From: Ignavibacteriota bacterium
GTDB taxonomy: Bacteria > Bacteroidota > Ignavibacteria > UBA10030 > SZUA-254
Assembly (NCBI GenBank): GCA_016212665.1
Contig: JACREZ010000044.1
Span: 1 to 64,000 of the forward strand
Direction: 5' to 3'
Length of the DNA: 64,000 nt
The notes under the pieces are model-generated. The model was not told where the DNA came from. It saw nothing but the letters and a program-made list of their open reading frames with translations, and did not search any database. Made by a program: the position numbers and the translations under genes. Below are positions 1 to 64,000 of the stretch, piece after piece (positions within the stretch are counted from its first letter, which is position 1; the number at the start of each line of letters is the position of its first letter).

Positions 1-89
1 ACTTCTACAAGTTAGAAGCGACAACGACCGATGAAAAAGGAAACCGGAATACGTTCAACAATATCAAGAAGATGATGTTGATGAAGTAA
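1..89 (+). CDS. 3' end of a T9SS cargo protein (partial)
   Basis: An open frame enters from the left edge and stops with TAA at 87-89. The visible tail reads FYKLEAT...NNIKKMMLMK. This matches the last strand of the type IX secretion C-terminal sorting domain (FYRL...KKMLLLR) also seen in the two large proteins at 38-45 kb. The body of the protein lies outside the window, so its function cannot be stated. A strong terminator follows directly. Confidence 0.7.
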   Translation, partial: FYKLEATTTDEKGNRNTFNNIKKMMLMK

Positions 90-107
90 CGCCACGTGCT
101 TATCAAA

Positions 108-140
108 AGCGCAGGTTGGGAACAACCTGCGCTTTTTTTT
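108..140 (+). terminator. Rho-independent terminator
   Basis: A perfect 11-bp stem (AGCGCAGGTTG / CAACCTGCGCT) with a 4-nt loop is followed by a run of eight T. It closes the partial gene at the left edge and lies upstream of rlmN. Confidence 0.9.
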
Positions 141-191
141 GTTTGCACACCGAGAAGGCTTTTCTTACATTCATGCCACTATTTTTATCAA

Positions 192-1328
192 ATGAAAAAA
201 AATAATCTTATAGGATTCACACTCAACGAACTGGAGGCGTTTGCGCTTTCTCTCGGCGAGAAGAAATATCGCGGTAAACAATTGTTTGATTGGTTATACG
301 TGAAAGAAGCAAATTCATTTGATGAAATGACATCGCTTTCGAAGCAAGTACGAGAAAGTTTATTTTCACATGCCGAACTGAAGAGAATTCGACTGGCTGA
401 TATTCAGGTATCATCTGCGGATAAGACAACGAAATATTTGTTTGAATTATTTGATGGCAAACGAATCGAGAGCGTGCTGATACCTCCGAAAATTGCATTT
501 CAAAATTCTGAGGCAAAAGAGGAAGAAGAACAACAGCGACTTACGCTGTGTATTTCCACGCAAGCGGGTTGTCCGTTAGATTGTAAATTTTGTGCAACGG
601 CTTCAATGGGTTTTCTTCGAAATGTTACAGCGGGAGAAATTGTCGACCAAATATTTCAGGTGAAGACACATTCAGGAAAACAGATTACCAATGTTGTGTA
701 CATGGGAATGGGTGAACCTATGCTCAATTATGACAATGTAATGAAGTCGACGGAGATAATTACAACAGGGATGGGAATAGCGGCTCGGAGAGTTACAATT
801 TCGACGGCAGGATGGGTTCCGGGAATAAAGCAAATGGCTGATGAAAAAAGAAAGGTGAAACTTGCTGTCTCGCTTCATTCACTCGATGATGCAGTTCGAA
901 CTGCCATCATGCCGATTAATAAGAAATATTCTCTTGGTGAAACACTACGGGCAGTAGAATATTATTACCAGAAAACAAAAATTCGGGTAACGTTCGAATA
1001 TATTTTATTCAAGGGAATTAATGACCGAGATGAGGATGCTGTCAAACTTATAAAACTTTCTAAACGAATCCCATCGAAGATGAATATCATACCGTTTCAT
1101 TCAATTCCATCGGTCGCACAGCATGAACTACACTCGACGCTTCGCCCGTCATCAAAAAAAAGAATTGACGATTTTGTCGAATTATTAAGAAAGCAAAATG
1201 TTACCGTGTTTGTTCGAAGTAGCGCAGGGGAAGATATTGATGCAGCGTGCGGACAATTAGCTGTATGGCACGAACAAAAAATAAACCATGCATCATTAGT
1301 TCAGGCACACCAACTGAAGGTGGCTTGA
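192..1328 (+). CDS. rlmN: 23S rRNA (adenine2503-C2)-methyltransferase RlmN
   Basis: This radical-SAM enzyme methylates C2 of A2503 in 23S rRNA; relatives also act on tRNA A37. The 378-residue length fits the family. The SAM cluster motif is CPLDCKFC (C127, C131, C134). The preceding C120 and C353 in DAACGQL sit where the two catalytic cysteines of E. coli RlmN are found. I chose the ATG at 192 because family proteins start near this point; the frame stays open to a GTG at 96, but that extension runs through the terminator hairpin and is not protein-like. It is followed at 46 nt by adk. Confidence 0.95.
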   Translation: MKKNNLIGFTLNELEAFALSLGEKKYRGKQLFDWLYVKEANSFDEMTSLSKQVRESLFSHAELKRIRLADIQVSSADKTTKYLFELFDGKRIESVLIPPKIAFQNSEAKEEEEQQRLTLCISTQAGCPLDCKFCATASMGFLRNVTAGEIVDQIFQVKTHSGKQITNVVYMGMGEPMLNYDNVMKSTEIITTGMGIAARRVTISTAGWVPGIKQMADEKRKVKLAVSLHSLDDAVRTAIMPINKKYSLGETLRAVEYYYQKTKIRVTFEYILFKGINDRDEDAVKLIKLSKRIPSKMNIIPFHSIPSVAQHELHSTLRPSSKKRIDDFVELLRKQNVTVFVRSSAGEDIDAACGQLAVWHEQKINHASLVQAHQLKVA

Positions 1329-1374
1329 AAATTATTCTGGATTTTACTATTCTTTTTTGAAATAAGGAACATAG

Positions 1375-2019
1375 ATGAGAATTATATTATTTGGACCTCC
1401 CGGAGTCGGGAAAGGAACACAAGCAAAAATTTTAGCAGCCAGATTGCATATTCCGCATATCTCTACCGGTGATATGCTTCGTGAAGCAGTTACTTCAGGA
1501 ACTGAGATTGGAAGAAAAGCCAGAGAAATCATGGATGCCGGTCAGCTTGTTTCAGACGACATTATGATAGGAATTATCAGGGTGGTTCTGCAATCTCCAA
1601 AATGTTCAAAAGGATTTATTTTGGATGGTTTTCCGCGAACCGTTCCGCAGGCTGAAGCACTTTCTAACTTAATGAAAGAATTGGGATTATCATTTGATGC
1701 CGTGATAATCATGGACATTGACCATGAAGAAGTTGTCAAGCGGTTGAGTTCAAGACTGTCGTGTAAAGGTTGCGGAACGATTTATAATCTATTACTTGAT
1801 TCTATCAAGGATGATTCTCCTTGTCCGAAATGCGGCGAAGAACTAATATTGCGTGAAGATGATAAACCCGAAACGATACGTAAACGGTTGGATGTCTATG
1901 TTCGTTCAACTTCTCCCGTCAAAGAATATTACCAACGAGCAGGCGTGTTGAAAAGTGTCAAAGCAACCGGTTCGATTGATGAAGTAACAGATGCGATTGT
2001 GACCTTGTTAAAGCCCTGA
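1375..2019 (+). CDS. adk: adenylate kinase
   Basis: It interconverts ATP + AMP and 2 ADP in the cytoplasm. The P-loop GPPGVGKGT is at residues 7-15, the nucleotide-binding DGFPRT at 84-89. The LID domain carries four cysteines (C130, C133, C150, C153) in the pattern of the zinc-binding long-form enzymes. At 214 residues it is a normal long-type Adk. Its TGA is followed after one base by the start of the phosphodiesterase gene, so the two are probably co-translated. Confidence 0.97.
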   Translation: MRIILFGPPGVGKGTQAKILAARLHIPHISTGDMLREAVTSGTEIGRKAREIMDAGQLVSDDIMIGIIRVVLQSPKCSKGFILDGFPRTVPQAEALSNLMKELGLSFDAVIIMDIDHEEVVKRLSSRLSCKGCGTIYNLLLDSIKDDSPCPKCGEELILREDDKPETIRKRLDVYVRSTSPVKEYYQRAGVLKSVKATGSIDEVTDAIVTLLKP

Positions 2020-2020
2020 T

Positions 2021-2794
2021 ATGTTCAACTGGCTCGAGTGCCGGAATCGCCCGGTGATTATCGCACATCGGGGCGCATCTGCCATTGCACCGGAAAATAC
2101 ACTTGCGGCGTTCTCCCTCGCGATAGATGCAGGTACTGATGCGATAGAATTAGATGTTCAACTCAGTAAAGATAATAGTGTCGTTGTTATTCATGATTTC
2201 AGACTCAACCGAACAACGAACCGTAGCGGAGTTGTCAAACACTACGGCTTGCACGAACTCAAACAGTTGTCAGCAGGAAGTTGGTTCAGTGCAAGGTTTG
2301 CCGGAGAAACTATTCCGACACTGGAAGAAGTACTTTGGCTCGTTCGCGGTCGTGTTGGAATCAATATCGAACTAAAGCATCGAGGAACAACAAGGGATGG
2401 AGAAACTCTCGTTGAAAAAACAGTTCAACTCATTGAACATTCCAAAGCAGAGCACTATTGCCTGCTTTCATCTTTTCAACATTCATTAGTTCGGTATGCA
2501 CATCAGTTAAATAACAAGATATCTTCAGGATATTTATGCCAAACGCTCTCCCTTGCAGGAAATTTATTGAATGTCTCATCGAAAAGATTTTCTCCACAAT
2601 TTATTTTTTGCAGCAAGTACCTTGCTAGGAAAAAAATGTACGCTCGTTTTCGGCAAAAGGGATTGATTACAGGAACCTACACAATTACTACAGAAAAGGA
2701 TTTGCAAAAGGCGCTTCGGTATGAAACCGAATGTCTTTTTACTAATAATCCTGCTGAAACATTGTCGCAACTAAAAAATACCGCGTTTGGGTGA
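2021..2794 (+). CDS. glycerophosphodiester phosphodiesterase
   Basis: The GDPD-family TIM barrel hydrolyses glycerophosphodiesters to glycerol 3-phosphate and an alcohol. Visible signature residues are H16-R-G, E25 (PENT), E43 and D45 (ELDVQ) and H58 (VIHD), the metal and catalytic set of UgpQ-type enzymes. At 257 residues with no signal peptide it is likely cytoplasmic. It lies 1 nt after adk. The exact substrate cannot be read from the sequence. Confidence 0.9.
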   Translation: MFNWLECRNRPVIIAHRGASAIAPENTLAAFSLAIDAGTDAIELDVQLSKDNSVVVIHDFRLNRTTNRSGVVKHYGLHELKQLSAGSWFSARFAGETIPTLEEVLWLVRGRVGINIELKHRGTTRDGETLVEKTVQLIEHSKAEHYCLLSSFQHSLVRYAHQLNNKISSGYLCQTLSLAGNLLNVSSKRFSPQFIFCSKYLARKKMYARFRQKGLITGTYTITTEKDLQKALRYETECLFTNNPAETLSQLKNTAFG

Positions 2795-2890
2795 TTGATT
2801 CGACTCGATTTTTTAGTTAAATTAACAAACAAGAAGAAAAAGACGTATATTTTTCCAACTTACTATTTTCATTTTCTATAAGGATTAACA

Positions 2891-3739
2891 ATGAATAAAA
2901 CATTTACAATACTTGTAATATTTCTTATGCTGATTTCGGCTTCAGTAACTGTAGCTCAAGACACCAGTGATATTGCATCGAAGATCAAATCTTACGGAGA
3001 TGCTGCTGTGAAAGGTTGGTTAGGACCTTTTGAGGATGCTTTTGGCGCCGGGATGAATTCCGGGTGGTATCAAACTGCTAACGTTGATGATGGATTATCA
3101 CTTTTTGTTGGTGCGAAATTTATGATAGCACCGGTTCCAGACGAATCTAAATATTATTTTAATTCAGTAAGTGGAAAAAACGAGCCTACGTTTTTTGGAC
3201 CTGATAGCGGTTCTGGTTTAAAGGGTACAGGATTGAGTTATGGTGGGTTTCTAACACCGCAACTTACTATTGGAAATTATTATGGCACGAGAGTAATGAT
3301 TCGATTTTTACCGACAGTTACAATAGAGGATGTCGGCGATGTTTCATTTTTCGGATTTGGAGTTCAGCATAGTATCAGCAAACATCTTCCTGCAGAATTA
3401 CCGGTAGATCTTGCCGCCGCTTTTGGATACCAATCATTCAAAGTTGGTTCTGTACTGGATGCTTCTTCATTTATGTTCGGAGCGCAGGCGTCAAAGAGTT
3501 TTTCGATTATTGATTTGTATGCAGGCTTAGCCTATGAATCTTCTTCAATGACGGTCTCTTATACTTATAATCCTCCTGCACCTGCTTCACCTACCAATAT
3601 TTCATTTGATTTGGAAGGGAAAAACAATTTCCGATTCACAGCAGGTCTCAATGTCAATTTATTTATTTTCAAACTTCATGCTGACTACTCGCTCGCCTCA
3701 CAGCCAGTTGCGACAGTGGGGATCGGTTTGGGTTGGTAA
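2891..3739 (+). CDS. outer-membrane beta-barrel-like protein (DUF6588-like)
   Basis: This is a 282-residue protein with a clear signal peptide (residues 1-22, cleavage after VTVA-Q). The rest is rich in alternating hydrophobic and aromatic strands, with many Gly turns, and ends GIGLGW with a terminal aromatic, as expected of an outer-membrane barrel. It resembles the DUF6588 family from memory, but I could not check this. The SD-like AAGGATT lies about 7 nt upstream of the ATG. It is a single-gene unit with its own terminator. No function is assigned. Confidence 0.6.
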   Translation: MNKTFTILVIFLMLISASVTVAQDTSDIASKIKSYGDAAVKGWLGPFEDAFGAGMNSGWYQTANVDDGLSLFVGAKFMIAPVPDESKYYFNSVSGKNEPTFFGPDSGSGLKGTGLSYGGFLTPQLTIGNYYGTRVMIRFLPTVTIEDVGDVSFFGFGVQHSISKHLPAELPVDLAAAFGYQSFKVGSVLDASSFMFGAQASKSFSIIDLYAGLAYESSSMTVSYTYNPPAPASPTNISFDLEGKNNFRFTAGLNVNLFIFKLHADYSLASQPVATVGIGLGW

Positions 3740-3770
3740 TACAATAACATTTAGAGTAATACACAATTCA

Positions 3771-3808
3771 AAGCCACTCTGTTAATAAAGACAGAGTGGC
3801 TTTTTGTT
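3771..3808 (+). terminator. Rho-independent terminator after the barrel gene
   Basis: AAGCCACTCTG pairs with CAGAGTGGCTT across a 10-nt loop and is followed by TTTTGTTTA. It lies 31 nt after the stop codon at 3739. Confidence 0.85.
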
Positions 3809-4166
3809 TAGTTGAAAACAGTCAATTGGTATTCTCAAGTAGTACAATTTATCAAGAAGTATTTTTGTGCGAGAATTTTCTTTGCTGACTCCTAACCGAT
3901 TGAAATCTGTTTAGGCGTTATGAATAAAGGCTTGCTTTTATCAACGTGCGAAAGATAGAGTATCTGTGTGATGTGAATTCATCCGAGAATTGAAAAAATT
4001 AAAAGGTGTTTTCCGGTACCATGTTCCGATGGGGAGATTGTATTTGGAAAGCATCTTTTTTTTGTATATTAAATCAGAAAGAGGAACAATCCGACATGAG
4101 TGTTTGCCGGATTACGACTCACAGTATCTATTATTATTTTAGCTAACAAGTCAATTAAGAAATCGT
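3809..4166. other. intergenic region without recognised gene
   Basis: There is no convincing coding frame here. The T-rich tract and TATATTA near 4050-4068 could hold the promoter of the coiled-coil/receiver gene that starts at 4167, but no exact consensus match was found. Confidence 0.4.
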
Positions 4167-6236
4167 ATGGCATTAGGACAGAAACCTGAAATGAAGCCTG
4201 TCGTCGGCAAGCCGTTATCTGCCGCGGCCGATGATAAAAGGCAAATCGTTGGAACACATCTACGCAATGCAGATAAATATATTAAGGAAGGGAAACTTGC
4301 TGATGCAAAGGAAGAATTAAGAAAAATTCGGGAACTTGACCCGAACAACGCATACGCGTTTGCCTTTTTAGAACGTATCAATGATTTGGAGAAACAGAAA
4401 AAAGGAGATGTCGCAACGCCAGTGCAATCTGCGATTTCTTCCGCACAGGCTACTCCTTCTGTTGCAAAACCTGTCGTTCCGGAACAGCCGAAGACAATAA
4501 ACATTGAGGCGCTGAAGGTAGAGATAGAGAAGAAAATCGAAGAGGAATACCGGGAACGTTTTACAAAAGAAATTCAAAAAGCAGAACAAGGGTTGTTGGA
4601 AGAACTTGCACGCGAAGAAGAAAAACATGCGGAAGAGCGGACTCAACTTCTTGACCAGATACAGAAGGAAAAGGCGACATTTCAGAGTAAATTAGAGCAA
4701 CAATTTCAATTGAAGTTGCAGGAGGAAGTGCAAAAAGCGCAGACGAAGTACCGGGAACAATTTGAGGCTGAGAAAAAACAAGCGGAACGTGAAATCAAAA
4801 CGCAGGTCGAAACTCAATATCAGTTAAACTTGAAAGAACTTGAAGCACTGATGGAGGAGGAGCGGAAGTCGCTTGAGCAGAAAGAAAAGCAAACGATTGA
4901 AGCGATGAAGAAGCAACTCGATGCTGATTTCTCCCGGAGATTAACAACAGAAATTGAAAACGTAAGGAAGTCTTCGAAATCTCAGCAGGAGCAAATGCGT
5001 TTATCGCTTGAGGATAACCTGAAAAATCAATTCAAAAAAGATATGGAAGCACAGGTTGCTCAGGAACGAATTGAAATTGAGGGAAAGTTCCGTGCAATGC
5101 AAAAGGAAGTCGAACAGAACTTCAAAGAGAAGCATCAGCAGGCAGTAAAGGAAAGCGAGCGGCTTCTTGAACAGCGGCTAAAAGAAATGCGGGAGAAAGA
5201 ACAAAAGAAGTTCGACGATAAACGGATTGAAATACAGAAAACCCTGGAGCGGGATTATCAACAGAAGTTAGAGGCGCAATCAGAAGAGGAAAAGCGAAAG
5301 TTTGAAGAAAAATCTCAGCAGTTGGTTGAGCAGGAACGAAAGCAGTTCGATAAAGAGAAAAAACTGTTGTTAGAACAGGAACAGGTAAAGTTAGAAAAAC
5401 TTCGTTCCCAGTTAAAGATGGAACAAGAAAGCGAACTTGCCGAACGCATGGAGCAGGCTCAGTTTGAAATTGCTCAATCATATGAACACCGGATGGAGTT
5501 ACTCGGTTTTCAATCACCGAAAACCCGGGACGAAAAAATAAAACTCTACCATGATAAAGTATGGGATGCATGGAAGGAAGGACCGTTGACATTGGAAAAG
5601 GCTCAGCGGCTGATGGAGTTACAGGAAGTTTTGGGACTTGGTTTTGATGACCATGCAGAAATCGAGTCGGATGTACGGCTACGTTTGTATGTAGAATCAG
5701 TTGAACAAGGATTGAGAAGCGGGAAACTCAAAGCACAGGATGTAAAAGCGTTGGACGATTTGAAGAAACGGTTCGATATTACAACCGAGGAATCTCAGAA
5801 TCTGGAACCTCTTATCCTGCAAGTATTTCACCGTGCTTCAGCCAAAGGAACAATTCTCTTGGTTGATGATGACGAAACCTTGCTGAATATTATCAGCGAC
5901 AGATTGCAAGAGATTGGGTACAATATTATTCCGATGTCAACATTAGCGGAAGCAACGACCTTTATCGAATCGAACACGGTTGACCTGATTCTCTCTGACA
6001 TTCGTTTTCAAGGTGAGAAAATTGACGGCTTCACATTTTTCAAACGAGTGCAGCAACACGCACATCTGCGAAAGATCCCCTTTATCTTTATGAGCGCGCT
6101 TGATGAAGGATTGTTTATCCGCACCGGAGTTCAACTCGGCGTGGATGATTACCTGACGAAGCCGATAGATATTGATTTACTTGCGGCGGTAGTTGAAGGA
6201 AAATTGAAAAAGTACCGAGCAATGATGGAAAGTTAA
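4167..6236 (+). CDS. coiled-coil protein with C-terminal response-regulator receiver domain
   Basis: The 689-residue protein has an unusual layout. Residues about 25-75 resemble a TPR-like helical hairpin (AKEELRKIRELDPNNAYA). Residues about 110-450 form a very long charged coiled coil rich in E, K and Q. Residues about 450-555 contain two similar helical segments (EGPLTLEKAQRLMEL... and SGKLKAQDVKALDDL...). Residues 561-689 are a receiver domain with acidic pocket D567/D568, phospho-acceptor D611 (LILSDIRF) and K665 (YLTKP). There is no signal peptide and no output domain, so signalling is presumably through the coiled coil. It stands alone between two terminators, and no partner kinase is adjacent. 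Confidence 0.75.
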   Translation: MALGQKPEMKPVVGKPLSAAADDKRQIVGTHLRNADKYIKEGKLADAKEELRKIRELDPNNAYAFAFLERINDLEKQKKGDVATPVQSAISSAQATPSVAKPVVPEQPKTINIEALKVEIEKKIEEEYRERFTKEIQKAEQGLLEELAREEEKHAEERTQLLDQIQKEKATFQSKLEQQFQLKLQEEVQKAQTKYREQFEAEKKQAEREIKTQVETQYQLNLKELEALMEEERKSLEQKEKQTIEAMKKQLDADFSRRLTTEIENVRKSSKSQQEQMRLSLEDNLKNQFKKDMEAQVAQERIEIEGKFRAMQKEVEQNFKEKHQQAVKESERLLEQRLKEMREKEQKKFDDKRIEIQKTLERDYQQKLEAQSEEEKRKFEEKSQQLVEQERKQFDKEKKLLLEQEQVKLEKLRSQLKMEQESELAERMEQAQFEIAQSYEHRMELLGFQSPKTRDEKIKLYHDKVWDAWKEGPLTLEKAQRLMELQEVLGLGFDDHAEIESDVRLRLYVESVEQGLRSGKLKAQDVKALDDLKKRFDITTEESQNLEPLILQVFHRASAKGTILLVDDDETLLNIISDRLQEIGYNIIPMSTLAEATTFIESNTVDLILSDIRFQGEKIDGFTFFKRVQQHAHLRKIPFIFMSALDEGLFIRTGVQLGVDDYLTKPIDIDLLAAVVEGKLKKYRAMMES

Positions 6237-6262
6237 TCTTCCTTACCGAAATAGAATAATAA

Positions 6263-6294
6263 AAAAGCCGACTCTTACGAATCGGCTTTTTCAT
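6263..6294. terminator. bidirectional terminator
   Basis: AAAAGCCGA / TCGGCTTTT forms a stem with A-rich and T-rich flanks. It lies between the convergent receiver-protein gene and the minus-strand membrane-protein gene and can serve both. Confidence 0.8.
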
Positions 6295-6312
6295 TTTCCT
6301 GAGAAGAACAAC

Positions 6313-6825
6313 TTATTGCTGTTGAAGTGAGAGTGAGGGAAAGAACTTCTTGGCTAACTCATAAACCCCGAACATTGCCGTGACGTATGCAAAATCTCCG
6401 AGTACGGAATTCCGAAAGAACGGAATAGCGGCAACATAACATTCTATCAAACCTGCAAACGTTCGCGGATACATTCCGTGCGAGGAAATCCAGACACCGA
6501 AATTTGTTACGATGAAAAAAAGAAGAGAGCCGAGAAGCGTCGCACCGATTGTCGTAGCAATTCCCCGGTGATTCCGAACCCATAATCCAATCACGCCTAT
6601 TGCGGCAAAACTTCCATACACCCAAATCATACCACTGTAGAAGCCAAGGAAATAATCACTGAGAAATAACGCAACAAGGGGAACGAGGAATGTATGTTTC
6701 TTATCAAGGTAAACTCCGCCAAACAATGCCAATGCCGCAATGGGTGCGAAATTTACAGGATGAGGCACAAGTCTGGAGAAGGCAGCGAGCAGTATTAAAC
6801 TAAAAGTAAATAAATATCGTGTCAT
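6313..6825 (-). CDS. small integral membrane protein (DUF6580-like)
   Basis: This 170-residue protein has five or six hydrophobic segments. It carries the motifs RLVPHPVNFAPIAALALFGG near the N terminus and LGDFAYVTAMFG near the C terminus, which I associate with the DUF6580 family of predicted small membrane proteins, possibly ECF-transporter substrate-binding components. A good SD (AAGGAAC) precedes the ATG. No transporter ATPase is nearby, and the substrate is unknown. Confidence 0.6.
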   Translation of the reverse strand: MTRYLFTFSLILLAAFSRLVPHPVNFAPIAALALFGGVYLDKKHTFLVPLVALFLSDYFLGFYSGMIWVYGSFAAIGVIGLWVRNHRGIATTIGATLLGSLLFFIVTNFGVWISSHGMYPRTFAGLIECYVAAIPFFRNSVLGDFAYVTAMFGVYELAKKFFPSLSLQQQ

Positions 6826-6889
6826 GTTGTTCCTTAATTTGGTTCGGTGAAAAAATACAAAAGATAACTATGCAATGCAACTACCTGAG

Positions 6890-7936
6890 TTAACTAACCG
6901 GCAGTGATTCGCTGGTGTAGGCTTCTGTCGGTTCTGGTTGGGATTGCTTCATGTTCTGTCCGTCCGATAGTTTCCGGTTACGAATTATTTCATACATCAC
7001 AAGTGCGCTTGCAACGGAAGCATTGAGCGATTGGACTTTGCCATACAGAGGTATTTTTACTACGAAATCGCATTTGTCTTTTGTCAGTTTTCTCATACCG
7101 GAGCCTTCACTTCCAATCACAAGAGCGATGGGCATTGTAAAATCAATTTGCGTGTAGAGTTTGGAAACCCCGGAATCGGTACCGACAATCCAAATGCCCT
7201 GTTTCTTCATTTCGTCCATGGTCTGTGCGATGTTGGTTACTTTCGCAATGAGCATATGTTCCGCAGCGCCGGCGGATGCTTTGACGACCGTTTGATTGAC
7301 AGAAGCGGCATGATGCTTGGGAATGATGATGCCGTGTGCGCCTGCACATTCAGCAGTTCGGATAATCGCGCCAAGGTTTTGCGGGTCCTGGATTTCATCG
7401 AGGATAACTATGAATGGAATTTCGTTCCGCTTCTTAGCGATTTTCAAAATGTCTGAAACATCAGCGTATCGTTTTGTCCCGACTATTGCGACAACGCCCT
7501 GTGTTGTAGTATCGCTGACGAGTTCACGAAATTTATGCTTACCAACTTCCACAACCGGAACGCGGTTTTGCTTTGCCATCTTCTTAATTTTTTCGATGAC
7601 CATTCCCTTCACACCGAACAGTATGACAATCTTCTCGATGAGCGTTCCTGCGCGCAATGCTTCCATCACCGGCTGGCGACCCGCAATCATGTTGACGTTC
7701 GGTTTTCTGTTTAAGACTGCGCGAGGTCTGTTGTCGCGCCGGGAGTCAACGCGTTCGGAAGTCAGTGGTTGAATGTCTAATTCATCTTCATCAAATTCAT
7801 CATCTTCTTCATCGTATGAATCATCGAGGTCGGCGACTTCATCCTGTGCTTCAAACGTTCCTTCCTGTTCAAGTTCATCGTCCGGGAACGTTTCTTCGTT
7901 GTCTTCAATTATTGTTTTAACTTCAGTTACTTTCAT
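6890..7936 (-). CDS. rlmB: 23S rRNA (guanosine-2'-O-)-methyltransferase RlmB / TrmH-family
   Basis: This is a SpoU/TrmH-type trefoil-knot methyltransferase. Family motifs are visible: an N-terminal substrate-binding domain (IAGRQPVMEALRAG), motif 1 DEIQDPQNLGAIIRTAE, motif 2 VIGSEGSGM and motif 3 IPLYGKVQSLNASVA. It probably 2'-O-methylates a guanosine of 23S rRNA, but TrmH paralogues look alike. The 348-residue length exceeds the usual ~250 because of an extremely acidic low-complexity N-terminal extension (residues ~10-60, mostly D/E) and a ~25-residue tail. Confidence 0.85.
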   Translation of the reverse strand: MKVTEVKTIIEDNEETFPDDELEQEGTFEAQDEVADLDDSYDEEDDEFDEDELDIQPLTSERVDSRRDNRPRAVLNRKPNVNMIAGRQPVMEALRAGTLIEKIVILFGVKGMVIEKIKKMAKQNRVPVVEVGKHKFRELVSDTTTQGVVAIVGTKRYADVSDILKIAKKRNEIPFIVILDEIQDPQNLGAIIRTAECAGAHGIIIPKHHAASVNQTVVKASAGAAEHMLIAKVTNIAQTMDEMKKQGIWIVGTDSGVSKLYTQIDFTMPIALVIGSEGSGMRKLTKDKCDFVVKIPLYGKVQSLNASVASALVMYEIIRNRKLSDGQNMKQSQPEPTEAYTSESLPVS

Positions 7937-7974
7937 TATAAACTCTGTTGATAAATGTTTGCTATAAAAACTTG

Positions 7975-8148
7975 TTATTTGGTAGAACGTTTTTCAATTA
8001 TTCTTCCTGCATAAAACACAACAACTCCACCGATGAGGAGATATAATTCCCCCCACATATCGCCGTAAATTCCCTGCACCAATCCGAGCATGACAGACGC
8101 GATGCCCATTGCTTCAAGAAGTTTTGCAACCGGGTACATTCGTTTCAT
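7975..8148 (-). CDS. 57-residue membrane protein
   Basis: A short frame starts with ATG at 8148-8146 and stops with TAA at 7977-7975. It encodes 57 residues starting MKRMYPVAKLLEAMG and ending IIEKRSTK, with two hydrophobic segments (about residues 14-28 and 35-50). Its ATG overlaps the TGA of the glutaredoxin-like gene by 4 nt, the same arrangement as the other joints of this cluster, which strongly supports translation. No family was recognised. Confidence 0.7.
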   Translation of the reverse strand: MKRMYPVAKLLEAMGIASVMLGLVQGIYGDMWGELYLLIGGVVVFYAGRIIEKRSTK

Positions 8149-8402
8149 GGATGATGTACCTGTTCTTTCTCCAATAATTTTGTCAGGAGTTGTTGTTCAC
8201 TGACTTTGTATTGGAAAGCAAATTCTTTGTTGATGAAGATGACGGGTATCCGTTCCTTATATGTTTCAAAATACTCATCCCCTTCGCGTATGGAAATTTC
8301 CCGTAGTTCAAACGGATATTTTGTCTGAACATTGATGACAACTGCTTTTGCCACGTCGCAAAGGTGGCAATCAGGCTTCGAGAGAATTTCAACAACGGTC
8401 AT
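8145..8402 (-). CDS. glutaredoxin-like (DUF836-type) thioredoxin-fold protein
   Basis: This 85-residue protein has a redox motif CHLC at residues 12-15 (SKPDCHLCDVAK) and the cis-proline segment RIPVIF, typical of the glutaredoxin-like DUF836 family. It is presumed to be a small cytoplasmic thiol oxidoreductase. The start ATG overlaps the stop of lgt by 4 nt, and its own stop overlaps the following 57-aa gene by 4 nt. Confidence 0.85.
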   Translation of the reverse strand: MTVVEILSKPDCHLCDVAKAVVINVQTKYPFELREISIREGDEYFETYKERIPVIFINKEFAFQYKVSEQQLLTKLLEKEQVHHP

Positions 8403-9445
8403 GCTTTTGCCGGTTGTGATTTTATTGAATTGTTCTTTTGTAGTAAAAAGAATCCGACGACACCGACTATAACAAGAAGAACCGAAAACAATTGTGCTTC
8501 TGTCAGGCCGAAGAGCAATCTCGGATTGATTCGAATAAATTCAACGGCGAGCCGTGCGCTTCCAGCAAGCATCAGATACAGCATAAATAACTGTCCGTTC
8601 TGTTTGAATGCTGTGCGGAATTTCCACAAGACAAGAAAAAGGAGAACGCCGGCAAGAAATTCATACACAGGCGCGGGATGCACGGGAATATTATCCGGGA
8701 CAACACCGTTTACTCCGTACCGTGAAACTATTTCAGGAAAATTTCTAAAGGCGACCGAAGGCGGATATGTACCGTTTTCGTAGTTCGTTCCCCACGGCAG
8801 TTCCGTCGGGACTCCGTAATCGCCATCGCCTGCAAGATGACAACCGATGCGTGCTATGCCGTATCCAATCATTAACGCGGGCGCGGCGGCATCACACACG
8901 CGGAGAAACGGTATGTCCTGTTTCTTTGTGAAATAATAGAGAATAGCAGTGACGAGGAAGAATCCGCCGTACCACGTTAAACCGCCGGGAGAAAATATTG
9001 TATCGAACGGTGTACGTCCGAGTTGCTCAATATTCTCAAGCACATACAGCAATTTTGAACCGGTAACGCCCGCGAGAATTGAGATTACAACAATGAATGC
9101 CGAAGTATCAGCGGTAAACCACTTTGAAGATTTCTTCTGAAAAAGCGCGAAGCCGAAAAATCCTATAGCCACAAGAATTGCCAACGTTCTAATGCTCTGT
9201 GTTTCCAGCGAAGAGACAAATCCATCAATTCCGGATTCAATCAAATATGCAACAGAAAGCACGAAGACAAGAACGACATACATTGAGCGGAGAAACTGTG
9301 TCAATTCGGCGCTGAAATCATGAACCATGTATTTGCGGACGGTCTCTTTGTGCAGGATATAACTTGCAACAAAAAAACCGATTCCCATCATCAAGCCGAA
9401 ACTATAGATGGTGATTGGTCCGATGGTAATGAGTCGAGGATACAC
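8399..9445 (-). CDS. lgt: prolipoprotein diacylglyceryl transferase
   Basis: Lgt transfers diacylglycerol from phosphatidylglycerol to the lipobox cysteine of prolipoproteins in the inner membrane. The 348-residue polytopic sequence shows the family signature as ARIGCHLAGDGDYG, plus HPAPVYE and the late segment ARLAVEFIRINPR. The signature's Cys-His version in place of the enterobacterial Asn is what I expect for this lineage. The start codon is GTG. Several lipoproteins with clear lipoboxes are encoded in this window and would be substrates. Confidence 0.93.
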   Translation of the reverse strand: MYPRLITIGPITIYSFGLMMGIGFFVASYILHKETVRKYMVHDFSAELTQFLRSMYVVLVFVLSVAYLIESGIDGFVSSLETQSIRTLAILVAIGFFGFALFQKKSSKWFTADTSAFIVVISILAGVTGSKLLYVLENIEQLGRTPFDTIFSPGGLTWYGGFFLVTAILYYFTKKQDIPFLRVCDAAAPALMIGYGIARIGCHLAGDGDYGVPTELPWGTNYENGTYPPSVAFRNFPEIVSRYGVNGVVPDNIPVHPAPVYEFLAGVLLFLVLWKFRTAFKQNGQLFMLYLMLAGSARLAVEFIRINPRLLFGLTEAQLFSVLLVIVGVVGFFLLQKNNSIKSQPAKA

Positions 9446-9478
9446 TTTTTACTTATGGTTTGAATAACAGATTTTGAA

Positions 9479-9889
9479 TTACCACTCTTGCTCGTTCGTA
9501 ACGATTTCCACAAATGGTTTTTGCGGCGCTTCTTTCACAAGAACGTTTACCTTTGTTATACGCACGGTGAATGAGTTTTCTTTCTTTTCCATCTTTCGGA
9601 CGACGATTGTTTTGATAGTGGTTGGCTTTTCATACAGTTGTTTGAAATGTGCTGTACCGGTTCTCGGCAACATTCCTTTTGGAGCGCGCAAGCCGAGAAT
9701 GTTCAGTGTAACGGTTGCACCGTCACGAACATCTTCAACAGAAATTTCATATTGAAACCGGGTGAACTCTTTCACCGTTTTCAATCCAACCAGGAGTAAT
9801 TTCTTTTTGAGGATTTCATCATACGCATGAGTTAAGAGCAGACGGTACTCGATAGGTTCTTTCTTTACGCGAGGTTTCTTCGTTTTCAT
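9479..9889 (-). CDS. hypothetical protein between hisS and lgt
   Basis: This 136-residue soluble protein has a Lys-rich start (MKTKKPRVKKEP) and no transmembrane segment. I do not recognise the family. Its ATG overlaps the stop of hisS by 4 nt, so translation is probably coupled; lgt follows after 33 nt. Confidence 0.65.
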   Translation of the reverse strand: MKTKKPRVKKEPIEYRLLLTHAYDEILKKKLLLVGLKTVKEFTRFQYEISVEDVRDGATVTLNILGLRAPKGMLPRTGTAHFKQLYEKPTTIKTIVVRKMEKKENSFTVRITKVNVLVKEAPQKPFVEIVTNEQEW

Positions 9890-11154
9890 GTTCGATTCAC
9901 CAATTGCGAAAGAATCGTTTGCAATTCGTTCATGGCGACACGTTGCTGTTCGCCCGTTTTCATTTGTTTGATTTGAACAGCAGCATCGTTCATCTCCTGC
10001 TCACCGACAACAATAACAAATGCAGCATGTTGACGGTCTGCTTCACGCATTTGCGCCTTCAAACTTCGCCCGAGAAAATCCATCTCGCAACAGATTCCTT
10101 GCTGGCGCAATGCATGCACTTGTTGAAAAATCCACTCTTTTGATGAGGAATCTGCAGAAACAAAATAGACGCCCGGATGTAGCGGCTCTTCGGTGAACAA
10201 GTTTTGCTTTTCCATCGTGATAAGCAATCGTTCAACTCCTGCGGCAAAGCCAACTGCCGGAGTTTCTTTTCCGCCAAGTTGTTTGACGAGCAAATCGTAT
10301 CTGCCGCCGCCTGCAAGCGCATCCTGCGAACCCAAATCGGTGCTGAGAATTTCAAACGCAGTCTTAGTGTAATAATCAAGCCCGCGAACGATTCTGCCGT
10401 CAACTTCATAATTTGTATTGAGCGAACGGAGCGCTCGCTGTAACTGTTCAAAGTGTGCGCCGCAACTATCGCAGAGAAAATCTTTCATCAACGGCGCATT
10501 CTGTGTCAATGCTTTATCGTTTTCATCTTTCGAATCAAGAATGCGAAGCGGGTTTTGTTCAAACCGCTGTTGACTCAGTTGGGAGAGTTGAGCATACACT
10601 TCTTTGAGAAATTCCTGCAATGTTGTTTTATAATTCGGGCGACAAATCTGACAGCCGACCGAGTTAATTCTCACCGAAGTATTTTTCACTCCGAGTTGTT
10701 CATAAATTGAAACGGCGAGCGCAATGACTTCAGCATCCACCTCTGCATTTGTTCCGCCAATTGCTTCCGCTCCGAACTGATGAAACTGCCGGAGTCGTCC
10801 TGCTTGCGGACGTTCCTGCCGGAACATCGGTGCAATGTAATAGAGTTTCGAGAGTGGTTGCAGTTCTCCGAGATTGTGTTGGATGTACGAACGGACGACG
10901 GAAGCCGTCATCTCCGGACGTAGCGTCATACTCGTTCCACCACGGTCGGTGAACGTGTACATTTCCTTGCCGACAATATCCGTTAGTTCGCCGATGCCGC
11001 GCGTAAAAAGCGCGGTCTCTTCAAACACGGGTGTTCGGATTTCGCGGTAATTGAAACTGTGCATGATGTCCCGCAGGCGGCGTTCGACCGACTGCCAACG
11101 GGAGGATTCCGAAGGAATGATGTCCTTCGTTCCTTTAATTGATTTTAGTGCCAA
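9886..11154 (-). CDS. hisS: histidyl-tRNA synthetase
   Basis: This class II aminoacyl-tRNA synthetase charges tRNA-His. Visible features are the N-terminal KGTKDIIP, class II motif 2 (MFRQERPQAGRLRQFHQ), the His-specific LDYYTKTAFE and motif 3 (AVGFAAGVERLLI), followed by an anticodon-binding domain. The 422-residue length is normal. The only possible start is a TTG at 11154, since an in-frame stop lies ten codons upstream and no ATG is near; no strong SD is visible. It heads a coupled chain with the hypothetical gene, lgt and the glutaredoxin-like gene. Confidence 0.95.
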   Translation of the reverse strand: MALKSIKGTKDIIPSESSRWQSVERRLRDIMHSFNYREIRTPVFEETALFTRGIGELTDIVGKEMYTFTDRGGTSMTLRPEMTASVVRSYIQHNLGELQPLSKLYYIAPMFRQERPQAGRLRQFHQFGAEAIGGTNAEVDAEVIALAVSIYEQLGVKNTSVRINSVGCQICRPNYKTTLQEFLKEVYAQLSQLSQQRFEQNPLRILDSKDENDKALTQNAPLMKDFLCDSCGAHFEQLQRALRSLNTNYEVDGRIVRGLDYYTKTAFEILSTDLGSQDALAGGGRYDLLVKQLGGKETPAVGFAAGVERLLITMEKQNLFTEEPLHPGVYFVSADSSSKEWIFQQVHALRQQGICCEMDFLGRSLKAQMREADRQHAAFVIVVGEQEMNDAAVQIKQMKTGEQQRVAMNELQTILSQLVNRT

Positions 11155-11181
11155 AAGTGGAAAGTGGTTGAGTTTTGAAAA

Positions 11182-11652
11182 TTACATTTCAAAGTAAGTT
11201 GCTTCTTCCTGGCGAAACGCTTCAAGCACTTCGCTTGACGATTTCGAGAGAGTAAGCCGCTTCCTGAATTCTTCTTTATTCATCAACCGTGAGATACGGC
11301 TGAGAAGTTTGATGTGTGGTCCGACCATGCTGTCTTTTCCAACAAGGAGAAAGACGAGTCGTACCGGTTTTTCGTCGAGCGATTGATAATCAATGGGTTG
11401 AGCGGTGATGCCGAATGTTGCAACAACGTCTGCAACGGAATCCGTTTTTCCGTGAGGGATGGCAAAGCCGTTTCCTACGCCGGTGGACATAATTTTTTCA
11501 CGCTCAAAAATTGCTGAACGAACTTTTTCTTTGTCTAAAATTTTTGGAGATTGACTTGCAACCTCGACTAACGCGTTGATGATTTCGTCTTTTGTGGTTC
11601 CCGAAAGATTGACCACCACGAACTTTTCTTCGAGAATGTCACTGATTTTCAT
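11182..11652 (-). CDS. ptsN: PTS EIIA-type protein (PtsN-like)
   Basis: This 156-residue single-domain EIIA of the fructose/nitrogen PTS family has its phospho-acceptor histidine at H67 in NGFAIPHGKT. No sugar permease is nearby, so a regulatory role like PtsN (nitrogen PTS) is more likely than transport. It sits 27 nt upstream of the hisS start on the same strand and may be co-transcribed. Confidence 0.85.
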   Translation of the reverse strand: MKISDILEEKFVVVNLSGTTKDEIINALVEVASQSPKILDKEKVRSAIFEREKIMSTGVGNGFAIPHGKTDSVADVVATFGITAQPIDYQSLDEKPVRLVFLLVGKDSMVGPHIKLLSRISRLMNKEEFRKRLTLSKSSSEVLEAFRQEEATYFEM

Positions 11653-11816
11653 GTTGTCAAGTAGTAAAATGGTGAGAGATGTTCGAGTTCTCTCTGGTTT
11701 TTTGGGAATGCTAATCTCGCTTGAGATGAGCTGGTTATTGGAAAAGCCGGAAAAAATGTAAGAAAATTTTGTCTGATAGCAAAATGACTAACTGACAAAA
11801 TTAAACATAAAATTAG

Positions 11817-11863
11817 ATGGACTCCACCTGTCTCGAAGAGATGGCTCGCCACAGGTGGAGTTT
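11817..11863 (-). terminator. hairpin downstream of the cystathionine lyase gene
   Basis: ACTCCACCTGT and ACAGGTGGAGT form an 11-bp perfect stem around a ~19-nt loop, just past the stop of the minus-strand gene ending at 11873. The downstream minus-strand sequence is only moderately T-rich (CTAATTTTATG), so this is a probable rather than certain terminator. Confidence 0.6.
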
Positions 11864-11872
11864 ATCTGGAAC

Positions 11873-13003
11873 TTAAAGAGCGCTCTTCAAATCCGCGATG
11901 ATATCGTCAACATCCTCGAGCCCGACGGAAATTCTCACCAAGCCATCCGTCACTCCGATTTTCTGTCGTTGCTCATACGGAATAGATGCGTGAGTCATTG
12001 TCGCAGGATGAGAGATGAGTGTTTCCACACCGCCCAAACTTTCTGCTAACGCGCACAACCGGACTCGCTTGAGAAATCTCTTTGCCGCTTCCAAACTTCC
12101 GAGGTCGAACGAAATCATGCCACCGAAGTTTTTCATCTGTCGCTTCGCCAGATGATGTTGCGGATGTTCCGGCAATCCCGGGTAATACACTCGTTTGATT
12201 TTCTTTTGTTTTGATAACCATTGGGCGACTTTCATTGCACTTTCGCCATGTCGTTCCATTCGGACGGCAAGAGTTTTTGTCCCGCGCAGACAAAGCCATG
12301 CATCGAACGGACTGAGAATACCTCCAACAGCTTTTTGGAAGAAACGAAGTCGCTCGGTGATTTTCTTATTGTTGGTGATGACCATTCCACCGAGCATGTC
12401 GCTATGTCCGTTCAGATATTTTGTAAGACTGTGAACGACGACATCGAATCCGCAGTCGAGCGGTCGTTGGAGGTATGGCGTGGCAAATGTGTTATCGCAC
12501 ACGGAGATGAGTTTGTGTTGCTTTGCCAACTTCGCTATCGCTTTCAGGTCGGTGATTTCCATTGTCGGATTCGTTGGCGTCTCGATGAACAACATTTTCG
12601 TGTTCGGTTTGATTGCTTTCCGAACGAGCGGAAGGTTCGTCGTGTCAACAAAATCAAACAGCAAACCGTACTCTTCGAGCACCATTTTTCCGATGCGATA
12701 CGTTCCGCCATACACATTGTGCGATACAAGAATGTGGTCGCCGGGTTTCAGCAATCGAAAAATTGCATCAATCGCCGCCATGCCGGAGCCGAATGCCATT
12801 CCGTCCTTTCCGTTTTCCAGCGCGGCGATGTTCATTTCAAGCGCATCGCGTGTCGGATTGGAAACGCGGGAATACTCATAGCCCTTGTTCTTGCCGAGTT
12901 CTTCCTGCACGTAGGTTGAAGTTAAATGTACCGGCATCATTACTGAACCGGTTGTCGGGTCAGGTTTCTGCCCTGCGTGGATTGCGTTGGTGGAAAAGTT
13001 CAT
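11873..13003 (-). CDS. cystathionine gamma-lyase / gamma-synthase (PLP-dependent)
   Basis: This member of the Cys/Met-metabolism PLP enzyme family has its Schiff-base lysine at K195 in HSLTKYLNGHSD, and YSRVSNPTRD and ETPTNPTM upstream. The family includes cystathionine gamma-synthase, gamma-lyase and beta-lyase, which sequence alone separates poorly. With a cystathionine beta-synthase-like gene 2.7 kb upstream on the same strand, a gamma-lyase completing reverse transsulfuration (homocysteine to cysteine) is favoured. I use the ATG at 13003 (377 residues); a TTG three codons upstream is less likely. Confidence 0.88.
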   Translation of the reverse strand: MNFSTNAIHAGQKPDPTTGSVMMPVHLTSTYVQEELGKNKGYEYSRVSNPTRDALEMNIAALENGKDGMAFGSGMAAIDAIFRLLKPGDHILVSHNVYGGTYRIGKMVLEEYGLLFDFVDTTNLPLVRKAIKPNTKMLFIETPTNPTMEITDLKAIAKLAKQHKLISVCDNTFATPYLQRPLDCGFDVVVHSLTKYLNGHSDMLGGMVITNNKKITERLRFFQKAVGGILSPFDAWLCLRGTKTLAVRMERHGESAMKVAQWLSKQKKIKRVYYPGLPEHPQHHLAKRQMKNFGGMISFDLGSLEAAKRFLKRVRLCALAESLGGVETLISHPATMTHASIPYEQRQKIGVTDGLVRISVGLEDVDDIIADLKSAL

Positions 13004-13047
13004 AATTTGCAATCAATAATAAATAAATCTGCGTACTTAATAATTTG

Positions 13048-13098
13048 GTAAAAAAATAATTAACTGATATTAAGAAACATGAAGTGTTTTAATATCAG
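13048..13098 (-). terminator. terminator of the SIR2-kinase gene
   Basis: On the minus strand, CTGATATTAA pairs with TTAATATCAG (10 bp, 13064-13098), followed by TTAATTATTTTTTT. It lies about 35 nt past the stop of the SIR2-kinase gene and before the cystathionine lyase start, suggesting the kinase gene is its own transcription unit. Confidence 0.7.
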
Positions 13099-13133
13099 AA
13101 AGGTAAAGATATATATTTATGTTGCTTGATATA

Positions 13134-15392
13134 TTATAATGGTTCGTGTCTTTTCTGTTCAAGAATATTACGGATTTTTTTTAGTAGGTTTTCTGGCTCA
13201 TACGGTTTGGGAAGGAAATCAGAAACTCCCTCATTTAACAAGTCCTGTTTTAATTCTGGTATCAAATAACCACTTACAAAAATTACTCTGACTTCTGAAT
13301 TGATTTTCTTAATTTTTTTGAACACATCGAAACCAGCCATTTTTGGCAAACCCATATCTAAAATAACTAGCTGAATTATATTTTTATATCGTTTGTATTT
13401 TTTATAAGCTTGTTCCCCATCATTTGCACTAATGATTCTATAACCTTGTCCTTTTAATAACCCTGTTACATAATCGGAAAGAAGTCTTTCATCCTCTACA
13501 AATAAAATTGTTTCAGTTCCTGTAAGGACTTTGGTTGAATTATTATTTATTGAATCCTTTTCCGAAACCATTTTCTCTTCTATTGGTAATAGTAATATTA
13601 TAGTGGTACCTTTGTTAAGTTGACTTTGTACGTCGATGTAACCAAAATGCTCCTTAATGATTCCATATACAACAGCTAAGCCCAATCCTGTACCTTTTCC
13701 TATTTCCTTTGTAGTAAAAAAAGGTTCGAAAATCCTGTTTAAAGTAATATCATCCATTCCAATGCCATTATCAATGATTTGAATTGTCAAATATTCAATA
13801 TCTCTTGCGTTGCTAAATTTATTTCTGATTTTTTTTCCTGAGATAGTATTAACATTGATATTTAACGTACCTCCATTTGGCATGGCATCTCTTGCGTTAA
13901 TACATAAATTTAATATTGCTTGTGAAATCTGACTTGGATCTCCATTAATTGGAGGAAGATTATTTTTTATATCTGTTATAATTGAAATGGTTTTTGGAAA
14001 TGTTTCAGACAATAGTTGTACAATTTCTTTAATAAGAGTATGAATATTCAATTGATGGAAGACAGTATCACTTTTTCTTGCAAATGCTAATAATTGTTTG
14101 ACTAGTCCCGTAGCTCTTTCGGCGGCTGTTGTGATAGCTTTTAAAGCCTTTGATTGTTGTTCGTTTATTTTTGTCTTACTAATTAAAGTTGAATAACCTA
14201 TAATAATACCTAAGATATTATTGAAATCATGTGCTACACCACCCGCTAAAGTTCCTAACGATTCCAGCCGTTGTGAATGTAATAGCTGTGATTGCAAAAT
14301 TTTTTCCTCATTATCCTTCCTTTCACCTTCAATGATACTTCTCTCTACTAAATCAACGTGTTCTGGCTTGAATTCTGCCTTATTAATAAAAATTTTGAGA
14401 TATTTTGCTCTCTCGAGTGGTATTGTTGTTTGCATCTGAGTGCAGATACTCTGCTCATGTTCCATTATTTCTTTAGCTCTAGCAACCTCGCGTTTTTCCT
14501 GTGATAGCCACATTTCCCGCGGTATTGAAAGTGTTGCTAAGTCACCACGATATTCTTCAATTTGTTGATTTAAAGAATTTATTACTATGTGTAAATTACG
14601 CTTGCCGTGCTTAGACTCATAGTTTATTATTCTTAAATTATATTTTTCGAGAAAGTACTTAGCTTTAATGGTGCCCGCGTTTGCAATAAATGCAAAGTGT
14701 TGACGTCCATAACCTCTGAAAATTGAGACTTGTTCATTAAGCATAAGATTCAGATCGGGGTCATTAAGCCCGTATCCAATGAACACTAATGTTTTTGTTG
14801 CGGCAATATTGAAAAGAATATTCCGGTAAGCAGAATTTTGATGTAATATCTCCTCATAATCTTTATGTGTCAACACGATTGTATCAATATTTTCGATGTC
14901 CCCATGTAGCTTTAAGATAAAGTATTCTTTTTCGCTTGGTAATTGTGCCAATTTAGCCACATTTTTTTGAGTAATTACAGGTAAATCTTTTTGTAATTTT
15001 GAAAATTTTCGATATGCCTTCTCTAACATTGTATCATAATTAGTAGTTAGTAAGGCAGCAAATGGTAACTGAATAATTTTCTCATGTATAACAGAAGGTT
15101 CGATCGAAGAACAATCAAAAGTTTTTGTCAAAAAATCTCTATATAAATAAGGACGTAAGCGATTTCTACATTCTTCTGCAATTTCTAAAAAAGAGCCTGT
15201 TTTCAAAAGACTATATAATTCATCAGTTTCTTGTTTATTAATAGTAAGGTTAAGTTCGCATTCCTTGATCATCAATTGTATCAAAGATTTCCAATTTGGT
15301 AATCCTATCACAGAAGAAGGTCCTGATCCAATGACCGCTACCGCCTCATTTCTTACAAACGCGTTGATTAAATCTTTAGGAAATAAATTCAT
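13134..15392 (-). CDS. SIR2-like NADase domain fused to histidine kinase and receiver domain
   Basis: This 752-residue protein combines three parts. Residues ~1-285 are a SIR2_2-type domain: IGSGPSSVIGLPNW (21-34), TTNYD (116-120), KLHGD (161-165) and FIGYGLNDPD (204-213). N118 and H163 sit where the catalytic Asn and His of SIR2-like NADases such as ThsA lie. Residues ~290-375 look helical, a linker. Residues ~376-605 form a histidine kinase with H388 (GGVAHDFNNIL), N499, DNGIGM (541-546), FEPFFTTK and GTGLGL. Residues ~628-748 form a receiver with E633/D634, D679 and K729. No transmembrane segment or signal peptide is seen, so it should be cytoplasmic. The gene is clearly AT-richer than its neighbours, sits alone between two transsulfuration genes and has its own terminator. 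The function is not known; NAD+ depletion or NAD-linked signalling controlled by phosphorelay is inference. Confidence 0.88.
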   Translation of the reverse strand: MNLFPKDLINAFVRNEAVAVIGSGPSSVIGLPNWKSLIQLMIKECELNLTINKQETDELYSLLKTGSFLEIAEECRNRLRPYLYRDFLTKTFDCSSIEPSVIHEKIIQLPFAALLTTNYDTMLEKAYRKFSKLQKDLPVITQKNVAKLAQLPSEKEYFILKLHGDIENIDTIVLTHKDYEEILHQNSAYRNILFNIAATKTLVFIGYGLNDPDLNLMLNEQVSIFRGYGRQHFAFIANAGTIKAKYFLEKYNLRIINYESKHGKRNLHIVINSLNQQIEEYRGDLATLSIPREMWLSQEKREVARAKEIMEHEQSICTQMQTTIPLERAKYLKIFINKAEFKPEHVDLVERSIIEGERKDNEEKILQSQLLHSQRLESLGTLAGGVAHDFNNILGIIIGYSTLISKTKINEQQSKALKAITTAAERATGLVKQLLAFARKSDTVFHQLNIHTLIKEIVQLLSETFPKTISIITDIKNNLPPINGDPSQISQAILNLCINARDAMPNGGTLNINVNTISGKKIRNKFSNARDIEYLTIQIIDNGIGMDDITLNRIFEPFFTTKEIGKGTGLGLAVVYGIIKEHFGYIDVQSQLNKGTTIILLLPIEEKMVSEKDSINNNSTKVLTGTETILFVEDERLLSDYVTGLLKGQGYRIISANDGEQAYKKYKRYKNIIQLVILDMGLPKMAGFDVFKKIKKINSEVRVIFVSGYLIPELKQDLLNEGVSDFLPKPYEPENLLKKIRNILEQKRHEPL

Positions 15393-15685
15393 AGTATACC
15401 TATTTATTGTATTGAACTGATTTGTTTTATCATTACGAATAATTATTGAGATATTGTTTAACTTCTTTTGCTAATTTGTTTCTTCTTTTTATTCTATATA
15501 TTCTTTGATTTTAATAATAAGGATTTGTGTTCTGCCCGAAGTTCGATACTAAGTGTAACTTGTGGCAAGTTATAATTCTCATATCTTAACTCCTTAAATG
15601 TAATTTTTGATTGATTAGCAAAACATCCAATAAGAAAATATTCAGATATGATACTAAAATCCTTTATGAAATAGCACTTAACAAA
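15393..15685. other. AT-rich upstream region of the SIR2-kinase gene
   Basis: There are about 290 bases with no believable gene. They share the low GC of the SIR2-kinase gene, so the foreign-looking segment extends close to the stop of the cystathionine beta-synthase gene. The promoter of the kinase gene should lie here; no clear consensus was seen. Confidence 0.5.
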
Positions 15686-17080
15686 TCATCTCGCGAGATA
15701 TTCAATCACATCATACCGCGTCAATATTCCAGCCAACTTATGATTGTCTTCAATAAGTACAGCCGAATCTTTTTTCTTCAGGAAATCTATTGCATGCTCG
15801 ATTGGAGAATCCATGCCGATGGTCGGGAAGGCAGGTTCCATCATTTCTTTCACAAGTTTATCCAGCGAAGAACTATTTTCAAGCACTGTTGACATCAGGT
15901 CATTATCAGTCACAGTCCCGATTGCCCGTCCTTTTTCAATTACCGGTAATTGAGATACATCATGCTGTTTGAATAAATCGAGAGCGGCACGCACAGTCGT
16001 ATTCGGTTCAACAGCGACGAGTTGCTGTACGTTTCTCGGTTTCGATTGAAGCACAAAACGCACCGTAATTCGGTCGGGCATGAGGAATCCGTTCTCTCTC
16101 ATCCAATCATCGTTGTACAATTTGCTGAGGTACCGCTCGCCCGTGTCGGGAAGGAGAATTACCATCACTTCGTTTTCTTGCATCCGGTCTGCATATTTTA
16201 GAGCGCCTGCAAGCGCAGTTCCCGCCGAACCGCCGACAAACATTCCTTCTTCCCGCGTCAATCGCCGCGCCATCATAAACGCTTCTTTGTCTGTAACCTC
16301 GACCATCGCATCAACGACATCAAAATCAATAACGCCTGGAACCCAATCCTGACCGATGCCCTCAACCTTGTAAGGTTTTCCATCACCTGTTTGGCTTTTA
16401 TTCTTGTCATAAAAAACATCCCGTAATATAGAACCGCGCGGGTCTGTACCAACGACTTTGATGTTGGGATTTTTCTCTTTCAAAAATTTTCCGACACCCG
16501 TAACTGTTCCTCCTGTTCCAAGTCCGCCGACGAAATAATCAATCTGTCCGCCGGTTTGTTCCCAAATTTCAGGACCGGTGGTTTTGTAATGCGCTTCAGG
16601 GTTTTTCGGATTAAAATATTGATTAGCAAGAATTGAGTTGGGAGTTTCACGAACAATACGCTTGGCAACTTCTGTGTAACTTTCAGGCGAATCATGCGGG
16701 ACAGCAGTAGGTGTGACAATGACTTCTGCACCATACGCTTTCAACAAACGGATTTTTTCCGAACTCATTTTGTCTGGGAGAGTGAAGACGCACTTGTATC
16801 CCTTGATTGCCGCAGCAAGCACAAGTCCGACACCCGTATTGCCGGAAGTTGATTCGACGATTGTTCCGCCCGGGCGTAAGCGACCCTCGCGTTCCGCATC
16901 TTCAATGATGTCCAAGCCGATTCGGTCTTTCACCGAACCGCCCGGATTAAAAAATTCTACTTTGGCAAAATAGTGTCCTTTGAATCCCCGTGTTATTTTA
17001 TTCAGTTTTACAAGCGGCGTTTTGCCGATTGTTCCGAGGATGTTTTCGTGATGATTGATTTTTGAGATATCTGTTAGCAT
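15686..17080 (-). CDS. cystathionine beta-synthase / cysteine synthase with C-terminal CBS pair
   Basis: This fold-type II PLP enzyme has its Schiff-base lysine at K51 (NPGGSVKDR), STSGNTG at ~79-85 and the phosphate-binding GGLGTGGT at ~189-196. Two CBS domains fill residues ~345-464 (AIGTVTDND, LAGILTRYDVIEYL). A 464-residue catalytic + CBS-pair layout matches cystathionine beta-synthase of bacteria and eukaryotes better than CysK. The CBS pair may sense an adenosyl ligand. Together with the gene at 11873-13003 it would convert homocysteine + serine to cysteine. Confidence 0.88.
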   Translation of the reverse strand: MLTDISKINHHENILGTIGKTPLVKLNKITRGFKGHYFAKVEFFNPGGSVKDRIGLDIIEDAEREGRLRPGGTIVESTSGNTGVGLVLAAAIKGYKCVFTLPDKMSSEKIRLLKAYGAEVIVTPTAVPHDSPESYTEVAKRIVRETPNSILANQYFNPKNPEAHYKTTGPEIWEQTGGQIDYFVGGLGTGGTVTGVGKFLKEKNPNIKVVGTDPRGSILRDVFYDKNKSQTGDGKPYKVEGIGQDWVPGVIDFDVVDAMVEVTDKEAFMMARRLTREEGMFVGGSAGTALAGALKYADRMQENEVMVILLPDTGERYLSKLYNDDWMRENGFLMPDRITVRFVLQSKPRNVQQLVAVEPNTTVRAALDLFKQHDVSQLPVIEKGRAIGTVTDNDLMSTVLENSSSLDKLVKEMMEPAFPTIGMDSPIEHAIDFLKKKDSAVLIEDNHKLAGILTRYDVIEYLAR

Positions 17081-17112
17081 ATTTTTTAAATTTGATTTTA
17101 GAACTTAGAAAA

Positions 17113-17156
17113 GTTTTGAGTTTCGTGTTTTGAGTTTTGTAAATTCCCGAACCTCA
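17113..17156. repeat. heptanucleotide repeat with inverted copy
   Basis: Four GTTTTGA-like 7-mers (17113-17140) are followed by an inverted copy (CTCAAAACTCTAAACTC), so the spacer between larB and the cystathionine beta-synthase gene can fold back. The same unit occurs at 18844 and 19804. Confidence 0.7.
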
Positions 17157-17161
17157 AAACT

Positions 17162-17920
17162 CTAAACTCGAACCGGTTTATTCATCAGGCTCGCCGCAAA
17201 CCCTGCGCCAAACCCATTGTCAATGTTCACTACGGTGACTCCGCTTGCGCACGAGTTTAACATTCCAAGTAACGCGGCAACGCCGCCGAAACTCGCACCG
17301 TAGCCAATCGAAGTCGGAACGGCGATGACAGGAACATCAACCAAGCCGCCGACAACACTGGGTAACGCGCCTTCCATTCCAGCAACAACAATGATAACGC
17401 TTGCCTTTGAAAGTTTATCGCTCTGCGAAAGCAGGCGATGAATTCCCGCAACTCCGACATCATACAGTTTTTCAACCGGGTTGCTCATCATGTGAGCGGT
17501 GATTGCCGCTTCTTCCGCAACGGGAATATCGGAAGTACCGGCAGAAATCACCAAGATTGTTCCACGATTTTTTTCCGGTGATTTCGGTTCATTCGCTGTG
17601 ATGATTCTCGCAAACTGATGGTAATGAGCGTGCTTGATTTTTCGTTTCACCGCTTTGAAATGTTCAAGCGAAGCACGGGTTGCAAGCAATGGTTGTTGTT
17701 TGTTAAAAATACGTGAAGCAATCTCAGCCGTTTGCTGAGGGGTTTTTCCCTCACATAAAATTACTTCCGGAAAACCTTGCCTCAAACTGCGATGATGGTC
17801 AACCGTAGCATAGCCGAGCGATTCAAACCTGAGCGTGGCAATCTTCTCAATGATTTGCTGTTCGCTCAGTTTTCCGCTTTTATATTCCTGAAGGAGTTGT
17901 TTGAGTTCTGGTTTGGTCAT
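17162..17920 (-). CDS. larB: nickel-pincer cofactor biosynthesis protein LarB
   Basis: LarB carboxylates and hydrolyses nicotinic acid adenine dinucleotide in synthesis of the nickel-pincer nucleotide of lactate racemase. The C-terminal PurE-like half is clear: ISAGTSDIPVAEEAA, VVAGMEGALPSVVGGL, VPTSIGYGAS and NIDNGFGAGF. The N-terminal ~70 residues (VDHHRSLRQGFPEVI) also match LarB. I chose the ATG at 17920 (252 residues); the frame runs 47 codons further upstream but with no conserved sequence. No larC, larE or racemase gene is in the window. Confidence 0.88.
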   Translation of the reverse strand: MTKPELKQLLQEYKSGKLSEQQIIEKIATLRFESLGYATVDHHRSLRQGFPEVILCEGKTPQQTAEIASRIFNKQQPLLATRASLEHFKAVKRKIKHAHYHQFARIITANEPKSPEKNRGTILVISAGTSDIPVAEEAAITAHMMSNPVEKLYDVGVAGIHRLLSQSDKLSKASVIIVVAGMEGALPSVVGGLVDVPVIAVPTSIGYGASFGGVAALLGMLNSCASGVTVVNIDNGFGAGFAASLMNKPVRV

Positions 17921-18054
17921 AACAAGTCGGGCAAAATATACTTGATTTTGGAGGGAGAAACAAAGAGTCGTTACAGGATTCTCCTTTGGCAAAGTCTCCC
18001 CCTTTTCGTATTTTGACCTGCGATTATTGCAATAATTAGTTATTTCAGGGCTTC

Positions 18055-18666
18055 TTGCCATACATCATCAGCGTATTTCTTGGATATCTTCTCGGTTCGT
18101 TTCCTACTGCGTATCTGTTCGTGAAGCAGGCAACGCGGCTCGATATTCGCGAGAGTGGCAGCAAAAACGTCGGCGCGATGAACGCGTTTGAAGTTTCAAA
18201 CTCGAAACTTACCGGCACGCTTGTTATGCTCATTGATATTGTGAAGGGAACGCTTGCAGTCGTTTTCAGTGCGCAGTTGTTCGGCTGGCAAAACGGATTA
18301 GCAATTGGACTTAGCGGCATCGCCTCAATCGTCGGTCATAATTATCCGGTTTGGTTGAACTTCAGAGGCGGGCGCGGACTTTCAACAACGGCGGGTGTGA
18401 TGCTTGTGCTGAGTTGGTTGTTTGTCGTTATTTGGTGTTCGGTGTTTGCATTTGGTTATAAATTGTTTGATGATATTCATAAAGCGAACATCTTCGCGTC
18501 TGTCGTCAGTCCGTTGGCAATGTTCTTGCTTCCCGAACGTTTGCTGAAGGCTACTCTGCTTCCAAGCATAACTTCTGAAGTGGCAGTAATCGTTTCATTT
18601 GTAGCATGTGTGTTAATTTTACTTCGTCATGCAGACCAAATAATACTTATGATGCGAGATGTGTAG
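18055..18666 (+). CDS. plsY: glycerol-3-phosphate acyltransferase PlsY
   Basis: PlsY transfers an acyl group from acyl-phosphate to glycerol 3-phosphate at the inner membrane, the first step of phospholipid synthesis. The 203-residue polytopic protein shows GYLLGSFPTAY, the ESGSKNVGAMN loop, GHNYPVWLNFRGGRG and a late hydrophobic helix, all family marks. The only start is TTG at 18055, with CAGGG 5 nt upstream. It is divergent from larB. Confidence 0.92.
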   Translation: MPYIISVFLGYLLGSFPTAYLFVKQATRLDIRESGSKNVGAMNAFEVSNSKLTGTLVMLIDIVKGTLAVVFSAQLFGWQNGLAIGLSGIASIVGHNYPVWLNFRGGRGLSTTAGVMLVLSWLFVVIWCSVFAFGYKLFDDIHKANIFASVVSPLAMFLLPERLLKATLLPSITSEVAVIVSFVACVLILLRHADQIILMMRDV

Positions 18667-18721
18667 GTCGAAATGTCTTTCGTTCTACAATGTTATGTCT
18701 AATGCCATCTTACTCTTGTTA

Positions 18722-18750
18722 ATCCCCCCCCAACCTAAAGGTTGGGGCTA
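18722..18750. repeat. G/C-rich hairpin element
   Basis: CCCCAACC-TAAA-GGTTGGGG is a perfect 8-bp stem following plsY and preceded by extra C. It has the same form as the outer hairpins of the compound palindrome at 34 kb. It may act as a terminator of plsY, though a T run is lacking. Confidence 0.6.
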
Positions 18751-18843
18751 TTAATACAAACAAGAAGATTTCTAAACAACAGACTAAAAACCAAAACGAA
18801 AACAATAAACTAAAAACTGTATCCCGACGGCAGTCAAGAAACC

Positions 18844-18870
18844 CAAAACTCAAAACTCAAAACTCAAAAC
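18844..18870. repeat. heptanucleotide tandem repeat (CAAAACT)
   Basis: Almost four perfect copies of the 7-mer CAAAACT lie just upstream of the transketolase gene. It is the reverse complement of the GTTTTGA units at 17113 and 19804, so one repeat family is placed in three neighbouring spacers. Confidence 0.85.
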
Positions 18871-18898
18871 AATCTTTCTATCAATCATACTTCTGTTC

Positions 18899-19783
18899 AT
18901 GAATAAATTACCCATAAACGAATTACCGGAACTTGCGCGGCAACTGCGTCGCGATGTAATAAAGATGCTTATGATCTCCAAGTCGGGACATTCAGGCGGT
19001 CCACTTGGCTTGGCAGATATTTTTGCATCGCTCTATTTTCATTTGATGAAGGTTGACCCGACTAAGCCGACGATGGAAGAACGGGATTTCTTTTTTCTTT
19101 CTGCCGGACATCTCGCCCCGATTTGGTATGCAACACTTGCACGTCGAGGTTATTTACCGATAAGCGAACTCACAACGCTCAGAAAAATCAACGGACGATT
19201 ACAGGGACATCCTGCTCCGGCAAAAACGCATGGTCTTCCGGGAATTGAGATTGCTTCAGGTGCGCTCGGTCAGGGACTTTCCATCGGAGTCGGTTGCGCG
19301 TTGGGTTTGCGTCTCGATAAGAAACCGAATCAAGTCTATGTATTATGCGGCGACGGAGAATTGAATGAAGGACAAATCTGGGAAGCGATGATGACTGCCG
19401 GACACCATAAAGTTGACAATTTGATTTGCATCGTTGACAGAAACTTCTGTCAGATTGATAATCGAACAGAAAAAGTGATGGAACTCGAACCGCTTGCCGA
19501 TAAGTGGAAAGCATTCAACTGGCACGTACTTGAGTGCAACGGCAACGATATCGAACAATTCATCAACACAGTACATCAGGCGAAAGAACTGAAAGGAAAA
19601 CCGAAAGTAATTCTCGCACAAACATTCATGGGCAAAGGCGTTTCGTTTATGGAAGATGATTACAAATGGCACGGTGTTCCGCCAAGCGAAGAGCAAGGGA
19701 AGCAAGCTCTTAGTGAAATCGCTCCGACAAAATATGGGGACTTTGTTCAGTTTGAGTGGGAGAAAGCCGCAGTCGTTATATAG
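18899..19783 (+). CDS. transketolase, N-terminal (TPP-binding) subunit
   Basis: This is half of a split transketolase that moves two-carbon units in the pentose phosphate pathway. It has GHSGGPLG, HAPI-like GHLAPIWYATL and the thiamine-diphosphate motif GDGELNEGQIWEA...DRN. At 294 residues it covers only the pyrophosphate-binding half; the pyrimidine-binding and C-terminal domains are in the gene at 20383. Split transketolases are common, but here a two-gene toxin-antitoxin-like pair separates the halves. Confidence 0.93.
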   Translation: MNKLPINELPELARQLRRDVIKMLMISKSGHSGGPLGLADIFASLYFHLMKVDPTKPTMEERDFFFLSAGHLAPIWYATLARRGYLPISELTTLRKINGRLQGHPAPAKTHGLPGIEIASGALGQGLSIGVGCALGLRLDKKPNQVYVLCGDGELNEGQIWEAMMTAGHHKVDNLICIVDRNFCQIDNRTEKVMELEPLADKWKAFNWHVLECNGNDIEQFINTVHQAKELKGKPKVILAQTFMGKGVSFMEDDYKWHGVPPSEEQGKQALSEIAPTKYGDFVQFEWEKAAVVI

Positions 19784-19803
19784 ATGTGATGTGAACAGAT
19801 AAT

Positions 19804-19824
19804 GTTTTGAGTTTTGTGTTTTGA
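19804..19824. repeat. heptanucleotide repeat (GTTTTGA)
   Basis: Three 7-mers GTTTTGA GTTTTGT GTTTTGA lie in the spacer between the transketolase N-subunit and the DUF4258 gene. They belong to the same family as the copies at 17113 and 18844. Confidence 0.7.
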
Positions 19825-19863
19825 AAGATAAAAGAACTCAAATAGAGTAATGAACAGATTGAA

Positions 19864-20124
19864 ATGAAAGTCAGAATTGACCCGCACACACTCGAACAGA
19901 TGTTGAAACGCGGAACTAATGAAGAAGAAATTATAGAAGTATTAAAATCAGAAAAAGTTGAATTTGCTAAAAGGGGTCGGTTCAAGAAATCAAAAGTGTT
20001 TTCGTTCAATGAATACTGGTGCAATAAATTTTATGCACAGAAAAAAGTAGAAGTTATCTACACAGTTGAACAGGAAGAAATTGTAACAGTGACAGTTTAT
20101 GTTTTTTATGGATATTGGTTATGA
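19864..20124 (+). CDS. DUF4258 family protein, putative toxin
   Basis: This 86-residue protein begins VRIDPHTLEQMLKRGTNEEEI and ends in strands VEVIYTVEQEEIVTVTVYVFYGY. The pattern matches DUF4258, RelE/BrnT-like small proteins usually paired with DUF2283. Its TGA overlaps the ATG of the DUF2283 gene by 4 nt. The pair is inferred to be a toxin-antitoxin module; activity is unproven. Confidence 0.75.
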   Translation: MKVRIDPHTLEQMLKRGTNEEEIIEVLKSEKVEFAKRGRFKKSKVFSFNEYWCNKFYAQKKVEVIYTVEQEEIVTVTVYVFYGYWL

Positions 20125-20330
20125 AAATAGTTTATAACACAACACAGGATTTACTCCACATTGTTTTTCGTGAAAGCGGACAGGTGCGGAATGAACGATA
20201 TAATGATGACATCGTATTCGATGTTGATTCAAATAATAAAATTGTCGGAATGGAAATTCTTGATGCGTCGAGTTACTTGGATGCACAAGATATTAGACAT
20301 GTGAAAGTGATTGAAGAAAAAGCCGCGTAG
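20121..20330 (+). CDS. DUF2283 family protein, putative antitoxin
   Basis: This 69-residue protein starts MKIVYNTTQDLLHIVF and contains IVFDVDSNNKIVGMEILDASS, the DUF2283 signature. The start is the ATG overlapping the upstream stop. It lies immediately before the transketolase C-subunit gene, whose ATG is 52 nt downstream. Confidence 0.8.
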   Translation: MKIVYNTTQDLLHIVFRESGQVRNERYNDDIVFDVDSNNKIVGMEILDASSYLDAQDIRHVKVIEEKAA

Positions 20331-20382
20331 GATAATCTCAAACCCGAAACTACAACAAGAAACACAAAACCAGAAACCAAAT

Positions 20383-21354
20383 ATGAAATACACATCATCA
20401 GATAACAAAGCCACCCGTCAGGGTTTTGGCGAAATGTTAGTCGAGTTGGGAAAAGAGAACCCCAATGTCGTTGTTCTTGGAGCGGATGTAACGCCCTCCG
20501 TTAAAACCGATCTATTTCAAAAAGCATTTCCGGAAAGATTTTTCAGTGTGGGAATTGCCGAGCAAGATATGATTGGCGTTGCCGCGGGATTTTATCTTGC
20601 AGGAAAAATTCCGTTCACTGCGGCGTATGGAGAATTTGCCGCAGGTCGTCCGTTTGACCAAATCAGGCAATCGCTCGCATACAGTGAAATTCCTGTGAAG
20701 ATTTGTGCATCGCATTGTGGAATAACTGTCGGGCAAGACGGCGCCACGCACGAATCGCTCGAAGACATTGCACTTATGCGTTCACTGCCGCACATGGTCG
20801 TTGCTTCGCCGTGCGATTATCATCAGGCGAGAAAAATGGTTCGTGCGAGTGTCGCGTTGCACAATCCGATCTACATCAGAATGTTTCGTGATAACACTCC
20901 TGTGTTCACCAAAGCGGATGATGAGTTTCAGTTTGGCAAAGCAGACACGCTCATTGATGGAACAGATGTAACAATCATTGCGTGTGGCTTGCAAGTGTGG
21001 GAAGCAATATGTGCTGAAGAAATTCTCGCGGCAGAAGGAATCAGCGTTCGACTTATCAACATGCACACAATTAAGCCGCTCGATAAAGATGCAATTGTAA
21101 AAGCCGCATCGGAAACGGGAGCGATTGTGACAGCAGAAGACCACCAAATTCAAGGTGGACTTGGAAGCGCAGTTGCTGAAGTTCTTGCTCAAACAATCCC
21201 AACACCGCAAGAGTTTGTTGCCGTGAATGATACGTTCGGGGAATCAGGACTGGGGCATGAATTGATGAAGAAGTACGGAATTGATAAAGAGGCGATTGTC
21301 AAAGCAACCCGCAAAGTGTTGGAACGTAAACGGAGACATGACGGTTCTAAGTGA
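20383..21354 (+). CDS. transketolase, C-terminal subunit
   Basis: It carries the pyrimidine-binding and C-terminal domains: VVLGADVTPSVKT, VGIAEQDMIGVAAGFYLAG (with the activating Glu), YGEFAAGRPFDQIRQSLAY and CGITVGQDGATHE. I chose the ATG at 20383 (323 residues); the open frame extends to 20311 but this would overlap the DUF2283 gene. It should form the active enzyme with the product of 18899-19783. Confidence 0.93.
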   Translation: MKYTSSDNKATRQGFGEMLVELGKENPNVVVLGADVTPSVKTDLFQKAFPERFFSVGIAEQDMIGVAAGFYLAGKIPFTAAYGEFAAGRPFDQIRQSLAYSEIPVKICASHCGITVGQDGATHESLEDIALMRSLPHMVVASPCDYHQARKMVRASVALHNPIYIRMFRDNTPVFTKADDEFQFGKADTLIDGTDVTIIACGLQVWEAICAEEILAAEGISVRLINMHTIKPLDKDAIVKAASETGAIVTAEDHQIQGGLGSAVAEVLAQTIPTPQEFVAVNDTFGESGLGHELMKKYGIDKEAIVKATRKVLERKRRHDGSK

Positions 21355-21377
21355 TGTAAAATTTCTGTGAGTTTGCT

Positions 21378-22592
21378 ATGAAAAAAATCTTCATACTTTT
21401 TCTTGTGATGTTGTTACCGCTCATGGTCGGAGTGTGGGCGGGGTATTCTTTCGGTTTTCATCAGGCAGAGGAATCGCTTTCTGGTGAGATGCAAAATGAT
21501 GATGCTCAGGCAGAAGCGATGCAGGCGTTCTATCATGGAGAAAATCGAGATAGTATCAATCAGGAAATTTCTAATCAACGGCACAACGCGATTACTCGCT
21601 CGGTTGCTCACGCAAGTTCGGCAGTTGTCGGAATCAACGTAACAGAAGTGCGCGAGTACCGTTATCGGGATCCGTGGTCTCAATTTTTCGGAGAAGACCC
21701 GTTCTTCCGTCAGTTCTTTGGTCCGAGAACATACAAGCAAGAAATTAAAGGACTCGGTTCCGGCTTCATCATTTCTCCCGACGGATATATCATCACCAAC
21801 GACCACGTAGCAGGCAACGCAAGTAAAATTACTGTGACACTTACCAACAAAGAAAAGTACGATGCGGAAATCATCGGCACCGACCCTTCGACGGATGTTT
21901 GCTTGTTGAAAATTAATGGACGAGATCTGTCCTATATTGAATTGGGAAACTCGAACGATGTCATCATCGGTGAGTGGGTAATTGCCCTTGGAAATCCTTT
22001 TGGATTGTTCGAGATAAGCGACAAGCCGACAGTCACTGTCGGAGTTGTGAGCGCAACCGGGATGAACATCAACGCGGGAGAAGGACGATATTACCGCGAC
22101 ATGATTCAGACGGATGCTTCGATTAATTCCGGCAACAGCGGTGGTCCGCTTATCAATTCTATCGGTGAAGCCATTGGCGTGAACTCGGTGATATTCACTC
22201 CGAATCAGGGAAGCGTCGGCGTTGGGTTTGCCATTCCGATTAACCGGGTGAAGAAAATTGTTGATGAACTTCGTTCGCACGGAAAAGTTGAACGGAACTT
22301 CTGGACGGGGTTGGATATTCAATCGGTTGATGCGCGGGTTGCGCGATATTTTGGATTGGACAAAGCGGAAGGTGTGATTGTCAGCGATGTGAAGCGTAAC
22401 AGTCCTGCGGCAAAATCAGGTTTCAAAGTTGGTGACATCATAGTAGAAATCAATGGTGAGCCAATAAAAAATGAGGATGCAGTAAACAGTATTGTCAGCG
22501 AGGCGCGTGTTGGCGATGTTTGGAAAATAAAAGTCATGCGTGAAAAAGAATTGATGACCTTACAATTGAAATTGGAACGAACCCAGCAATGA
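21378..22592 (+). CDS. membrane-anchored HtrA/Deg serine protease
   Basis: This 404-residue periplasmic quality-control protease has an N-terminal hydrophobic anchor or uncleaved signal (residues 5-25). The trypsin-like domain has triad H143 (TNDHVAG), D173 (STDVCLL) and S254 (SGNSGGP), and one PDZ domain covers ~310-400. A single PDZ and N-terminal anchor resemble DegS more than DegP/DegQ, but the regulatory role is not inferable. It begins 23 nt after transketolase. Confidence 0.92.
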   Translation: MKKIFILFLVMLLPLMVGVWAGYSFGFHQAEESLSGEMQNDDAQAEAMQAFYHGENRDSINQEISNQRHNAITRSVAHASSAVVGINVTEVREYRYRDPWSQFFGEDPFFRQFFGPRTYKQEIKGLGSGFIISPDGYIITNDHVAGNASKITVTLTNKEKYDAEIIGTDPSTDVCLLKINGRDLSYIELGNSNDVIIGEWVIALGNPFGLFEISDKPTVTVGVVSATGMNINAGEGRYYRDMIQTDASINSGNSGGPLINSIGEAIGVNSVIFTPNQGSVGVGFAIPINRVKKIVDELRSHGKVERNFWTGLDIQSVDARVARYFGLDKAEGVIVSDVKRNSPAAKSGFKVGDIIVEINGEPIKNEDAVNSIVSEARVGDVWKIKVMREKELMTLQLKLERTQQ

Positions 22593-22647
22593 ACCTACTC
22601 TATATATTATTATTTAGATATTTAACTTCATCAGATTCGGTTCATAG

Positions 22648-23940
22648 ATGATTGAGCGATACACGCGGAAAGAAATGGGGGCGATTTGGTCGGAAGAAAA
22701 TAAATTCCGCATCTGGTTAGAAATTGAATTGCTCGCGTGTGAAGCACAGGCAGAACTCGGAGTGATTCCGAAAGACGCCGTCAAGATGATTCGGGAGAAA
22801 GCATCGTTCGATGTTGAACGGATTGATGAGATTGAGCGAACGGTTAACCATGATGTGATTGCATTTCTCACCAATGTTGGAGAATATGTCGGAGCGGAGT
22901 CGCGTTTCATTCATCTCGGAATGACATCGAGCGACGTACTCGATACCGCACTTGCTGTTCAGATGAAACAATCGGGCGACTTGTTGTTGAACGATTTGAA
23001 AAAACTTTCTGAGATTCTTGCTCGCCGTTCAAAAGAATTCAAATACACAATCATGGTTGGAAGAACTCATGGCATTCATGCCGAGCCGACGACATTCGGA
23101 TTGAAACTCGCTCTCTGGTTTGATGAAACACAACGTAATATCAAACGACTCGAACGGGCAATCGAAGCAGTTTCGTTCGGACAAATTTCCGGAGCCGTTG
23201 GAACGTACGAACATCTTGACCCGTTTGTTGAGGAATATGTTTGCGGGAAACTTGGATTGAAACCCGCTCCAATTTCAACACAGATCCTGCAAAGAGATAA
23301 TCACGCAGAGTTTCTGACATCCATTGCACTAATTGGAAGTTCGCTCGAAAAGTTTGCGACGGAAATCAGGCATCTCCAAAAAACGGAAGTGCTGGAAGCG
23401 GAAGAATATTTTTCCAAAGGACAGAAAGGTTCATCTGCGATGCCGCACAAGCGTAATCCGATTACGTGCGAGCGTGTTGCCGGACTTGCCCGCGTACTTC
23501 GCGGCAACGCACACGCGGCGATGGAAAATATTTCTCTCTGGCACGAACGGGATATCACTCATTCCTCCGTCGAACGCATCGTCGTTCCCGATAGTTGCAT
23601 TTTGCTTGATTACATGCTTGCTCAGTTCATCAAGATTATTGATAATCTTCTCATCTATCCTGAAAATATGCTCAAGAATCTTGAACTGACGAACGGTTTG
23701 ATTTTCTCACAATCGGTTTTGCTCGCGTTAGCAAAGAAAGGAATGAAAAGGGAAGATGCGTACGCCGCAGTTCAAAAAGCGGCGATGGAAGTTTGGCAAA
23801 GTAAACGGAACTTCAAAGAGGTGTTGAAAGAGGATGAAACAATTCGAGCGGTTCTAAACGAGCAAGAATTGGATGAGTTGTTTGATTTGAAAAAATCAAT
23901 GAAGAGTGTTGAATATATTTTTGAGAGAGTCGGTTTATGA
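22648..23940 (+). CDS. purB: adenylosuccinate lyase
   Basis: PurB cleaves SAICAR and adenylosuccinate in purine synthesis. The 430-residue protein has the fumarase/aspartase-superfamily signature GSSAMPHKRNPI and upstream GMTSSDVLDTA and GRTHGIHAEPTT, as in the short bacterial PurB class. Its TGA overlaps the hicB start by 4 nt (ATGA), tying an essential metabolic gene to a toxin-antitoxin pair. Confidence 0.95.
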   Translation: MIERYTRKEMGAIWSEENKFRIWLEIELLACEAQAELGVIPKDAVKMIREKASFDVERIDEIERTVNHDVIAFLTNVGEYVGAESRFIHLGMTSSDVLDTALAVQMKQSGDLLLNDLKKLSEILARRSKEFKYTIMVGRTHGIHAEPTTFGLKLALWFDETQRNIKRLERAIEAVSFGQISGAVGTYEHLDPFVEEYVCGKLGLKPAPISTQILQRDNHAEFLTSIALIGSSLEKFATEIRHLQKTEVLEAEEYFSKGQKGSSAMPHKRNPITCERVAGLARVLRGNAHAAMENISLWHERDITHSSVERIVVPDSCILLDYMLAQFIKIIDNLLIYPENMLKNLELTNGLIFSQSVLLALAKKGMKREDAYAAVQKAAMEVWQSKRNFKEVLKEDETIRAVLNEQELDELFDLKKSMKSVEYIFERVGL

Positions 23941-24161
23941 AAACAGGAAACGGTCTTCACAATTTCACACTTGAGTATTGGAAAGATAAAACATGGTATG
24001 TCGGAAGGTTAAAAGAAGTGCCGGGAGTTTTCAGCCAGGGGAAAACGTTGACGGAATTGAAGGAGAATATTCAAGACGCGTACAAAATGATGCTTGAAGA
24101 GACTGAATTGTTTATTCCGAGTCAGACAGTACGAACGACAGTGGTCGGTGTGGCAGTGTGA
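23937..24161 (+). CDS. hicB: HicB-family antitoxin
   Basis: This 74-residue partial RNase-H fold protein has WYVGRLKEVPGVFSQGKTLTELKENIQDAY, the classic HicB/UPF0150 pattern. There is no separate DNA-binding domain. It overlaps purB upstream and hicA downstream by 4 nt each. HicB neutralises HicA. Confidence 0.88.
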   Translation: MKTGNGLHNFTLEYWKDKTWYVGRLKEVPGVFSQGKTLTELKENIQDAYKMMLEETELFIPSQTVRTTVVGVAV

Positions 24162-24346
24162 AACGTCGTGAATTCATCAAGGAATTAGAAAAACATGGAT
24201 GCATTCTTAAGCGACATGGTTCGAGACACGATATTTATTACAATCCGACATTGCATAAAAGCGCGCCGGTTCCTCGTCATCAAGAACTTGCCGACTCGCT
24301 CTGTACATTGATTCGCAGGCAACTTGGTATCAACGACAAACTATGA
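24158..24346 (+). CDS. hicA: HicA-family mRNA interferase toxin
   Basis: This 62-residue dsRBD-like protein has KRREFIKELEKHGCILKRHGSRHDIY and VPRHQELADSLCTLIRRQLGI. The His in the GSRHD segment is the expected catalytic residue. The start is GTG within a GTGA overlap with hicB. Gene order is antitoxin then toxin. Confidence 0.88.
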   Translation: MKRREFIKELEKHGCILKRHGSRHDIYYNPTLHKSAPVPRHQELADSLCTLIRRQLGINDKL

Positions 24347-25146
24347 GGAATTCACTTTTGTATTCAAAAGATAGACGAAGAATTATTATAAGCATACTCT
24401 TTGTTCTTCTTAATTATTTCCCTTGTTTTTCACAGTACGATAGCACACATGTTTTGCTAAAGAGTGGGCAAGAGATGAATGTTCTTATTTCAAAAGTTGA
24501 ACTATGGGGTTTTACTTTGAGTGATGAGCGGTTGTTACTCTTCAAGGTACTTGATGAGGTGATTACACATGATACGATGCTCGTCCAACAAGTACGAAAT
24601 GTAACGGATAGTGTAGGTGTAATAAAAGAAGCAAACATGTGGAGAATAGATTTTCGACATGCAAAAATTCGTCCTTTCGAATCTTCTTCTAAAAGTTTAA
24701 TTTTGGTTCGATCAGCTTCTCTCAATATTTCTGCAGATTTTTCCATTAACTACAATTTTCAAATTGATGTTTCTCCATCCGATTTTGAGTACCTCGTATT
24801 TTCAACTGGTTTTACAGCAGGTTCTACAATTGCAGGTGCAAATCAGACTTGGGGTGCCTATCTCGGCGCAGGATTAATTTTGGTTTTTGAATATCATTCT
24901 TTTTTAGTGACCATAAATTATGGGGAAACAAATATCCAAGGAACTTATCGTTTCGATATCAACGAAAAGGTAACTAGGACGGAACGAAGCCCGGGATATC
25001 TAAAAGCTGAAGCGCATATTTATGGAAATTCTGACAGTAAAATGTTGATTACTCTTGGTTCGTATAGATTTTTTTCAAAATCGGGTTGGGGGAACAAGGA
25101 AACCTTTTGGGGATTTAAATTGGGAATAGGATTGAAATTCTTTTAA
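24343..25146 (+). CDS. secreted outer-membrane barrel-like protein coupled to hicA
   Basis: This 267-residue protein has a hydrophobic stretch at residues ~13-30 ending FSQ, a likely signal peptide. The second half (from ~130) is rich in alternating aromatic strands and the protein ends LGIGLKFF, with the C-terminal Phe typical of barrels. Its ATG overlaps the hicA stop by 4 nt. The family was not recognised. AT content is slightly higher than in purB. Confidence 0.6.
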   Translation: MRNSLLYSKDRRRIIISILFVLLNYFPCFSQYDSTHVLLKSGQEMNVLISKVELWGFTLSDERLLLFKVLDEVITHDTMLVQQVRNVTDSVGVIKEANMWRIDFRHAKIRPFESSSKSLILVRSASLNISADFSINYNFQIDVSPSDFEYLVFSTGFTAGSTIAGANQTWGAYLGAGLILVFEYHSFLVTINYGETNIQGTYRFDINEKVTRTERSPGYLKAEAHIYGNSDSKMLITLGSYRFFSKSGWGNKETFWGFKLGIGLKFF

Positions 25147-25208
25147 AGGATTTTACTCTTACTATGTATGGCAATTAATATAATCGAAAAACAAAATAAG
25201 GAATGGTT

Positions 25209-26693
25209 ATGACAAAGAACTACCAAAATTTTATTAACGGAAAATGGCAAGATGCCAAATCAGGAAAAACATTTGAAAACAGAAATCCCGCGAACTGGAG
25301 CGAGTTAGTAGGCACGTTTCCGAAATCGGGAAAGGAAGATGTTGAAGAAGCGGTGAAGGCGGCGCGCATTGCGTTCGAGAAATGGCGGCTTGTACCTGCG
25401 CCGAAGCGGGGAGATATTCTCAAACGAGTCGGTGACATTATGGTCGCACGCAAAGATGAAATTGCAACGCTCATGACACGCGAGATGGGAAAAGTTCTCA
25501 CCGAAACGCGCGGCGATGTGCAGGAAGGAATTGATACTGCCTACTATGCCGCATCCGAGGGACGACGGTTATTCGGTCATACAGTTCCGTCTGAGTTGCC
25601 GAATAAATTTAACATGGCGCTTCGTGTTCCGATTGGTGTTGCGGGAATTGTAACGCCGTGGAACTTCCCGATGGCAATTCCGACATGGAAGATTTTTCCC
25701 GCGTTGCTTTGTGGAAACACGGTTGTGTTCAAACCTGCATCCGATACGCCTGCAACAGCAACAGTGCTTGTAGAGATTTTAATGGAAGCCGGAATTCCCG
25801 AAGGAGTTGTGAATATCGTTCATGGCGGCGGCGGAGAAGTCGGGATGGGAATTGTCAGCCATCCTGAAGTTGACCTTGTGAGTTTTACCGGCTCGACTGG
25901 CATCGGTATAAAGATTTCCGAAGTTGCAAGTCAAACATTGAAACGTGTCTCACTTGAACTTGGCGGGAAGAATGCACAGATTGTTATGGATGATGCTGAC
26001 TTACATCTTGCACTTGATGGCGTGTTGTGGGGCGCGTTCGGAACGACGGGACAACGTTGCACGGCAACGAGTCGTTTAATCCTGCACGAGAAAATTCATG
26101 ACAAGTTTTTAGCAATGCTTGTCGAGCGAACGAACAAACTTCGTCTTGGTGACGGATTGCTACCGACAACGGATGTCGGTCCGTGCGTGAACGAAGGACA
26201 ACGAAACACCGTGAAGAGTTATGTTGAAATCGGATTGAAGGAAGGGGCGAAACTTGCCGCCGGTGGCGACATTGGAAAAGGTGGTGACCTTGACAAAGGT
26301 TGGTTCCATCAACCAACTATCTTCTCTGATGTAACTCCTGAGATGCGAATTGCGAAGGAAGAAATTTTCGGGCCCGTGCTTTCGGTTCTCAAAATCAAAT
26401 CACTTGATGAAGGTATCAATGTTTTGAACAATACGATTTACGGATTGTCTTCTTCAGTTTACACGAACGATGTGAACGGAGCGTTCAGAGCAATCCGCGA
26501 TATCAAAGCCGGAATCACCTACATCAACGCGCCAACCATCGGCGCGGAGGCGCACATGCCATTCGGCGGAGTGAAACAAACGGGCAACGGTCACCGCGAA
26601 GGCGGCTGGACGGTGTTCGAGTTCTTCTCCGAATGGAAGACCGTCTATGTGGATTATAGCGGCGGGTTGCAACGCGCACAAATTGATGCATAA
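25209..26693 (+). CDS. aldehyde dehydrogenase, probably of lysine catabolism
   Basis: This NAD(P)-dependent aldehyde dehydrogenase (494 residues) has [18 protein letters not shown], the catalytic Glu in LELGGKN, the catalytic Cys in [12 protein letters not shown] and the late [10 protein letters not shown]. Its best resemblance from memory is to semialdehyde dehydrogenases (YcbD/KGSADH-like). Since lysine 6-aminotransferase follows, oxidation of 2-aminoadipate 6-semialdehyde is the likely role; this is inference. I prefer the ATG at 25209, six nt after AAGGA, over the ATG at 25203 that abuts it. Confidence 0.85.
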
Positions 26694-26698
26694 AAATT

Positions 26699-26793
26699 AA
26701 CCGCGGATTACACGGATAATGACATGGATTTTCACTGTTAGAACTATTTAATCTGTGCATATCAGTGTTAAAATCTGTGTAATCCGTGGTGAA
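26699..26793. repeat. long imperfect inverted repeat
   Basis: ACCGCGGATTACACGGAT at the left and ATCTGTGTAATCCGTGGT at the right are near-perfect reverse complements about 60 nt apart. This resembles the widespread 'CCGCGGATTACGCGGAT' type of intergenic repeat in environmental bacteria. It may terminate the upstream gene; it carries no gene. Confidence 0.7.
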
Positions 26794-26801
26794 TTAAGTG
26801 C

Positions 26802-26831
26802 TTTGTGCCTTTACCGATTTTTCGTATCTTG
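26802..26831 (+). promoter_or_regulatory. Bacteroidota-type promoter candidate
   Basis: TTTG (26802-26805) is followed after 19 nt by TATCTTGA (26825-26832), close to the TTTG-N19-TAnnTTTG pattern. It would drive the lysine aminotransferase with a leader of 160-260 nt. Confidence 0.45.
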
Positions 26832-26835
26832 AGCC

Positions 26836-27005
26836 ATGAAATTTACCGGGTTGAATATATTATCCCACACTAACGCCACTACCGAGTCTTTACCCGGAAG
26901 ACCGTACATCGTTTCCCTCTACGAACACCAAGAGTTCTTCTAAGAACTCATTCCCCACTCAACTACTATTCTTCAAGTCTTCTATTAGAAGACTGAGGAA
27001 ATTCT
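26836..27005 (+). other. structured leader with a 35-codon open frame
   Basis: After the candidate promoter comes a 35-codon ATG frame (26836-26943, MKFTGLN...EHQEFF) and two short hairpins: GAGTTCT/AGAACTC at 26932-26949 and AGTCTTCT/AGAAGACT at 26976-26994. The second lies next to a GAGGA SD-like site before an ATG at 27006. Whether the short frame is translated is unknown. Confidence 0.4.
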
Positions 27006-27098
27006 ATGTTCGGTTTGATGCCGAAAACAATCGCGGTAACGCGTTTGTTAAATTCAATAACGATTTTTCAAAACTTATTTAGAAAGAAAAGGTGTTTT

Positions 27099-28421
27099 AT
27101 GTCTCATCATATTAATCCGAATAACGTTCACTCAACCATCGGTCAACACATGCTCGTTGACGATTTGGGATTTATTGTTGACCTCAAGCGAAGCGAAGGC
27201 GCGTGGATTTACGACTCACTCGGGAACAGAAAATTATTAGACTTCTTTACATTCGTAGCATCCATGCCGATTGGTTTGAATCATCCGAAGATGATGACTC
27301 CGGAATTCAAAGAGAAGATAACGAATGTTGCAATGAACAAGTTGACAAACTCCGATGTATATTGCGTCGAGATGGCGGAGTTTGTGGATGCGTTCGGCAA
27401 GATTGCAATGCCTGATTATTTGCCATACGTGTTTTTCGTTGAAGGGGGTGCGCTTGGTGTCGAGAACGCTCTCAAAGCCGCGTTCGATTGGAAGATTCAA
27501 AAGAACTTCGCGAAAGGCTACAAAGAAGAACGCGGAACGAAAGTGATTCACTTTCAACAGGCGTTTCACGGGCGCACAGGTTACACAATGTCGTTGACGA
27601 ATACTGACCCGACGAAAACTCGACTGTATCCGAAATTTCAATGGCCCCGCATCGTCAATCCTGTCATGAAGTTCCCGCTCAATGAAGAAAATCTGAAAGC
27701 GGTTGTTCAACTTGAGCAGACTGCGCTCAATCAAATCAAGCAAGCGATTACTGAACATAAAGATGACATTGCCTCAATCATTCTTGAACCGATTCAAGGT
27801 GAAGGGGGTGATAATCAATTCCGCAAAGAGTTCTTCGTCGAGTTACGAAGAATTGCCGATGAAAATGAAATCATTCTCATTTTCGATGAAGTCCAGACGG
27901 GAATCGGTTTGACCGGAAAGATGTGGGCGCACCAGCACTATGTTAATCCCGACATGATGAGTTTCGGGAAGAAGACGCAAGTGTGCGGTTTCATGTCGAG
28001 CAAACGGATTGATGAAGTGCCGGACAATGTCTTCAAAGTTGCAAGCCGGTTGAATTCAACGTGGGGAGGAAGTTTGATTGACATGGTTCGTTCTCAACGG
28101 TATCTGGAAATTATCAAAGAAGAAAATCTGGTCGAACATGCTCGGATAATGGGAGAGTATCTCCAAAAGAACTTGCAACAATTGCAACAGGAGTTTCCGT
28201 CGCTCGTCAGTAACGCACGCGGGGTCGGTTTGTTCTGTGCATTTGATTTACCTGATGGAACAAAACGGAATGAGTTCAGGAAGAAAGCATATGAGAAAGG
28301 CTTGGTCATTCTCGGAAGCGGCAACTGCTCGATTCGATTCCGCCCGCCGCTCAACATCAAACAGGAAGAAGTTGATACAGGCGTGAAGATGATTCGGGAA
28401 TCACTGCAAGAGATGAAGTAA
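27099..28421 (+). CDS. lat: L-lysine 6-aminotransferase
   Basis: This class III PLP aminotransferase moves the epsilon-amino group of lysine to 2-oxoglutarate. It shows HMLVDDLGFIVDL, FFTFVASMPIGLNHP, FHGRTGYT, IFDEVQTGIGLTG and the PLP lysine region MSFGKKTQVCGFM, matching LAT of actinobacterial type along its length. The ATG at 27099 gives 440 residues, as expected. An in-frame ATG at 27006 with a stronger SD would add 31 residues that do not look like the family, so either start may be used. Confidence 0.9.
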   Translation: MSHHINPNNVHSTIGQHMLVDDLGFIVDLKRSEGAWIYDSLGNRKLLDFFTFVASMPIGLNHPKMMTPEFKEKITNVAMNKLTNSDVYCVEMAEFVDAFGKIAMPDYLPYVFFVEGGALGVENALKAAFDWKIQKNFAKGYKEERGTKVIHFQQAFHGRTGYTMSLTNTDPTKTRLYPKFQWPRIVNPVMKFPLNEENLKAVVQLEQTALNQIKQAITEHKDDIASIILEPIQGEGGDNQFRKEFFVELRRIADENEIILIFDEVQTGIGLTGKMWAHQHYVNPDMMSFGKKTQVCGFMSSKRIDEVPDNVFKVASRLNSTWGGSLIDMVRSQRYLEIIKEENLVEHARIMGEYLQKNLQQLQQEFPSLVSNARGVGLFCAFDLPDGTKRNEFRKKAYEKGLVILGSGNCSIRFRPPLNIKQEEVDTGVKMIRESLQEMK

Positions 28422-28430
28422 AAAAATGAA

Positions 28431-28462
28431 AAGGGCTGAAGTGAATTCAGCCCTTTCGTTTT
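28431..28462. terminator. bidirectional terminator
   Basis: AAGGGCTGAA pairs with TTCAGCCCTT over a 5-nt loop, followed by TCGTTTTTG. It lies between the convergent lat and surface subtilase genes. Confidence 0.8.
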
Positions 28463-28483
28463 TGAAGGAACTATTTATTTAAA

Positions 28484-31288
28484 TTATTTTCTCCTGTGGA
28501 AGAGTAACTTGTCAGTCGGTGATTGAAGAATCACCTGCCCGGCATTTTTCGTTTTCACCCAATACCCGAAATGCGGAAACAACGAATCCGATTGCTGGTA
28601 TGTTCCGTTGTAGTAAAAGAATTGTGAGTTGATGAGACTATCCGGTTGCGTAACGACATCGGTGATAGCAACAGGTTCTGAAATTGTACCGATGATATTC
28701 CAACCCTTCTGAACAGCAATTGTGTCCGATGTTTTCAAATCACCGACGATAGAAATGTTTGCCGCGTACGGGAACTTCAACCAAAACCCTACTCCGTCTG
28801 GGATTGTATCGAGTGTTGTATAGGTTTTATTTTTGAATAAGTATGCTTTGGAACCTGCGTCAGGATAGATTGTGTTGATGTCATAATTCTCTAATTGTTG
28901 CGGAAGCGAAAGTAAATTCCAACCTGAACTGACTGAGCATACCATGTTGGGAGCGTAGTACGTTCCAAAATCCAAATTCGTTGTATCTGATCCGCTTCGA
29001 ATGATAATCGAATGCGCTCCGTTGCTGAAAGGATACGTTTGTACCCAGTGATACATAAGACTCTCGCTGAGCGTGTATGTTCCTGCTGTCAGATTTGTGA
29101 AAGAGAAATTTCCGTTTGAATCCGTGAGCACGGAACCCGTAACAGGTCCATTCAATTGTATTCTCCAGTTTCCAATTCCTGTTTCGTTGCTGTCCTGAAT
29201 TCCGTCAGAATTGTAATCCTGAAATACCTGACCTTGAATCGAACCTAACTTGAATACGCCAAATGAATATCCTGATTTTGTATCTCCCCAATTTATATTG
29301 ACTGAATAATTTCCCGCCGGAGTTGTTTTCATCCAGCCGGTGTGAAGGCTCTCACTGAGCGTGTAACTTCCGGCATCGACTGTTGAAAAGATGAAATTAC
29401 CGTCCGCGTCAGTAAGCGCAGAACGTGAACCGAGTTTTGCTTTCCAATTTTCTAATCCCGGTTCGCCTGCCTGCTTTGTTCCGTTCCCGTTGATGTCATC
29501 AAACGTCGAACCCTGCACGGTACCATACTCGACGATGACAAAATCTTTTCCGGTTTGAACTAACTTCGAACTATCAATTGTAATTCCATACGAGCCGTTC
29601 GATGGAAATAAAAGTTTTTTCCCGACAGGCGGTGTAATCGTGATGGAAAAATTTCCGACTGATAAATTATCGAGAAGGTAATTTCCATCAGCATCGGTAT
29701 ACGTCGAATCTGTTTTTGTTCCGGTGATGCTTACCAGCGCGCCTGCAAGTCCTGTTTCATTCGTGTCTTTGGTTCCGTCTGCGTCGAGGTCATTGAAGAC
29801 AACGCCACGAACGTTGGGAGAAATTCCGAAGTAACTGATGGCATTCCGTGCATTCAGAATTCCCCATCCCATGGTGTTATTGGGTGATGCCGCGTTGCTT
29901 GCTGTTTGGCGCATTGCATCACGTACTTGCATCGGGGTGAGGGATGGATTGGCGCAAAGTACAAGAGTTGCAACACCCGCACTAAGTGGGCAAGAGAAGG
30001 AAGTACCGCTTCCAATATTAGTATAGCCTAATGGATTTGAACCGTTTGCATACCAAACACCCGATCCCATCGCCATAATATCAGGTTTTATTCGCGATGG
30101 AATGTCTGTAGTTGGTCCAACTGAACTGTATGAAGCACGTCCGCCTGATGAAGTGACTGCGCCAACTGTGATAACACTATCTCCGTCGGCTGGTGCACCG
30201 AGAGTATTGTGAACATCTGAACCGGAATTTCCTGCTGAATTTAAAACAACAATTCCCAAACCTACAGCCCTATCAGCCGCGCGGGTAACAAGTGTCGTAT
30301 TTCCGTTCATATCCTGCCATGTCCAACTAACATATGGCGGGTCGTACGGATAACCCGGAGCGCCATAACCTAATGAAGTACTGGCAACATCAACGCCAAT
30401 GCTATCCGCCCATTCAATCGCTTTTGCCCAATTGTCTTCTTCAATTGGGGTTTCGCTCGAATCATTTTCCGTTCGGGCAAGAATGTAGGTCGCTCCGAAT
30501 GCAGGACCTATTACTTGTCCGGGTTTATATCCTCCGATGATAGAAAGAGTACTCACACCATGACTTCCGAAACCAGTGCTGGTATTTATCGGAACAACAC
30601 TTTTCTTGTGGTCAACAAAATCATACATAGCTATAATATTCATGTTTAAAAATGCTTCATGATTCAATAAGCGTACTCCATTATCGAACACACCGACGAC
30701 AATTCCCTGTCCATATATTCCGAGATTGTGAACAGCGTTAACTTTGATTTGATTGATTTGTGTGAACGAGTTTCCGTAGTTTAATGAATCAACCAACAAC
30801 TCCTGTTCCTGCGGAAGAATGAATTCATCATTTTCTTTTTCGAGCGACTTATCTGTTTTCCATCGTCCGACTAATTCCACTTCCTGAACATATGGCAATG
30901 CTCGTAACGATTCGATTTGCTGTTTCGTCGCCACAGCACTGACAGCATTGAACCATTTCAATTGGTGCCGGACCCGCACCACCACTCCTTTGATGTTTTC
31001 CACATACGATTGCTCGAGCGGTAAATCCTGTACATCAATAATGTTGTTTGATGAACGAACCTTTGCTCGTCGGGCAATTGCTTTTGCTGAGAGGAGCGAA
31101 CGGGGAGAAGTTACAGAAAGGTTTTGCGCGCCTTTATCTTTGAAAATAATCAACACAAGTTGTTCATCGTTTTCTTTGATTGATGGAAGATGCCGGGAAA
31201 GTAACGTGCCGAGGGGGGCACGTTGTTGTGCAGAACTAAGTACGAAAGAACAAAGGAGAATGATAGCAACGAGTAAAATGCGTTTCAT
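28484..31288 (-). CDS. secreted subtilisin-family (S8) protease with SdrD-B repeats
   Basis: This 934-residue exported protease has a signal peptide (1-20, ...LSSA-QQ), a propeptide to ~165 and a catalytic domain with D202 (GVFDNG), H243 (GSHGVSTL), N354 (SAGNSG) and S430 (GSGTSFSCP). Three SdrD-B/Cna-B-like modules of the VFNDLDADGTKD type follow at ~490-585, ~600-685 and ~690-780, each with a DADGN/DSNGN loop. Then comes a ~150-residue beta region. The protein ends DKLLFHRRK and lacks the usual T9SS tail. The start is the ATG at 31288; the frame extends five codons to a TTG. Confidence 0.88.
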   Translation of the reverse strand: MKRILLVAIILLCSFVLSSAQQRAPLGTLLSRHLPSIKENDEQLVLIIFKDKGAQNLSVTSPRSLLSAKAIARRAKVRSSNNIIDVQDLPLEQSYVENIKGVVVRVRHQLKWFNAVSAVATKQQIESLRALPYVQEVELVGRWKTDKSLEKENDEFILPQEQELLVDSLNYGNSFTQINQIKVNAVHNLGIYGQGIVVGVFDNGVRLLNHEAFLNMNIIAMYDFVDHKKSVVPINTSTGFGSHGVSTLSIIGGYKPGQVIGPAFGATYILARTENDSSETPIEEDNWAKAIEWADSIGVDVASTSLGYGAPGYPYDPPYVSWTWQDMNGNTTLVTRAADRAVGLGIVVLNSAGNSGSDVHNTLGAPADGDSVITVGAVTSSGGRASYSSVGPTTDIPSRIKPDIMAMGSGVWYANGSNPLGYTNIGSGTSFSCPLSAGVATLVLCANPSLTPMQVRDAMRQTASNAASPNNTMGWGILNARNAISYFGISPNVRGVVFNDLDADGTKDTNETGLAGALVSITGTKTDSTYTDADGNYLLDNLSVGNFSITITPPVGKKLLFPSNGSYGITIDSSKLVQTGKDFVIVEYGTVQGSTFDDINGNGTKQAGEPGLENWKAKLGSRSALTDADGNFIFSTVDAGSYTLSESLHTGWMKTTPAGNYSVNINWGDTKSGYSFGVFKLGSIQGQVFQDYNSDGIQDSNETGIGNWRIQLNGPVTGSVLTDSNGNFSFTNLTAGTYTLSESLMYHWVQTYPFSNGAHSIIIRSGSDTTNLDFGTYYAPNMVCSVSSGWNLLSLPQQLENYDINTIYPDAGSKAYLFKNKTYTTLDTIPDGVGFWLKFPYAANISIVGDLKTSDTIAVQKGWNIIGTISEPVAITDVVTQPDSLINSQFFYYNGTYQQSDSLFPHFGYWVKTKNAGQVILQSPTDKLLFHRRK

Positions 31289-31405
31289 GAAAATCGGAGT
31301 CAATAAAAAAGTGAGGAGGAAAATAAATGCACTGCAAACTTAACAAAGTTTGGCGGCAAATACAAGAAGGAGGATTACAATCCCAACCAATGTCTAACAA
31401 GAGAT

Positions 31406-31687
31406 TCAAGAAATCATATCATCCACAGATAGTATTCCAAGTTTTCTAATCAATTTTACACTTGGAATGGTGAGTATGTTTTGAGCATCGAATACACCCT
31501 GATGTAAGAAACTAACATTCAGACGCACCTCGAACCGAGATTTCCGGGAACTTGTTGTATGCGGGATGATTGATGTTAAGGCACGTTCTTCTCCTTCGTA
31601 TGGAATACTCATGACGACACAAGGTCGAACTTTTGTCGCCATCCCCAGATCGACAAGCCAGACCTCACCTCGTTTCGGAGATTGCAT
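31406..31687 (-). CDS. MazF/PemK-family toxin
   Basis: This 93-residue endoribonuclease-type toxin has PKRGEVWLVDLG, the KVRPCVVMS core and SIIPHTTS, the standard MazF/PemK blocks. Its start overlaps the end of the upstream gene by 23 nt. It would cleave mRNA when unpaired from its antitoxin. Confidence 0.88.
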   Translation of the reverse strand: MQSPKRGEVWLVDLGMATKVRPCVVMSIPYEGEERALTSIIPHTTSSRKSRFEVRLNVSFLHQGVFDAQNILTIPSVKLIRKLGILSVDDMIS

Positions 31688-31871
31688 TTTCTGTTTCTCT
31701 TTTATCGAGTTCTAAAAAAATATTTTCTGCGTGCTGAACATAATGGTTGTCTGATATCTCGGTAAGTTCTTCGGTTTGTGTTCGGCGAAGAATTTCGATA
31801 ACGACTTCCTTCTTTTCAAGTTCGGGAAGTTGTTCAAATGAAAGAAGAAGAGTTGATGTGTTTATCGTCAT
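31665..31871 (-). CDS. putative antitoxin partner of MazF
   Basis: This 68-residue acidic protein (SFEQLPELEKKEVVIEIL, EISDNHYVQHAENIFLELDKRE) lies directly before the mazF-like gene and overlaps it. It has no clear AbrB/MazE fold signature, but size, charge and position fit the antitoxin of this pair. Confidence 0.7.
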   Translation of the reverse strand: MTINTSTLLLSFEQLPELEKKEVVIEILRRTQTEELTEISDNHYVQHAENIFLELDKRETENAISETR

Positions 31872-31938
31872 GTCGTTTTTCTTTGTTTTGGTTGACTAAA
31901 AGTAAGAGAAAAATCAGAAGGATACAAAAGAATTTCAA

Positions 31939-31971
31939 TTTTGAGACTCATCCAAACATTTTGTATCTTTG
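31939..31971 (+). promoter_or_regulatory. Bacteroidota-type promoter
   Basis: TTTTG (31939-31943), a 20-nt spacer, then TATCTTTG (31964-31971) is an exact TAnnTTTG -7 element. It lies 22 nt upstream of the ATG at 31993 and should drive the membrane protein and second aldehyde dehydrogenase genes. Confidence 0.6.
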
Positions 31972-31992
31972 CAATCATTTTTAAGAATACTC

Positions 31993-32475
31993 ATGGAATC
32001 AGCAGGAAAAATAACTCTTCTACTACATTTTATCGGTCTCGGTTTACTCGTAACTCTTTCGGTGGCAGGATTTGTCGTTGATAGTCAGTACCGGAAAGCA
32101 AAAGACCTTCAAACCAAAGCAACGTTGCTTCGGGTAATGCGTCCTATCGGTTTGCTCAGCCCGGTCGCCATACTTCTCATGGCGGTTACCGGCATCGGCA
32201 ATATGCACGCATTTCAATACACGATGCAATTCAGTTGGCTTTCCAACAAAATAACGGTGTTTGTCATTGCGGCAATTTTGGGAACATTTATGGGAATCAT
32301 TTCGAGAAAACGTGGTGCATTGGTCGGAAAAATGTTGACGGGTGAAGCGCCGCAAAATGCTGATGCCACTCTTTCTAAATATGATTCGATGGTGAGGATA
32401 GTTTCATTCATCATGCCTGTTCTTCTGCTTGTGATTTTGTATTTCTCGGTGATTGGAAGACTCGGAGCGCAATAG
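31993..32475 (+). CDS. four-helix integral membrane protein
   Basis: This 160-residue protein has four hydrophobic segments (about 9-28, 50-68, 84-104 and 134-153) and a charged loop before the last. The ATG at 31993 follows a clear promoter. The family was not recognised. It ends 3 nt before the GTG of the aldehyde dehydrogenase gene, so the two are an operon. Confidence 0.7.
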   Translation: MESAGKITLLLHFIGLGLLVTLSVAGFVVDSQYRKAKDLQTKATLLRVMRPIGLLSPVAILLMAVTGIGNMHAFQYTMQFSWLSNKITVFVIAAILGTFMGIISRKRGALVGKMLTGEAPQNADATLSKYDSMVRIVSFIMPVLLLVILYFSVIGRLGAQ

Positions 32476-32478
32476 TTC

Positions 32479-33927
32479 GTGCGGGAATATTCGCTCTATA
32501 TTAATGGTGAGTTTGTCGAGGCGAATTCTTGTCGCACGTTTGAATCAATCAATCCGTTCAATCAGGAAATTGTCGCACGAGTTGCTCGCGCAGGGATTGA
32601 TGATGCGAACAAAGCAGTCGTTGCCGCTCGTAAAGCTTTTGATGATGGACCTTGGACAAGAATGTCGAAGGAAGAACGAAGCGCGTTTATCAAAGCAATC
32701 TCCGAAAAAATCAATGAGAAGAAAGAGGAGTTAGAACAACTCGAAGTCGAGGATTCCGGCTCGACGTTTCGTAAGGCAAAAGAAGATATTTATCTCAGTG
32801 CGCGGGCAATGAATTATTTCTCCAAACTCGCTACGCTTGAACAAACGGAAACCATTGAGGGACTTTCAAAACCGGGCTTTAGTCAGAACATTCTTGTGCG
32901 TGAACCGATTGGAGTTGTTGCCGCGATAATTCCATGGAACTTCCCGCTGAAGATGGCAATCTGGAAATTAGGTCCGGCACTCGCTGCAGGAAATACGGTT
33001 GTCCTTAAACCATCGGAACTGACGCCCTGCACAGCCATGGAACTTGCAAAGGTTATTCATGAAGTCGGATTACCGCCGGGCGTTGTTAATATTATTCCGG
33101 GTTTTGGCGAAGATGTTGGGGAAGCATTAACAAAGCATTCGCTTGTTGATAAAGTTTCGTTCACCGGCTCAACTGCGGTTGGTAGAAAAGTGATGAGCAA
33201 CGCGGCAGCATCATTGAAAAAATGTACGCTGGAGTGTGGCGGTAAATCTGCCAACATTGTTTTGCACGATGCGGATATTCCGCACGCAGTGGATGGAGCG
33301 ATGTATGCGATATTTTATCATCAGGGACAATGCTGTGAAGCCGGTTCGAGATTATTATTGCATGAATCACTTCATGATGAAGTTGTTCATCGTTTGATTG
33401 AAAAGACGAAGAAATTTCGGCTCGGTAATCCGAAGGAAATGACGACGGATATTGGTCCTGTTATTTCAGAAAAGCAACGTCAACGGGTTCTCGGTTATAT
33501 CAATAGCGGAATTGAACAGGGTGCATCGGTTGCAATTGGCGGAAATATTCCGGAGTTATCTGAACTTGAAAAAGGATTTTTTGTTGAGCCGACAATTTTC
33601 ACAAACGTCGGGAACTCGATGAAGATTGCACAGGAAGAAATATTCGGTCCTGTGCTTTCTGTTCTGAAATTCAAAACGGAAGAAGAAGCAATTGCGATTG
33701 CGAACGATAGTGTGTACGGTCTCGGTGGAGGTGTTTGGTCGCAAGATAAAGGGCGGGCGATGTCCATTGCCAAACGATTGAGAGCCGGAACGGTATGGAT
33801 AAATGAGTGGCATTTGCTTTCAGAGAAAGCGCCGTTCGGCGGCTACAAGCAAAGCGGCATTGGTCGCGAGTTGGGTCTTGAAGGTTTGCGTGAATACACC
33901 GAGACGAAGCATCTTCATATAGATTAA
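32479..33927 (+). CDS. aldehyde dehydrogenase
   Basis: This 482-residue NAD(P)-dependent aldehyde dehydrogenase starts with GTG. It shows IPWNFPLKMAIWKLGPALAAG, FTGSTAVG, the catalytic Glu in LECGGKS, the Cys region HQGQCCEAGSR (two adjacent Cys, one catalytic) and [10 protein letters not shown]. It resembles betaine/general aldehyde dehydrogenases. It lies in the same region as the lysine aminotransferase and the Rossmann protein at 35470; the substrate is not determined. Confidence 0.88.
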   Translation: MREYSLYINGEFVEANSCRTFESINPFNQEIVARVARAGIDDANKAVVAARKAFDDGPWTRMSKEERSAFIKAISEKINEKKEELEQLEVEDSGSTFRKAKEDIYLSARAMNYFSKLATLEQTETIEGLSKPGFSQNILVREPIGVVAAIIPWNFPLKMAIWKLGPALAAGNTVVLKPSELTPCTAMELAKVIHEVGLPPGVVNIIPGFGEDVGEALTKHSLVDKVSFTGSTAVGRKVMSNAAASLKKCTLECGGKSANIVLHDADIPHAVDGAMYAIFYHQGQCCEAGSRLLLHESLHDEVVHRLIEKTKKFRLGNPKEMTTDIGPVISEKQRQRVLGYINSGIEQGASVAIGGNIPELSELEKGFFVEPTIFTNVGNSMKIAQEEIFGPVLSVLKFKTEEEAIAIANDSVYGLGGGVWSQDKGRAMSIAKRLRAGTVWINEWHLLSEKAPFGGYKQSGIGRELGLEGLREYTETKHLHID

Positions 33928-34018
33928 GTCGGTGTGAGAGAAAAAAAGTTCTGGTATGATACAGTAGTTCCAAAATTTTAATTACATTTTGTTGTTCAAT
34001 GGAAACCATGATGTCGAA

Positions 34019-34146
34019 CCAATAACCCCATCCTTTAGGATGGGGGAAGAAACTCAAAAAAGAGTTGGGCTTCAGCCCTAAATTGCTTGGCTAAAGCCAA
34101 CTCGAATGTTGATAGTTTCCCCCACGATGAATCGTGGGGTTACTTC
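34019..34146. repeat. compound palindromic element
   Basis: About 130 nt contain four hairpins: CCCCATCC-TTTA-GGATGGGG at the left; GGGCTTCAGCCC and GGCTAAAGCC, which also pair with each other through GAGTTGG/CCAACTC, in the middle; and CCCCACGAT-GA-ATCGTGGGG at the right. The ends TAACCCCA and TGGGGTTA are themselves inverted repeats. No open frame or transposase is inside; it looks like a MITE or REP-type element. Confidence 0.8.
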
Positions 34147-34199
34147 ATGGGAATTCATTCAGGCATACTTAAGTTACATATAATTCAAAGGAATCATTT

Positions 34200-35195
34200 A
34201 TGAAAAAATCTATTATCTTTTTAATGTTTATCGTCTTGGCATTTACCGGATGCGGCAAGAAAGAAACGCCACCGGTTCCGGTCGGTGAAATGTCGGAGTA
34301 CAAAGACCCCGCCTACGGATTTAAGATTCATTACCCGAAGGAATGGAAACAACTTGGAACGACGGGGAACGCCGTGTTTGTAAAATCACAGGAAGTGGTC
34401 AATAAATTTATGGACCCATCGAGCGGGGAAGAAGGAGGACAGGTCAGTGTTGAAGTACTGAAGTTGGAAGGGAAAACTTCCGATGAAGTGATTGCCACTG
34501 CGAAAGAAGTATTTAAGGAGGCATGGTCGAAGATTGATATTCAACCCGACCAGCAAGTGACGGTTGCGAATAAACCTGCGACGAAAGTCAATTACTCAGT
34601 TCCCGTTACTTCAAAATCAAATATTACCGGTTACCTGATTTATGTTGCCGGAGATACGGCTGTGTACAAATTGGATTTCATCGGGTACGGAGACCAATTT
34701 ACCGCGCACGCCGGCGTATTCGATGCGATGTTGAAATCGTTTGAACTTCCCGTGGTGATAATTAAATCAGACAAATGGATGGCATCGCCGAGCATGGAAA
34801 ATTACAACTCGAATTTCTTCACGATGCAATATCCTGAAAATATGGTTCCTGAAAATGTGAACAAAGGGAAGAATGATTTCTCGATGAAACTTCGTGCAGA
34901 CCGTTTAGATTGCAGTATTCAGATTGATGTCTTCGGCGCGCAAAAATTAACCACAGAAAAAGTGTTCGAACAGAACAAAGGAAAAGTAAAAGCACGCAGT
35001 ACAGGCAAAGCCACGATAGACGGAAACGAAGCATTGTGGGTGGAAGATGCACCGATGGCAAACATTACACGTCGCCAATATTATGTTGTGAAGAACGATA
35101 AGGTAATTCGTCCGACCGTGATTTGGTTTGCGGCGCAGAAAGATATTTACTTTCCTGCTTTTGAACAGTGCGTCAGTTCTATGAAGTTGAAATAG
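34200..35195 (+). CDS. lipoprotein with two PsbP-like modules
   Basis: This 331-residue lipoprotein has a signal peptide and lipobox FTGC (C18). The mature part begins with YKDPAYGFKIHYPKEW, a PsbP/DUF-type 'YGFKIxYPxxW' start, and a second similar module begins near residue 190 (NYNSNFFTMQYPENM). The SD-like AAAGGAATC precedes the ATG. No function is known; it ends before a strong terminator. Confidence 0.75.
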   Translation: MKKSIIFLMFIVLAFTGCGKKETPPVPVGEMSEYKDPAYGFKIHYPKEWKQLGTTGNAVFVKSQEVVNKFMDPSSGEEGGQVSVEVLKLEGKTSDEVIATAKEVFKEAWSKIDIQPDQQVTVANKPATKVNYSVPVTSKSNITGYLIYVAGDTAVYKLDFIGYGDQFTAHAGVFDAMLKSFELPVVIIKSDKWMASPSMENYNSNFFTMQYPENMVPENVNKGKNDFSMKLRADRLDCSIQIDVFGAQKLTTEKVFEQNKGKVKARSTGKATIDGNEALWVEDAPMANITRRQYYVVKNDKVIRPTVIWFAAQKDIYFPAFEQCVSSMKLK

Positions 35196-35233
35196 TTGCA
35201 TAACAATTCTCCGGTTAGAGAAGAAATGATGTT

Positions 35234-35271
35234 GAAGCGCGCGGGCAGAACAATGCAAGCGCGCTTTTTTT
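35234..35271 (+). terminator. Rho-independent terminator
   Basis: AAGCGCGC and GCGCGCTT pair over a ~15-nt loop, followed by a run of T, 39 nt after the lipoprotein gene. Confidence 0.85.
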
Positions 35272-35469
35272 GTTTCTGTGAAATCGGATTTCAGTTTTGA
35301 GATGAATTCTCACAATGTTGAGAATCTCCAAAATTGTTGTTCGTTTAGTTTTTATTCACTCAAAGTTCTCTGGCATATTGATTGCCAAATCCTGTCTATC
35401 GGGTTTATCTCGACCACACAATGGGCGAATTGAACTTCGCTCAACAATACAAATTAAGAAAGCATTCTC

Positions 35470-37179
35470 ATGGATATTAAAAACAGAACAGTGTTAGTGT
35501 TAGGCGGCTGGGGTCTTGTCGGTTCGGCGATTTGCCGGAAATTGATGGGCGAACATCCGAAACGAATTATCGTGACCTCGTTGAAGAAGGAAGAAGCGGA
35601 AGAAGGTGTTGCGCAGTTGTACGAGGAGTTTCCTTCGGCAAAGAAAAATTTCTTTGTCCCGTGGTGGGGCAATATTTTTACACGGCACGATTTCAAAGAT
35701 ATGAACCGGGAAGACATTCTTGGCGATGACAGAAAACGTAAAATGCTGATTGACGACATGCTTGAGGAACTCGATGAGAATGTTCTCCACCGTTCGGCAA
35801 TTTTTCAACTGCTTGAAAAATACAAACCGGATATCATCATAGACAGTATCAATTCGGCAACCGCCATTGCATATCAGGATATTTTCCAGAGTGCACGCGG
35901 GGTATTGAAAGAGTTCAAGCAAAACAACGGCGGTACAGACATTAGCACGATTCAAAACTCGGTTGAGCGGCTACTGTGTACGTTGTATGTTCCCCAGCTG
36001 ATTCGTCATGTGCAGATTTTATACAAGTCCATGCACAAGTGCGGCACAAAAACATATGTGAAAATCGGAACGAGTGGAACCGGCGGAATGGGATTGAACA
36101 TTCCTTATACGCACAGCGAAGAACGACCATCTTCTGTGTTGTTAAGTAAGTCGGCAGTCGCTGGTGCGCATACGTTGTTGCTGTTTCTTATGGGACGAAC
36201 ACCCGATGCGCCAATCACGAAAGAAATAAAACCGGCGGCGGCAATTGCCTGGAAGAAAGTCGGATACGGCGAAATCAAACGGCGAGGAAAGCCTGTCGAG
36301 TTGGTTGATTGTCCGCCAAAGCAGGGAGTAAAGTTGAGAGATACGTTCCGGCTACGGATGAAAAATACAGCCACGCCGATGAATGAAACATTAAAGTCGG
36401 TGTTTATTGATACCGGCGAAAACGGAATTTTTTCGCGCGGGGAATTTGAAGCGATTACAACTCCGGGACAAATGGAATTTGTAACGCCGGAAGAAATTGC
36501 CGAGAACGTGATTTATGAAATCAAAGGAAGAAACACGGGACATGATGTTATTGACGCGCTCGATAACACAATAATGAATCCGACATATCGCGCCGGGTAC
36601 ATGTACCACAGCGCGTTCGAGAAAATTTCAGAACTTGAGAAATTGCATGAAGTTGACAGCGTCGCATTCGAGGTCCTCGGTCCGCCTCGGCTTTCCAAAT
36701 TGTTGTATGAATCGTACCTGCTGAAGCGTTGTTTCAAAGATATTCGCTCGGCGCTCAAAGCAACTCCGAGGCAAATATCGGATAGGTTGACGAAAGAAAT
36801 TTCTTCCAACAAAAAACTTCGTGCGCAAATCATTTCTATCGGAATTCCAATTCTCCTTCCTGATGGGAAAACATTATTACGCGGAGATGAAATCAAGATT
36901 CCACCGTTTCAGGGTGAGAACGAGTTACGGGTGAATGCCGAACGTATTAATCACTGGGCGCATGATGGCTGGGTGGATTTACGCGTAGCAAACATGAAAC
37001 TCTGGAAAGAACGTTTTGAGCAACTCATTGAAGTGAGTGAACGCATCCCAGCGAACGAAACAAGTTCGCGCTACATGTACACTCCCGATTTCTGGAACAA
37101 CTTCAAAGAGATTCATCCCGGAAAACTCGCCGGCTGGATTTTCAGTTACGAGGAAGAAGGGATGAGGATGAAAGCGTGA
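35470..37179 (+). CDS. Rossmann-fold NAD(P)-binding protein of unknown substrate
   Basis: This 569-residue cytoplasmic protein begins with a dinucleotide-binding motif VLVLGGWGLVGSAICRKL (residues 9-26, GxxGxxG). It continues with DIIIDSINSATAIAYQD and KIGTSGTGGMGLNIPYTHSEE, as in extended short-chain dehydrogenases or epimerase-like reductases, but is longer than those. A C-terminal ~150 residues (DDG...HWAHDGWVDLRVANMKLW) is not recognised. It sits near the lysine-catabolism genes, which hints at a role in amino-acid or lipid oxidation but proves nothing. Confidence 0.7.
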   Translation: MDIKNRTVLVLGGWGLVGSAICRKLMGEHPKRIIVTSLKKEEAEEGVAQLYEEFPSAKKNFFVPWWGNIFTRHDFKDMNREDILGDDRKRKMLIDDMLEELDENVLHRSAIFQLLEKYKPDIIIDSINSATAIAYQDIFQSARGVLKEFKQNNGGTDISTIQNSVERLLCTLYVPQLIRHVQILYKSMHKCGTKTYVKIGTSGTGGMGLNIPYTHSEERPSSVLLSKSAVAGAHTLLLFLMGRTPDAPITKEIKPAAAIAWKKVGYGEIKRRGKPVELVDCPPKQGVKLRDTFRLRMKNTATPMNETLKSVFIDTGENGIFSRGEFEAITTPGQMEFVTPEEIAENVIYEIKGRNTGHDVIDALDNTIMNPTYRAGYMYHSAFEKISELEKLHEVDSVAFEVLGPPRLSKLLYESYLLKRCFKDIRSALKATPRQISDRLTKEISSNKKLRAQIISIGIPILLPDGKTLLRGDEIKIPPFQGENELRVNAERINHWAHDGWVDLRVANMKLWKERFEQLIEVSERIPANETSSRYMYTPDFWNNFKEIHPGKLAGWIFSYEEEGMRMKA

Positions 37180-37366
37180 GTTCGTTGGAGCATGGATTAC
37201 TGGATTGATGGATTGTTGGAGAATTGGAGTATTATGTTACTGACGTGGGGTCGTTTGAACGAGCGATGAATGTACACGGAACCTCTTGCCGAATGGTATT
37301 GCTTCATCATTTTCCACAAATTATCTATATTGAAATGGAAATGAAACCACACGGAGATTATAACTG

Positions 37367-37582
37367 ATGAAAACATTTACCGCGTATATCGAATATGACC
37401 CGCAGACCAACCTGTATGTTGGAACAGTTCCCGGAATCCATGGGGCTCATTCACAGGGTGTGACCCTTGATGAGTTGCAACAAAACTTAAAAGAAGTTAT
37501 TGAATTATGTCTTGAAGAGTCGGAAAATAGTTTGGAAACTCTTCCGCGGTTCGTCGGATTACAGCAACTTGAGATTGCTTGA
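37367..37582 (+). CDS. hicB: HicB-family antitoxin
   Basis: This 71-residue protein with [31 protein letters not shown] and [12 protein letters not shown] is a HicB/UPF0150 domain without a DNA-binding part. Its TGA overlaps the ATG of the following hicA gene. It is a second HicBA pair, different in sequence from the one at 23.9 kb. Confidence 0.9.
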
Positions 37583-37812
37583 TGGGTCGGATTCCGGTTG
37601 TTGATGCAAAAACAATCGAGAGAATTCTCTTGCGTCTTGGCTTTGAGCGTGTTCGCCAGAAAGGAAGTCACGCGTTCTATCGTCATCCTGACGGAAGAAC
37701 AACAACACTACCACATCATCCGGGCAGAGATATTGCCCGCCCTCTTCTCCGTGAAATCCTTCGCGAAATAGAACTGACACCAATGGAGTTTCTTCAGGAA
37801 CTAACCCGTTGA
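37582..37812 (+). CDS. hicA: HicA-family mRNA interferase toxin
   Basis: This 76-residue protein with [24 protein letters not shown] and [16 protein letters not shown] is a typical HicA; His of GSHAFY is the expected catalytic residue. The ATG at 37582 forms TGATG with the hicB stop. Confidence 0.9.
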
Positions 37813-37916
37813 GTTAGGGAATACTGGAGTAGCGGAGTAATGAAGTTTTGGAGGATTGATTCATTGATGACTGAATCGGTGAATCATTGATTTCATTCCT
37901 GAATATTTAACATTAA

Positions 37917-37953
37917 ACGGCGGTTTCAAACTTCTTCTGTTTGAAACCGCCGT
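37917..37953. terminator. long perfect hairpin between hicA and the T9SS gene
   Basis: ACGGCGGTTTCAAAC and its reverse complement form a 15-bp perfect stem over a 7-nt loop. It lies downstream of hicA and of the minus-strand T9SS operon, so it probably ends both transcripts, though T runs are short. Confidence 0.75.
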
Positions 37954-38004
37954 AGATGTATGAGGTCAATTGACGTCAGTTTTAACTGACGGAAAATGGA
38001 AACA

Positions 38005-41000
38005 TTATCTCACTAAAAGCATCTTCTTCGTGTCCGTGAATATCTCAACAACTCCTTCCTCATCAACCGATTCCACAGTAATGCGATAGAAATAAACTCC
38101 GCTCGGAAGATGAGTTGCCTCAAACGGGAATTCATATTCACCTTCTTCCATTTCTTCCCGGTTCAACACCGTTGCAATTTCCTGCCCGAGTGTGTTGTAC
38201 ACCTTCAACGTAACCAATCCCAAATTCGAAATCCGAAAACCGAAATTCGTCGTGGGGTTGAACGGATTAGGGAAGTTCTGTTCTAACGAAAATTCTTCCG
38301 GAAGTTCAACAGAAGGAATCGGTAAAAATTCCGCGTGCGGTGTTGCTCTTGGACTTTCACGCAGGAAAGAGATTTCATTTACCGTGCGAACGCCTTTCAG
38401 CATCAATCGTGTGCAACTCCAACAGGTTGTGTCAACCGTCGAGTCGGCAAAGGCGGCATTGATTTTCTGAACGACATCAAAATATTTCGATGAATCGGTT
38501 CCCTTCGGGAAATTCCCGCAGTTGAGGAACTGGTCAACATAATTTGCAATGTCTTCCACGCGGTCGCCGTTGAACGGGTCGCTCGCATCTTCGTTGCTGT
38601 TATCATACAGCAAGTCAGCCAAACCGTAGGGGAACTTGAGGTAACTGCTTGCAAGAATATTCATCTTCAGCGCAAGTTGCTCGGCGAAGAGTTTGTTGTC
38701 GTGAACCTGCGGTGGAAGTTCTTTCAACTGTTTCGAGAACGGTTTTCCGTTTTTCAATGTATCCAAGCATCGCGCCGCGCCGCTGTGGAACGTTCGTTTC
38801 TTGTACAGCGAGTTCTGCGCGTTTGCATATTTTTTTAAAGCGACAGAATGAGCACCGTACGTCGCTCCGACAGTGAACGGAAATGCCCGAAGGATTGTCA
38901 GGTCTTCTCCGACATTGTGAAGATTCGGCATTGGCAGAAGGAGCGCCTGTCTTGTGTATGCGGAGTCAGGAACTGTTTTCTTTTTCTTGATACTTCCCCA
39001 AGAATACTTTGTTTTCATCTTAGAACCTTTCGCTCCAAGACCCTCAACAACGAGAACGGTTCCCGAATCGAGCGGCGGAGTGAAGGTTGTTACGATTTTC
39101 TTCGCATTGACAAATGTTGCTACTGTTTCGGACGTAACCGCTTTTTTGATAAGCCCCGTTGCCGCCATACTTAATTCAACCGTCAGTTTATCACCGACAG
39201 AAGTTGAATCAACAGAAACTATGAAAGCAAAATTGACTGCAACCGGTTTGCATTTTTCTGCTTTGAATTTTCCTTTCGTGTCTTTTGATAATGCCCATTG
39301 CTGAACAGTTGCCGTCCGGTATTTGTAGGCGCTGACGGAATCCTTCACTGAGATTCTCTGGAATTTGAAATTGTTGACTTCATTCCATTCGGAAACATTT
39401 TTATTCGCATCGAGCCATACATAAATGCGGTGCGGACCGAGCGGGAAGTTTTCGGGAATTGTCAGGGCAGTGCCTATCGTATCCATTCCGCCGACCGGAA
39501 GACTGACATAGAAATCTCCGCCGAGTTGATTTCCAATCGTCAGTGGATTTCCATCGAAGAAGCGAACAAGCGCGGCAGAAATATTATTATCGGAAGAATC
39601 ATCGTTCTTGAAAATTGCAAAGATGTTGAGCGAACTTGATTGTGTGATTGTGTAGGGCGAAACGCTTAAGTGCATGACAGAAATATCTCGCCCGGAAGTA
39701 ACGATATTGACATACGAATTATTGTCACTTGAGTCGCCATACGTATCAAACACACGCACGCCGACCTGCCCGTGATAATCTTCATTGAACACAGCGGTGA
39801 CAGTATCGGTGAAGGCATCATCGAATGCACCATCGCCATCCAAATCCCATTTGTACGCAATGACGGAATCTTCGGGGTCAGGGTCGTACGAATCTCTCGC
39901 ATCAAGCAGGATTGACTCGCCGGCTTTTCCTGCGTACGCAGGAGCGCGGTCTTCCGTGATGGAAACAGCAACCGGTTTATTATTATACGTTTGAATTTTG
40001 ACATTCTTCGATTCAATATCGAACATCGGCGGGTCGCTATTGTCCATGACGCGAAGAGTGACAGTGTATGTTCCTGTGTCGGCATAGCCCGGATTTGTCG
40101 GTACAGGACCAAAAGCGTCAGGCTCATCCCAATCAATTCCATCTGATGCGTCGAAATCCCATAACCACTCGACGATATTTTTTTCCGGGTTCAAATGGTA
40201 CGAGCCTGAACCGTCAACACGAAATTGTTTGTTGGGCGGTTTTGTTCCCATCGGTGCGATGACGGCAATTGGCGGAGGAATGACAACTCCCTGTGTCAAC
40301 ACAAGAATCGCAAGCGAAGAGTTGAGCGGGTCTCCCATATAACTTGTCGGTGCGTTACCGCTCCGGGGCCATGAACCGTTCGCGTTTTGTTTCCACGTAG
40401 CATGGTCAAGCAAGTGCGTAACATATTCCGCGTACCAATCATGCGTTCCAATCATGTGTTCACCGAGTCGGTTGTTGATGATTCTCATTCCTTTGGCAAC
40501 GCCATACATTGCATACGTATTTCCCTCAAGATGCCGTCGCCAGCCACTGTTTCCATCATCGCCGGTTGCTGACCAATACGTATTGATATAACTAATTGCA
40601 TTTGCAACGGGAGTTTGCGTTGTTGTGTAACCGAGAAACGCATAGTCTCCAATACCTGCCGCGGTTTTGGTGATATTTTGCCATTCTGTTCCTTGATAGC
40701 CGAAGCCGCCGCTTGCGTGTTGTGAGTATTGCAGGATATACAACATTTCGTTCTTCACCCATTGAGGAACCGGAACGCCCCACGATTTTTCCGCCGCTTC
40801 CATATTGAGCGCGGGCCACTGTGTTGTTGAGTTATCAGCATCGCCATTGCTCGATGTGTTGACGTTGTAACGCCATCCACCTCTCGGCCATCCTGCATCT
40901 GTTTGACTGTAGCACCATTGGTCAACTGCATCTACAACGAAGTCGTAAAAGGTTTTGCCTTTATACGCGCCGACGGGAATTGTATCGTTCTTCGCGCTCG

Positions 41001-42306
41001 CGGCTGAAAGATGCGCGCCGATGATTCCCAAAATCCCCATTCCATTTGCGTACGTGCTTGTGCTGACGTACACGCCCAGTCCGTTTCCATTGATGTCAGG
41101 AATTCCGGCTGTTTGCGGAGTCATTGCCATTGTTGTAGCGTTGCCGAACAAATAGTTCAATCCCTTCCGAACATATTCAGAATAAATATCATCGTCAATA
41201 TCGTTGCCGGGTAAGTGACCATTTTCCTCGAATGCAAGCAGCGCCATACCGGTTGATGCGTTGGCGTTGCTGTTATCAGCCCAGTAACCTGCGGAGTATT
41301 GATTCAAATAAAGATACCGGAGACCTTTCTCAATCGCCATGTTCACGCGTATTTGTTGAGTCGTAGAAGCATATACCTGAATCACCGATTGGTCACTATC
41401 TGAACGACCGAGCGCATCGGTGACGAACAACTTCATTGTTTTCGGTCCGGCGGTTGTGTACGTATGAGTCTTCGCTATATTATGTGCGTCGGTTACGTTG
41501 CCGGAATCCATTGCACCATCACCATAAAAAAGATAATACTTATAGGGTGATGTTCCGCCGTGAACATTTCCCCATACGTCATGCGCAACATTCACCAACG
41601 CGTTTGCATACGAAGTGCTTTTCGAATTACTCGGCATCGTGTTTACGCGAATTGGTCGTATCGGTGTTGAAGACAAAACAACCGCATCAATCTGATTGAA
41701 GCCGGAAACTGCCGGTGAGTTGATTGCAAGCCTGATCTCGGAGACATCGAACGAAGTCGTGGCAAAATTTACCATAAAAAATCTTGCCGAATCACCTTTC
41801 CAACCCGCGGCAGCAAACCAGACAACTTCCCATAGAGAAGTGGTTGGATTTTTTACATAGATAGTATCAATCGCACCGGTACGATATGTTTCATAAATAC
41901 CGATGGAAGTGACCGGCTCTGGATTATCGAAACCGAGTTCCAGATACTCACGTCGTCCATCGGGCGTAGCGCTTGCCCATGAATTACCATGGATACCGTA
42001 ATACGGATATACATCCGGCGCACCAAGCGCCTGAGTTGCAGAGTAGATTCCTGTTCCGTATTGTGTGCTGTACGCAAGGACGCTTGTTGCATACCGCAAA
42101 CTTTGCACCGAGGAGAGTTGCTCATATTCTGCCTGCCACGATTCCGCAGGAGTTTCCGTCGGTTGAATTTGAATCTCTGCAGGTGGTGAGTAATTTTTCA
42201 TCATCACTTGCGCTTGTTGTAGTAACTTGTCTGTTTGACTGTTTACCATGGTAACGGCAAAACAGAGGACGAAGCAAATCAAAAAGAGAGAGAATACCTT
42301 GTTCAT
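38005..42306 (-). CDS. giant T9SS-exported protein with terpenoid-cyclase-like toroid, PKD and CARDB domains
   Basis: This 1433-residue exported protein starts at ATG 42306, preceded by AGAAAGGAAAAAATT; the frame is open to 42354. After the signal peptide (~1-23) come a discoidin-like segment (~60-215), a PKD-like domain, and an alpha/alpha-toroid region similar to prenyltransferase/squalene-cyclase repeats (~330-680, GLRYLYLNQYSAGYW, STGMALLAFEENG). Two further PKD-like domains (VEWLWDFDASDG; AYKWDLDGDGAF) and a CARDB domain (~900-1010) follow. Then an unnamed ~330-residue module (GKFKAEK...LPMPNLHNVGE...) shared with the neighbour, and the T9SS tail (EQNFPNPFNPTT...TKKMLLVR). It is presumably on the cell surface; the role is unknown. 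Confidence 0.85.
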   Translation of the reverse strand: MNKVFSLFLICFVLCFAVTMVNSQTDKLLQQAQVMMKNYSPPAEIQIQPTETPAESWQAEYEQLSSVQSLRYATSVLAYSTQYGTGIYSATQALGAPDVYPYYGIHGNSWASATPDGRREYLELGFDNPEPVTSIGIYETYRTGAIDTIYVKNPTTSLWEVVWFAAAGWKGDSARFFMVNFATTSFDVSEIRLAINSPAVSGFNQIDAVVLSSTPIRPIRVNTMPSNSKSTSYANALVNVAHDVWGNVHGGTSPYKYYLFYGDGAMDSGNVTDAHNIAKTHTYTTAGPKTMKLFVTDALGRSDSDQSVIQVYASTTQQIRVNMAIEKGLRYLYLNQYSAGYWADNSNANASTGMALLAFEENGHLPGNDIDDDIYSEYVRKGLNYLFGNATTMAMTPQTAGIPDINGNGLGVYVSTSTYANGMGILGIIGAHLSAASAKNDTIPVGAYKGKTFYDFVVDAVDQWCYSQTDAGWPRGGWRYNVNTSSNGDADNSTTQWPALNMEAAEKSWGVPVPQWVKNEMLYILQYSQHASGGFGYQGTEWQNITKTAAGIGDYAFLGYTTTQTPVANAISYINTYWSATGDDGNSGWRRHLEGNTYAMYGVAKGMRIINNRLGEHMIGTHDWYAEYVTHLLDHATWKQNANGSWPRSGNAPTSYMGDPLNSSLAILVLTQGVVIPPPIAVIAPMGTKPPNKQFRVDGSGSYHLNPEKNIVEWLWDFDASDGIDWDEPDAFGPVPTNPGYADTGTYTVTLRVMDNSDPPMFDIESKNVKIQTYNNKPVAVSITEDRAPAYAGKAGESILLDARDSYDPDPEDSVIAYKWDLDGDGAFDDAFTDTVTAVFNEDYHGQVGVRVFDTYGDSSDNNSYVNIVTSGRDISVMHLSVSPYTITQSSSLNIFAIFKNDDSSDNNISAALVRFFDGNPLTIGNQLGGDFYVSLPVGGMDTIGTALTIPENFPLGPHRIYVWLDANKNVSEWNEVNNFKFQRISVKDSVSAYKYRTATVQQWALSKDTKGKFKAEKCKPVAVNFAFIVSVDSTSVGDKLTVELSMAATGLIKKAVTSETVATFVNAKKIVTTFTPPLDSGTVLVVEGLGAKGSKMKTKYSWGSIKKKKTVPDSAYTRQALLLPMPNLHNVGEDLTILRAFPFTVGATYGAHSVALKKYANAQNSLYKKRTFHSGAARCLDTLKNGKPFSKQLKELPPQVHDNKLFAEQLALKMNILASSYLKFPYGLADLLYDNSNEDASDPFNGDRVEDIANYVDQFLNCGNFPKGTDSSKYFDVVQKINAAFADSTVDTTCWSCTRLMLKGVRTVNEISFLRESPRATPHAEFLPIPSVELPEEFSLEQNFPNPFNPTTNFGFRISNLGLVTLKVYNTLGQEIATVLNREEMEEGEYEFPFEATHLPSGVYFYRITVESVDEEGVVEIFTDTKKMLLVR

Positions 42307-42363
42307 AATTTTTTCCTTTCTAACAATCTTGTTCATTAAAGTATGTTCATTCATGTTTGATGA

Positions 42364-45192
42364 TTACCGGAGAAGAAGCATTTTTCGTGTTTGCACGAAC
42401 GACTCTCCGGGTCGTTCAATCCCCGTCGCTTCGAGACGGTAGAAGTAAATTCCGCTTGGGAGTCCGCTCGCATCAAATTCAATCGAGTATTCACCTTCTT
42501 CCATTTCCTCGTTGTTGATGAGTGTTGCAACTTCTTGTCCAAGAAGATTGAACACTTTCAATGTTACCAGTCCGAAATCGGCAATCCGAAATTCGAAATC
42601 CGTCGTCGGGTTGAACGGATTCGGATAATTTTGCTCAAGCCTGAACGTCAGTTCATCCAACTCGTTTGCTGACGAAGACGAAAAGGCACTTTTCGGAATT
42701 ACTCCTGGAGTCAGTTGAAGGAACGGAACCTGAAAGAGTGGTTTCACGCCGGTCAACCGGAGCGAATCTGCAAATGCCGATGTATCAATTGTTGCCGTGT
42801 TAAACGCGCTGTCAAGTTTTGTCAGGAGAGCATACGCGTCTGAGAGCGTTACGGTGGAATATGTCCCGCCGAGTGTCAAGCACGAAATGAGTGAATCAGC
42901 GTGTCGAACAATGTCGGCCACCATCATTCCGTTGAATGGACTCGTCGGATTATCCGGGTTATCGAATGTCAGTTCGCCGAAACCGTTCGGGAAATAATTC
43001 CACACGCTTGCCATGATGTTTAGTTTCAACGTCAGGAGTTCGGCAAAGAGAGCGTTGTTCTGTTTATCAGGAGGCAGCGTTTTCTGTTGCTTGCTCATCA
43101 GTTTTCCTCCGAGTGAATCAAGACACTTCCCCGGTGTTGTATGGAAGAGATTTTTCTTTCTCATGGATGATTGAACGTCAGCATACTTTTTCAGAAGAAC
43201 AGAGTTCCCGCCTTTTAGACCTTGCGGAATTCCAACAAGCAAACCGGCCGGAAATGCGTTGGTGGTTTTCCCGAAAAGCATTTCTCCGACATTATGGAGG
43301 TTCGGCATCGGAAGTGTCGGACGGTTCTCGATGAAAACAGAATCAGGCAATTTCATTTTCTTCGCCGTTCCCCAGGCATATTTCACTTTGATTGCCTTTC
43401 CCTGATTTCCCATCCCGAACACAGAGATTGTGTCGCCGCTATTCACATCAAGCACGAGCGCGGGAGGAAGTTTTCCGGTGAAGGTATCGAGTGTATCGGT
43501 GGGAGAATTCTTCGGCGTAACATACCCGGTAGCATTCATGGAAAATTCAAGCATGAGAAGTTTGCTCGGGTCAGCGGCCATGTTGAACTGAAACACAACG
43601 TTGGCGTTTTTCTTTTTCTCCGCTTTTAATTTTCCTGCTCTGTCTGTCGCACGAGACCAGATATCGTACGATGCCGTTCGGAATTCTTTCAAGTATGCTT
43701 CATCGAACACAAACGTAGCGGTGACATTTTTCGCGCTCGTCATTGTTACGCTCGTTGTGGCGCTAAAGCCACTTGCATCGCCACTCCACGAGCCGAAGAA
43801 ATATCCCAATGCAGGATAGGCGGTGAGTTGAACTATTGTTCCATGATTATAAACTGCTACGTCGGGATTATTTACCACGCTTCCGCTCCCGATAATGGTA
43901 ACGTTCAGCGCGTATGTGTTGATGGCGAATTGTACTTCAAGAAAATGGTTACTTGTTACATTCGTAAACGTGTAAGTTGAAACCGCACCGACAAGAACAC
44001 TATCAACCCATACATTCTTAATATGATATCCCTCGTCCGGATAGAAGGTATATGTTACGTTGTTTCCGTGAGCGATTGAGGTATCGCCGGCCGGACTTGA
44101 AATTCCTCCCGATGTAATGTATGCAGTAATTGTGTACATGTTGATGGAGAAGTAGGCATCAATCGTGTGGTTGGCGATGACAGCAGTGAATTCATAACTC
44201 GCGAGTGCGCCGACATTCACTCCATCCACGACAACACTATCAATATGATACCCTGTGCCCGGAGTTATGGAATACATCTGACTTCCACCAAATCCGACAT
44301 TTGTTGTTCCCGGCGGTGTGATTGTTCCGTTCCCCGTTGCTGTCGCTGTGATACTGAACGTTTGGAGCGAGAACGTGGCTGTCACGGTTTTATTGCCGTT
44401 CATGAGAATCGTATCAGGATTTTCACTTCCGCTTACATCGCCGCTCCAATTTGCAAAGTTGTATCCTTCGGAAGGAATCGCCGTGAGAATGACAGATGAA
44501 CCATGCGTGTACGTACCGAGGTTCGGATTTTTTGACACGCTTCCGTTTGTTGCATTGATGGTGAGGGTGTAGGTATTGATTGCAAACGAAGCGGATATTG
44601 TATGATTCGCTGTAACATTCGTGAACGGATATGTTGTAACCGCGCCGACAGAAATGTCATCCACAAGAACATCCGCGACATGATAACCGGTATTCGGTGT
44701 GATGGTGAATGTCGTATCATCACCATTGAGAACGAGGACATTTCCCGAAGGAGAGATGAAGCCGTTCTCACCCGCGCTTGCAACGATTGTATGAACTGCA
44801 CGATTCCCGAAATCATAATTCAACAGGGAATCAGCATCGAGCAAATCAACTGTGTAGGTTCCCGGAGAAACAGGAAACGTTTGGCTCCATCCTGTTTGTT
44901 GTTCTTCGTTAAGTGTATAATTACCGGCAACAAGGTTGGTGAAAAGATAATAGCCGTTCGCATCAGTCAGTTGCGTATCGGTAGCCGTGCCGGAGAGATA
45001 TATCTTCCAGCCGCTGATGCCCGTTTCACCAATATCCTTTGTCCCGTTGCCGTCAGCATCGTTCCATTTCATGCCGCTGAGAGAGGCAGAGAGAACCTGA
45101 GTTGTTGTTGAAGTAATTCTCTTCTGCGCATGCGATGTAAATCCGATGCACAACAGAAGAGAGAGAGAAAGAAACCATCGTAACAAAATCAT
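42364..45192 (-). CDS. large T9SS-exported protein with SdrD-B domain and InlB-type B-repeats
   Basis: This 942-residue exported protein starts at ATG 45192 with signal peptide MILLRWFLSLSLLLC...SHAQ. It has one SdrD-B module (~20-95, MKWNDADGNGTKDIG), then five bacterial-repeat units of 70-75 residues (~100-475) of the GYHVADVLVDD/AFAINTYTLTI and GYNFANWSGDVSG type (divergent InlB B-repeat). The ~300-residue module shared with the downstream gene follows (AGKLKAEKKKNANVV, LPMPNLHNVGE, NIMASVWNYFPNGFG), then the T9SS tail (EQNYPNPFNPTT...TRKMLLLR). The downstream T9SS gene starts 57 nt later, so both are probably one operon. Confidence 0.87.
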   Translation of the reverse strand: MILLRWFLSLSLLLCIGFTSHAQKRITSTTTQVLSASLSGMKWNDADGNGTKDIGETGISGWKIYLSGTATDTQLTDANGYYLFTNLVAGNYTLNEEQQTGWSQTFPVSPGTYTVDLLDADSLLNYDFGNRAVHTIVASAGENGFISPSGNVLVLNGDDTTFTITPNTGYHVADVLVDDISVGAVTTYPFTNVTANHTISASFAINTYTLTINATNGSVSKNPNLGTYTHGSSVILTAIPSEGYNFANWSGDVSGSENPDTILMNGNKTVTATFSLQTFSITATATGNGTITPPGTTNVGFGGSQMYSITPGTGYHIDSVVVDGVNVGALASYEFTAVIANHTIDAYFSINMYTITAYITSGGISSPAGDTSIAHGNNVTYTFYPDEGYHIKNVWVDSVLVGAVSTYTFTNVTSNHFLEVQFAINTYALNVTIIGSGSVVNNPDVAVYNHGTIVQLTAYPALGYFFGSWSGDASGFSATTSVTMTSAKNVTATFVFDEAYLKEFRTASYDIWSRATDRAGKLKAEKKKNANVVFQFNMAADPSKLLMLEFSMNATGYVTPKNSPTDTLDTFTGKLPPALVLDVNSGDTISVFGMGNQGKAIKVKYAWGTAKKMKLPDSVFIENRPTLPMPNLHNVGEMLFGKTTNAFPAGLLVGIPQGLKGGNSVLLKKYADVQSSMRKKNLFHTTPGKCLDSLGGKLMSKQQKTLPPDKQNNALFAELLTLKLNIMASVWNYFPNGFGELTFDNPDNPTSPFNGMMVADIVRHADSLISCLTLGGTYSTVTLSDAYALLTKLDSAFNTATIDTSAFADSLRLTGVKPLFQVPFLQLTPGVIPKSAFSSSSANELDELTFRLEQNYPNPFNPTTDFEFRIADFGLVTLKVFNLLGQEVATLINNEEMEEGEYSIEFDASGLPSGIYFYRLEATGIERPGESFVQTRKMLLLR

Positions 45193-45690
45193 AGTAATGA
45201 CCTTTCTGTTCTTGTATTTGTGAATAGAGTAAAGAAATTCCGCCGACGAAAAATGTTGAGCGGTAAGGTAAACGCAGTTCATCCGTCGGAACTTTTGAAG
45301 TTCTGGCGATGAAGAAAGAACGGAATTATGATGGATGGCTCAGAGACAGTTTACTTGAGATGAAACAGATGTGTCTCTGGAAAAAGGCATAAGCGCACCT
45401 ATGTCTTTACTGTATGGTATGGACTTGTTGAGGATTTCTACAGGGAGTTACAATTTATTTTTATAGAAATAATACCGTTTCTAAATCATTTTCACTATGT
45501 ATGGGATTTAATGAAAAATGGAATGATGGAGTAAAGGAGTAAAGGAGTAATGGAGTAATGGAGTGTGATTATGAGGATTCAGGATTATTATTATGCCAGT
45601 TCAATAAAGGTTCCGAAAGAGCCCCTTGGGACAATTCGTAATCTGAAATCAAATCACTCCACTACTCCAAAACTCCTCCATTCCAATCAA
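45193..45690. other. intergenic region with tandem and inverted repeats
   Basis: About 500 nt without a gene separate citrate synthase and the T9SS operon, which share a strand. They must hold the end of the gltA transcript and the T9SS operon promoter. An octamer repeat at 45527-45564 has a looser inverted counterpart at ~45655-45685. Confidence 0.6.
45527..45564. repeat. octanucleotide tandem repeat (GGAGTAAT-type)
   Basis: Four full units and a partial unit of [T/A]GGAGTAA lie head to tail. A looser, inverted set of ACTCC units (CACTCCACTACTCC...CTCCATTCC) lies 90 nt further at 45655-45685, so the transcript could fold into a long hairpin. Similar ACTCC units occur at 48630-48662. Confidence 0.8.
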
Positions 45691-47052
45691 CTATGAGCGC
45701 TTTTCCATCGGGACAAAGTCACGTTTGTCGTAGCCCAGATAGACTTGGCGCGGACGTGCGATTTTTTGTTCCGGGTCGAGCAGAAGTTCCTGCCATTGTG
45801 CAAGCCAGCCGGACATTCTCGGAATTGCGAACAACACCGTGAATGCGTCGGTCGGGAAGCCCATTGCCTGATAGATGATTCCTGAATAGAAATCAACGTT
45901 TGGATACAGTTTTCTCTTCACGAAATAATCATCCTGCAAAGCGATCCGTTCCAACTCGATGGCAATATCGAGCAGAGGATTGCGTCCGGTAACTTCAAAC
46001 ACCTGGTCGGCTGTCTGTTTGATTATCTTTGCACGCGGGTCATAGTTTTTATAGATGCGATGTCCGAAGCCCATCAAACGTTTCTCGCCTTTTCCTTCTT
46101 TCACTTCTTTGATGAACGCAGGCACTTTATCTTTCGAACCGATTTCTTTCAACATGACCAGCACTTGTTCATTTGCTCCGCCATGAAGCGGACCGTACAA
46201 CGCCGCCGCCGCTCCCGCAGTACAAACAAACGGGTCTGCCTGCGAACTGCCGATGCTACGCATAACGTTCGCACTGCAATTCTGTTCGTGGTCAGCATGA
46301 AGGATGAAGAGAATTTCCAGAGCGCGTTCAAGTACAGGATTGACTTTGTATTTCTGTTCCGTCATCTTGTAGAGCATGTTGAGGAAATTTCCCGCATAAC
46401 TCAGTTCGTTATCGGGATAGACATACGGCAAACCAAGGCGATGACGATAACCATACGCGCCAATGGTCGGCATCTTTCCGATGAGACGGTAAATCTGCAA
46501 CTTGCGCGATTCTTCATTGAAAATATTTTTCGCATCGGGATAGAACGTGGAAAGCGCGCCCACCGTACTGACTAACATTCCCATCGGGTGCGCATCAGGA
46601 TGGAATCCTTCCATGAACTTCTTGATGTTTTCATGAAGCATGGTGTGGAGAGTAATGTTCTTCGTCCAGTCTTCGAGTTGCTTCTTGTTCGGAAGTTCGC
46701 CGTAGAGAACTAAGTATGCGACTTCGAGATAGTTGCAATGTTCTGCAAGTTGTTCAATGGGGTAGCCGCGGTATTGCAGGATACCTTTGTCGCCATCAAT
46801 GAACGTGATTTTGCTTTTACATGACGCGGTGTTCATGAACGCGGGGTCGTACGTCATCATACCAAAATCATCTGCTTTGACTTTGATTTGGCGTAAGTCC
46901 ATTGCTTTGATTGTATCGTCCGTAATGGGAACAGGATATTCTTTTCCCGTTCTGCTATCAATGATGTTGAGGTGGTCCGGCATGACAATATCTTTTGGAA
47001 TATCGAATTGTTTTCCGGTTTTGCTATCGGTTATTGTGAGAACGTCTGACAT
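45691..47052 (-). CDS. gltA: citrate synthase
   Basis: It condenses oxaloacetate and acetyl-CoA to citrate. The 453-residue protein has the type-II signature with HGGANEQ (catalytic His), GFGHRIYKNYDPRA (second His) and NVDFYSG (catalytic Asp). The N terminus carries two near-copies of a strand-turn-strand motif, LTITDSKTGKQFDIP and LNIIDSRTGKEYPVP, where one is normal. It is transcribed alone. Confidence 0.95.
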   Translation of the reverse strand: MSDVLTITDSKTGKQFDIPKDIVMPDHLNIIDSRTGKEYPVPITDDTIKAMDLRQIKVKADDFGMMTYDPAFMNTASCKSKITFIDGDKGILQYRGYPIEQLAEHCNYLEVAYLVLYGELPNKKQLEDWTKNITLHTMLHENIKKFMEGFHPDAHPMGMLVSTVGALSTFYPDAKNIFNEESRKLQIYRLIGKMPTIGAYGYRHRLGLPYVYPDNELSYAGNFLNMLYKMTEQKYKVNPVLERALEILFILHADHEQNCSANVMRSIGSSQADPFVCTAGAAAALYGPLHGGANEQVLVMLKEIGSKDKVPAFIKEVKEGKGEKRLMGFGHRIYKNYDPRAKIIKQTADQVFEVTGRNPLLDIAIELERIALQDDYFVKRKLYPNVDFYSGIIYQAMGFPTDAFTVLFAIPRMSGWLAQWQELLLDPEQKIARPRQVYLGYDKRDFVPMEKRS

Positions 47053-47438
47053 AACGTGTTACCTTTCAAAAATATTAGAAAAAAAAATTAGTTAATGATT
47101 TGTCCCGCTTTTCAAATCAGACTTACACTTCATTCTCATTGACATTGTAGTTGTGTGCAGGCATGAATTCAACAGTGAGCGGGAAAAGAACGGTAATCCG
47201 AAACAAGTTCAGATTGTATGACAGAAGGGACAGGAAGTTCCGTTGTGATGTATCCGGTAGTACGGAACAAGGAGTTATTTGAAATCTGTTTGACGTGAAA
47301 TTGTCAATTCAACAAAGAGTAAAGTCTCAAGTTATATGCCATGAGGAAAAGTCAAAAGTGTTCTGTTTTCATTCATTTTCAGAGTTGTATTTTTCTCTTT
47401 TATCATGGCTGAAAAAGAAAAAAGTCTTTATTGCAAAG
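47053..47438. other. intergenic region without recognised gene
   Basis: There are about 390 nt upstream of citrate synthase and downstream of the hydrogenase operon. The only frame (47295-47507) overlaps the maturation protease gene on the opposite strand and is not protein-like. The gltA promoter is expected here; no exact consensus was seen. Confidence 0.5.
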
Positions 47439-47894
47439 TTAAGAAGGGAAATTGAGTGTGTATTTTATTTTCTCAACCAAATGGGGAACTGCTTCAAGAA
47501 CTTTTGATGAAAGCGATTCTCCAAAATCGTAATTGATTCCCTCAACACCAAAGATTGTCATTTGTGCAGGAAGTTTGTTTAATGTGCGAGCGAGTTCAAC
47601 TGCTTCTGCAAGACCGAACGCATGGGAAGAATAGTGAAAGAATTCAGAGGGAATATTTTGTTGACACGCATCGAGTATGTGTGTTGTACCTGTTTCCGCG
47701 CCCGAAACAACTGCATCAATAATGATGACGGTTGGATAATTCATCCACGTTTCGAGCAATGACGCCCCCTCGCCGGAATGTTCAATCACTTCTACATCCG
47801 GAATATTAAGTGAAGCAACTTCACGCGCAACAAGAATACCGATAGCATCATCACTCCGAAATTGATTACCGATTCCTATGACAAGAGTTTTCAT
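47439..47894 (-). CDS. [NiFe]-hydrogenase maturation protease
   Basis: This HyaD/HycI-family endopeptidase removes the C-terminal extension of the hydrogenase large subunit after nickel insertion. The 151-residue protein has GIGNQFRSDDAIG (first metal-binding acid), IIDAVVSG (second) and SSHAFGLAEAVELA (His). It is the last gene of the hydrogenase operon and its likely substrate is encoded at 48656-49960, which has a cleavable tail. Confidence 0.92.
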   Translation of the reverse strand: MKTLVIGIGNQFRSDDAIGILVAREVASLNIPDVEVIEHSGEGASLLETWMNYPTVIIIDAVVSGAETGTTHILDACQQNIPSEFFHYSSHAFGLAEAVELARTLNKLPAQMTIFGVEGINYDFGESLSSKVLEAVPHLVEKIKYTLNFPS

Positions 47895-47964
47895 AACTTA
47901 ATGGCTGATGCCGGATACTTACTGCTTGAAACCTGTAGCCAGAAACCAGTAACCCGAACTCAGG

Positions 47965-48564
47965 TTAGTGTTTGTGTTCCTGCGTCGGTTCACCATGTGA
48001 TTCCAACGGCGTTGTAATTGACTGATGAAGCCGTTCAACATAATGAATGAACTCGACGTATGCTTTCACGTATTCACGACCTGCGTTAACTTTATCAACA
48101 GCATAATTCTTCTGATGTTGAAGTTCCTCAAAATGTTTTTTTACACCCTTTGACAGCGCCTGAGTAAGATGTTCGATAAGTTCTTTATCGTTCCCCTTTT
48201 CGATTGCTTCATCAGCGGCTTCGATGCCCGGTTCAACTTGCGTCCCTTCGGATTTAATGCCGGTATATCCCACGCCTTCGCCCATGCGATGAATGCGCAC
48301 AACGGTTTCAAAGAAATAATTATCCGCAAACTCTTTTGCTTCGGGACTTTGCTTTCGTATCGCAAGTACTTTTTCAAATGCCTGTTTAATTTCCGCTTCG
48401 GCATCTTTCTGCACCCAAACCAAAACGTAGTTTACGTTTCCGGTTTCCAAAGCCTTCTGCGCGGCTGTAACAACAGGTCCGTTTTTCGTATCGCAATGTG
48501 AATACAGAGATAAAGGAAGGAGAAGAACAGCAAGAATGATTGCGAGGAGAGATAGTAGTTTCAT
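47965..48564 (-). CDS. DUF6448-like secreted protein in the hydrogenase operon
   Basis: This 199-residue protein has an N-terminal signal peptide (1-21) followed immediately by HCDTKNGPVV, a start I associate with DUF6448 proteins. It is helical and rich in charged residues, and ends in a His-rich tail (ESHGEPTQEHKH). It lies between the hydrogenase alpha-subunit and maturation protease genes. Metal handling is possible from the His residues but not shown. Confidence 0.65.
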   Translation of the reverse strand: MKLLSLLAIILAVLLLPLSLYSHCDTKNGPVVTAAQKALETGNVNYVLVWVQKDAEAEIKQAFEKVLAIRKQSPEAKEFADNYFFETVVRIHRMGEGVGYTGIKSEGTQVEPGIEAADEAIEKGNDKELIEHLTQALSKGVKKHFEELQHQKNYAVDKVNAGREYVKAYVEFIHYVERLHQSITTPLESHGEPTQEHKH

Positions 48565-48629
48565 AAATTAATTTTTCATAAATACTTGATACTTGAACTC
48601 ATAAAGCAGAAATAGTAACCTTAACACTT

Positions 48630-48662
48630 CAACACTCCACCACTCCGTCACTCCATTACTCC
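48630..48662. repeat. ACTCC-unit repeat at the end of the hydrogenase large-subunit gene
   Basis: CACTCCACCACTCCGTCACTCC-like units run into the final codons of the large-subunit gene (stop at 48656). They are related to the octamer repeat at 45.5 kb and mark an insertion at an operon spacer. Confidence 0.6.
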
Positions 48663-49960
48663 ACAAATTCGTCCTGCACAATATTCAATTTAAGAAAGTG
48701 TGTTGCACACGAAATACACGGGTCGTAGTTGCGGATGGTTTGCTCGCATTGCCAAGTTAGTTTATCGTTCGGGAGATTGATATTGCGCTTGACGTACTCT
48801 CTCAAATCATTTTCGATTGTTTTTTGATTTTGCGATGTCGGCGGGACAATCTTTGCGTTGAGAATATTTCCTTTCTCATCGAGCGTGTAGCGATGGTAGA
48901 GAATTCCCCGTGGAGCCTCGGTGCAACCGTGCCCGGTTCCTGCCTTGATTTCCAATGGTACCGAAGGTGAATCGGGCATTTCATACTTGTTGATGATTCG
49001 AATCGCTTCTTCAATTGCATACAATGTTTCAATGGAACGAATAATAATTCCTTTGAACGGATTGTAACACGACTCGCCAAGTCCTGCTTCACGCGCCGCT
49101 TGTTGGCAGAGTGGAGTGAGTCTATCGAAGTTGAGCGCAAAGCGAGCAAGCGGTCCGACAAAATAATTGCCTCGATTTTTCAAGACAGAATGAAGAGCAT
49201 TCGAGTGTTCGACATGTTCTTCCACAAAATGATTTTCATATTCACGAACAGGAATGTCCAACCCTTTGTTGGAAACAAGTCGTCCCTCGTTGAACGGATA
49301 TTCGTCCGGATGACGGAGCGAAACAAATTCGTAATCTTGCTCAAACTCAGGGAAGGGAAGAGTTGCCGTGAACTTCACGGTTTCCAATGCAACATCCTTC
49401 GCCCATTCAAGGTTGTTGAGGAGTGAAGTGAGTTCTTTCTTCGTTGGCGCTTTGTAAAATCCTCCGACCTTGACATTGATGGGATGAATTTCTCTCCCGC
49501 CAATTAACGTCACAATGTCGTTCCCGATTTTTTTTAATCGGAGCGCTTTCTGAACGACTTCAGGATAATCTTTTGCAAGTTGAATTGCATCCTGATAGCC
49601 AAGGAAATCAGGCGCGTGTAACATATACACATGCAGAACATGACTTTCAATCCACTCGCCGCAATAGAACAACCGGCGAAGTTCACGAAGTTGTCCGTCG
49701 AGTTTCACTCCGAAAATACTTTCCATCGCATGAACGGAACTCATTTGATACGCAATCGGGCAGATGCCGCAGATACGCGAAGTAATGTCCGGCGCTTCGG
49801 AAAATTTTCTCCCGCGCAAAAACGCCTCGAAGAAGCGCGGCGGCTCGAAGATTTTGAACTTCACATCTGTCACTTCACCGCCTTTCATCTTGACGGTAAG
49901 CGAGCCTTCACCCTCGACACGCGCGAGGTAATCTACTTTGATTGAACGATTTGATTTCAT
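48656..49960 (-). CDS. [NiFe]-hydrogenase large (alpha) subunit, group 3b type
   Basis: The nickel-iron active-site subunit of a soluble NAD(P)-linked hydrogenase (sulfhydrogenase type) has 434 residues. The proximal motif is RICGICP (C64, C67) and the distal motif DPCISCATH (C415, C418). Thirteen residues follow H421, the expected length of a tail removed on maturation. It also has [13 protein letters not shown]. It is the product of the operon that includes beta, gamma and delta subunits just upstream. Confidence 0.93.
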
Positions 49961-50066
49961 CTTTTTATTTCATACTTCAAGTTACACTAATCAAGATTTT
50001 CGATTAAGGATTTTGGATTTGTATCGGAGTATTTTTAATCTTCAATCCTGAATCCTAAATCCTAAA

Positions 50067-50846
50067 TCAGACTTCATGCAGTTCGCTTTCTTTCCTAAAC
50101 GCATCCGCATACGCGTTGAATCCCCGGAAGCCGCGAACAATATCTTCTTCCGAAACTCCGAGTTGTTTCCACCATTCAGCAAGTGAACTTGTGTTCGGCG
50201 TTTCTTTCGGACCGAAGCAACCGTAACAGCCGCGATTGTATGACGGACAAATTGCGCCACAACCCGCGTGAACAACCGGACCGAGGCACGCTGTGCCGTG
50301 CGCAACCATCACGCAAATATTTCCGCGTCGTTTACATTCCATGCAAACGCTGTAGGCGGGAGTGTTCGGTTTTCGTCCGTTGAGGAAGGCGTTCAGCACT
50401 TCGACAAGTTGGTATTTGTTGATGGGACAGCCGCGCAGTTCAAAATCAACAAACACATGGTCGGCAATCGGTGTTGATTTTGCAAGCGTCTCAATGTATT
50501 CAGGCGATGCGTACACTGCCGAGATAAAATCTTTCACATCTTTGAAATTCTTTAACGCCTGAATTCCCCCGGCAGTCGCACAAGCGCCGATGGTGATGAG
50601 CAATTTTGATTGCCGGCGTACCTGATGAATTCGTTCTGCTTCATGCGGAGTTGTAATGGAACCTTCGACGAGTGAAATATCATACGGTCCTTTTGCTACA
50701 GCGCGTGATGCTTCAGGAAAGTTTGCAATATCAACGGCGCCTGCCACTGCAAGCAGTTCATCTTCGCAATCAAGCAAACTTAATTGACAGCCATCGCACG
50801 AAGAAAATTTCCAGACTGCAAGTTTCGGTTTTCGTTTCTTTGCCAT
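50067..50846 (-). CDS. [NiFe]-hydrogenase small (delta) subunit
   Basis: The iron-sulfur small subunit has 259 residues. Its N-terminal [16 protein letters not shown] gives the proximal-cluster cysteines; [11 protein letters not shown] and [14 protein letters not shown] follow, and [27 protein letters not shown] gives further cluster ligands. There is no twin-arginine signal, so the enzyme is cytoplasmic. The ATG at 50846 is 1 nt from the end of the gamma-subunit gene; the open frame extends upstream but without support. Confidence 0.92.
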
Positions 50847-50847
50847 A

Positions 50848-51684
50848 TTACAATTCCCTCCTGACAAACAATGATTTGATTTCACTGAACGGGAAGACCG
50901 GACCATCTTTGCAAATGAACTCCGTCCCCCATTGGCAATGCCCGCACAACCCGATTGCACATTTCATGTTGCGTTCCATCGAGATGTAAATATCATTTGT
51001 CGGGACGCCGCGTTTTTGTAATTCTGTAACTGTGTATCGCATCATAATTTCCGGTCCACAGACCATTGCAACCGTGTTGAGCGGATCGAATGGAGCCTTG
51101 GGAATGAGTGTCGTTACTACGCCCACGCTTCCGCGCCAACCGCTCATTGCACGGTCAACCGTGATGTGAACTTCCAAATCAAACCGTGCGCGCCACTGTT
51201 CCAATTCTTTTCTGAAAAGAATATCGTCAGGAGTTCTTGTTCCGTAGAGGATGACAATCTTCCCGAACTTCTCTCTCTGTGAAAGCAGTTGATAAATTGC
51301 CGGACGAAGCGGTGCAAGTCCGATGCCCCCCGCAACGATAATAACGTCATTCCCAAGCGCGTTGCCAATGGGCCACTGTGTACCGTACGGACCTCGCACA
51401 CCAAGTACATCGCCACGTTTCAGTTTGTACATTGCTTTCGTAACAGTGCCGACGGCGCGTGTTGTATGCACGAGTGTTTTCTGTCTCGTCGGGTCGCCGC
51501 TGATGGAAATCGGAACTTCACCGATTCCGAAAACATACAACATGTTGAATTGTCCCGGAGAAAATTTGAAACCATGTTTTTCAGAAGGCGATAGTTCCAA
51601 CGTAAACGTATCGTGTGTTTCTCGTCTCACCCGTTGTACTGCAAACGGTTGCGGTAACATCGGATTGGGAACGATAGTGTTCAT
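50848..51684 (-). CDS. hydrogenase gamma subunit (FAD/NAD(P)-binding reductase)
   Basis: This ferredoxin-NADP reductase-type subunit carries electrons between NAD(P)H and the hydrogenase. FAD-binding is seen in [11 protein letters not shown] and [14 protein letters not shown](P)-binding in [18 protein letters not shown] and a C-terminal 2Fe-2S motif in [14 protein letters not shown]...C. I chose the ATG at 51684 (GGAAAG 7 nt upstream, 278 residues); an ATG at 51705 would overlap the upstream gene by 17 nt. Confidence 0.9.
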
Positions 51685-51688
51685 AGAG

Positions 51689-52150
51689 TTACTTTCCGTT
51701 GCCATATAAATCCAACAAACGAATCCGTGTCGCTTCCAATCTCTGTTCAATGATGTGAGCGAAGCGTTTCAGCAATTCATATCCCAAGTTGTGGTCGTGT
51801 TCGCATTTATTGCGGAGACATTTTCCGTCGAGAGCGATTGCACGGGTGAGTTCGATAGCGCGAGCATCGAAGTGCCAGTTGTATGGCGGAATCAGCCACG
51901 ACCAGCCGAGCACATCTCCTTCTTCAACAGTATCAATAATAACCGCGCCCCGTTCTGCCGCGTACGCTTCCACTGCGACTTTTCCCTGGCGGATAATATA
52001 AAACCAGTTCGCTTCTTCATCTTCGCGGAATAAATATTGTCCCGCTTCAAATCGCACATTCGATGCGCAACCGCTGACAAGTTGAATATATTGCGGGTCG
52101 AGACCTTTCAAGAACGGATGTTCTGATACGATGTTTTCTAAATTTTCCAT
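51689..52150 (-). CDS. cyclic-nucleotide-binding domain protein of the hydrogenase operon
   Basis: This 153-residue protein is a single cNMP-binding/CRP-type beta-roll ([44 protein letters not shown]) followed by a helix. It has no DNA-binding HTH, so it is not a normal transcription factor. Its position between the beta and gamma subunit genes suggests a subunit or allosteric partner of the hydrogenase. SD AAGGA is 5-6 nt before the ATG. Confidence 0.88.
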
Positions 52151-52159
52151 AAATATTCC

Positions 52160-53314
52160 TTAGACTGAAACGGGTAATTGTTCTTTGATTCTGTTGTTTT
52201 GAATTGCACGGACTTCTTCGGTTATATCAATGCCGACCGGGCACCATGTAATGCACCTTCCACATCCGACACAACCGGAAGTTCCGAATTGGTCGAACCA
52301 TGTTGAAAGTTTGTGTGTCATCCACTGACGGTAACGCGCCTTCACGGAGGGACGAATACTTCCGCCGTGAATGTAGGAAAAATCCATTGTGAAGCAAGAG
52401 TCCCACTTGCGCCATCGTTCGGCATGCTCACCGGTTAAGTCGGTAACATCTTCGACTGTTGTGCAGAAGCATGTCGGACAAACCATCGTGCAGTTTGCAC
52501 AGGTGAGACATCTCTTCGCTGTATCATCCCAGCGCGGGTGTTCAAAATTCTCTTGCAGTAATTGTTTGACATTGGTTGTGTTCATCGTCTTGCCCATGTG
52601 TTGAGCCGCGTTTTGAACACGACGCGAAGCTTCTTTTATAGAGGTTGCATCAGCAGCAGGAAGCGAAAGTTCTTTCAGGATTTCTTTTCCCTGCTCGCTT
52701 CCACTTTCAACAACAAAGTAATGTTCTTTTTCGTTGATGATTTCCGTGAGCGCCAAATCAAATCCGCTTGACGCTTTCGGTCCGGTGTTCATCGAAACAC
52801 AGAAGCATGTGCCGCCTGCTTCCGTACAATTTACTGCAATAACGAACACCTGTTCCCGAAGCGATTGATAATGCGGGTCAATGTATTCACCTTTGGTAAA
52901 GATGGTATCCTGAATTCCAAGAGCGTGCAGTTCGCAGGACCGAACTCCGATGAATGCAAATTTGGTGAGTTGTGAGTTGTGAGTTGTGGGTTGTGCGTCG
53001 AATGATTTCCCGTTGCGTTTGGCAGAGAAGAGTTTGAGAACGGGAGGGAAGAGAAATTTCTTCCATGAATACGGACCGACAACGTAGCCGAAGAGGGCGT
53101 TATCGGTTCGTTTTTTGAGGCGGTAGGCGCCATTACGTTGCTCGTCGGTCCAGCCGACGGGGAAATTATCCGACGAAGGCACTTCGTCGTAGGCAATGGC
53201 GCCATCGCGCACGGTCGGTCCTAGTACACAATAGCCGCGTTGTTGAAGTGCGGTTAGTAACCTATCAAATTCGGTTCGCTGGAGAATGAACATTGAAGAA
53301 TCGTGTGAAGGCAT
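52160..53314 (-). CDS. hydrogenase beta subunit (4Fe-4S ferredoxin-like)
   Basis: This 384-residue electron-transfer subunit of group 3b hydrogenases has GVRSCELHALGIQD in the middle and two C-terminal cluster motifs, CLTCANCTMVCPTCFC and CVGCGRCITWCPVGID. Between residues ~105 and 117 lies the low-complexity stretch AQPTTHNSQLT, encoded by a GTGAGTT heptamer repeat at 52965-52992 (plus strand). It is likely an in-frame repeat insertion in a loop. Confidence 0.9.
   Translation of the reverse strand: MPSHDSSMFILQRTEFDRLLTALQQRGYCVLGPTVRDGAIAYDEVPSSDNFPVGWTDEQRNGAYRLKKRTDNALFGYVVGPYSWKKFLFPPVLKLFSAKRNGKSFDAQPTTHNSQLTKFAFIGVRSCELHALGIQDTIFTKGEYIDPHYQSLREQVFVIAVNCTEAGGTCFCVSMNTGPKASSGFDLALTEIINEKEHYFVVESGSEQGKEILKELSLPAADATSIKEASRRVQNAAQHMGKTMNTTNVKQLLQENFEHPRWDDTAKRCLTCANCTMVCPTCFCTTVEDVTDLTGEHAERWRKWDSCFTMDFSYIHGGSIRPSVKARYRQWMTHKLSTWFDQFGTSGCVGCGRCITWCPVGIDITEEVRAIQNNRIKEQLPVSV
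52965..52992. repeat. heptanucleotide repeat inside the hydrogenase beta-subunit gene
   Basis: Four consecutive 7-mers, GTGAGTT x3 then GTGGGTT, sit in the coding sequence and keep the frame open. The same kind of short repeats otherwise occurs in spacers of this window. Confidence 0.85.
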
Positions 53315-53316
53315 GG

Positions 53317-53982
53317 TTATATTTTTTCGAACTTATCTTTTGTGGTTTTGCAGGTTGGACATTCTTCCACTTCTTCTGAAGTAAAAATGTAACCGCAACC
53401 CGGACAAACATAATATTGAACGCTCTTTATTTTTCCGTTTTTTTCCTGCGCTTCTTTCATCAATTCCATCTGTCGTGCATCCCCTTCCATGCAAAATGTA
53501 AATTGCTCTGTCGCCGCAGGAAATTTTTCCGCTTCTGCCGTTCGCACAAGGTTCGGATACATTGATTCAACTTCTATCTCTTCGCTACTCAATGCCATCT
53601 TCAACGTCTGCATGATTGTTCCGACTGTGATAGAATCAAACACGGGTTGTTGGGGTTCTCTTCCTTTACTTCTGAGGAGTTCTGCATGGCGTTGTGCATG
53701 GATTTCTTCTGAACGCGTAACCGCGCGGTAGAGGTTTGCAACTTCTTTGTTCTTTTCTTTTTCTGCCTGAAGCACAAATTTCGCATACATAAAATTATGT
53801 CGCATTGCTTTGTTGTACGCAGATTGCAAATTTTCAAGCGTTACTGTTGGCTGAGGTTCTTTCGGCAGTTCTTTCTTTTTCTCACAGCCATAATTCAAAG
53901 CAAGAATGAAGAAAAGAAAAAGAGAGGGAAATATGAAGTAAGAATGAAACGCGAGGCGATGGTAAATCGAATGGATGTTCAT
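53317..53982 (-). CDS. lipoprotein rubrerythrin-like protein with rubredoxin domain
   Basis: This 221-residue protein has an N-terminal hydrophobic signal and lipobox-like NYGC (C33), a four-helix ferritin-like domain (~45-185) and a C-terminal rubredoxin-like pair C193/C196 and C208/C211. Diiron ligands seen are E92, H95, E134, E137 and E166. At the position of the first Glu is A59, and at the last His is R170. Rubrerythrins normally reduce peroxide in the cytoplasm; this one would be exported. It is first gene of the hydrogenase operon. Confidence 0.8.
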   Translation of the reverse strand: MNIHSIYHRLAFHSYFIFPSLFLFFILALNYGCEKKKELPKEPQPTVTLENLQSAYNKAMRHNFMYAKFVLQAEKEKNKEVANLYRAVTRSEEIHAQRHAELLRSKGREPQQPVFDSITVGTIMQTLKMALSSEEIEVESMYPNLVRTAEAEKFPAATEQFTFCMEGDARQMELMKEAQEKNGKIKSVQYYVCPGCGYIFTSEEVEECPTCKTTKDKFEKI

Positions 53983-54485
53983 GGTTTGCTTTCCTTTCGG
54001 GGAATATGTTGATAATAAGCAATCACGACTATAAAGAGATTACTGTTTATTTGACAAGAATCATTCCACAGGAAAGTAATTGTCACGTGGGAAATTAGTA
54101 AGGTTTGCAAATATATTTCTCAGGCGTGAGAAGTTTCCTCTCATATCGTGAAGTGAAAACGATTGAAAACGTACTGATTTTGATAGATATAGGTATAAGA
54201 ATCAAGAAAATGAACCTTGAATGAATGTGCTTATGAATATCACACAATTCAAATTTAGCATAAAAAATAATTAGATTTTTAGTAAAAATGCTTGGCAATA
54301 ACTTTTTTTTTTATTAAACTTATCCCCGTCACTTGTGCGAAGTTCGTATTTTTGAAATGTCATATGAGCCGATCATTGTTTGAAGTTCTTGTTGGTTAAT
54401 CCCGTAGTTTGAAATTAAAGTTAACAGTCTAAACAAATTAAACCCTAACTAACACATTATTAATCATTTTTTTAAAGGTATTAAT
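53983..54485. other. divergent promoter region of hydrogenase operon and subtilase
   Basis: About 500 nt, AT-rich and without a gene, separate two divergent units. A candidate FNR/CRP-type site lies at 54051-54064. A TATTTTTG (54347-54354) matches the TAnnTTTG -7 element for the plus-strand gene, but no -33 element is at normal spacing. Confidence 0.4.
54051..54064. promoter_or_regulatory. FNR/CRP-like palindrome
   Basis: TTGAC-AAGA-ATCAT matches TTGAT-N4-ATCAA at 8 of 10 positions. It lies about 70 nt upstream of the first gene of the hydrogenase operon, so oxygen control is plausible. No FNR gene is in the window. Confidence 0.35.
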
Positions 54486-55910
54486 ATGAATAAATTAAAT
54501 ACACTATCCGGCAAATTGATATTGTTCGGATTATTTGTATCCTTAGTTGTTCTTCTTATTCCCGGTTGTCAATCCGATGACCAATCTTTGACACAGGGAC
54601 AAGATCCGCAAGAGTCTGCTATGGTAGAAAAAGCAGGCTATCAAGGTCCTCGCGCTGAATATGTTCCCGGCGAAGTTATCGTGAAGTTTAAGTCAGGAAT
54701 TTCAGCCGCAAAACGCAACGGTGCGATGAAATCTGTCAATGCGATGAGTAGCGAGAAAATTGTTACTGCCGCTATGAAACAAGCAGGTGACATGGAAGGT
54801 ATTACCGTCGTGCAGACAAAGTTATCTGTTGCAGATGCTGTTAAAGCGCTGAATAACTCGCCCGAAGTCGAATATGCAGAACCAAATTACTACTATTATC
54901 ATGATGCGACCTCGAACGATACGTATTACACAAACGGCTCGTTGTGGGGAATGTATGGTGATGGAACATCTCCTGCAAACCAATACGGAAGTCAAGCTGG
55001 CGAAGCATGGGCAGCCGGAAACACCGGTTCATCCACTGTCTATGTTGGTGTAATAGATGAAGGTGCACAATGGGCGCATGAAGACCTTGCAGGTCAAATC
55101 TGGACGAATCAATTCGACCCGGTTGATGGAATTGATAATGATGGTAATGGCTACAAAGATGACACCCACGGTTGGGATTTCGATAAAAATGATAATACCA
55201 CGTATGATGGTACACAAGATGATCATGGAACGCACGTTTCCGGTACCATTGGCGGTATTGGTGGAAATGCAAAAGGCGTTGCCGGAGTAAACTGGGCAGT
55301 CAAGATGATCACGTTAAAGTTTTTAGGCAGAGCAGGCGGAACAACTGCAAATGCAATTAAAGCAGTTGATTATTTAACGGACATGAAGACTCGTCACGGG
55401 TTAAACATTGTTGCTTCTAATAATTCATGGGGTGGTGGTGGTTTCTCACAGGCATTACAAGATGCCATTGAACGCGCTAATACTGCAAACATTTTGTTCT
55501 GTGCAGCAGCAGGTAACGGCGGTAGCGACGGTGTTGGTGACAACAACGATGCAGTTGCAAGTTATCCTTCTAACTACCCCAACGCAAACATTATTGCGGT
55601 TGCTTCTATCACTTCGACTGGTGCAAAGTCAAGTTTTTCCAACTATGGTGCAACAACAGTTGATATCGGCGCTCCAGGTTCCGGTATTTACTCAACACTT
55701 CCCAATACTTCCGGAAACAAATACGGTTCGTATAGTGGAACATCAATGGCAACACCGCATGTAACGGGTGCGTGTGCTCTTTATGCATCAACACACGCAG
55801 GTGCTTCGGCAGCAACGATAAAAGCAGCTATCTTAGCCGCAGCAGTTCCGACAGCTTCACTTTCTGGTAAATGTGTAACAGGCGGACGACTTAACGTCAG
55901 CGGCTTCTAA
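54486..55910 (+). CDS. subtilisin-family (S8) protease lipoprotein
   Basis: This 474-residue exported protease has a lipobox IPGC (C28), an inhibitor-type propeptide (~58-140: YVPGEVIVKFKSG, VEYAEPNY) and a catalytic domain with D191 (GVIDEGAQ, Glu replacing the usual Thr), H247 (DDHGTHVSG), N343 (AAGNGG) and S420 (SGTSMATPHV). It ends soon after the catalytic domain, with no T9SS tail. It probably digests proteins at the cell surface or in the periplasm. Confidence 0.92.
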   Translation: MNKLNTLSGKLILFGLFVSLVVLLIPGCQSDDQSLTQGQDPQESAMVEKAGYQGPRAEYVPGEVIVKFKSGISAAKRNGAMKSVNAMSSEKIVTAAMKQAGDMEGITVVQTKLSVADAVKALNNSPEVEYAEPNYYYYHDATSNDTYYTNGSLWGMYGDGTSPANQYGSQAGEAWAAGNTGSSTVYVGVIDEGAQWAHEDLAGQIWTNQFDPVDGIDNDGNGYKDDTHGWDFDKNDNTTYDGTQDDHGTHVSGTIGGIGGNAKGVAGVNWAVKMITLKFLGRAGGTTANAIKAVDYLTDMKTRHGLNIVASNNSWGGGGFSQALQDAIERANTANILFCAAAGNGGSDGVGDNNDAVASYPSNYPNANIIAVASITSTGAKSSFSNYGATTVDIGAPGSGIYSTLPNTSGNKYGSYSGTSMATPHVTGACALYASTHAGASAATIKAAILAAAVPTASLSGKCVTGGRLNVSGF

Positions 55911-55960
55911 TTGAACAGAAAATAACTTTGGAATAATCTTAAGAAGTTTCAGAGTGATTA

Positions 55961-55996
55961 AAACCCCGTTTGCAAAAGCAGACGGGGTTTTTTTGT
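55961..55996 (+). terminator. Rho-independent terminator
   Basis: AAACCCCGT pairs with ACGGGGTTT over a 12-nt loop and is followed by TTTTTG, about 50 nt after the subtilase stop. Confidence 0.88.
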
Positions 55997-56357
55997 TGAA
56001 AAGGAATTATTCGGTACAGATATTATCTTCAATAAAAACTTGCTTTTTTTTATTAAAAGGAGAAAACAAATAGCAATGAATATCTTATCTAACAATTATA
56101 ATCATTAGATATGCTCTTGTGCATGCTTACCACGTGAAACCATTTTTAACTTAAATTTTTTTTGTGACGCAATATCATTGATATTTTGTCTGAATTTGTT
56201 TATACTTACAGCACGTTACGTGTGCTTATCAATTGTAAGTATTAATAAAAATTACATGAATAGTTGTTACACATTTTTTTTGTTGGTACCAGCAATCTGA
56301 AAATAAAATCTCTTAACTAATTCACACAATTAATTTCAACCAACTAAGGAGAGATAT
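55997..56357. other. AT-rich intergenic region before the trypsin-like lipoprotein
   Basis: There are about 360 nt with several T-rich tracts and no believable frame. The promoter of the next gene should be here; only the SD AAGGAGAG just upstream of its ATG is clear. Confidence 0.5.
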
Positions 56358-57473
56358 ATGAAAAAATCTCTTATTTCTATTTTATTGATTGTTGCAGTTC
56401 TTTCAACCATGCTATGGGTTGGATGCAGTGAGCAACAAGATATTTCAACTCCGGCAACAACGCAGGAACCATTCCAGAAGTTGACCGCAGAATCACCGGC
56501 AGTTCAGGCTGTGATGGCCGTGCAGGATCGCAACACAGCGCGATTCATGCAGGACCAAAATGTTGTCGGAACCGCAACAGGTATGACCGATGATGGTCGT
56601 CTCGCAATGATTGTCTATTTAGAGAAATCTGCGACCTCAATCAAAGGTGCGAAGAGTACATTCGCTATTCCGCGCGAGATTGATGGTGTTCCCGTGATTA
56701 CGGAAGTCACCGGAAAATTCAAAGCATTAAAAACCAGCGGTGGTGGCGTGAGTCACACAGCAAAACAAACTCCCCCGATTCAACTCGGAACATCTGGCGG
56801 CTGGCGATATGATTTAGCCAACGGATACTGTTGCGGTGGTACGCTTGGCGCGTTAGTACAGAAGGGTGGAAGTCAATACATCCTTAGCAACTACCACGTG
56901 CTTGAAGCGGATATCGTGAACGGCGGAAACAGTCGCGTTGCGCAAGCAGGCGACCCTGTTATTCAACCGGGACTAATTGATGTAAGTTGCAATGCAAACA
57001 ACGCACAAAACGTTGCAACACTTTCCGGTATGAAGAGTTTACCGGGTTCAAACGTAGATGCAGCGCTTGCACAAATAACTCCCGGAATGGTTCGCACGGA
57101 TGGTTCAATTCTTGAAGTCGGTACCATTTCTGCAACAACAATTGCCGCATCACTCAATCAAGCGGTGAAGAAAAGCGGACGTACAAGTGGCTTAACCCGT
57201 TCTAAGATTTCAGGTTTGAATGCAACGGTCAGTATAACGTATGAAAACGAATGTGCTGGCGGAACAGCATTTACGAAAACGTTTACAGGACAATTAGTTA
57301 TTTCGGGTGGACGATTTATTCAATCAGGTGACTCGGGTTCATTGATGGTTCAGGATGTTACGACAAACCCCAAAGCAGTTGGTCTTTGCTTTGCTGGAAG
57401 TGCAACAAGTGGTATAGCCAATCCGATTGGCGCAGTCCTTAGTTGGGCAGGCGCAACTATGGTTGGTCAATAA
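56358..57473 (+). CDS. trypsin-like serine protease lipoprotein
   Basis: This 371-residue exported protein has lipobox WVGC (C23). A propeptide-like domain (~45-123) has VVGTATGMTDDGRLAMIVYL and IPREIDGVPVITEVTG. A chymotrypsin-fold domain has triad candidates H180 (SNYHVLE), D234 (NVDAALA) and S326 (SGDSGSL). A strong SD (AAGGAGAG) lies 7-8 nt before the ATG. It is flanked by terminators, so a monocistron. Confidence 0.85.
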   Translation: MKKSLISILLIVAVLSTMLWVGCSEQQDISTPATTQEPFQKLTAESPAVQAVMAVQDRNTARFMQDQNVVGTATGMTDDGRLAMIVYLEKSATSIKGAKSTFAIPREIDGVPVITEVTGKFKALKTSGGGVSHTAKQTPPIQLGTSGGWRYDLANGYCCGGTLGALVQKGGSQYILSNYHVLEADIVNGGNSRVAQAGDPVIQPGLIDVSCNANNAQNVATLSGMKSLPGSNVDAALAQITPGMVRTDGSILEVGTISATTIAASLNQAVKKSGRTSGLTRSKISGLNATVSITYENECAGGTAFTKTFTGQLVISGGRFIQSGDSGSLMVQDVTTNPKAVGLCFAGSATSGIANPIGAVLSWAGATMVGQ

Positions 57474-57508
57474 CCTTTAGTCGGTTACGACATATTCCAA
57501 AATCAATA

Positions 57509-57546
57509 AAAACACCCGCTTCTCTTGAGGCGGGTGTTTTTTTTTA
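57509..57546 (+). terminator. Rho-independent terminator
   Basis: AAACACCCGC pairs with GCGGGTGTTT over a 10-nt loop, followed by a long T run, 36 nt after the trypsin-like gene. Confidence 0.9.
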
Positions 57547-57570
57547 TTGATGATATCTGATTGAAGAATT

Positions 57571-57897
57571 ATGATTTATACCTTGGTCTTCGTAGTACTC
57601 TTTTTAGGTTGTGCAGATACTCAATCAAATAATTCATCAAACAAAACAGACGAAAAGCCTATGCGCGATATAAATCTTGTGTTGGAATCTCATTCAAACG
57701 AACTTATGGCTATCGAAGGCGTGGCGGGAGTGTATGTCGGCTCGCTTAATGACGGAACGTTGTGCATCGGAATCATGGTTGTGAAGTTGACTCAGGAACT
57801 TCAACAAAAACTTCCCAAAGAATTAGAAGGTCACCCGGTGCGAGTAGAAGAAACAGGAGAAATCAAACCTCTCGAAGAAAGTTCAAGCGATGAGTAA
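57571..57897 (+). CDS. small lipoprotein resembling a protease propeptide
   Basis: This 108-residue protein has a short signal and lipobox FLGC (C14). The mature part (GVAGVYVGSLNDGTLCIGIMVV, LPKELEGHPVRVEETGEIKPL) has the same order of motifs as the propeptide-like domain of the trypsin-like gene just upstream. It may be a free propeptide or inhibitor; this is inference. It ends DESSSDE-like acidic. Confidence 0.65.
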   Translation: MIYTLVFVVLFLGCADTQSNNSSNKTDEKPMRDINLVLESHSNELMAIEGVAGVYVGSLNDGTLCIGIMVVKLTQELQQKLPKELEGHPVRVEETGEIKPLEESSSDE

Positions 57898-57966
57898 TAT
57901 TTGAATGAAGAACTAACAATAGTTGACAGAAAACAGAAAACTGGAAACCGTAAACAGTCAGCTAAT

Positions 57967-59511
57967 TTACCAACTCATCTTTACTTTGTAATGTGCAAAG
58001 TACTCGTGTAATTCTTTTCTCGCTGCATAATTAATTTCTTCCGCTCTCACATCAACCGGATTTTTATCATCTGTCAGAATAGTAGCATGTTCAAATTTTG
58101 GGATGAAACGATTATCCCAAGCGTGTACTTTTTGATATCCGGGACCGTATCGCCAAGCGGGGTCGTAGGTGACATTATCTTCCGGAACGCGTTTCGGTTC
58201 TAATCGTTGCTGTGATGCAAGAAGAACGACATTACCGAAAGATGAAGGAGGTTCTTCTATCGGCAAAACAAGAACGTTCTGAAAAACTGATTTCAGCGTT
58301 GCGGTAAAAGTGCTGATAATCGGGTCGTCCCATCCTTTTGTTTCGATGTTTACAGCAAGGATACCGTTTGGCACCAGACGGGATGAAAGTAGTTGATAGG
58401 CTTCATTCGTACAAAGATGAAAAGGAATGGAACTGCTTCCGAACGCATCGAGCATAATTACGTCGTATTTCTTTTGTGTTGATTGAAGAAACTGTCTCCC
58501 ATCCATTTCGAAAAGATTTGCTTCCGAACGGCTCAATCCGAAATACTTTTCCGCCATTGAAATGACGACCGGGTCAATTTCCACAGCATCAACCTGCCAT
58601 GAATGATAGTCGTATTGCTTGACGAGCGAGCCGCCGCCAAGTCCAATCACCAATGCTGTTCCCGGTTCATCAAAAAAATATTTCGGCAGTTCCATCACCG
58701 CGCAATAATGGACGCTTGAGCGCCATGTTGAAGTATCGGCACGGCTGTGAATTCCCCCGTCAATAAGGAGATGGCGTTGCTCTTCAATATCAAGTACGCG
58801 GAGTTCTCCATAAGAACTCTCTTCAATTGCAAGAAGTCCTTCAGAGGGATTCGGCAACACTTCGGGATTGTTTCGGAAAATCAATCCCGCAAAAAGAATG
58901 AGCATGATGGCAGAGACTCGCGTTAGTTTCGATTTCTTTTCGATTCTCGAACCGACTATTGCAGTGATGAGAAGGAGAAAACCGAGAATCAGAAGAAGCG
59001 CTGTGACCCCGACGTTCGGAATCAAAACATATCCGGTAAGCAATGCAGAAACAACGCTTGCAAGAGTTGAAATTGCGTTGAGATTGCCGGCAGTTTTCCC
59101 TATTGTCTCAAGCGAGGTCGCTTTTAGCTTGATGGCAAACGGATTCACCATTCCGAGAAGCATGAGCGGAGGAAAAAATAAAATGAACGCGGCGACAAGA
59201 ACTGCTGTCCGTAGTCCTAACGGTTCAGCAAGTGTGAGAAACGGATGACGAATCCACGGGATGAGGAGAATCCAGACTCCGGAAATGAGCAACAACAAAC
59301 TGAGACGACTCAGGCTTGCATTCTTGTCTGCCATTTTCCCGCCGAGCATGTAGCCAAGACTTAACGCCGCAAGCGTAACGGAAATAAGAGCCGACCAGAG
59401 AAAAATACTGACGCCATAAAACGGACCCAGTACCCGCGTCCCGAGAATTTCCAGCGCAAGTACAACTGCTCCGACAACGGAGACGAGCCAATAGAGAAAA
59501 AAGTTTTTCAT
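57967..59511 (-). CDS. fused MFS-type transporter / spermidine-synthase-like methyltransferase
   Basis: This 514-residue protein has an N-terminal half (~1-215) of about seven hydrophobic segments and a C-terminal Rossmann methyltransferase-like domain. The latter has ALVIGLGGGSLVKQ, VDAVEIDPVVISMAEKYF and YDVIMLDAFGSSSIP, as in spermidine synthase. Fused forms of this kind are widespread, but the real substrate is not established. The last ~60 residues carry DDKNPVDVRAEEIN. Confidence 0.85.
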   Translation of the reverse strand: MKNFFLYWLVSVVGAVVLALEILGTRVLGPFYGVSIFLWSALISVTLAALSLGYMLGGKMADKNASLSRLSLLLLISGVWILLIPWIRHPFLTLAEPLGLRTAVLVAAFILFFPPLMLLGMVNPFAIKLKATSLETIGKTAGNLNAISTLASVVSALLTGYVLIPNVGVTALLLILGFLLLITAIVGSRIEKKSKLTRVSAIMLILFAGLIFRNNPEVLPNPSEGLLAIEESSYGELRVLDIEEQRHLLIDGGIHSRADTSTWRSSVHYCAVMELPKYFFDEPGTALVIGLGGGSLVKQYDYHSWQVDAVEIDPVVISMAEKYFGLSRSEANLFEMDGRQFLQSTQKKYDVIMLDAFGSSSIPFHLCTNEAYQLLSSRLVPNGILAVNIETKGWDDPIISTFTATLKSVFQNVLVLPIEEPPSSFGNVVLLASQQRLEPKRVPEDNVTYDPAWRYGPGYQKVHAWDNRFIPKFEHATILTDDKNPVDVRAEEINYAARKELHEYFAHYKVKMSW

Positions 59512-59660
59512 TGATTATTTGATGAATGTGACTGAGCCTACTCTAAAACAAAGAATACATATTGTTAGATTGATTTTGTACAAAAACCAATGATATTGTT
59601 TTTCAAACTGTCTTAAGATTCGGCTCATGAATGCTACATGATTGCGGTAAATATAAACAA

Positions 59661-59692
59661 AAGTGGAGTCCAATTGCAATTGGACTCCACTT
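59661..59692. terminator. 32-nt perfect palindrome after cydB
   Basis: AAGTGGAGTCCAATTG followed directly by its exact reverse complement, 28 nt past the cydB stop. On the minus strand it ends with TT and an AT-rich tail, so it probably acts as a terminator; it could also be a protein-binding site. Confidence 0.75.
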
Positions 59693-59719
59693 AAAAATAC
59701 TACAAAATTGAATTTGTGC

Positions 59720-60760
59720 TCAGTAAACATCTTCCTGAAGATTCACCTTCCCCCGAAATGCACGATACACATAAATAAAATATCCGCTTGCAAGAACAAT
59801 TCCCACGAGCCACCAAACGAAACCGACACTTAATCCGTATTCCTGTGCGGATGAATTATAAATTGTCAGACTAAGATTCGGGTCGGTGGAGGCGGGAAGA
59901 ACTTTCGGGTACAAGCCAAACGCAGTGCTTGCCAACATTCCTCCGATGAACATCGTTGAACTGAGAAACGCGCTCATGTCTGCTTCTCGTTTATTAAAGT
60001 AGAATGTCCCGAACAATCCGCATACACCGAGAACCGGGAACATGTATCCCCAGAAATGTTCAAAGTAATTATCCCAAATTTCAGGATGGATGTACCATGT
60101 TGCTGAGAAAACGAGAGTGGAAGTCAGCAACATTCCCCACCATGCTTTGCCGGAGATTGCCCGTGCACGGGTTTGGAGTTCGCCTTCTGTTTTCACAACG
60201 ATGTAATTCGCGCCATGAACGGTAAGAGTGAAGAGCGCAACGAGTCCCATGAGAACAGTGAACCAATCAAGAATGCCGGCATCGGGAACGACAGTGAACG
60301 TTGTCCAGAGCGGCTCGAAGAAATAGCCATCGGCATTGAGCGGAACCCCTCGTACAACATTACCGAGCGCCGCACCGAAAAAGATAGCAAGTAAAATACT
60401 CGACCCCGCAAACATGGTATCCCAAAACCGAATCCACATCGGGTGATGAAGTTGATGACGGAACTCGATACCGAGAGCGCGCAACATAATCAGCCAGAGA
60501 ACAATCATCAGCGGAAGATAGAAGCCGCTGAAACTTGAAGCATACAAAAGTGGAAATGCAAGATAGAGCGAACCGCCCGCCGCAAGCAACCAGACTTCAT
60601 TTCCGTCCCACACAGGACCGATTGCTTTGATAATCATTTCCCGTTCCCGAGGAGATTTTGTGATGAGTAAATGAATGATGCCAGCGCCAAGGTCAAAGCC
60701 ATCGAGGATGACGTACATGGTGAGCATGAAGGTGACGATAGTGAACCAAAGAGTTTCCAT
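59720..60760 (-). CDS. cydB: cytochrome bd oxidase subunit II
   Basis: The second subunit of the quinol-oxidising bd terminal oxidase has 346 residues and about eight to nine hydrophobic helices. It has the N-terminal METLWFTIVTFMLTMYVILDGFDLGAG signature (split here as LDGFDLGAGI) and GNEVWLLAAGG. It starts 2 nt after cydA. It stabilises the haem-containing subunit I. Confidence 0.95.
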   Translation of the reverse strand: METLWFTIVTFMLTMYVILDGFDLGAGIIHLLITKSPREREMIIKAIGPVWDGNEVWLLAAGGSLYLAFPLLYASSFSGFYLPLMIVLWLIMLRALGIEFRHQLHHPMWIRFWDTMFAGSSILLAIFFGAALGNVVRGVPLNADGYFFEPLWTTFTVVPDAGILDWFTVLMGLVALFTLTVHGANYIVVKTEGELQTRARAISGKAWWGMLLTSTLVFSATWYIHPEIWDNYFEHFWGYMFPVLGVCGLFGTFYFNKREADMSAFLSSTMFIGGMLASTAFGLYPKVLPASTDPNLSLTIYNSSAQEYGLSVGFVWWLVGIVLASGYFIYVYRAFRGKVNLQEDVY

Positions 60761-60762
60761 TG

Positions 60763-62109
60763 TTATGATTCCTTTCCTTTGTTGAATGCCAACGCATCGG
60801 GACCCGCGTTGATTTTTTTAATCACTAACAATACAAACAACACTCCCAGTACAAAATACATCCCAAGAAATCCAAGCAGGGTGAACAATCCGTTACCGGC
60901 AGAAACCATCGTTGAAGTTCCATCTACTGTGCGAAGCAGACCATACACAAGCCACGGTTGGCGACCAAGTTCCGCGGTCATCCATCCGGCTGTGTTGCAA
61001 ATGTACGGAAAAGGAAAACTAACAAACAGAATCCACAACACCCATCGCTGCTCAAACAATTTCTTTTTCCAAAGCAGAAATGTTGAAAGCGCCATGATTG
61101 CAATGAAGATTGTTCCCAATCCGACCATGATATGATAACTATAATAAAGGAGCGGGATGTTCGTGGGCCACTGGTCTTTCGGGAACGAATCGAGACCTCG
61201 CACTTCCGCGTTCCATCGGTAGTAGGTCAGGAAACTGAGCATCTTCGGAACATACAATGGATTATCCATCTTCATTTTTTCCATGTCGGGCTGACCGAGA
61301 ATCATCAACTCGGCGCCTTCTTTCGTTTCAAACAATCCTTCCATCGCGGCAAGTGTTACCGGCTGATGTTGTGCCACGTACATTCCTTGCCTGTCGCCGC
61401 TTGGGAATAATTCAAACACGCTGGCTATAATTCCGGTGACGACCCCGATACGGATAAACATTTTTCCGAAGTCATGGTCTCTTCGTGCAAGAAGATAGAA
61501 CGCCCCGACAGAAGCCATGACGAACGAAGCCGTAACAACAGAGCCGCCCATCGTGTGAAGATATTGCCAGAACGCCCACGGATTGAAAATCAATCCCCAG
61601 AAATCATTCACATGCACGGAGCCATCGGTGGCGATAGAGTAGGCGACCGGATGTTGCATCCATGCGTTCGTTGCAACAATCAAATAACCGGAAATCCATG
61701 AGCCGAGCCAAACGGCAATTGCCGTTAGGAAATGTCCTTTCTGTCCAAGCTTCTTTTCACCGTAGAGAAACAAGCCGAGGAAGGCAGATTCAAGAAAAAA
61801 TGCAAACACACCTTCCATCGCGAGTGTTTGTCCGATAACGCCGCCGGCAAAGGTGGAGAAGCGCGCCCAGTTCGTTCCGAATTGAAACTCCATCGGGATG
61901 CCTGTGACGACTCCCATCGCAAAGTTGATGGCGAAAATTTTCGCCCAGAATCGCGCGGCAATATTGTATGATTCTTTTTTCTTTTTGATTGCCAACCATT
62001 TGAGAATGACAATCAACAGTCCGAGTCCCATCGTGAGTTGCGGGAACAGGTAATGATATGAAATCGTGAAGGCGAATTGAAGGCGGTGGATTAGAAGTGC
62101 ATCATCCAT
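60763..62109 (-). CDS. cydA: cytochrome bd oxidase subunit I
   Basis: The haem b558/b595/d subunit oxidises quinol and reduces oxygen without pumping protons. At 448 residues it has a short Q-loop. Visible are HRLQFAFTISYHYLFPQ, the N-terminal haem-ligand region, GVVTGIPMEFQFG, and GRQPWLVYGLLRT near the C terminus. It works with cydB 2 nt downstream. High oxygen affinity would suit a facultative anaerobe. Confidence 0.95.
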   Translation of the reverse strand: MDDALLIHRLQFAFTISYHYLFPQLTMGLGLLIVILKWLAIKKKKESYNIAARFWAKIFAINFAMGVVTGIPMEFQFGTNWARFSTFAGGVIGQTLAMEGVFAFFLESAFLGLFLYGEKKLGQKGHFLTAIAVWLGSWISGYLIVATNAWMQHPVAYSIATDGSVHVNDFWGLIFNPWAFWQYLHTMGGSVVTASFVMASVGAFYLLARRDHDFGKMFIRIGVVTGIIASVFELFPSGDRQGMYVAQHQPVTLAAMEGLFETKEGAELMILGQPDMEKMKMDNPLYVPKMLSFLTYYRWNAEVRGLDSFPKDQWPTNIPLLYYSYHIMVGLGTIFIAIMALSTFLLWKKKLFEQRWVLWILFVSFPFPYICNTAGWMTAELGRQPWLVYGLLRTVDGTSTMVSAGNGLFTLLGFLGMYFVLGVLFVLLVIKKINAGPDALAFNKGKES

Positions 62110-62260
62110 AAAGGAAGTTTAAAGTAAAAAGTTACAAATGTTAACATGAGTGCGGGTGAAATATAGTCAAACAGATGAAAAGGGGAAAGAATCGCTTGTT
62201 CAGAAATCAAGGATGAAATGAGTATATTTGTGCCCGAAATATTTCTCGAAAGCAAATCAA

Positions 62261-63916
62261 ATGAAACAGTTCAACTTCTCTCTATTTATTATCCTCCTTT
62301 TTACAGTTACAACCGTGCATGCTCAACATAATTCCATGACACTCAAACAACAAATCGAACGCTTCGCTCCGACGGAGATTAAAGCAGACGTTTCCAAACT
62401 TTCGGATGGAGACAAGCAAGCGCTCTCGAAACTTGTCGAAGCGGCGAAGTTGATGGACTCATTATATTTGCGTCAGGTATGGTCGGGGAATATTGATGTG
62501 TTGAACAAGTTACAACATGACGCTTTACCCGATGGAAAAGAACGGTTGAAATATTTTCTCATCAACATGGGACCTTGGTCGAAGTTAGACCATGACGAGC
62601 CGTTCATCGAAGGCGTTCCTCATCCGAAACCGTCAGGCGCGAATTATTATCCCGAAGACATGACGAAAGAGGAATTCAATCAATGGCTTGCTTCGTTACC
62701 GGAGGATGAACAGAAAAAGGCTACGGGGTTTTTCTATACTATCAGAAGAGATGAAGCCAAGAAATTGAAGTTGGTTCCGTATAACGAGGAGTACAAAACA
62801 TTTCTTGAGCCTGCCGCACAGTTGTTGAATGAAGCATCGGAATTAACGGAGAATCCCTCCCTGAAAAAATTTCTTGCAGCAAGAGCAGAAGCATTTTCGA
62901 GCAACAACTATTATGAAAGCGATGTCGTGTGGATGGATTTGGATTCACCGATAGAACCGACAATTGGTCCGTATGAAGTGTATCTCGATGAGATGTTCAA
63001 TTACAAGGCAGCGTTCGAAGCATTCATCACGCTGAGGAATGATGAGGAGACAAAAAAGTTGGAGAAGTTTTCAGGATACTTGCAGGAGATTGAAAACAAC
63101 CTGCCTATTGATGAGAAATATCGCAATCCTAAGTTAGGTGCATCGTCGCCGATTCGTGTTGTTGATTTAGTGGTTACCGGAGGCGAGTCGCGTGCCGGAG
63201 TGCAAACCGCCGCGTTCAATCTTCCGAATGATGAACAGGTAACCAAAGAGAAAGGAAGCAAGCGCGTCATGTTGAAGAATGTTCAGCAGGCAAAATTCGA
63301 TAAAGCGCTCGTTCCGATTTCAAAAGTAGCTGTTGACGAGAAACAGTTAGACAACATTTCGTTCGAGCCATTCTTCACACATATTCTTGCACACGAATTG
63401 ATGCACGGACTCGGACCTCATTCAATCACCGTTGATGGAAAAGAAACAACGGTACGACAGGCGATGAAAGAATTAAGTTCTGCACTTGAAGAAGCGAAAG
63501 CGGATATTTCCGGTTTGTTCTGTCTTCAGTATTTGATTGACAAAGGCTTGCTTGAAAAATCATTTGAAGAACAAATGTATGTGACGTATCTTGCCGGCGT
63601 TTTTCGTTCGGTACGATTTGGTATCAAGGAAGCGCATGGACGGGGGATGGCGTTGCAATTTAATTACCTGATTGATGAAGGAGCAGTCAGTTACAATCCT
63701 TCGACTCAGAAGTTTTCGGTTGACGGAGAGAAGATGAAGAAAGCATCAACGAAGTTAACGGGCGAGATTATGACCATTCAGGCAGAAGGAAATTATCAGA
63801 AAGCAAAACAATTGCTCGACAAGTATGCTGTCATTCGTCCCGAAATGCAAGCGGTGCTTGATAAACTTACCGATGTCCCTGTTGATATTGCACCGAGTTA
63901 TCCAAGCGCGAGGTAG
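62261..63916 (+). CDS. peptidase family M49 (dipeptidyl-peptidase III-like) with signal peptide
   Basis: This 551-residue metallopeptidase has a signal peptide (1-21, VHAQ) and zinc motif HELMH (H378, E379, H382) followed by EEAKAD (E410/E411). These correspond to HEXXGH and EECRAE of dipeptidyl peptidase III, but the first motif is a pentapeptide. It would be exported. A TATATTTG (62223-62230) about 31 nt upstream matches the -7 promoter element. I use the ATG at 62261; the frame continues to a TTG. Confidence 0.85.
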   Translation: MKQFNFSLFIILLFTVTTVHAQHNSMTLKQQIERFAPTEIKADVSKLSDGDKQALSKLVEAAKLMDSLYLRQVWSGNIDVLNKLQHDALPDGKERLKYFLINMGPWSKLDHDEPFIEGVPHPKPSGANYYPEDMTKEEFNQWLASLPEDEQKKATGFFYTIRRDEAKKLKLVPYNEEYKTFLEPAAQLLNEASELTENPSLKKFLAARAEAFSSNNYYESDVVWMDLDSPIEPTIGPYEVYLDEMFNYKAAFEAFITLRNDEETKKLEKFSGYLQEIENNLPIDEKYRNPKLGASSPIRVVDLVVTGGESRAGVQTAAFNLPNDEQVTKEKGSKRVMLKNVQQAKFDKALVPISKVAVDEKQLDNISFEPFFTHILAHELMHGLGPHSITVDGKETTVRQAMKELSSALEEAKADISGLFCLQYLIDKGLLEKSFEEQMYVTYLAGVFRSVRFGIKEAHGRGMALQFNYLIDEGAVSYNPSTQKFSVDGEKMKKASTKLTGEIMTIQAEGNYQKAKQLLDKYAVIRPEMQAVLDKLTDVPVDIAPSYPSAR

Positions 63917-63960
63917 GTATATGAATTGTCATATCGAGTATCCCGCTCAAGGAGCAGATG

Positions 63961-64000
63961 ATGAGACAGTTTCTTTTCCCGGACACAGAACTGAACAGTG
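63961..64000 (+). CDS. start of an unidentified gene (partial)
   Basis: ATGATG at 63958-63963, preceded by AAGGAG (63949), opens a frame reading MRQFLFPDTELNS to the window edge. The good SD makes it a likely gene; either ATG may be used. There is too little sequence to name it. Confidence 0.55.
   Translation, partial: MRQFLFPDTELNS

What the first reader, a model, noticed from the sequence alone, without database searches (positions are those of the whole stretch)
13134..15392. SIR2-like NADase domain fused to a histidine kinase and receiver in one protein
Seen: motifs IGSGPSSVIG, TTNYD, KLHGD and GYGLNDPD, then a complete kinase core (H388, N499, DNGIGM, GTGLGL) and a receiver (D679, K729) in one 752-residue frame. 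Known: SIR2-like domains with the TTNYD Asn and KLHG His act as NAD+-hydrolysing effectors in phage defence (ThsA, DSR, SIR2-APAZ). Inference: a two-component phosphorelay could gate NAD+ loss or NAD-based signalling. I know of no characterised system with this fusion. It is a single-gene candidate for an undescribed defence or stress-signalling protein.
Basis: partly seen in the sequence, partly recalled or inferred. Interest (0 to 1): 0.88.

Follow-up and report, generated by a model that had tools for sequence, protein, structure and literature searches.

The report
SIR2 NADase fused to hybrid kinase
A horizontally acquired bacterial gene joins an NAD-destroying type of domain, known from anti-phage defence, directly to a complete two-component phosphorelay; its one close relative found sits beside restriction genes, so it is probably a defence protein switched by histidine phosphorylation, which has not been tested.

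Summary
In detail: one intact 752-residue frame on the minus strand (window 13134-15392) encodes SIR2_2, HisKA, HATPase_c and a receiver, with every named motif at the stated residue. The SIR2 part models confidently and matches the DSR2, ThsA and KomC NADases. The gene is AT-rich (GC 0.32 against 0.44) and separates two genes that are neighbours in five related genomes, so it was acquired. The stretch between SIR2 and kinase in the window protein matches the tail of that nSTAND1 module, so the window protein looks like a SIR2-STAND-kinase protein that lost its NTPase. A tree puts the two kinase halves in different lineages, so kinase-receiver cassettes were swapped or joined twice. Most likely it is an NADase effector gated by its own phosphorelay. 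NADase activity, phosphotransfer, trigger and defence are all untested, and two more distant SIR2-nSTAND1 proteins have lost the catalytic residues.

The parts
13134..15392 (-). Whole gene: SIR2 - nSTAND1-like tail - HisKA - HATPase_c - receiver, 752 aa
14538..15392 (-). SIR2-like NADase domain, residues 1-285 (Pfam SIR2_2 core 14625-15056, residues 113-256)
   Evidence: AlphaFold2 model of residues 1-320, pLDDT 88.6; Z 27.1 to DSR2
15039..15041 (-). N118 (TTNYD), catalytic Asn; aligns with ThsA N112
   Evidence: conserved in 131 of 131 homologues and 34 of 36 later rows
14904..14906 (-). H163 (KLHGD), catalytic His; aligns with ThsA H152
   Evidence: conserved in 129 of 131 homologues and 33 of 36 later rows
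14310..14516 (-). Residues 293-361: probably helical connector, homologous to the C-terminal tail of the nSTAND1 module of the relative in L293
14073..14258 (-). HisKA dimerisation/phosphoacceptor domain, residues 379-440 (H388 at 14229-14231)
13578..13943 (-). HATPase_c catalytic domain, residues 484-605 (N499, D541, GTGLGL 567-572)
13170..13508 (-). Receiver domain, residues 629-741 (D679 at 13356-13358; E633, D634, S707, K729)
13064..13098 (.). 15-nt AT-rich inverted repeat with 5-nt loop just downstream of the stop codon, possible terminator
   Evidence: 87% complementary; not reported by the terminator scan
15686..17080 (-). Upstream flanking gene: PALP + CBS domains (cystathionine beta-synthase type); one of the two genes that the insert separates
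11873..13012 (-). Downstream flanking gene: Cys_Met_Meta_PP enzyme (cystathionine gamma-lyase type); the other of the two

Best explanation
It is a horizontally acquired, single-gene NAD+-hydrolysing effector under the control of a hybrid histidine kinase, descended from SIR2-nSTAND1-kinase-receiver proteins by loss of the NTPase. Proposed working: the HisKA helices dimerise the protein and hold the two SIR2 domains in an inactive arrangement through the connector (residues about 293-385). A trigger changes the kinase state; phosphate moves from H388 to D679, or is removed from it; the changed kinase/receiver arrangement lets SIR2 domains pair or oligomerise as in ThsA, KomC or DSR2, and they hydrolyse NAD+, stopping growth and phage production. 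Shown: sequence, domains, SIR2 fold by prediction, catalytic-residue conservation, acquisition, a homologous SIR2-STAND-kinase protein in an R-M locus. Inferred: NADase activity, phosphotransfer, gating and its direction, defence role. Unknown: the trigger.
For: SIR2 part resembles defence NADases: PADLOC ThsA 2.6e-32, PDB ThsA 2.3e-18 with N118/H163 on N112/H152, model Z 27.1 to DSR2, 24.7 to ThsA, 24.4 to a KomBC chain. Catalytic Asn in 131/131 and His in 129/131 homologues. Kinase and receiver keep the key residues. Acquired: GC 0.321 and GC3 0.243 against window GC 0.436; separates two genes that are adjacent in 5 of 5 same-genus/family loci where both were seen. Relative L293:1544-4831 is collinear, 48% in SIR2 and 36% from the tail on, with nSTAND1 between, beside HsdS and HsdM, and keeps both SIR2 catalytic residues (by eye). 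Two kinase lineages on the same SIR2-plus-tail suggest the kinase-receiver part is needed. STAND proteins have an N-terminal effector (PMC12931631 passages), as here; [quoted passage not shown]
Against: No activity data. In the window there is no defence neighbour: 0 of 10 flanking proteins match PADLOC at 1e-5. The NTPase switch of the relative is missing, and no dedicated sensor domain remains. The Gly-rich loop has Pro25 (0 of 131 homologues), and Gly208 stands where the 40 nearest homologues all have Ser, though 19 of 131 broader ones have Gly. Two more distant SIR2-nSTAND1 proteins (L290/L298, L292/L297) have replaced both catalytic residues, so SIR2 in this kind of architecture can lose catalysis. 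Only two SIR2-kinase fusions are known to me. Similarity of the window's tail to nSTAND1 tails without the relative as bridge is weak (5 of 500 shuffles score as high). The confidence was lowered from 0.48 to 0.46 on account.
Confidence: 0.46

Rival explanations
1. The SIR2 domain is the input, not the output: it binds NAD+, ADP-ribose or a related nucleotide and sets the kinase, whose phosphate goes from the receiver through an unlinked phosphotransfer protein to a distant regulator.
For: SIR2 occupies the N-terminal place that sensor domains hold in similar hybrid kinases, many of which carry PAS-like regions there (seen by eye). Unusual residues P25 and G208 in the nucleotide loop regions. 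Two SIR2-nSTAND1 proteins have lost the catalytic pair. Many kinase or receiver genes in the same genome (63 matches, own gene included).
Against: Catalytic Asn and His kept in the window protein and its close relative; sequence and fold neighbours are NADase effectors; the relative puts a STAND switch between SIR2 and kinase and lies with R-M genes; effector-first order is the STAND rule.
Confidence: 0.2
2. The kinase-receiver part is only a dimer scaffold or the phage sensor (standing where STAND proteins keep their C-terminal sensor), and phosphotransfer is not what gates the SIR2 domain.
For: In two SIR2-nSTAND1 proteins from the phylum of L119 the same place holds HEAT repeats (L297, L298), so the place is that of a sensor; two different kinase lineages fill it.
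Against: The catalytic kinase and receiver motifs are present in both fusions (window; relative: by eye), which a mere scaffold would not need.
Confidence: 0.17
3. It is a decaying or accidental remnant: a SIR2-STAND-kinase gene that lost its NTPase and was recombined with a kinase of its host's order or class, without selected function.
For: Single occurrence among sampled relatives, missing NTPase, housekeeping surroundings, AT-rich; kinase half groups with kinases of the same order and class.
Against: 752 codons without a stop and the active-site motifs of SIR2, kinase and receiver kept.
Confidence: 0.13

Closest known systems
SIR2-STAND proteins (Avs5 / AVAST type 5)
   Same: N-terminal SIR2_2 NADase; the relative in L293 has SIR2 then a STAND NTPase; the window protein keeps a stretch like the STAND tail
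   Different: Avs5 uses nSTAND3 and C-terminal repeat sensors (PMC12931631 passages); the relative has nSTAND1 and a kinase-receiver; the window protein has no NTPase match
Thoeris ThsA
   Same: Best PADLOC and PDB sequence match; N112/H152 equivalents present
   Different: No SLOG/STALD sensor domain; no PADLOC match, so no ThsB, in 10 flanking proteins
DSR2
   Same: Best fold match, Z 27.1, 255 residues, rmsd 2.4
   Different: No long helical/HEAT C-terminus; kinase and receiver instead
KomBC (KomC SIR2)
   Same: Fold Z 24.4 to a KomBC chain and 23.9 to KomC; two of three annotated plasmid loci looked at have a stand-alone SIR2 gene beside a DUF262 gene (not)
   Different: KomC is a stand-alone SIR2 protein with a partner; here one fused chain
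Detocs (defensive two-component system)
   Same: Works-like precedent: a defence family with two-component parts and a nucleotide-destroying effector (PMC11249213 passage; the kinase/receiver details are recalled)
   Different: Three genes and, in the best-described case, an ATP-cleaving PNP effector; here one gene and a SIR2 domain; no sequence link tested
Hybrid histidine kinases of the CckA-like type
   Same: HisKA-HATPase-receiver half; best NCBIfam matches are CckA models, below their cut-offs; 43-48% identical to hybrid kinases of the same class and genome
   Different: N-terminal SIR2 in place of a sensory domain

Membership tests
SIR2_2 (SIR2-like NADase effectors) | Pfam SIR2_2 above cut-off with catalytic Asn and His | tested here: met
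   106.9 bits against 24.5; N118 and H163 present
SIR2_2 (SIR2-like NADase effectors) | NAD+ hydrolysis | not testable with these tools
   needs enzyme assay
Thoeris ThsA | C-terminal SLOG/STALD domain | tested here: not met
   no STALD match at E up to 1; L100 in the same kind of scan shows that it is detectable
Thoeris ThsA | adjacent TIR gene thsB | tested here: not met
   0 of 10 neighbouring proteins match PADLOC at 1e-5; six of them named by Pfam as housekeeping
Avs5 / SIR2-STAND | STAND NTPase domain with P-loop | tested here: not met
   no nSTAND match at E up to 1 in the window protein; present in its relative, nSTAND1 2.3e-49
Avs5 / SIR2-STAND | descent from a SIR2-STAND protein (STAND tail retained) | tested here: inconclusive
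   tail 26 of 60 residues identical to that of L293 and the L293 tail matches nSTAND1 tails (25.2 bits, 0 of 500 shuffles), but the window tail scores only 5.8 bits directly (5 of 500 shuffles)
Detocs | three-gene locus with a separate effector | tested here: not met
   no PADLOC match in 10 flanking proteins; none of the 17 PADLOC matches of the protein is named Detocs; whether that library holds Detocs was not checked
Hybrid histidine kinase | H-box His, N, G1, G2 boxes and receiver Asp/Lys | tested here: met
Hybrid histidine kinase | autophosphorylation and phosphotransfer | not testable with these tools
   needs radiolabel or Phos-tag assay

The most novel reading that the evidence does not exclude
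SIR2-(nSTAND1)-HisKA-HATPase-REC proteins are an undescribed class of immune NADase in which a histidine-aspartate phosphorelay within one chain is the on/off switch, able to work without the STAND NTPase, with the kinase-receiver cassette exchanged between lineages.
Probability: 0.35. Interest if true: 0.86.

Novelty: new variant of a known kind. Interest (0 to 1): 0.67.

Why it matters
If true, a classical two-component phosphorelay would directly switch an NAD+-destroying immune effector in a single chain, joining two large fields. Such a chain is easy to test: H388, D679 and N118 substitutions separate sensing, relay and killing. The pair of proteins with and without the STAND module also gives a natural experiment on what the NTPase adds.

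Tried and rejected
Half-PAS connector: MAFFT alignments with PAS-kinases suggested that residues 290-360 were the C-terminal half of a PAS domain. Rejected: a PAS profile scores the stretch at -0.1 bits, with 339 of 500 shuffles as high, and the second AlphaFold2 model makes it helical, at low confidence (pLDDT about 50; model pTM 0.42).

Degenerate SIR2 site: Gly208 looked like a lost Ser (0 of 40 nearest homologues have Gly), but 19 of 131 broader homologues have Gly, so it is not taken as loss of activity. A late check of 36 further rows (some from proteins already among the 131) found the Asn in 34 and the His in 33; both are replaced in the two SIR2-nSTAND1-HEAT proteins, and the His alone in L289.

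Mixed full-length alignment for AlphaFold2 misplaced the SIR2 rows on the kinase and was not used.

Viral contigs: no SIR2 relative with the single query or with the query plus its relative, in scans that rest on a few short motifs. Phages: 2 of 50,697 records have a SIR2 match, E 4e-10 and 1e-6; only the listing was seen. Plasmids: 0 of the 5000 best-scoring records cover 80% of the window protein in one place (the search stops at 5000); for the relative, 0 of 4005 matching records. The relative's 27 nearest genomes gave no second fusion (3 of 28 matched, own included; the other two were a SIR2 and an nSTAND1 match in separate proteins).

Insertion ends: short repeats around the gene gave no clear target-site duplication or mobile-element end; comparison with the same-genus genome gave no empty site precise to the base.

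Promoters: the scan found 19 sites against 14.3 expected (sd 3.5), and 1 terminator-like site inside the gene against 1.1 expected, so nothing is claimed.

Limits of the rarity search: loci from the genome search hold about 1500 bases on each side, so a kinase farther from SIR2 would be missed. In one search the query included the H-box and at most 9 candidates per genome were scored, so SIR2 genes may have been crowded out; at most 5 and 4 were scored. The genome-contig scan used two short motifs only.

Full report
What is there. The ORF 13134-15392 lies on the minus strand and encodes 752 residues with no internal stop. E633, D634 and S707 of the receiver are also present.

SIR2 part. PADLOC's best match is ThsA (2.6e-32), then LmuA and Dsr2. 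The best solved structure by sequence is ThsA (6lhx, 2.3e-18), with N118 and H163 aligned on ThsA N112 and H152. Mutation of either residue abolished NAD+ cleavage by ThsA, with the caveat that H152A disturbs oligomerisation (PMC7272460, passages). An AlphaFold2 model of residues 1-320 from 41 sequences has pLDDT 88.6 and pTM 0.83. VIA-align gives Z 27.1 (255 residues, rmsd 2.4) to DSR2, 24.7 to ThsA, 24.4 to a KomBC chain and 22.0 to human FAM118B; Foldseek's top rows are DSR2, ThsA and KomBC too. In 131 homologous domains the Asn is kept in 131 and the His in 129. Against this, P25 occurs in none of them and G208 replaces a Ser that all 40 nearest homologues have, although 19 of the 131 have Gly. 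Among 36 rows fetched later (some overlap with the 131), the Asn is kept in 34 and the His in 33; the two SIR2-nSTAND1-HEAT proteins named below have lost both. I could not measure distances in the model.

Kinase-receiver part. It belongs to a large family of hybrid kinases; the best NCBIfam matches are CckA models, all far below their cut-offs. In the same genome, others are up to 48% identical. In a sample of 395 genomes of the phylum, matches at E up to 1e-112 are in 10 genomes (own included; 8 of the same order or nearer, 2 of the same class) at 43-48%; at most 4 candidates per genome were scored.

Origin in this genome. GC is 0.321 (GC3 0.243) against 0.436 for the window; both halves are similarly AT-rich (0.311 and 0.324). 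The gene lies between a PALP+CBS gene and a Cys_Met_Meta_PP gene. In five related genomes (one same genus, four same family: L156-L160) those two are separated by about 310 bases or less, against 2673 here; in four same-order loci (L161, L162, L163, L165) by about 290 to 1120; in L164 the second gene was not seen in the stretch held. 5 of 17 genomes had no match to the first gene. Of 100 relatives (own included), 3 have a SIR2 match and only the window's is fused to a kinase. PADLOC finds nothing at 1e-5 in 10 flanking proteins. So the gene was acquired, apparently alone, in a housekeeping region.

How rare is the fusion? SIR2 matches were found in 25 of 395 phylum genomes, own included; of the fetched loci only the window's has a kinase match in the SIR2 frame. 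In genome contigs, 99 of 256 pattern stretches encode relatives and the best 80 were kept: 0 of 80 fused to a kinase. Phylum of the Hyalangium locus L045: 109 of 195 genomes matched, many only through the H-box included in that query; of the 30 fetched loci 3 were such kinase matches and none is a fusion. Three more phylum samples, named after the record titles of L054 (Acidobacteria), L074 (Proteobacteria) and L119 (Anaerolineae): 13 of 277, 15 of 299 and 4 of 281 genomes with a match; of their 33 loci, 1 has a kinase in the same frame. Plasmids: 0 of the 5000 best records cover 80%. The limits of these searches are told under Tried and rejected.

The relative. In genome G830 (phylum of L054) a 1096-residue protein (L293:1544-4831, minus strand) has SIR2_2, nSTAND1 (2.3e-49, residues 299-666), HisKA, HATPase_c and Response_reg. 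It is collinear with the window protein: 48% over residues 5-278 and 36% over 293-743, with the NTPase in between absent from the window protein. It keeps TTNYD and KLHG (by eye). Upstream on the same strand are an HSDR_N+RAMA protein, a protein with a weak TIR-effector match, an HsdS and an HsdM (MTase_I 8.9e-230), then a protein without a match, a PDC-M19B candidate and a DUF488 protein. This is a restriction-modification locus, so the relative has defence company. It is one locus, and an R-M neighbour alone does not prove a defence role.

The connector. Residues 293-352 of the window protein are identical in 26 of 60 places to the relative's stretch that begins inside the last 18 residues of its nSTAND1 match. 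In two SIR2-nSTAND1-HEAT proteins without kinase (L297, L298) the stretch after the HD...W motif aligns. A profile of those two tails scores the relative at 25.2 bits (no shuffle of it above 7.0) but the window stretch at only 5.8 (5 of 500 shuffles as high, maximum 9.3). A PAS profile fits neither. I read the window protein as having lost the NTPase and kept the tail; the step through the relative carries most of the weight. The reverse order of events is less likely but not excluded.

Two kinase lineages. A maximum-likelihood tree of 49 kinase-receiver rows puts the window's kinase in a group of 18 (support 100/99) whose 17 other members are from its own order or class, and the relative's in another (99/94); 3 further kinases of the window's own genome (L006, L007, L008) fall outside the group of 18. 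So the same SIR2-plus-tail is joined to two different kinase-receiver lineages: either the cassette was exchanged or fused twice. Rows were picked as best matches, the kinases of the relative's own phylum were hardly sampled, the root is arbitrary and the composition of the window row deviates, so the exact sister is unsure. Repeated use of a kinase-receiver at this place argues against a chance fusion.

How it may work. The order effector - NTPase - sensor is standard for STAND immune proteins (PMC12931631, passages). ThsA, KomBC and Avs5 have been solved as helical assemblies (titles). I propose that dimeric kinase helices hold the SIR2 domains apart and that the H388/D679 state frees them. 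The direction (phosphorylated on or off) and the trigger are unknown. Rivals are in their own section.

What is in print. Searches for SIR2 with histidine kinase, receiver, anti-phage, NADase, domain architecture, STAND, defence island, phosphorelay and Detocs listed no paper that I could recognise, from title and abstract start, as describing this fusion. Some listings were cut (20 of 1,524 papers, 10 of 14). I read passages only, found by terms, of eleven papers. PMC7159879 states that no histidine kinase domains were found among its vWA-associated effectors. A figure legend of PMC13092281 lists HATPase and REC among domains of predicted defence systems; the figure is not held, so a related system may be there. 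Preprints of bioRxiv and most subscription papers were not searched.

Verdict. A real and rare architecture, a new variant of SIR2-effector proteins, with defence the most likely role and phospho-gating plausible but unproven.

Noticed in passing
L297 1827-4952 and L298 2586-5459 (genomes of the phylum of L119, titled Anaerolineae): SIR2_2 - nSTAND1 - HEAT proteins with hydrophobic C-terminal stretches (by eye); both catalytic SIR2 residues are replaced (TTCYD/KMLG and TTRFD/KLQG), so these may be inactive or ligand-binding SIR2 domains.
   Followed up: partly
L045, L046, L069, L081: SIR2_2 genes followed by CHAT protease-like domains (Pfam CHAT in three of the four; in L045 only by eye); L045 and L046 are the nearest SIR2 relatives in the genome-contig scan.
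   Followed up: partly
L305 4537-8001: Protein from the phylum of L045 with many WD40 repeats and a C-terminal SIR2_2 domain with GSGLS and GYGMNDP variants; five more loci (L132-L136) have the same SIR2 variants, their other domains not scanned.
   Followed up: partly
L088 5950-8541: SIR2_2 with weak GAF-domain matches in one frame (Saprospiraceae title), below the Pfam cut-off.
   Followed up: no
L140 1009-2340 and L151 1165-2793: SIR2_2 proteins whose C-terminal stretch looks receiver-like by eye; Pfam finds no receiver there at 1e-3.
   Followed up: partly
L016: SIR2 domain followed in frame by what looks by eye like a Ser/Thr protein kinase (GRVYKA...VAVKI).
   Followed up: no
window 24343-25146: Second AT-rich ORF (GC 0.353), 267 aa, no Pfam match at 1e-5 and no PHROG match at 1e-3.
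   Followed up: partly
window 15393-15685: AT-rich upstream region holds a short ORF of about 23 codons after a GGAG motif (by eye); possible leader, not tested.
   Followed up: no
L040 and L041 (G000 contigs C5 and C32): Two further SIR2_2 matches in the same genome, one weak and with an internal stop.
   Followed up: no
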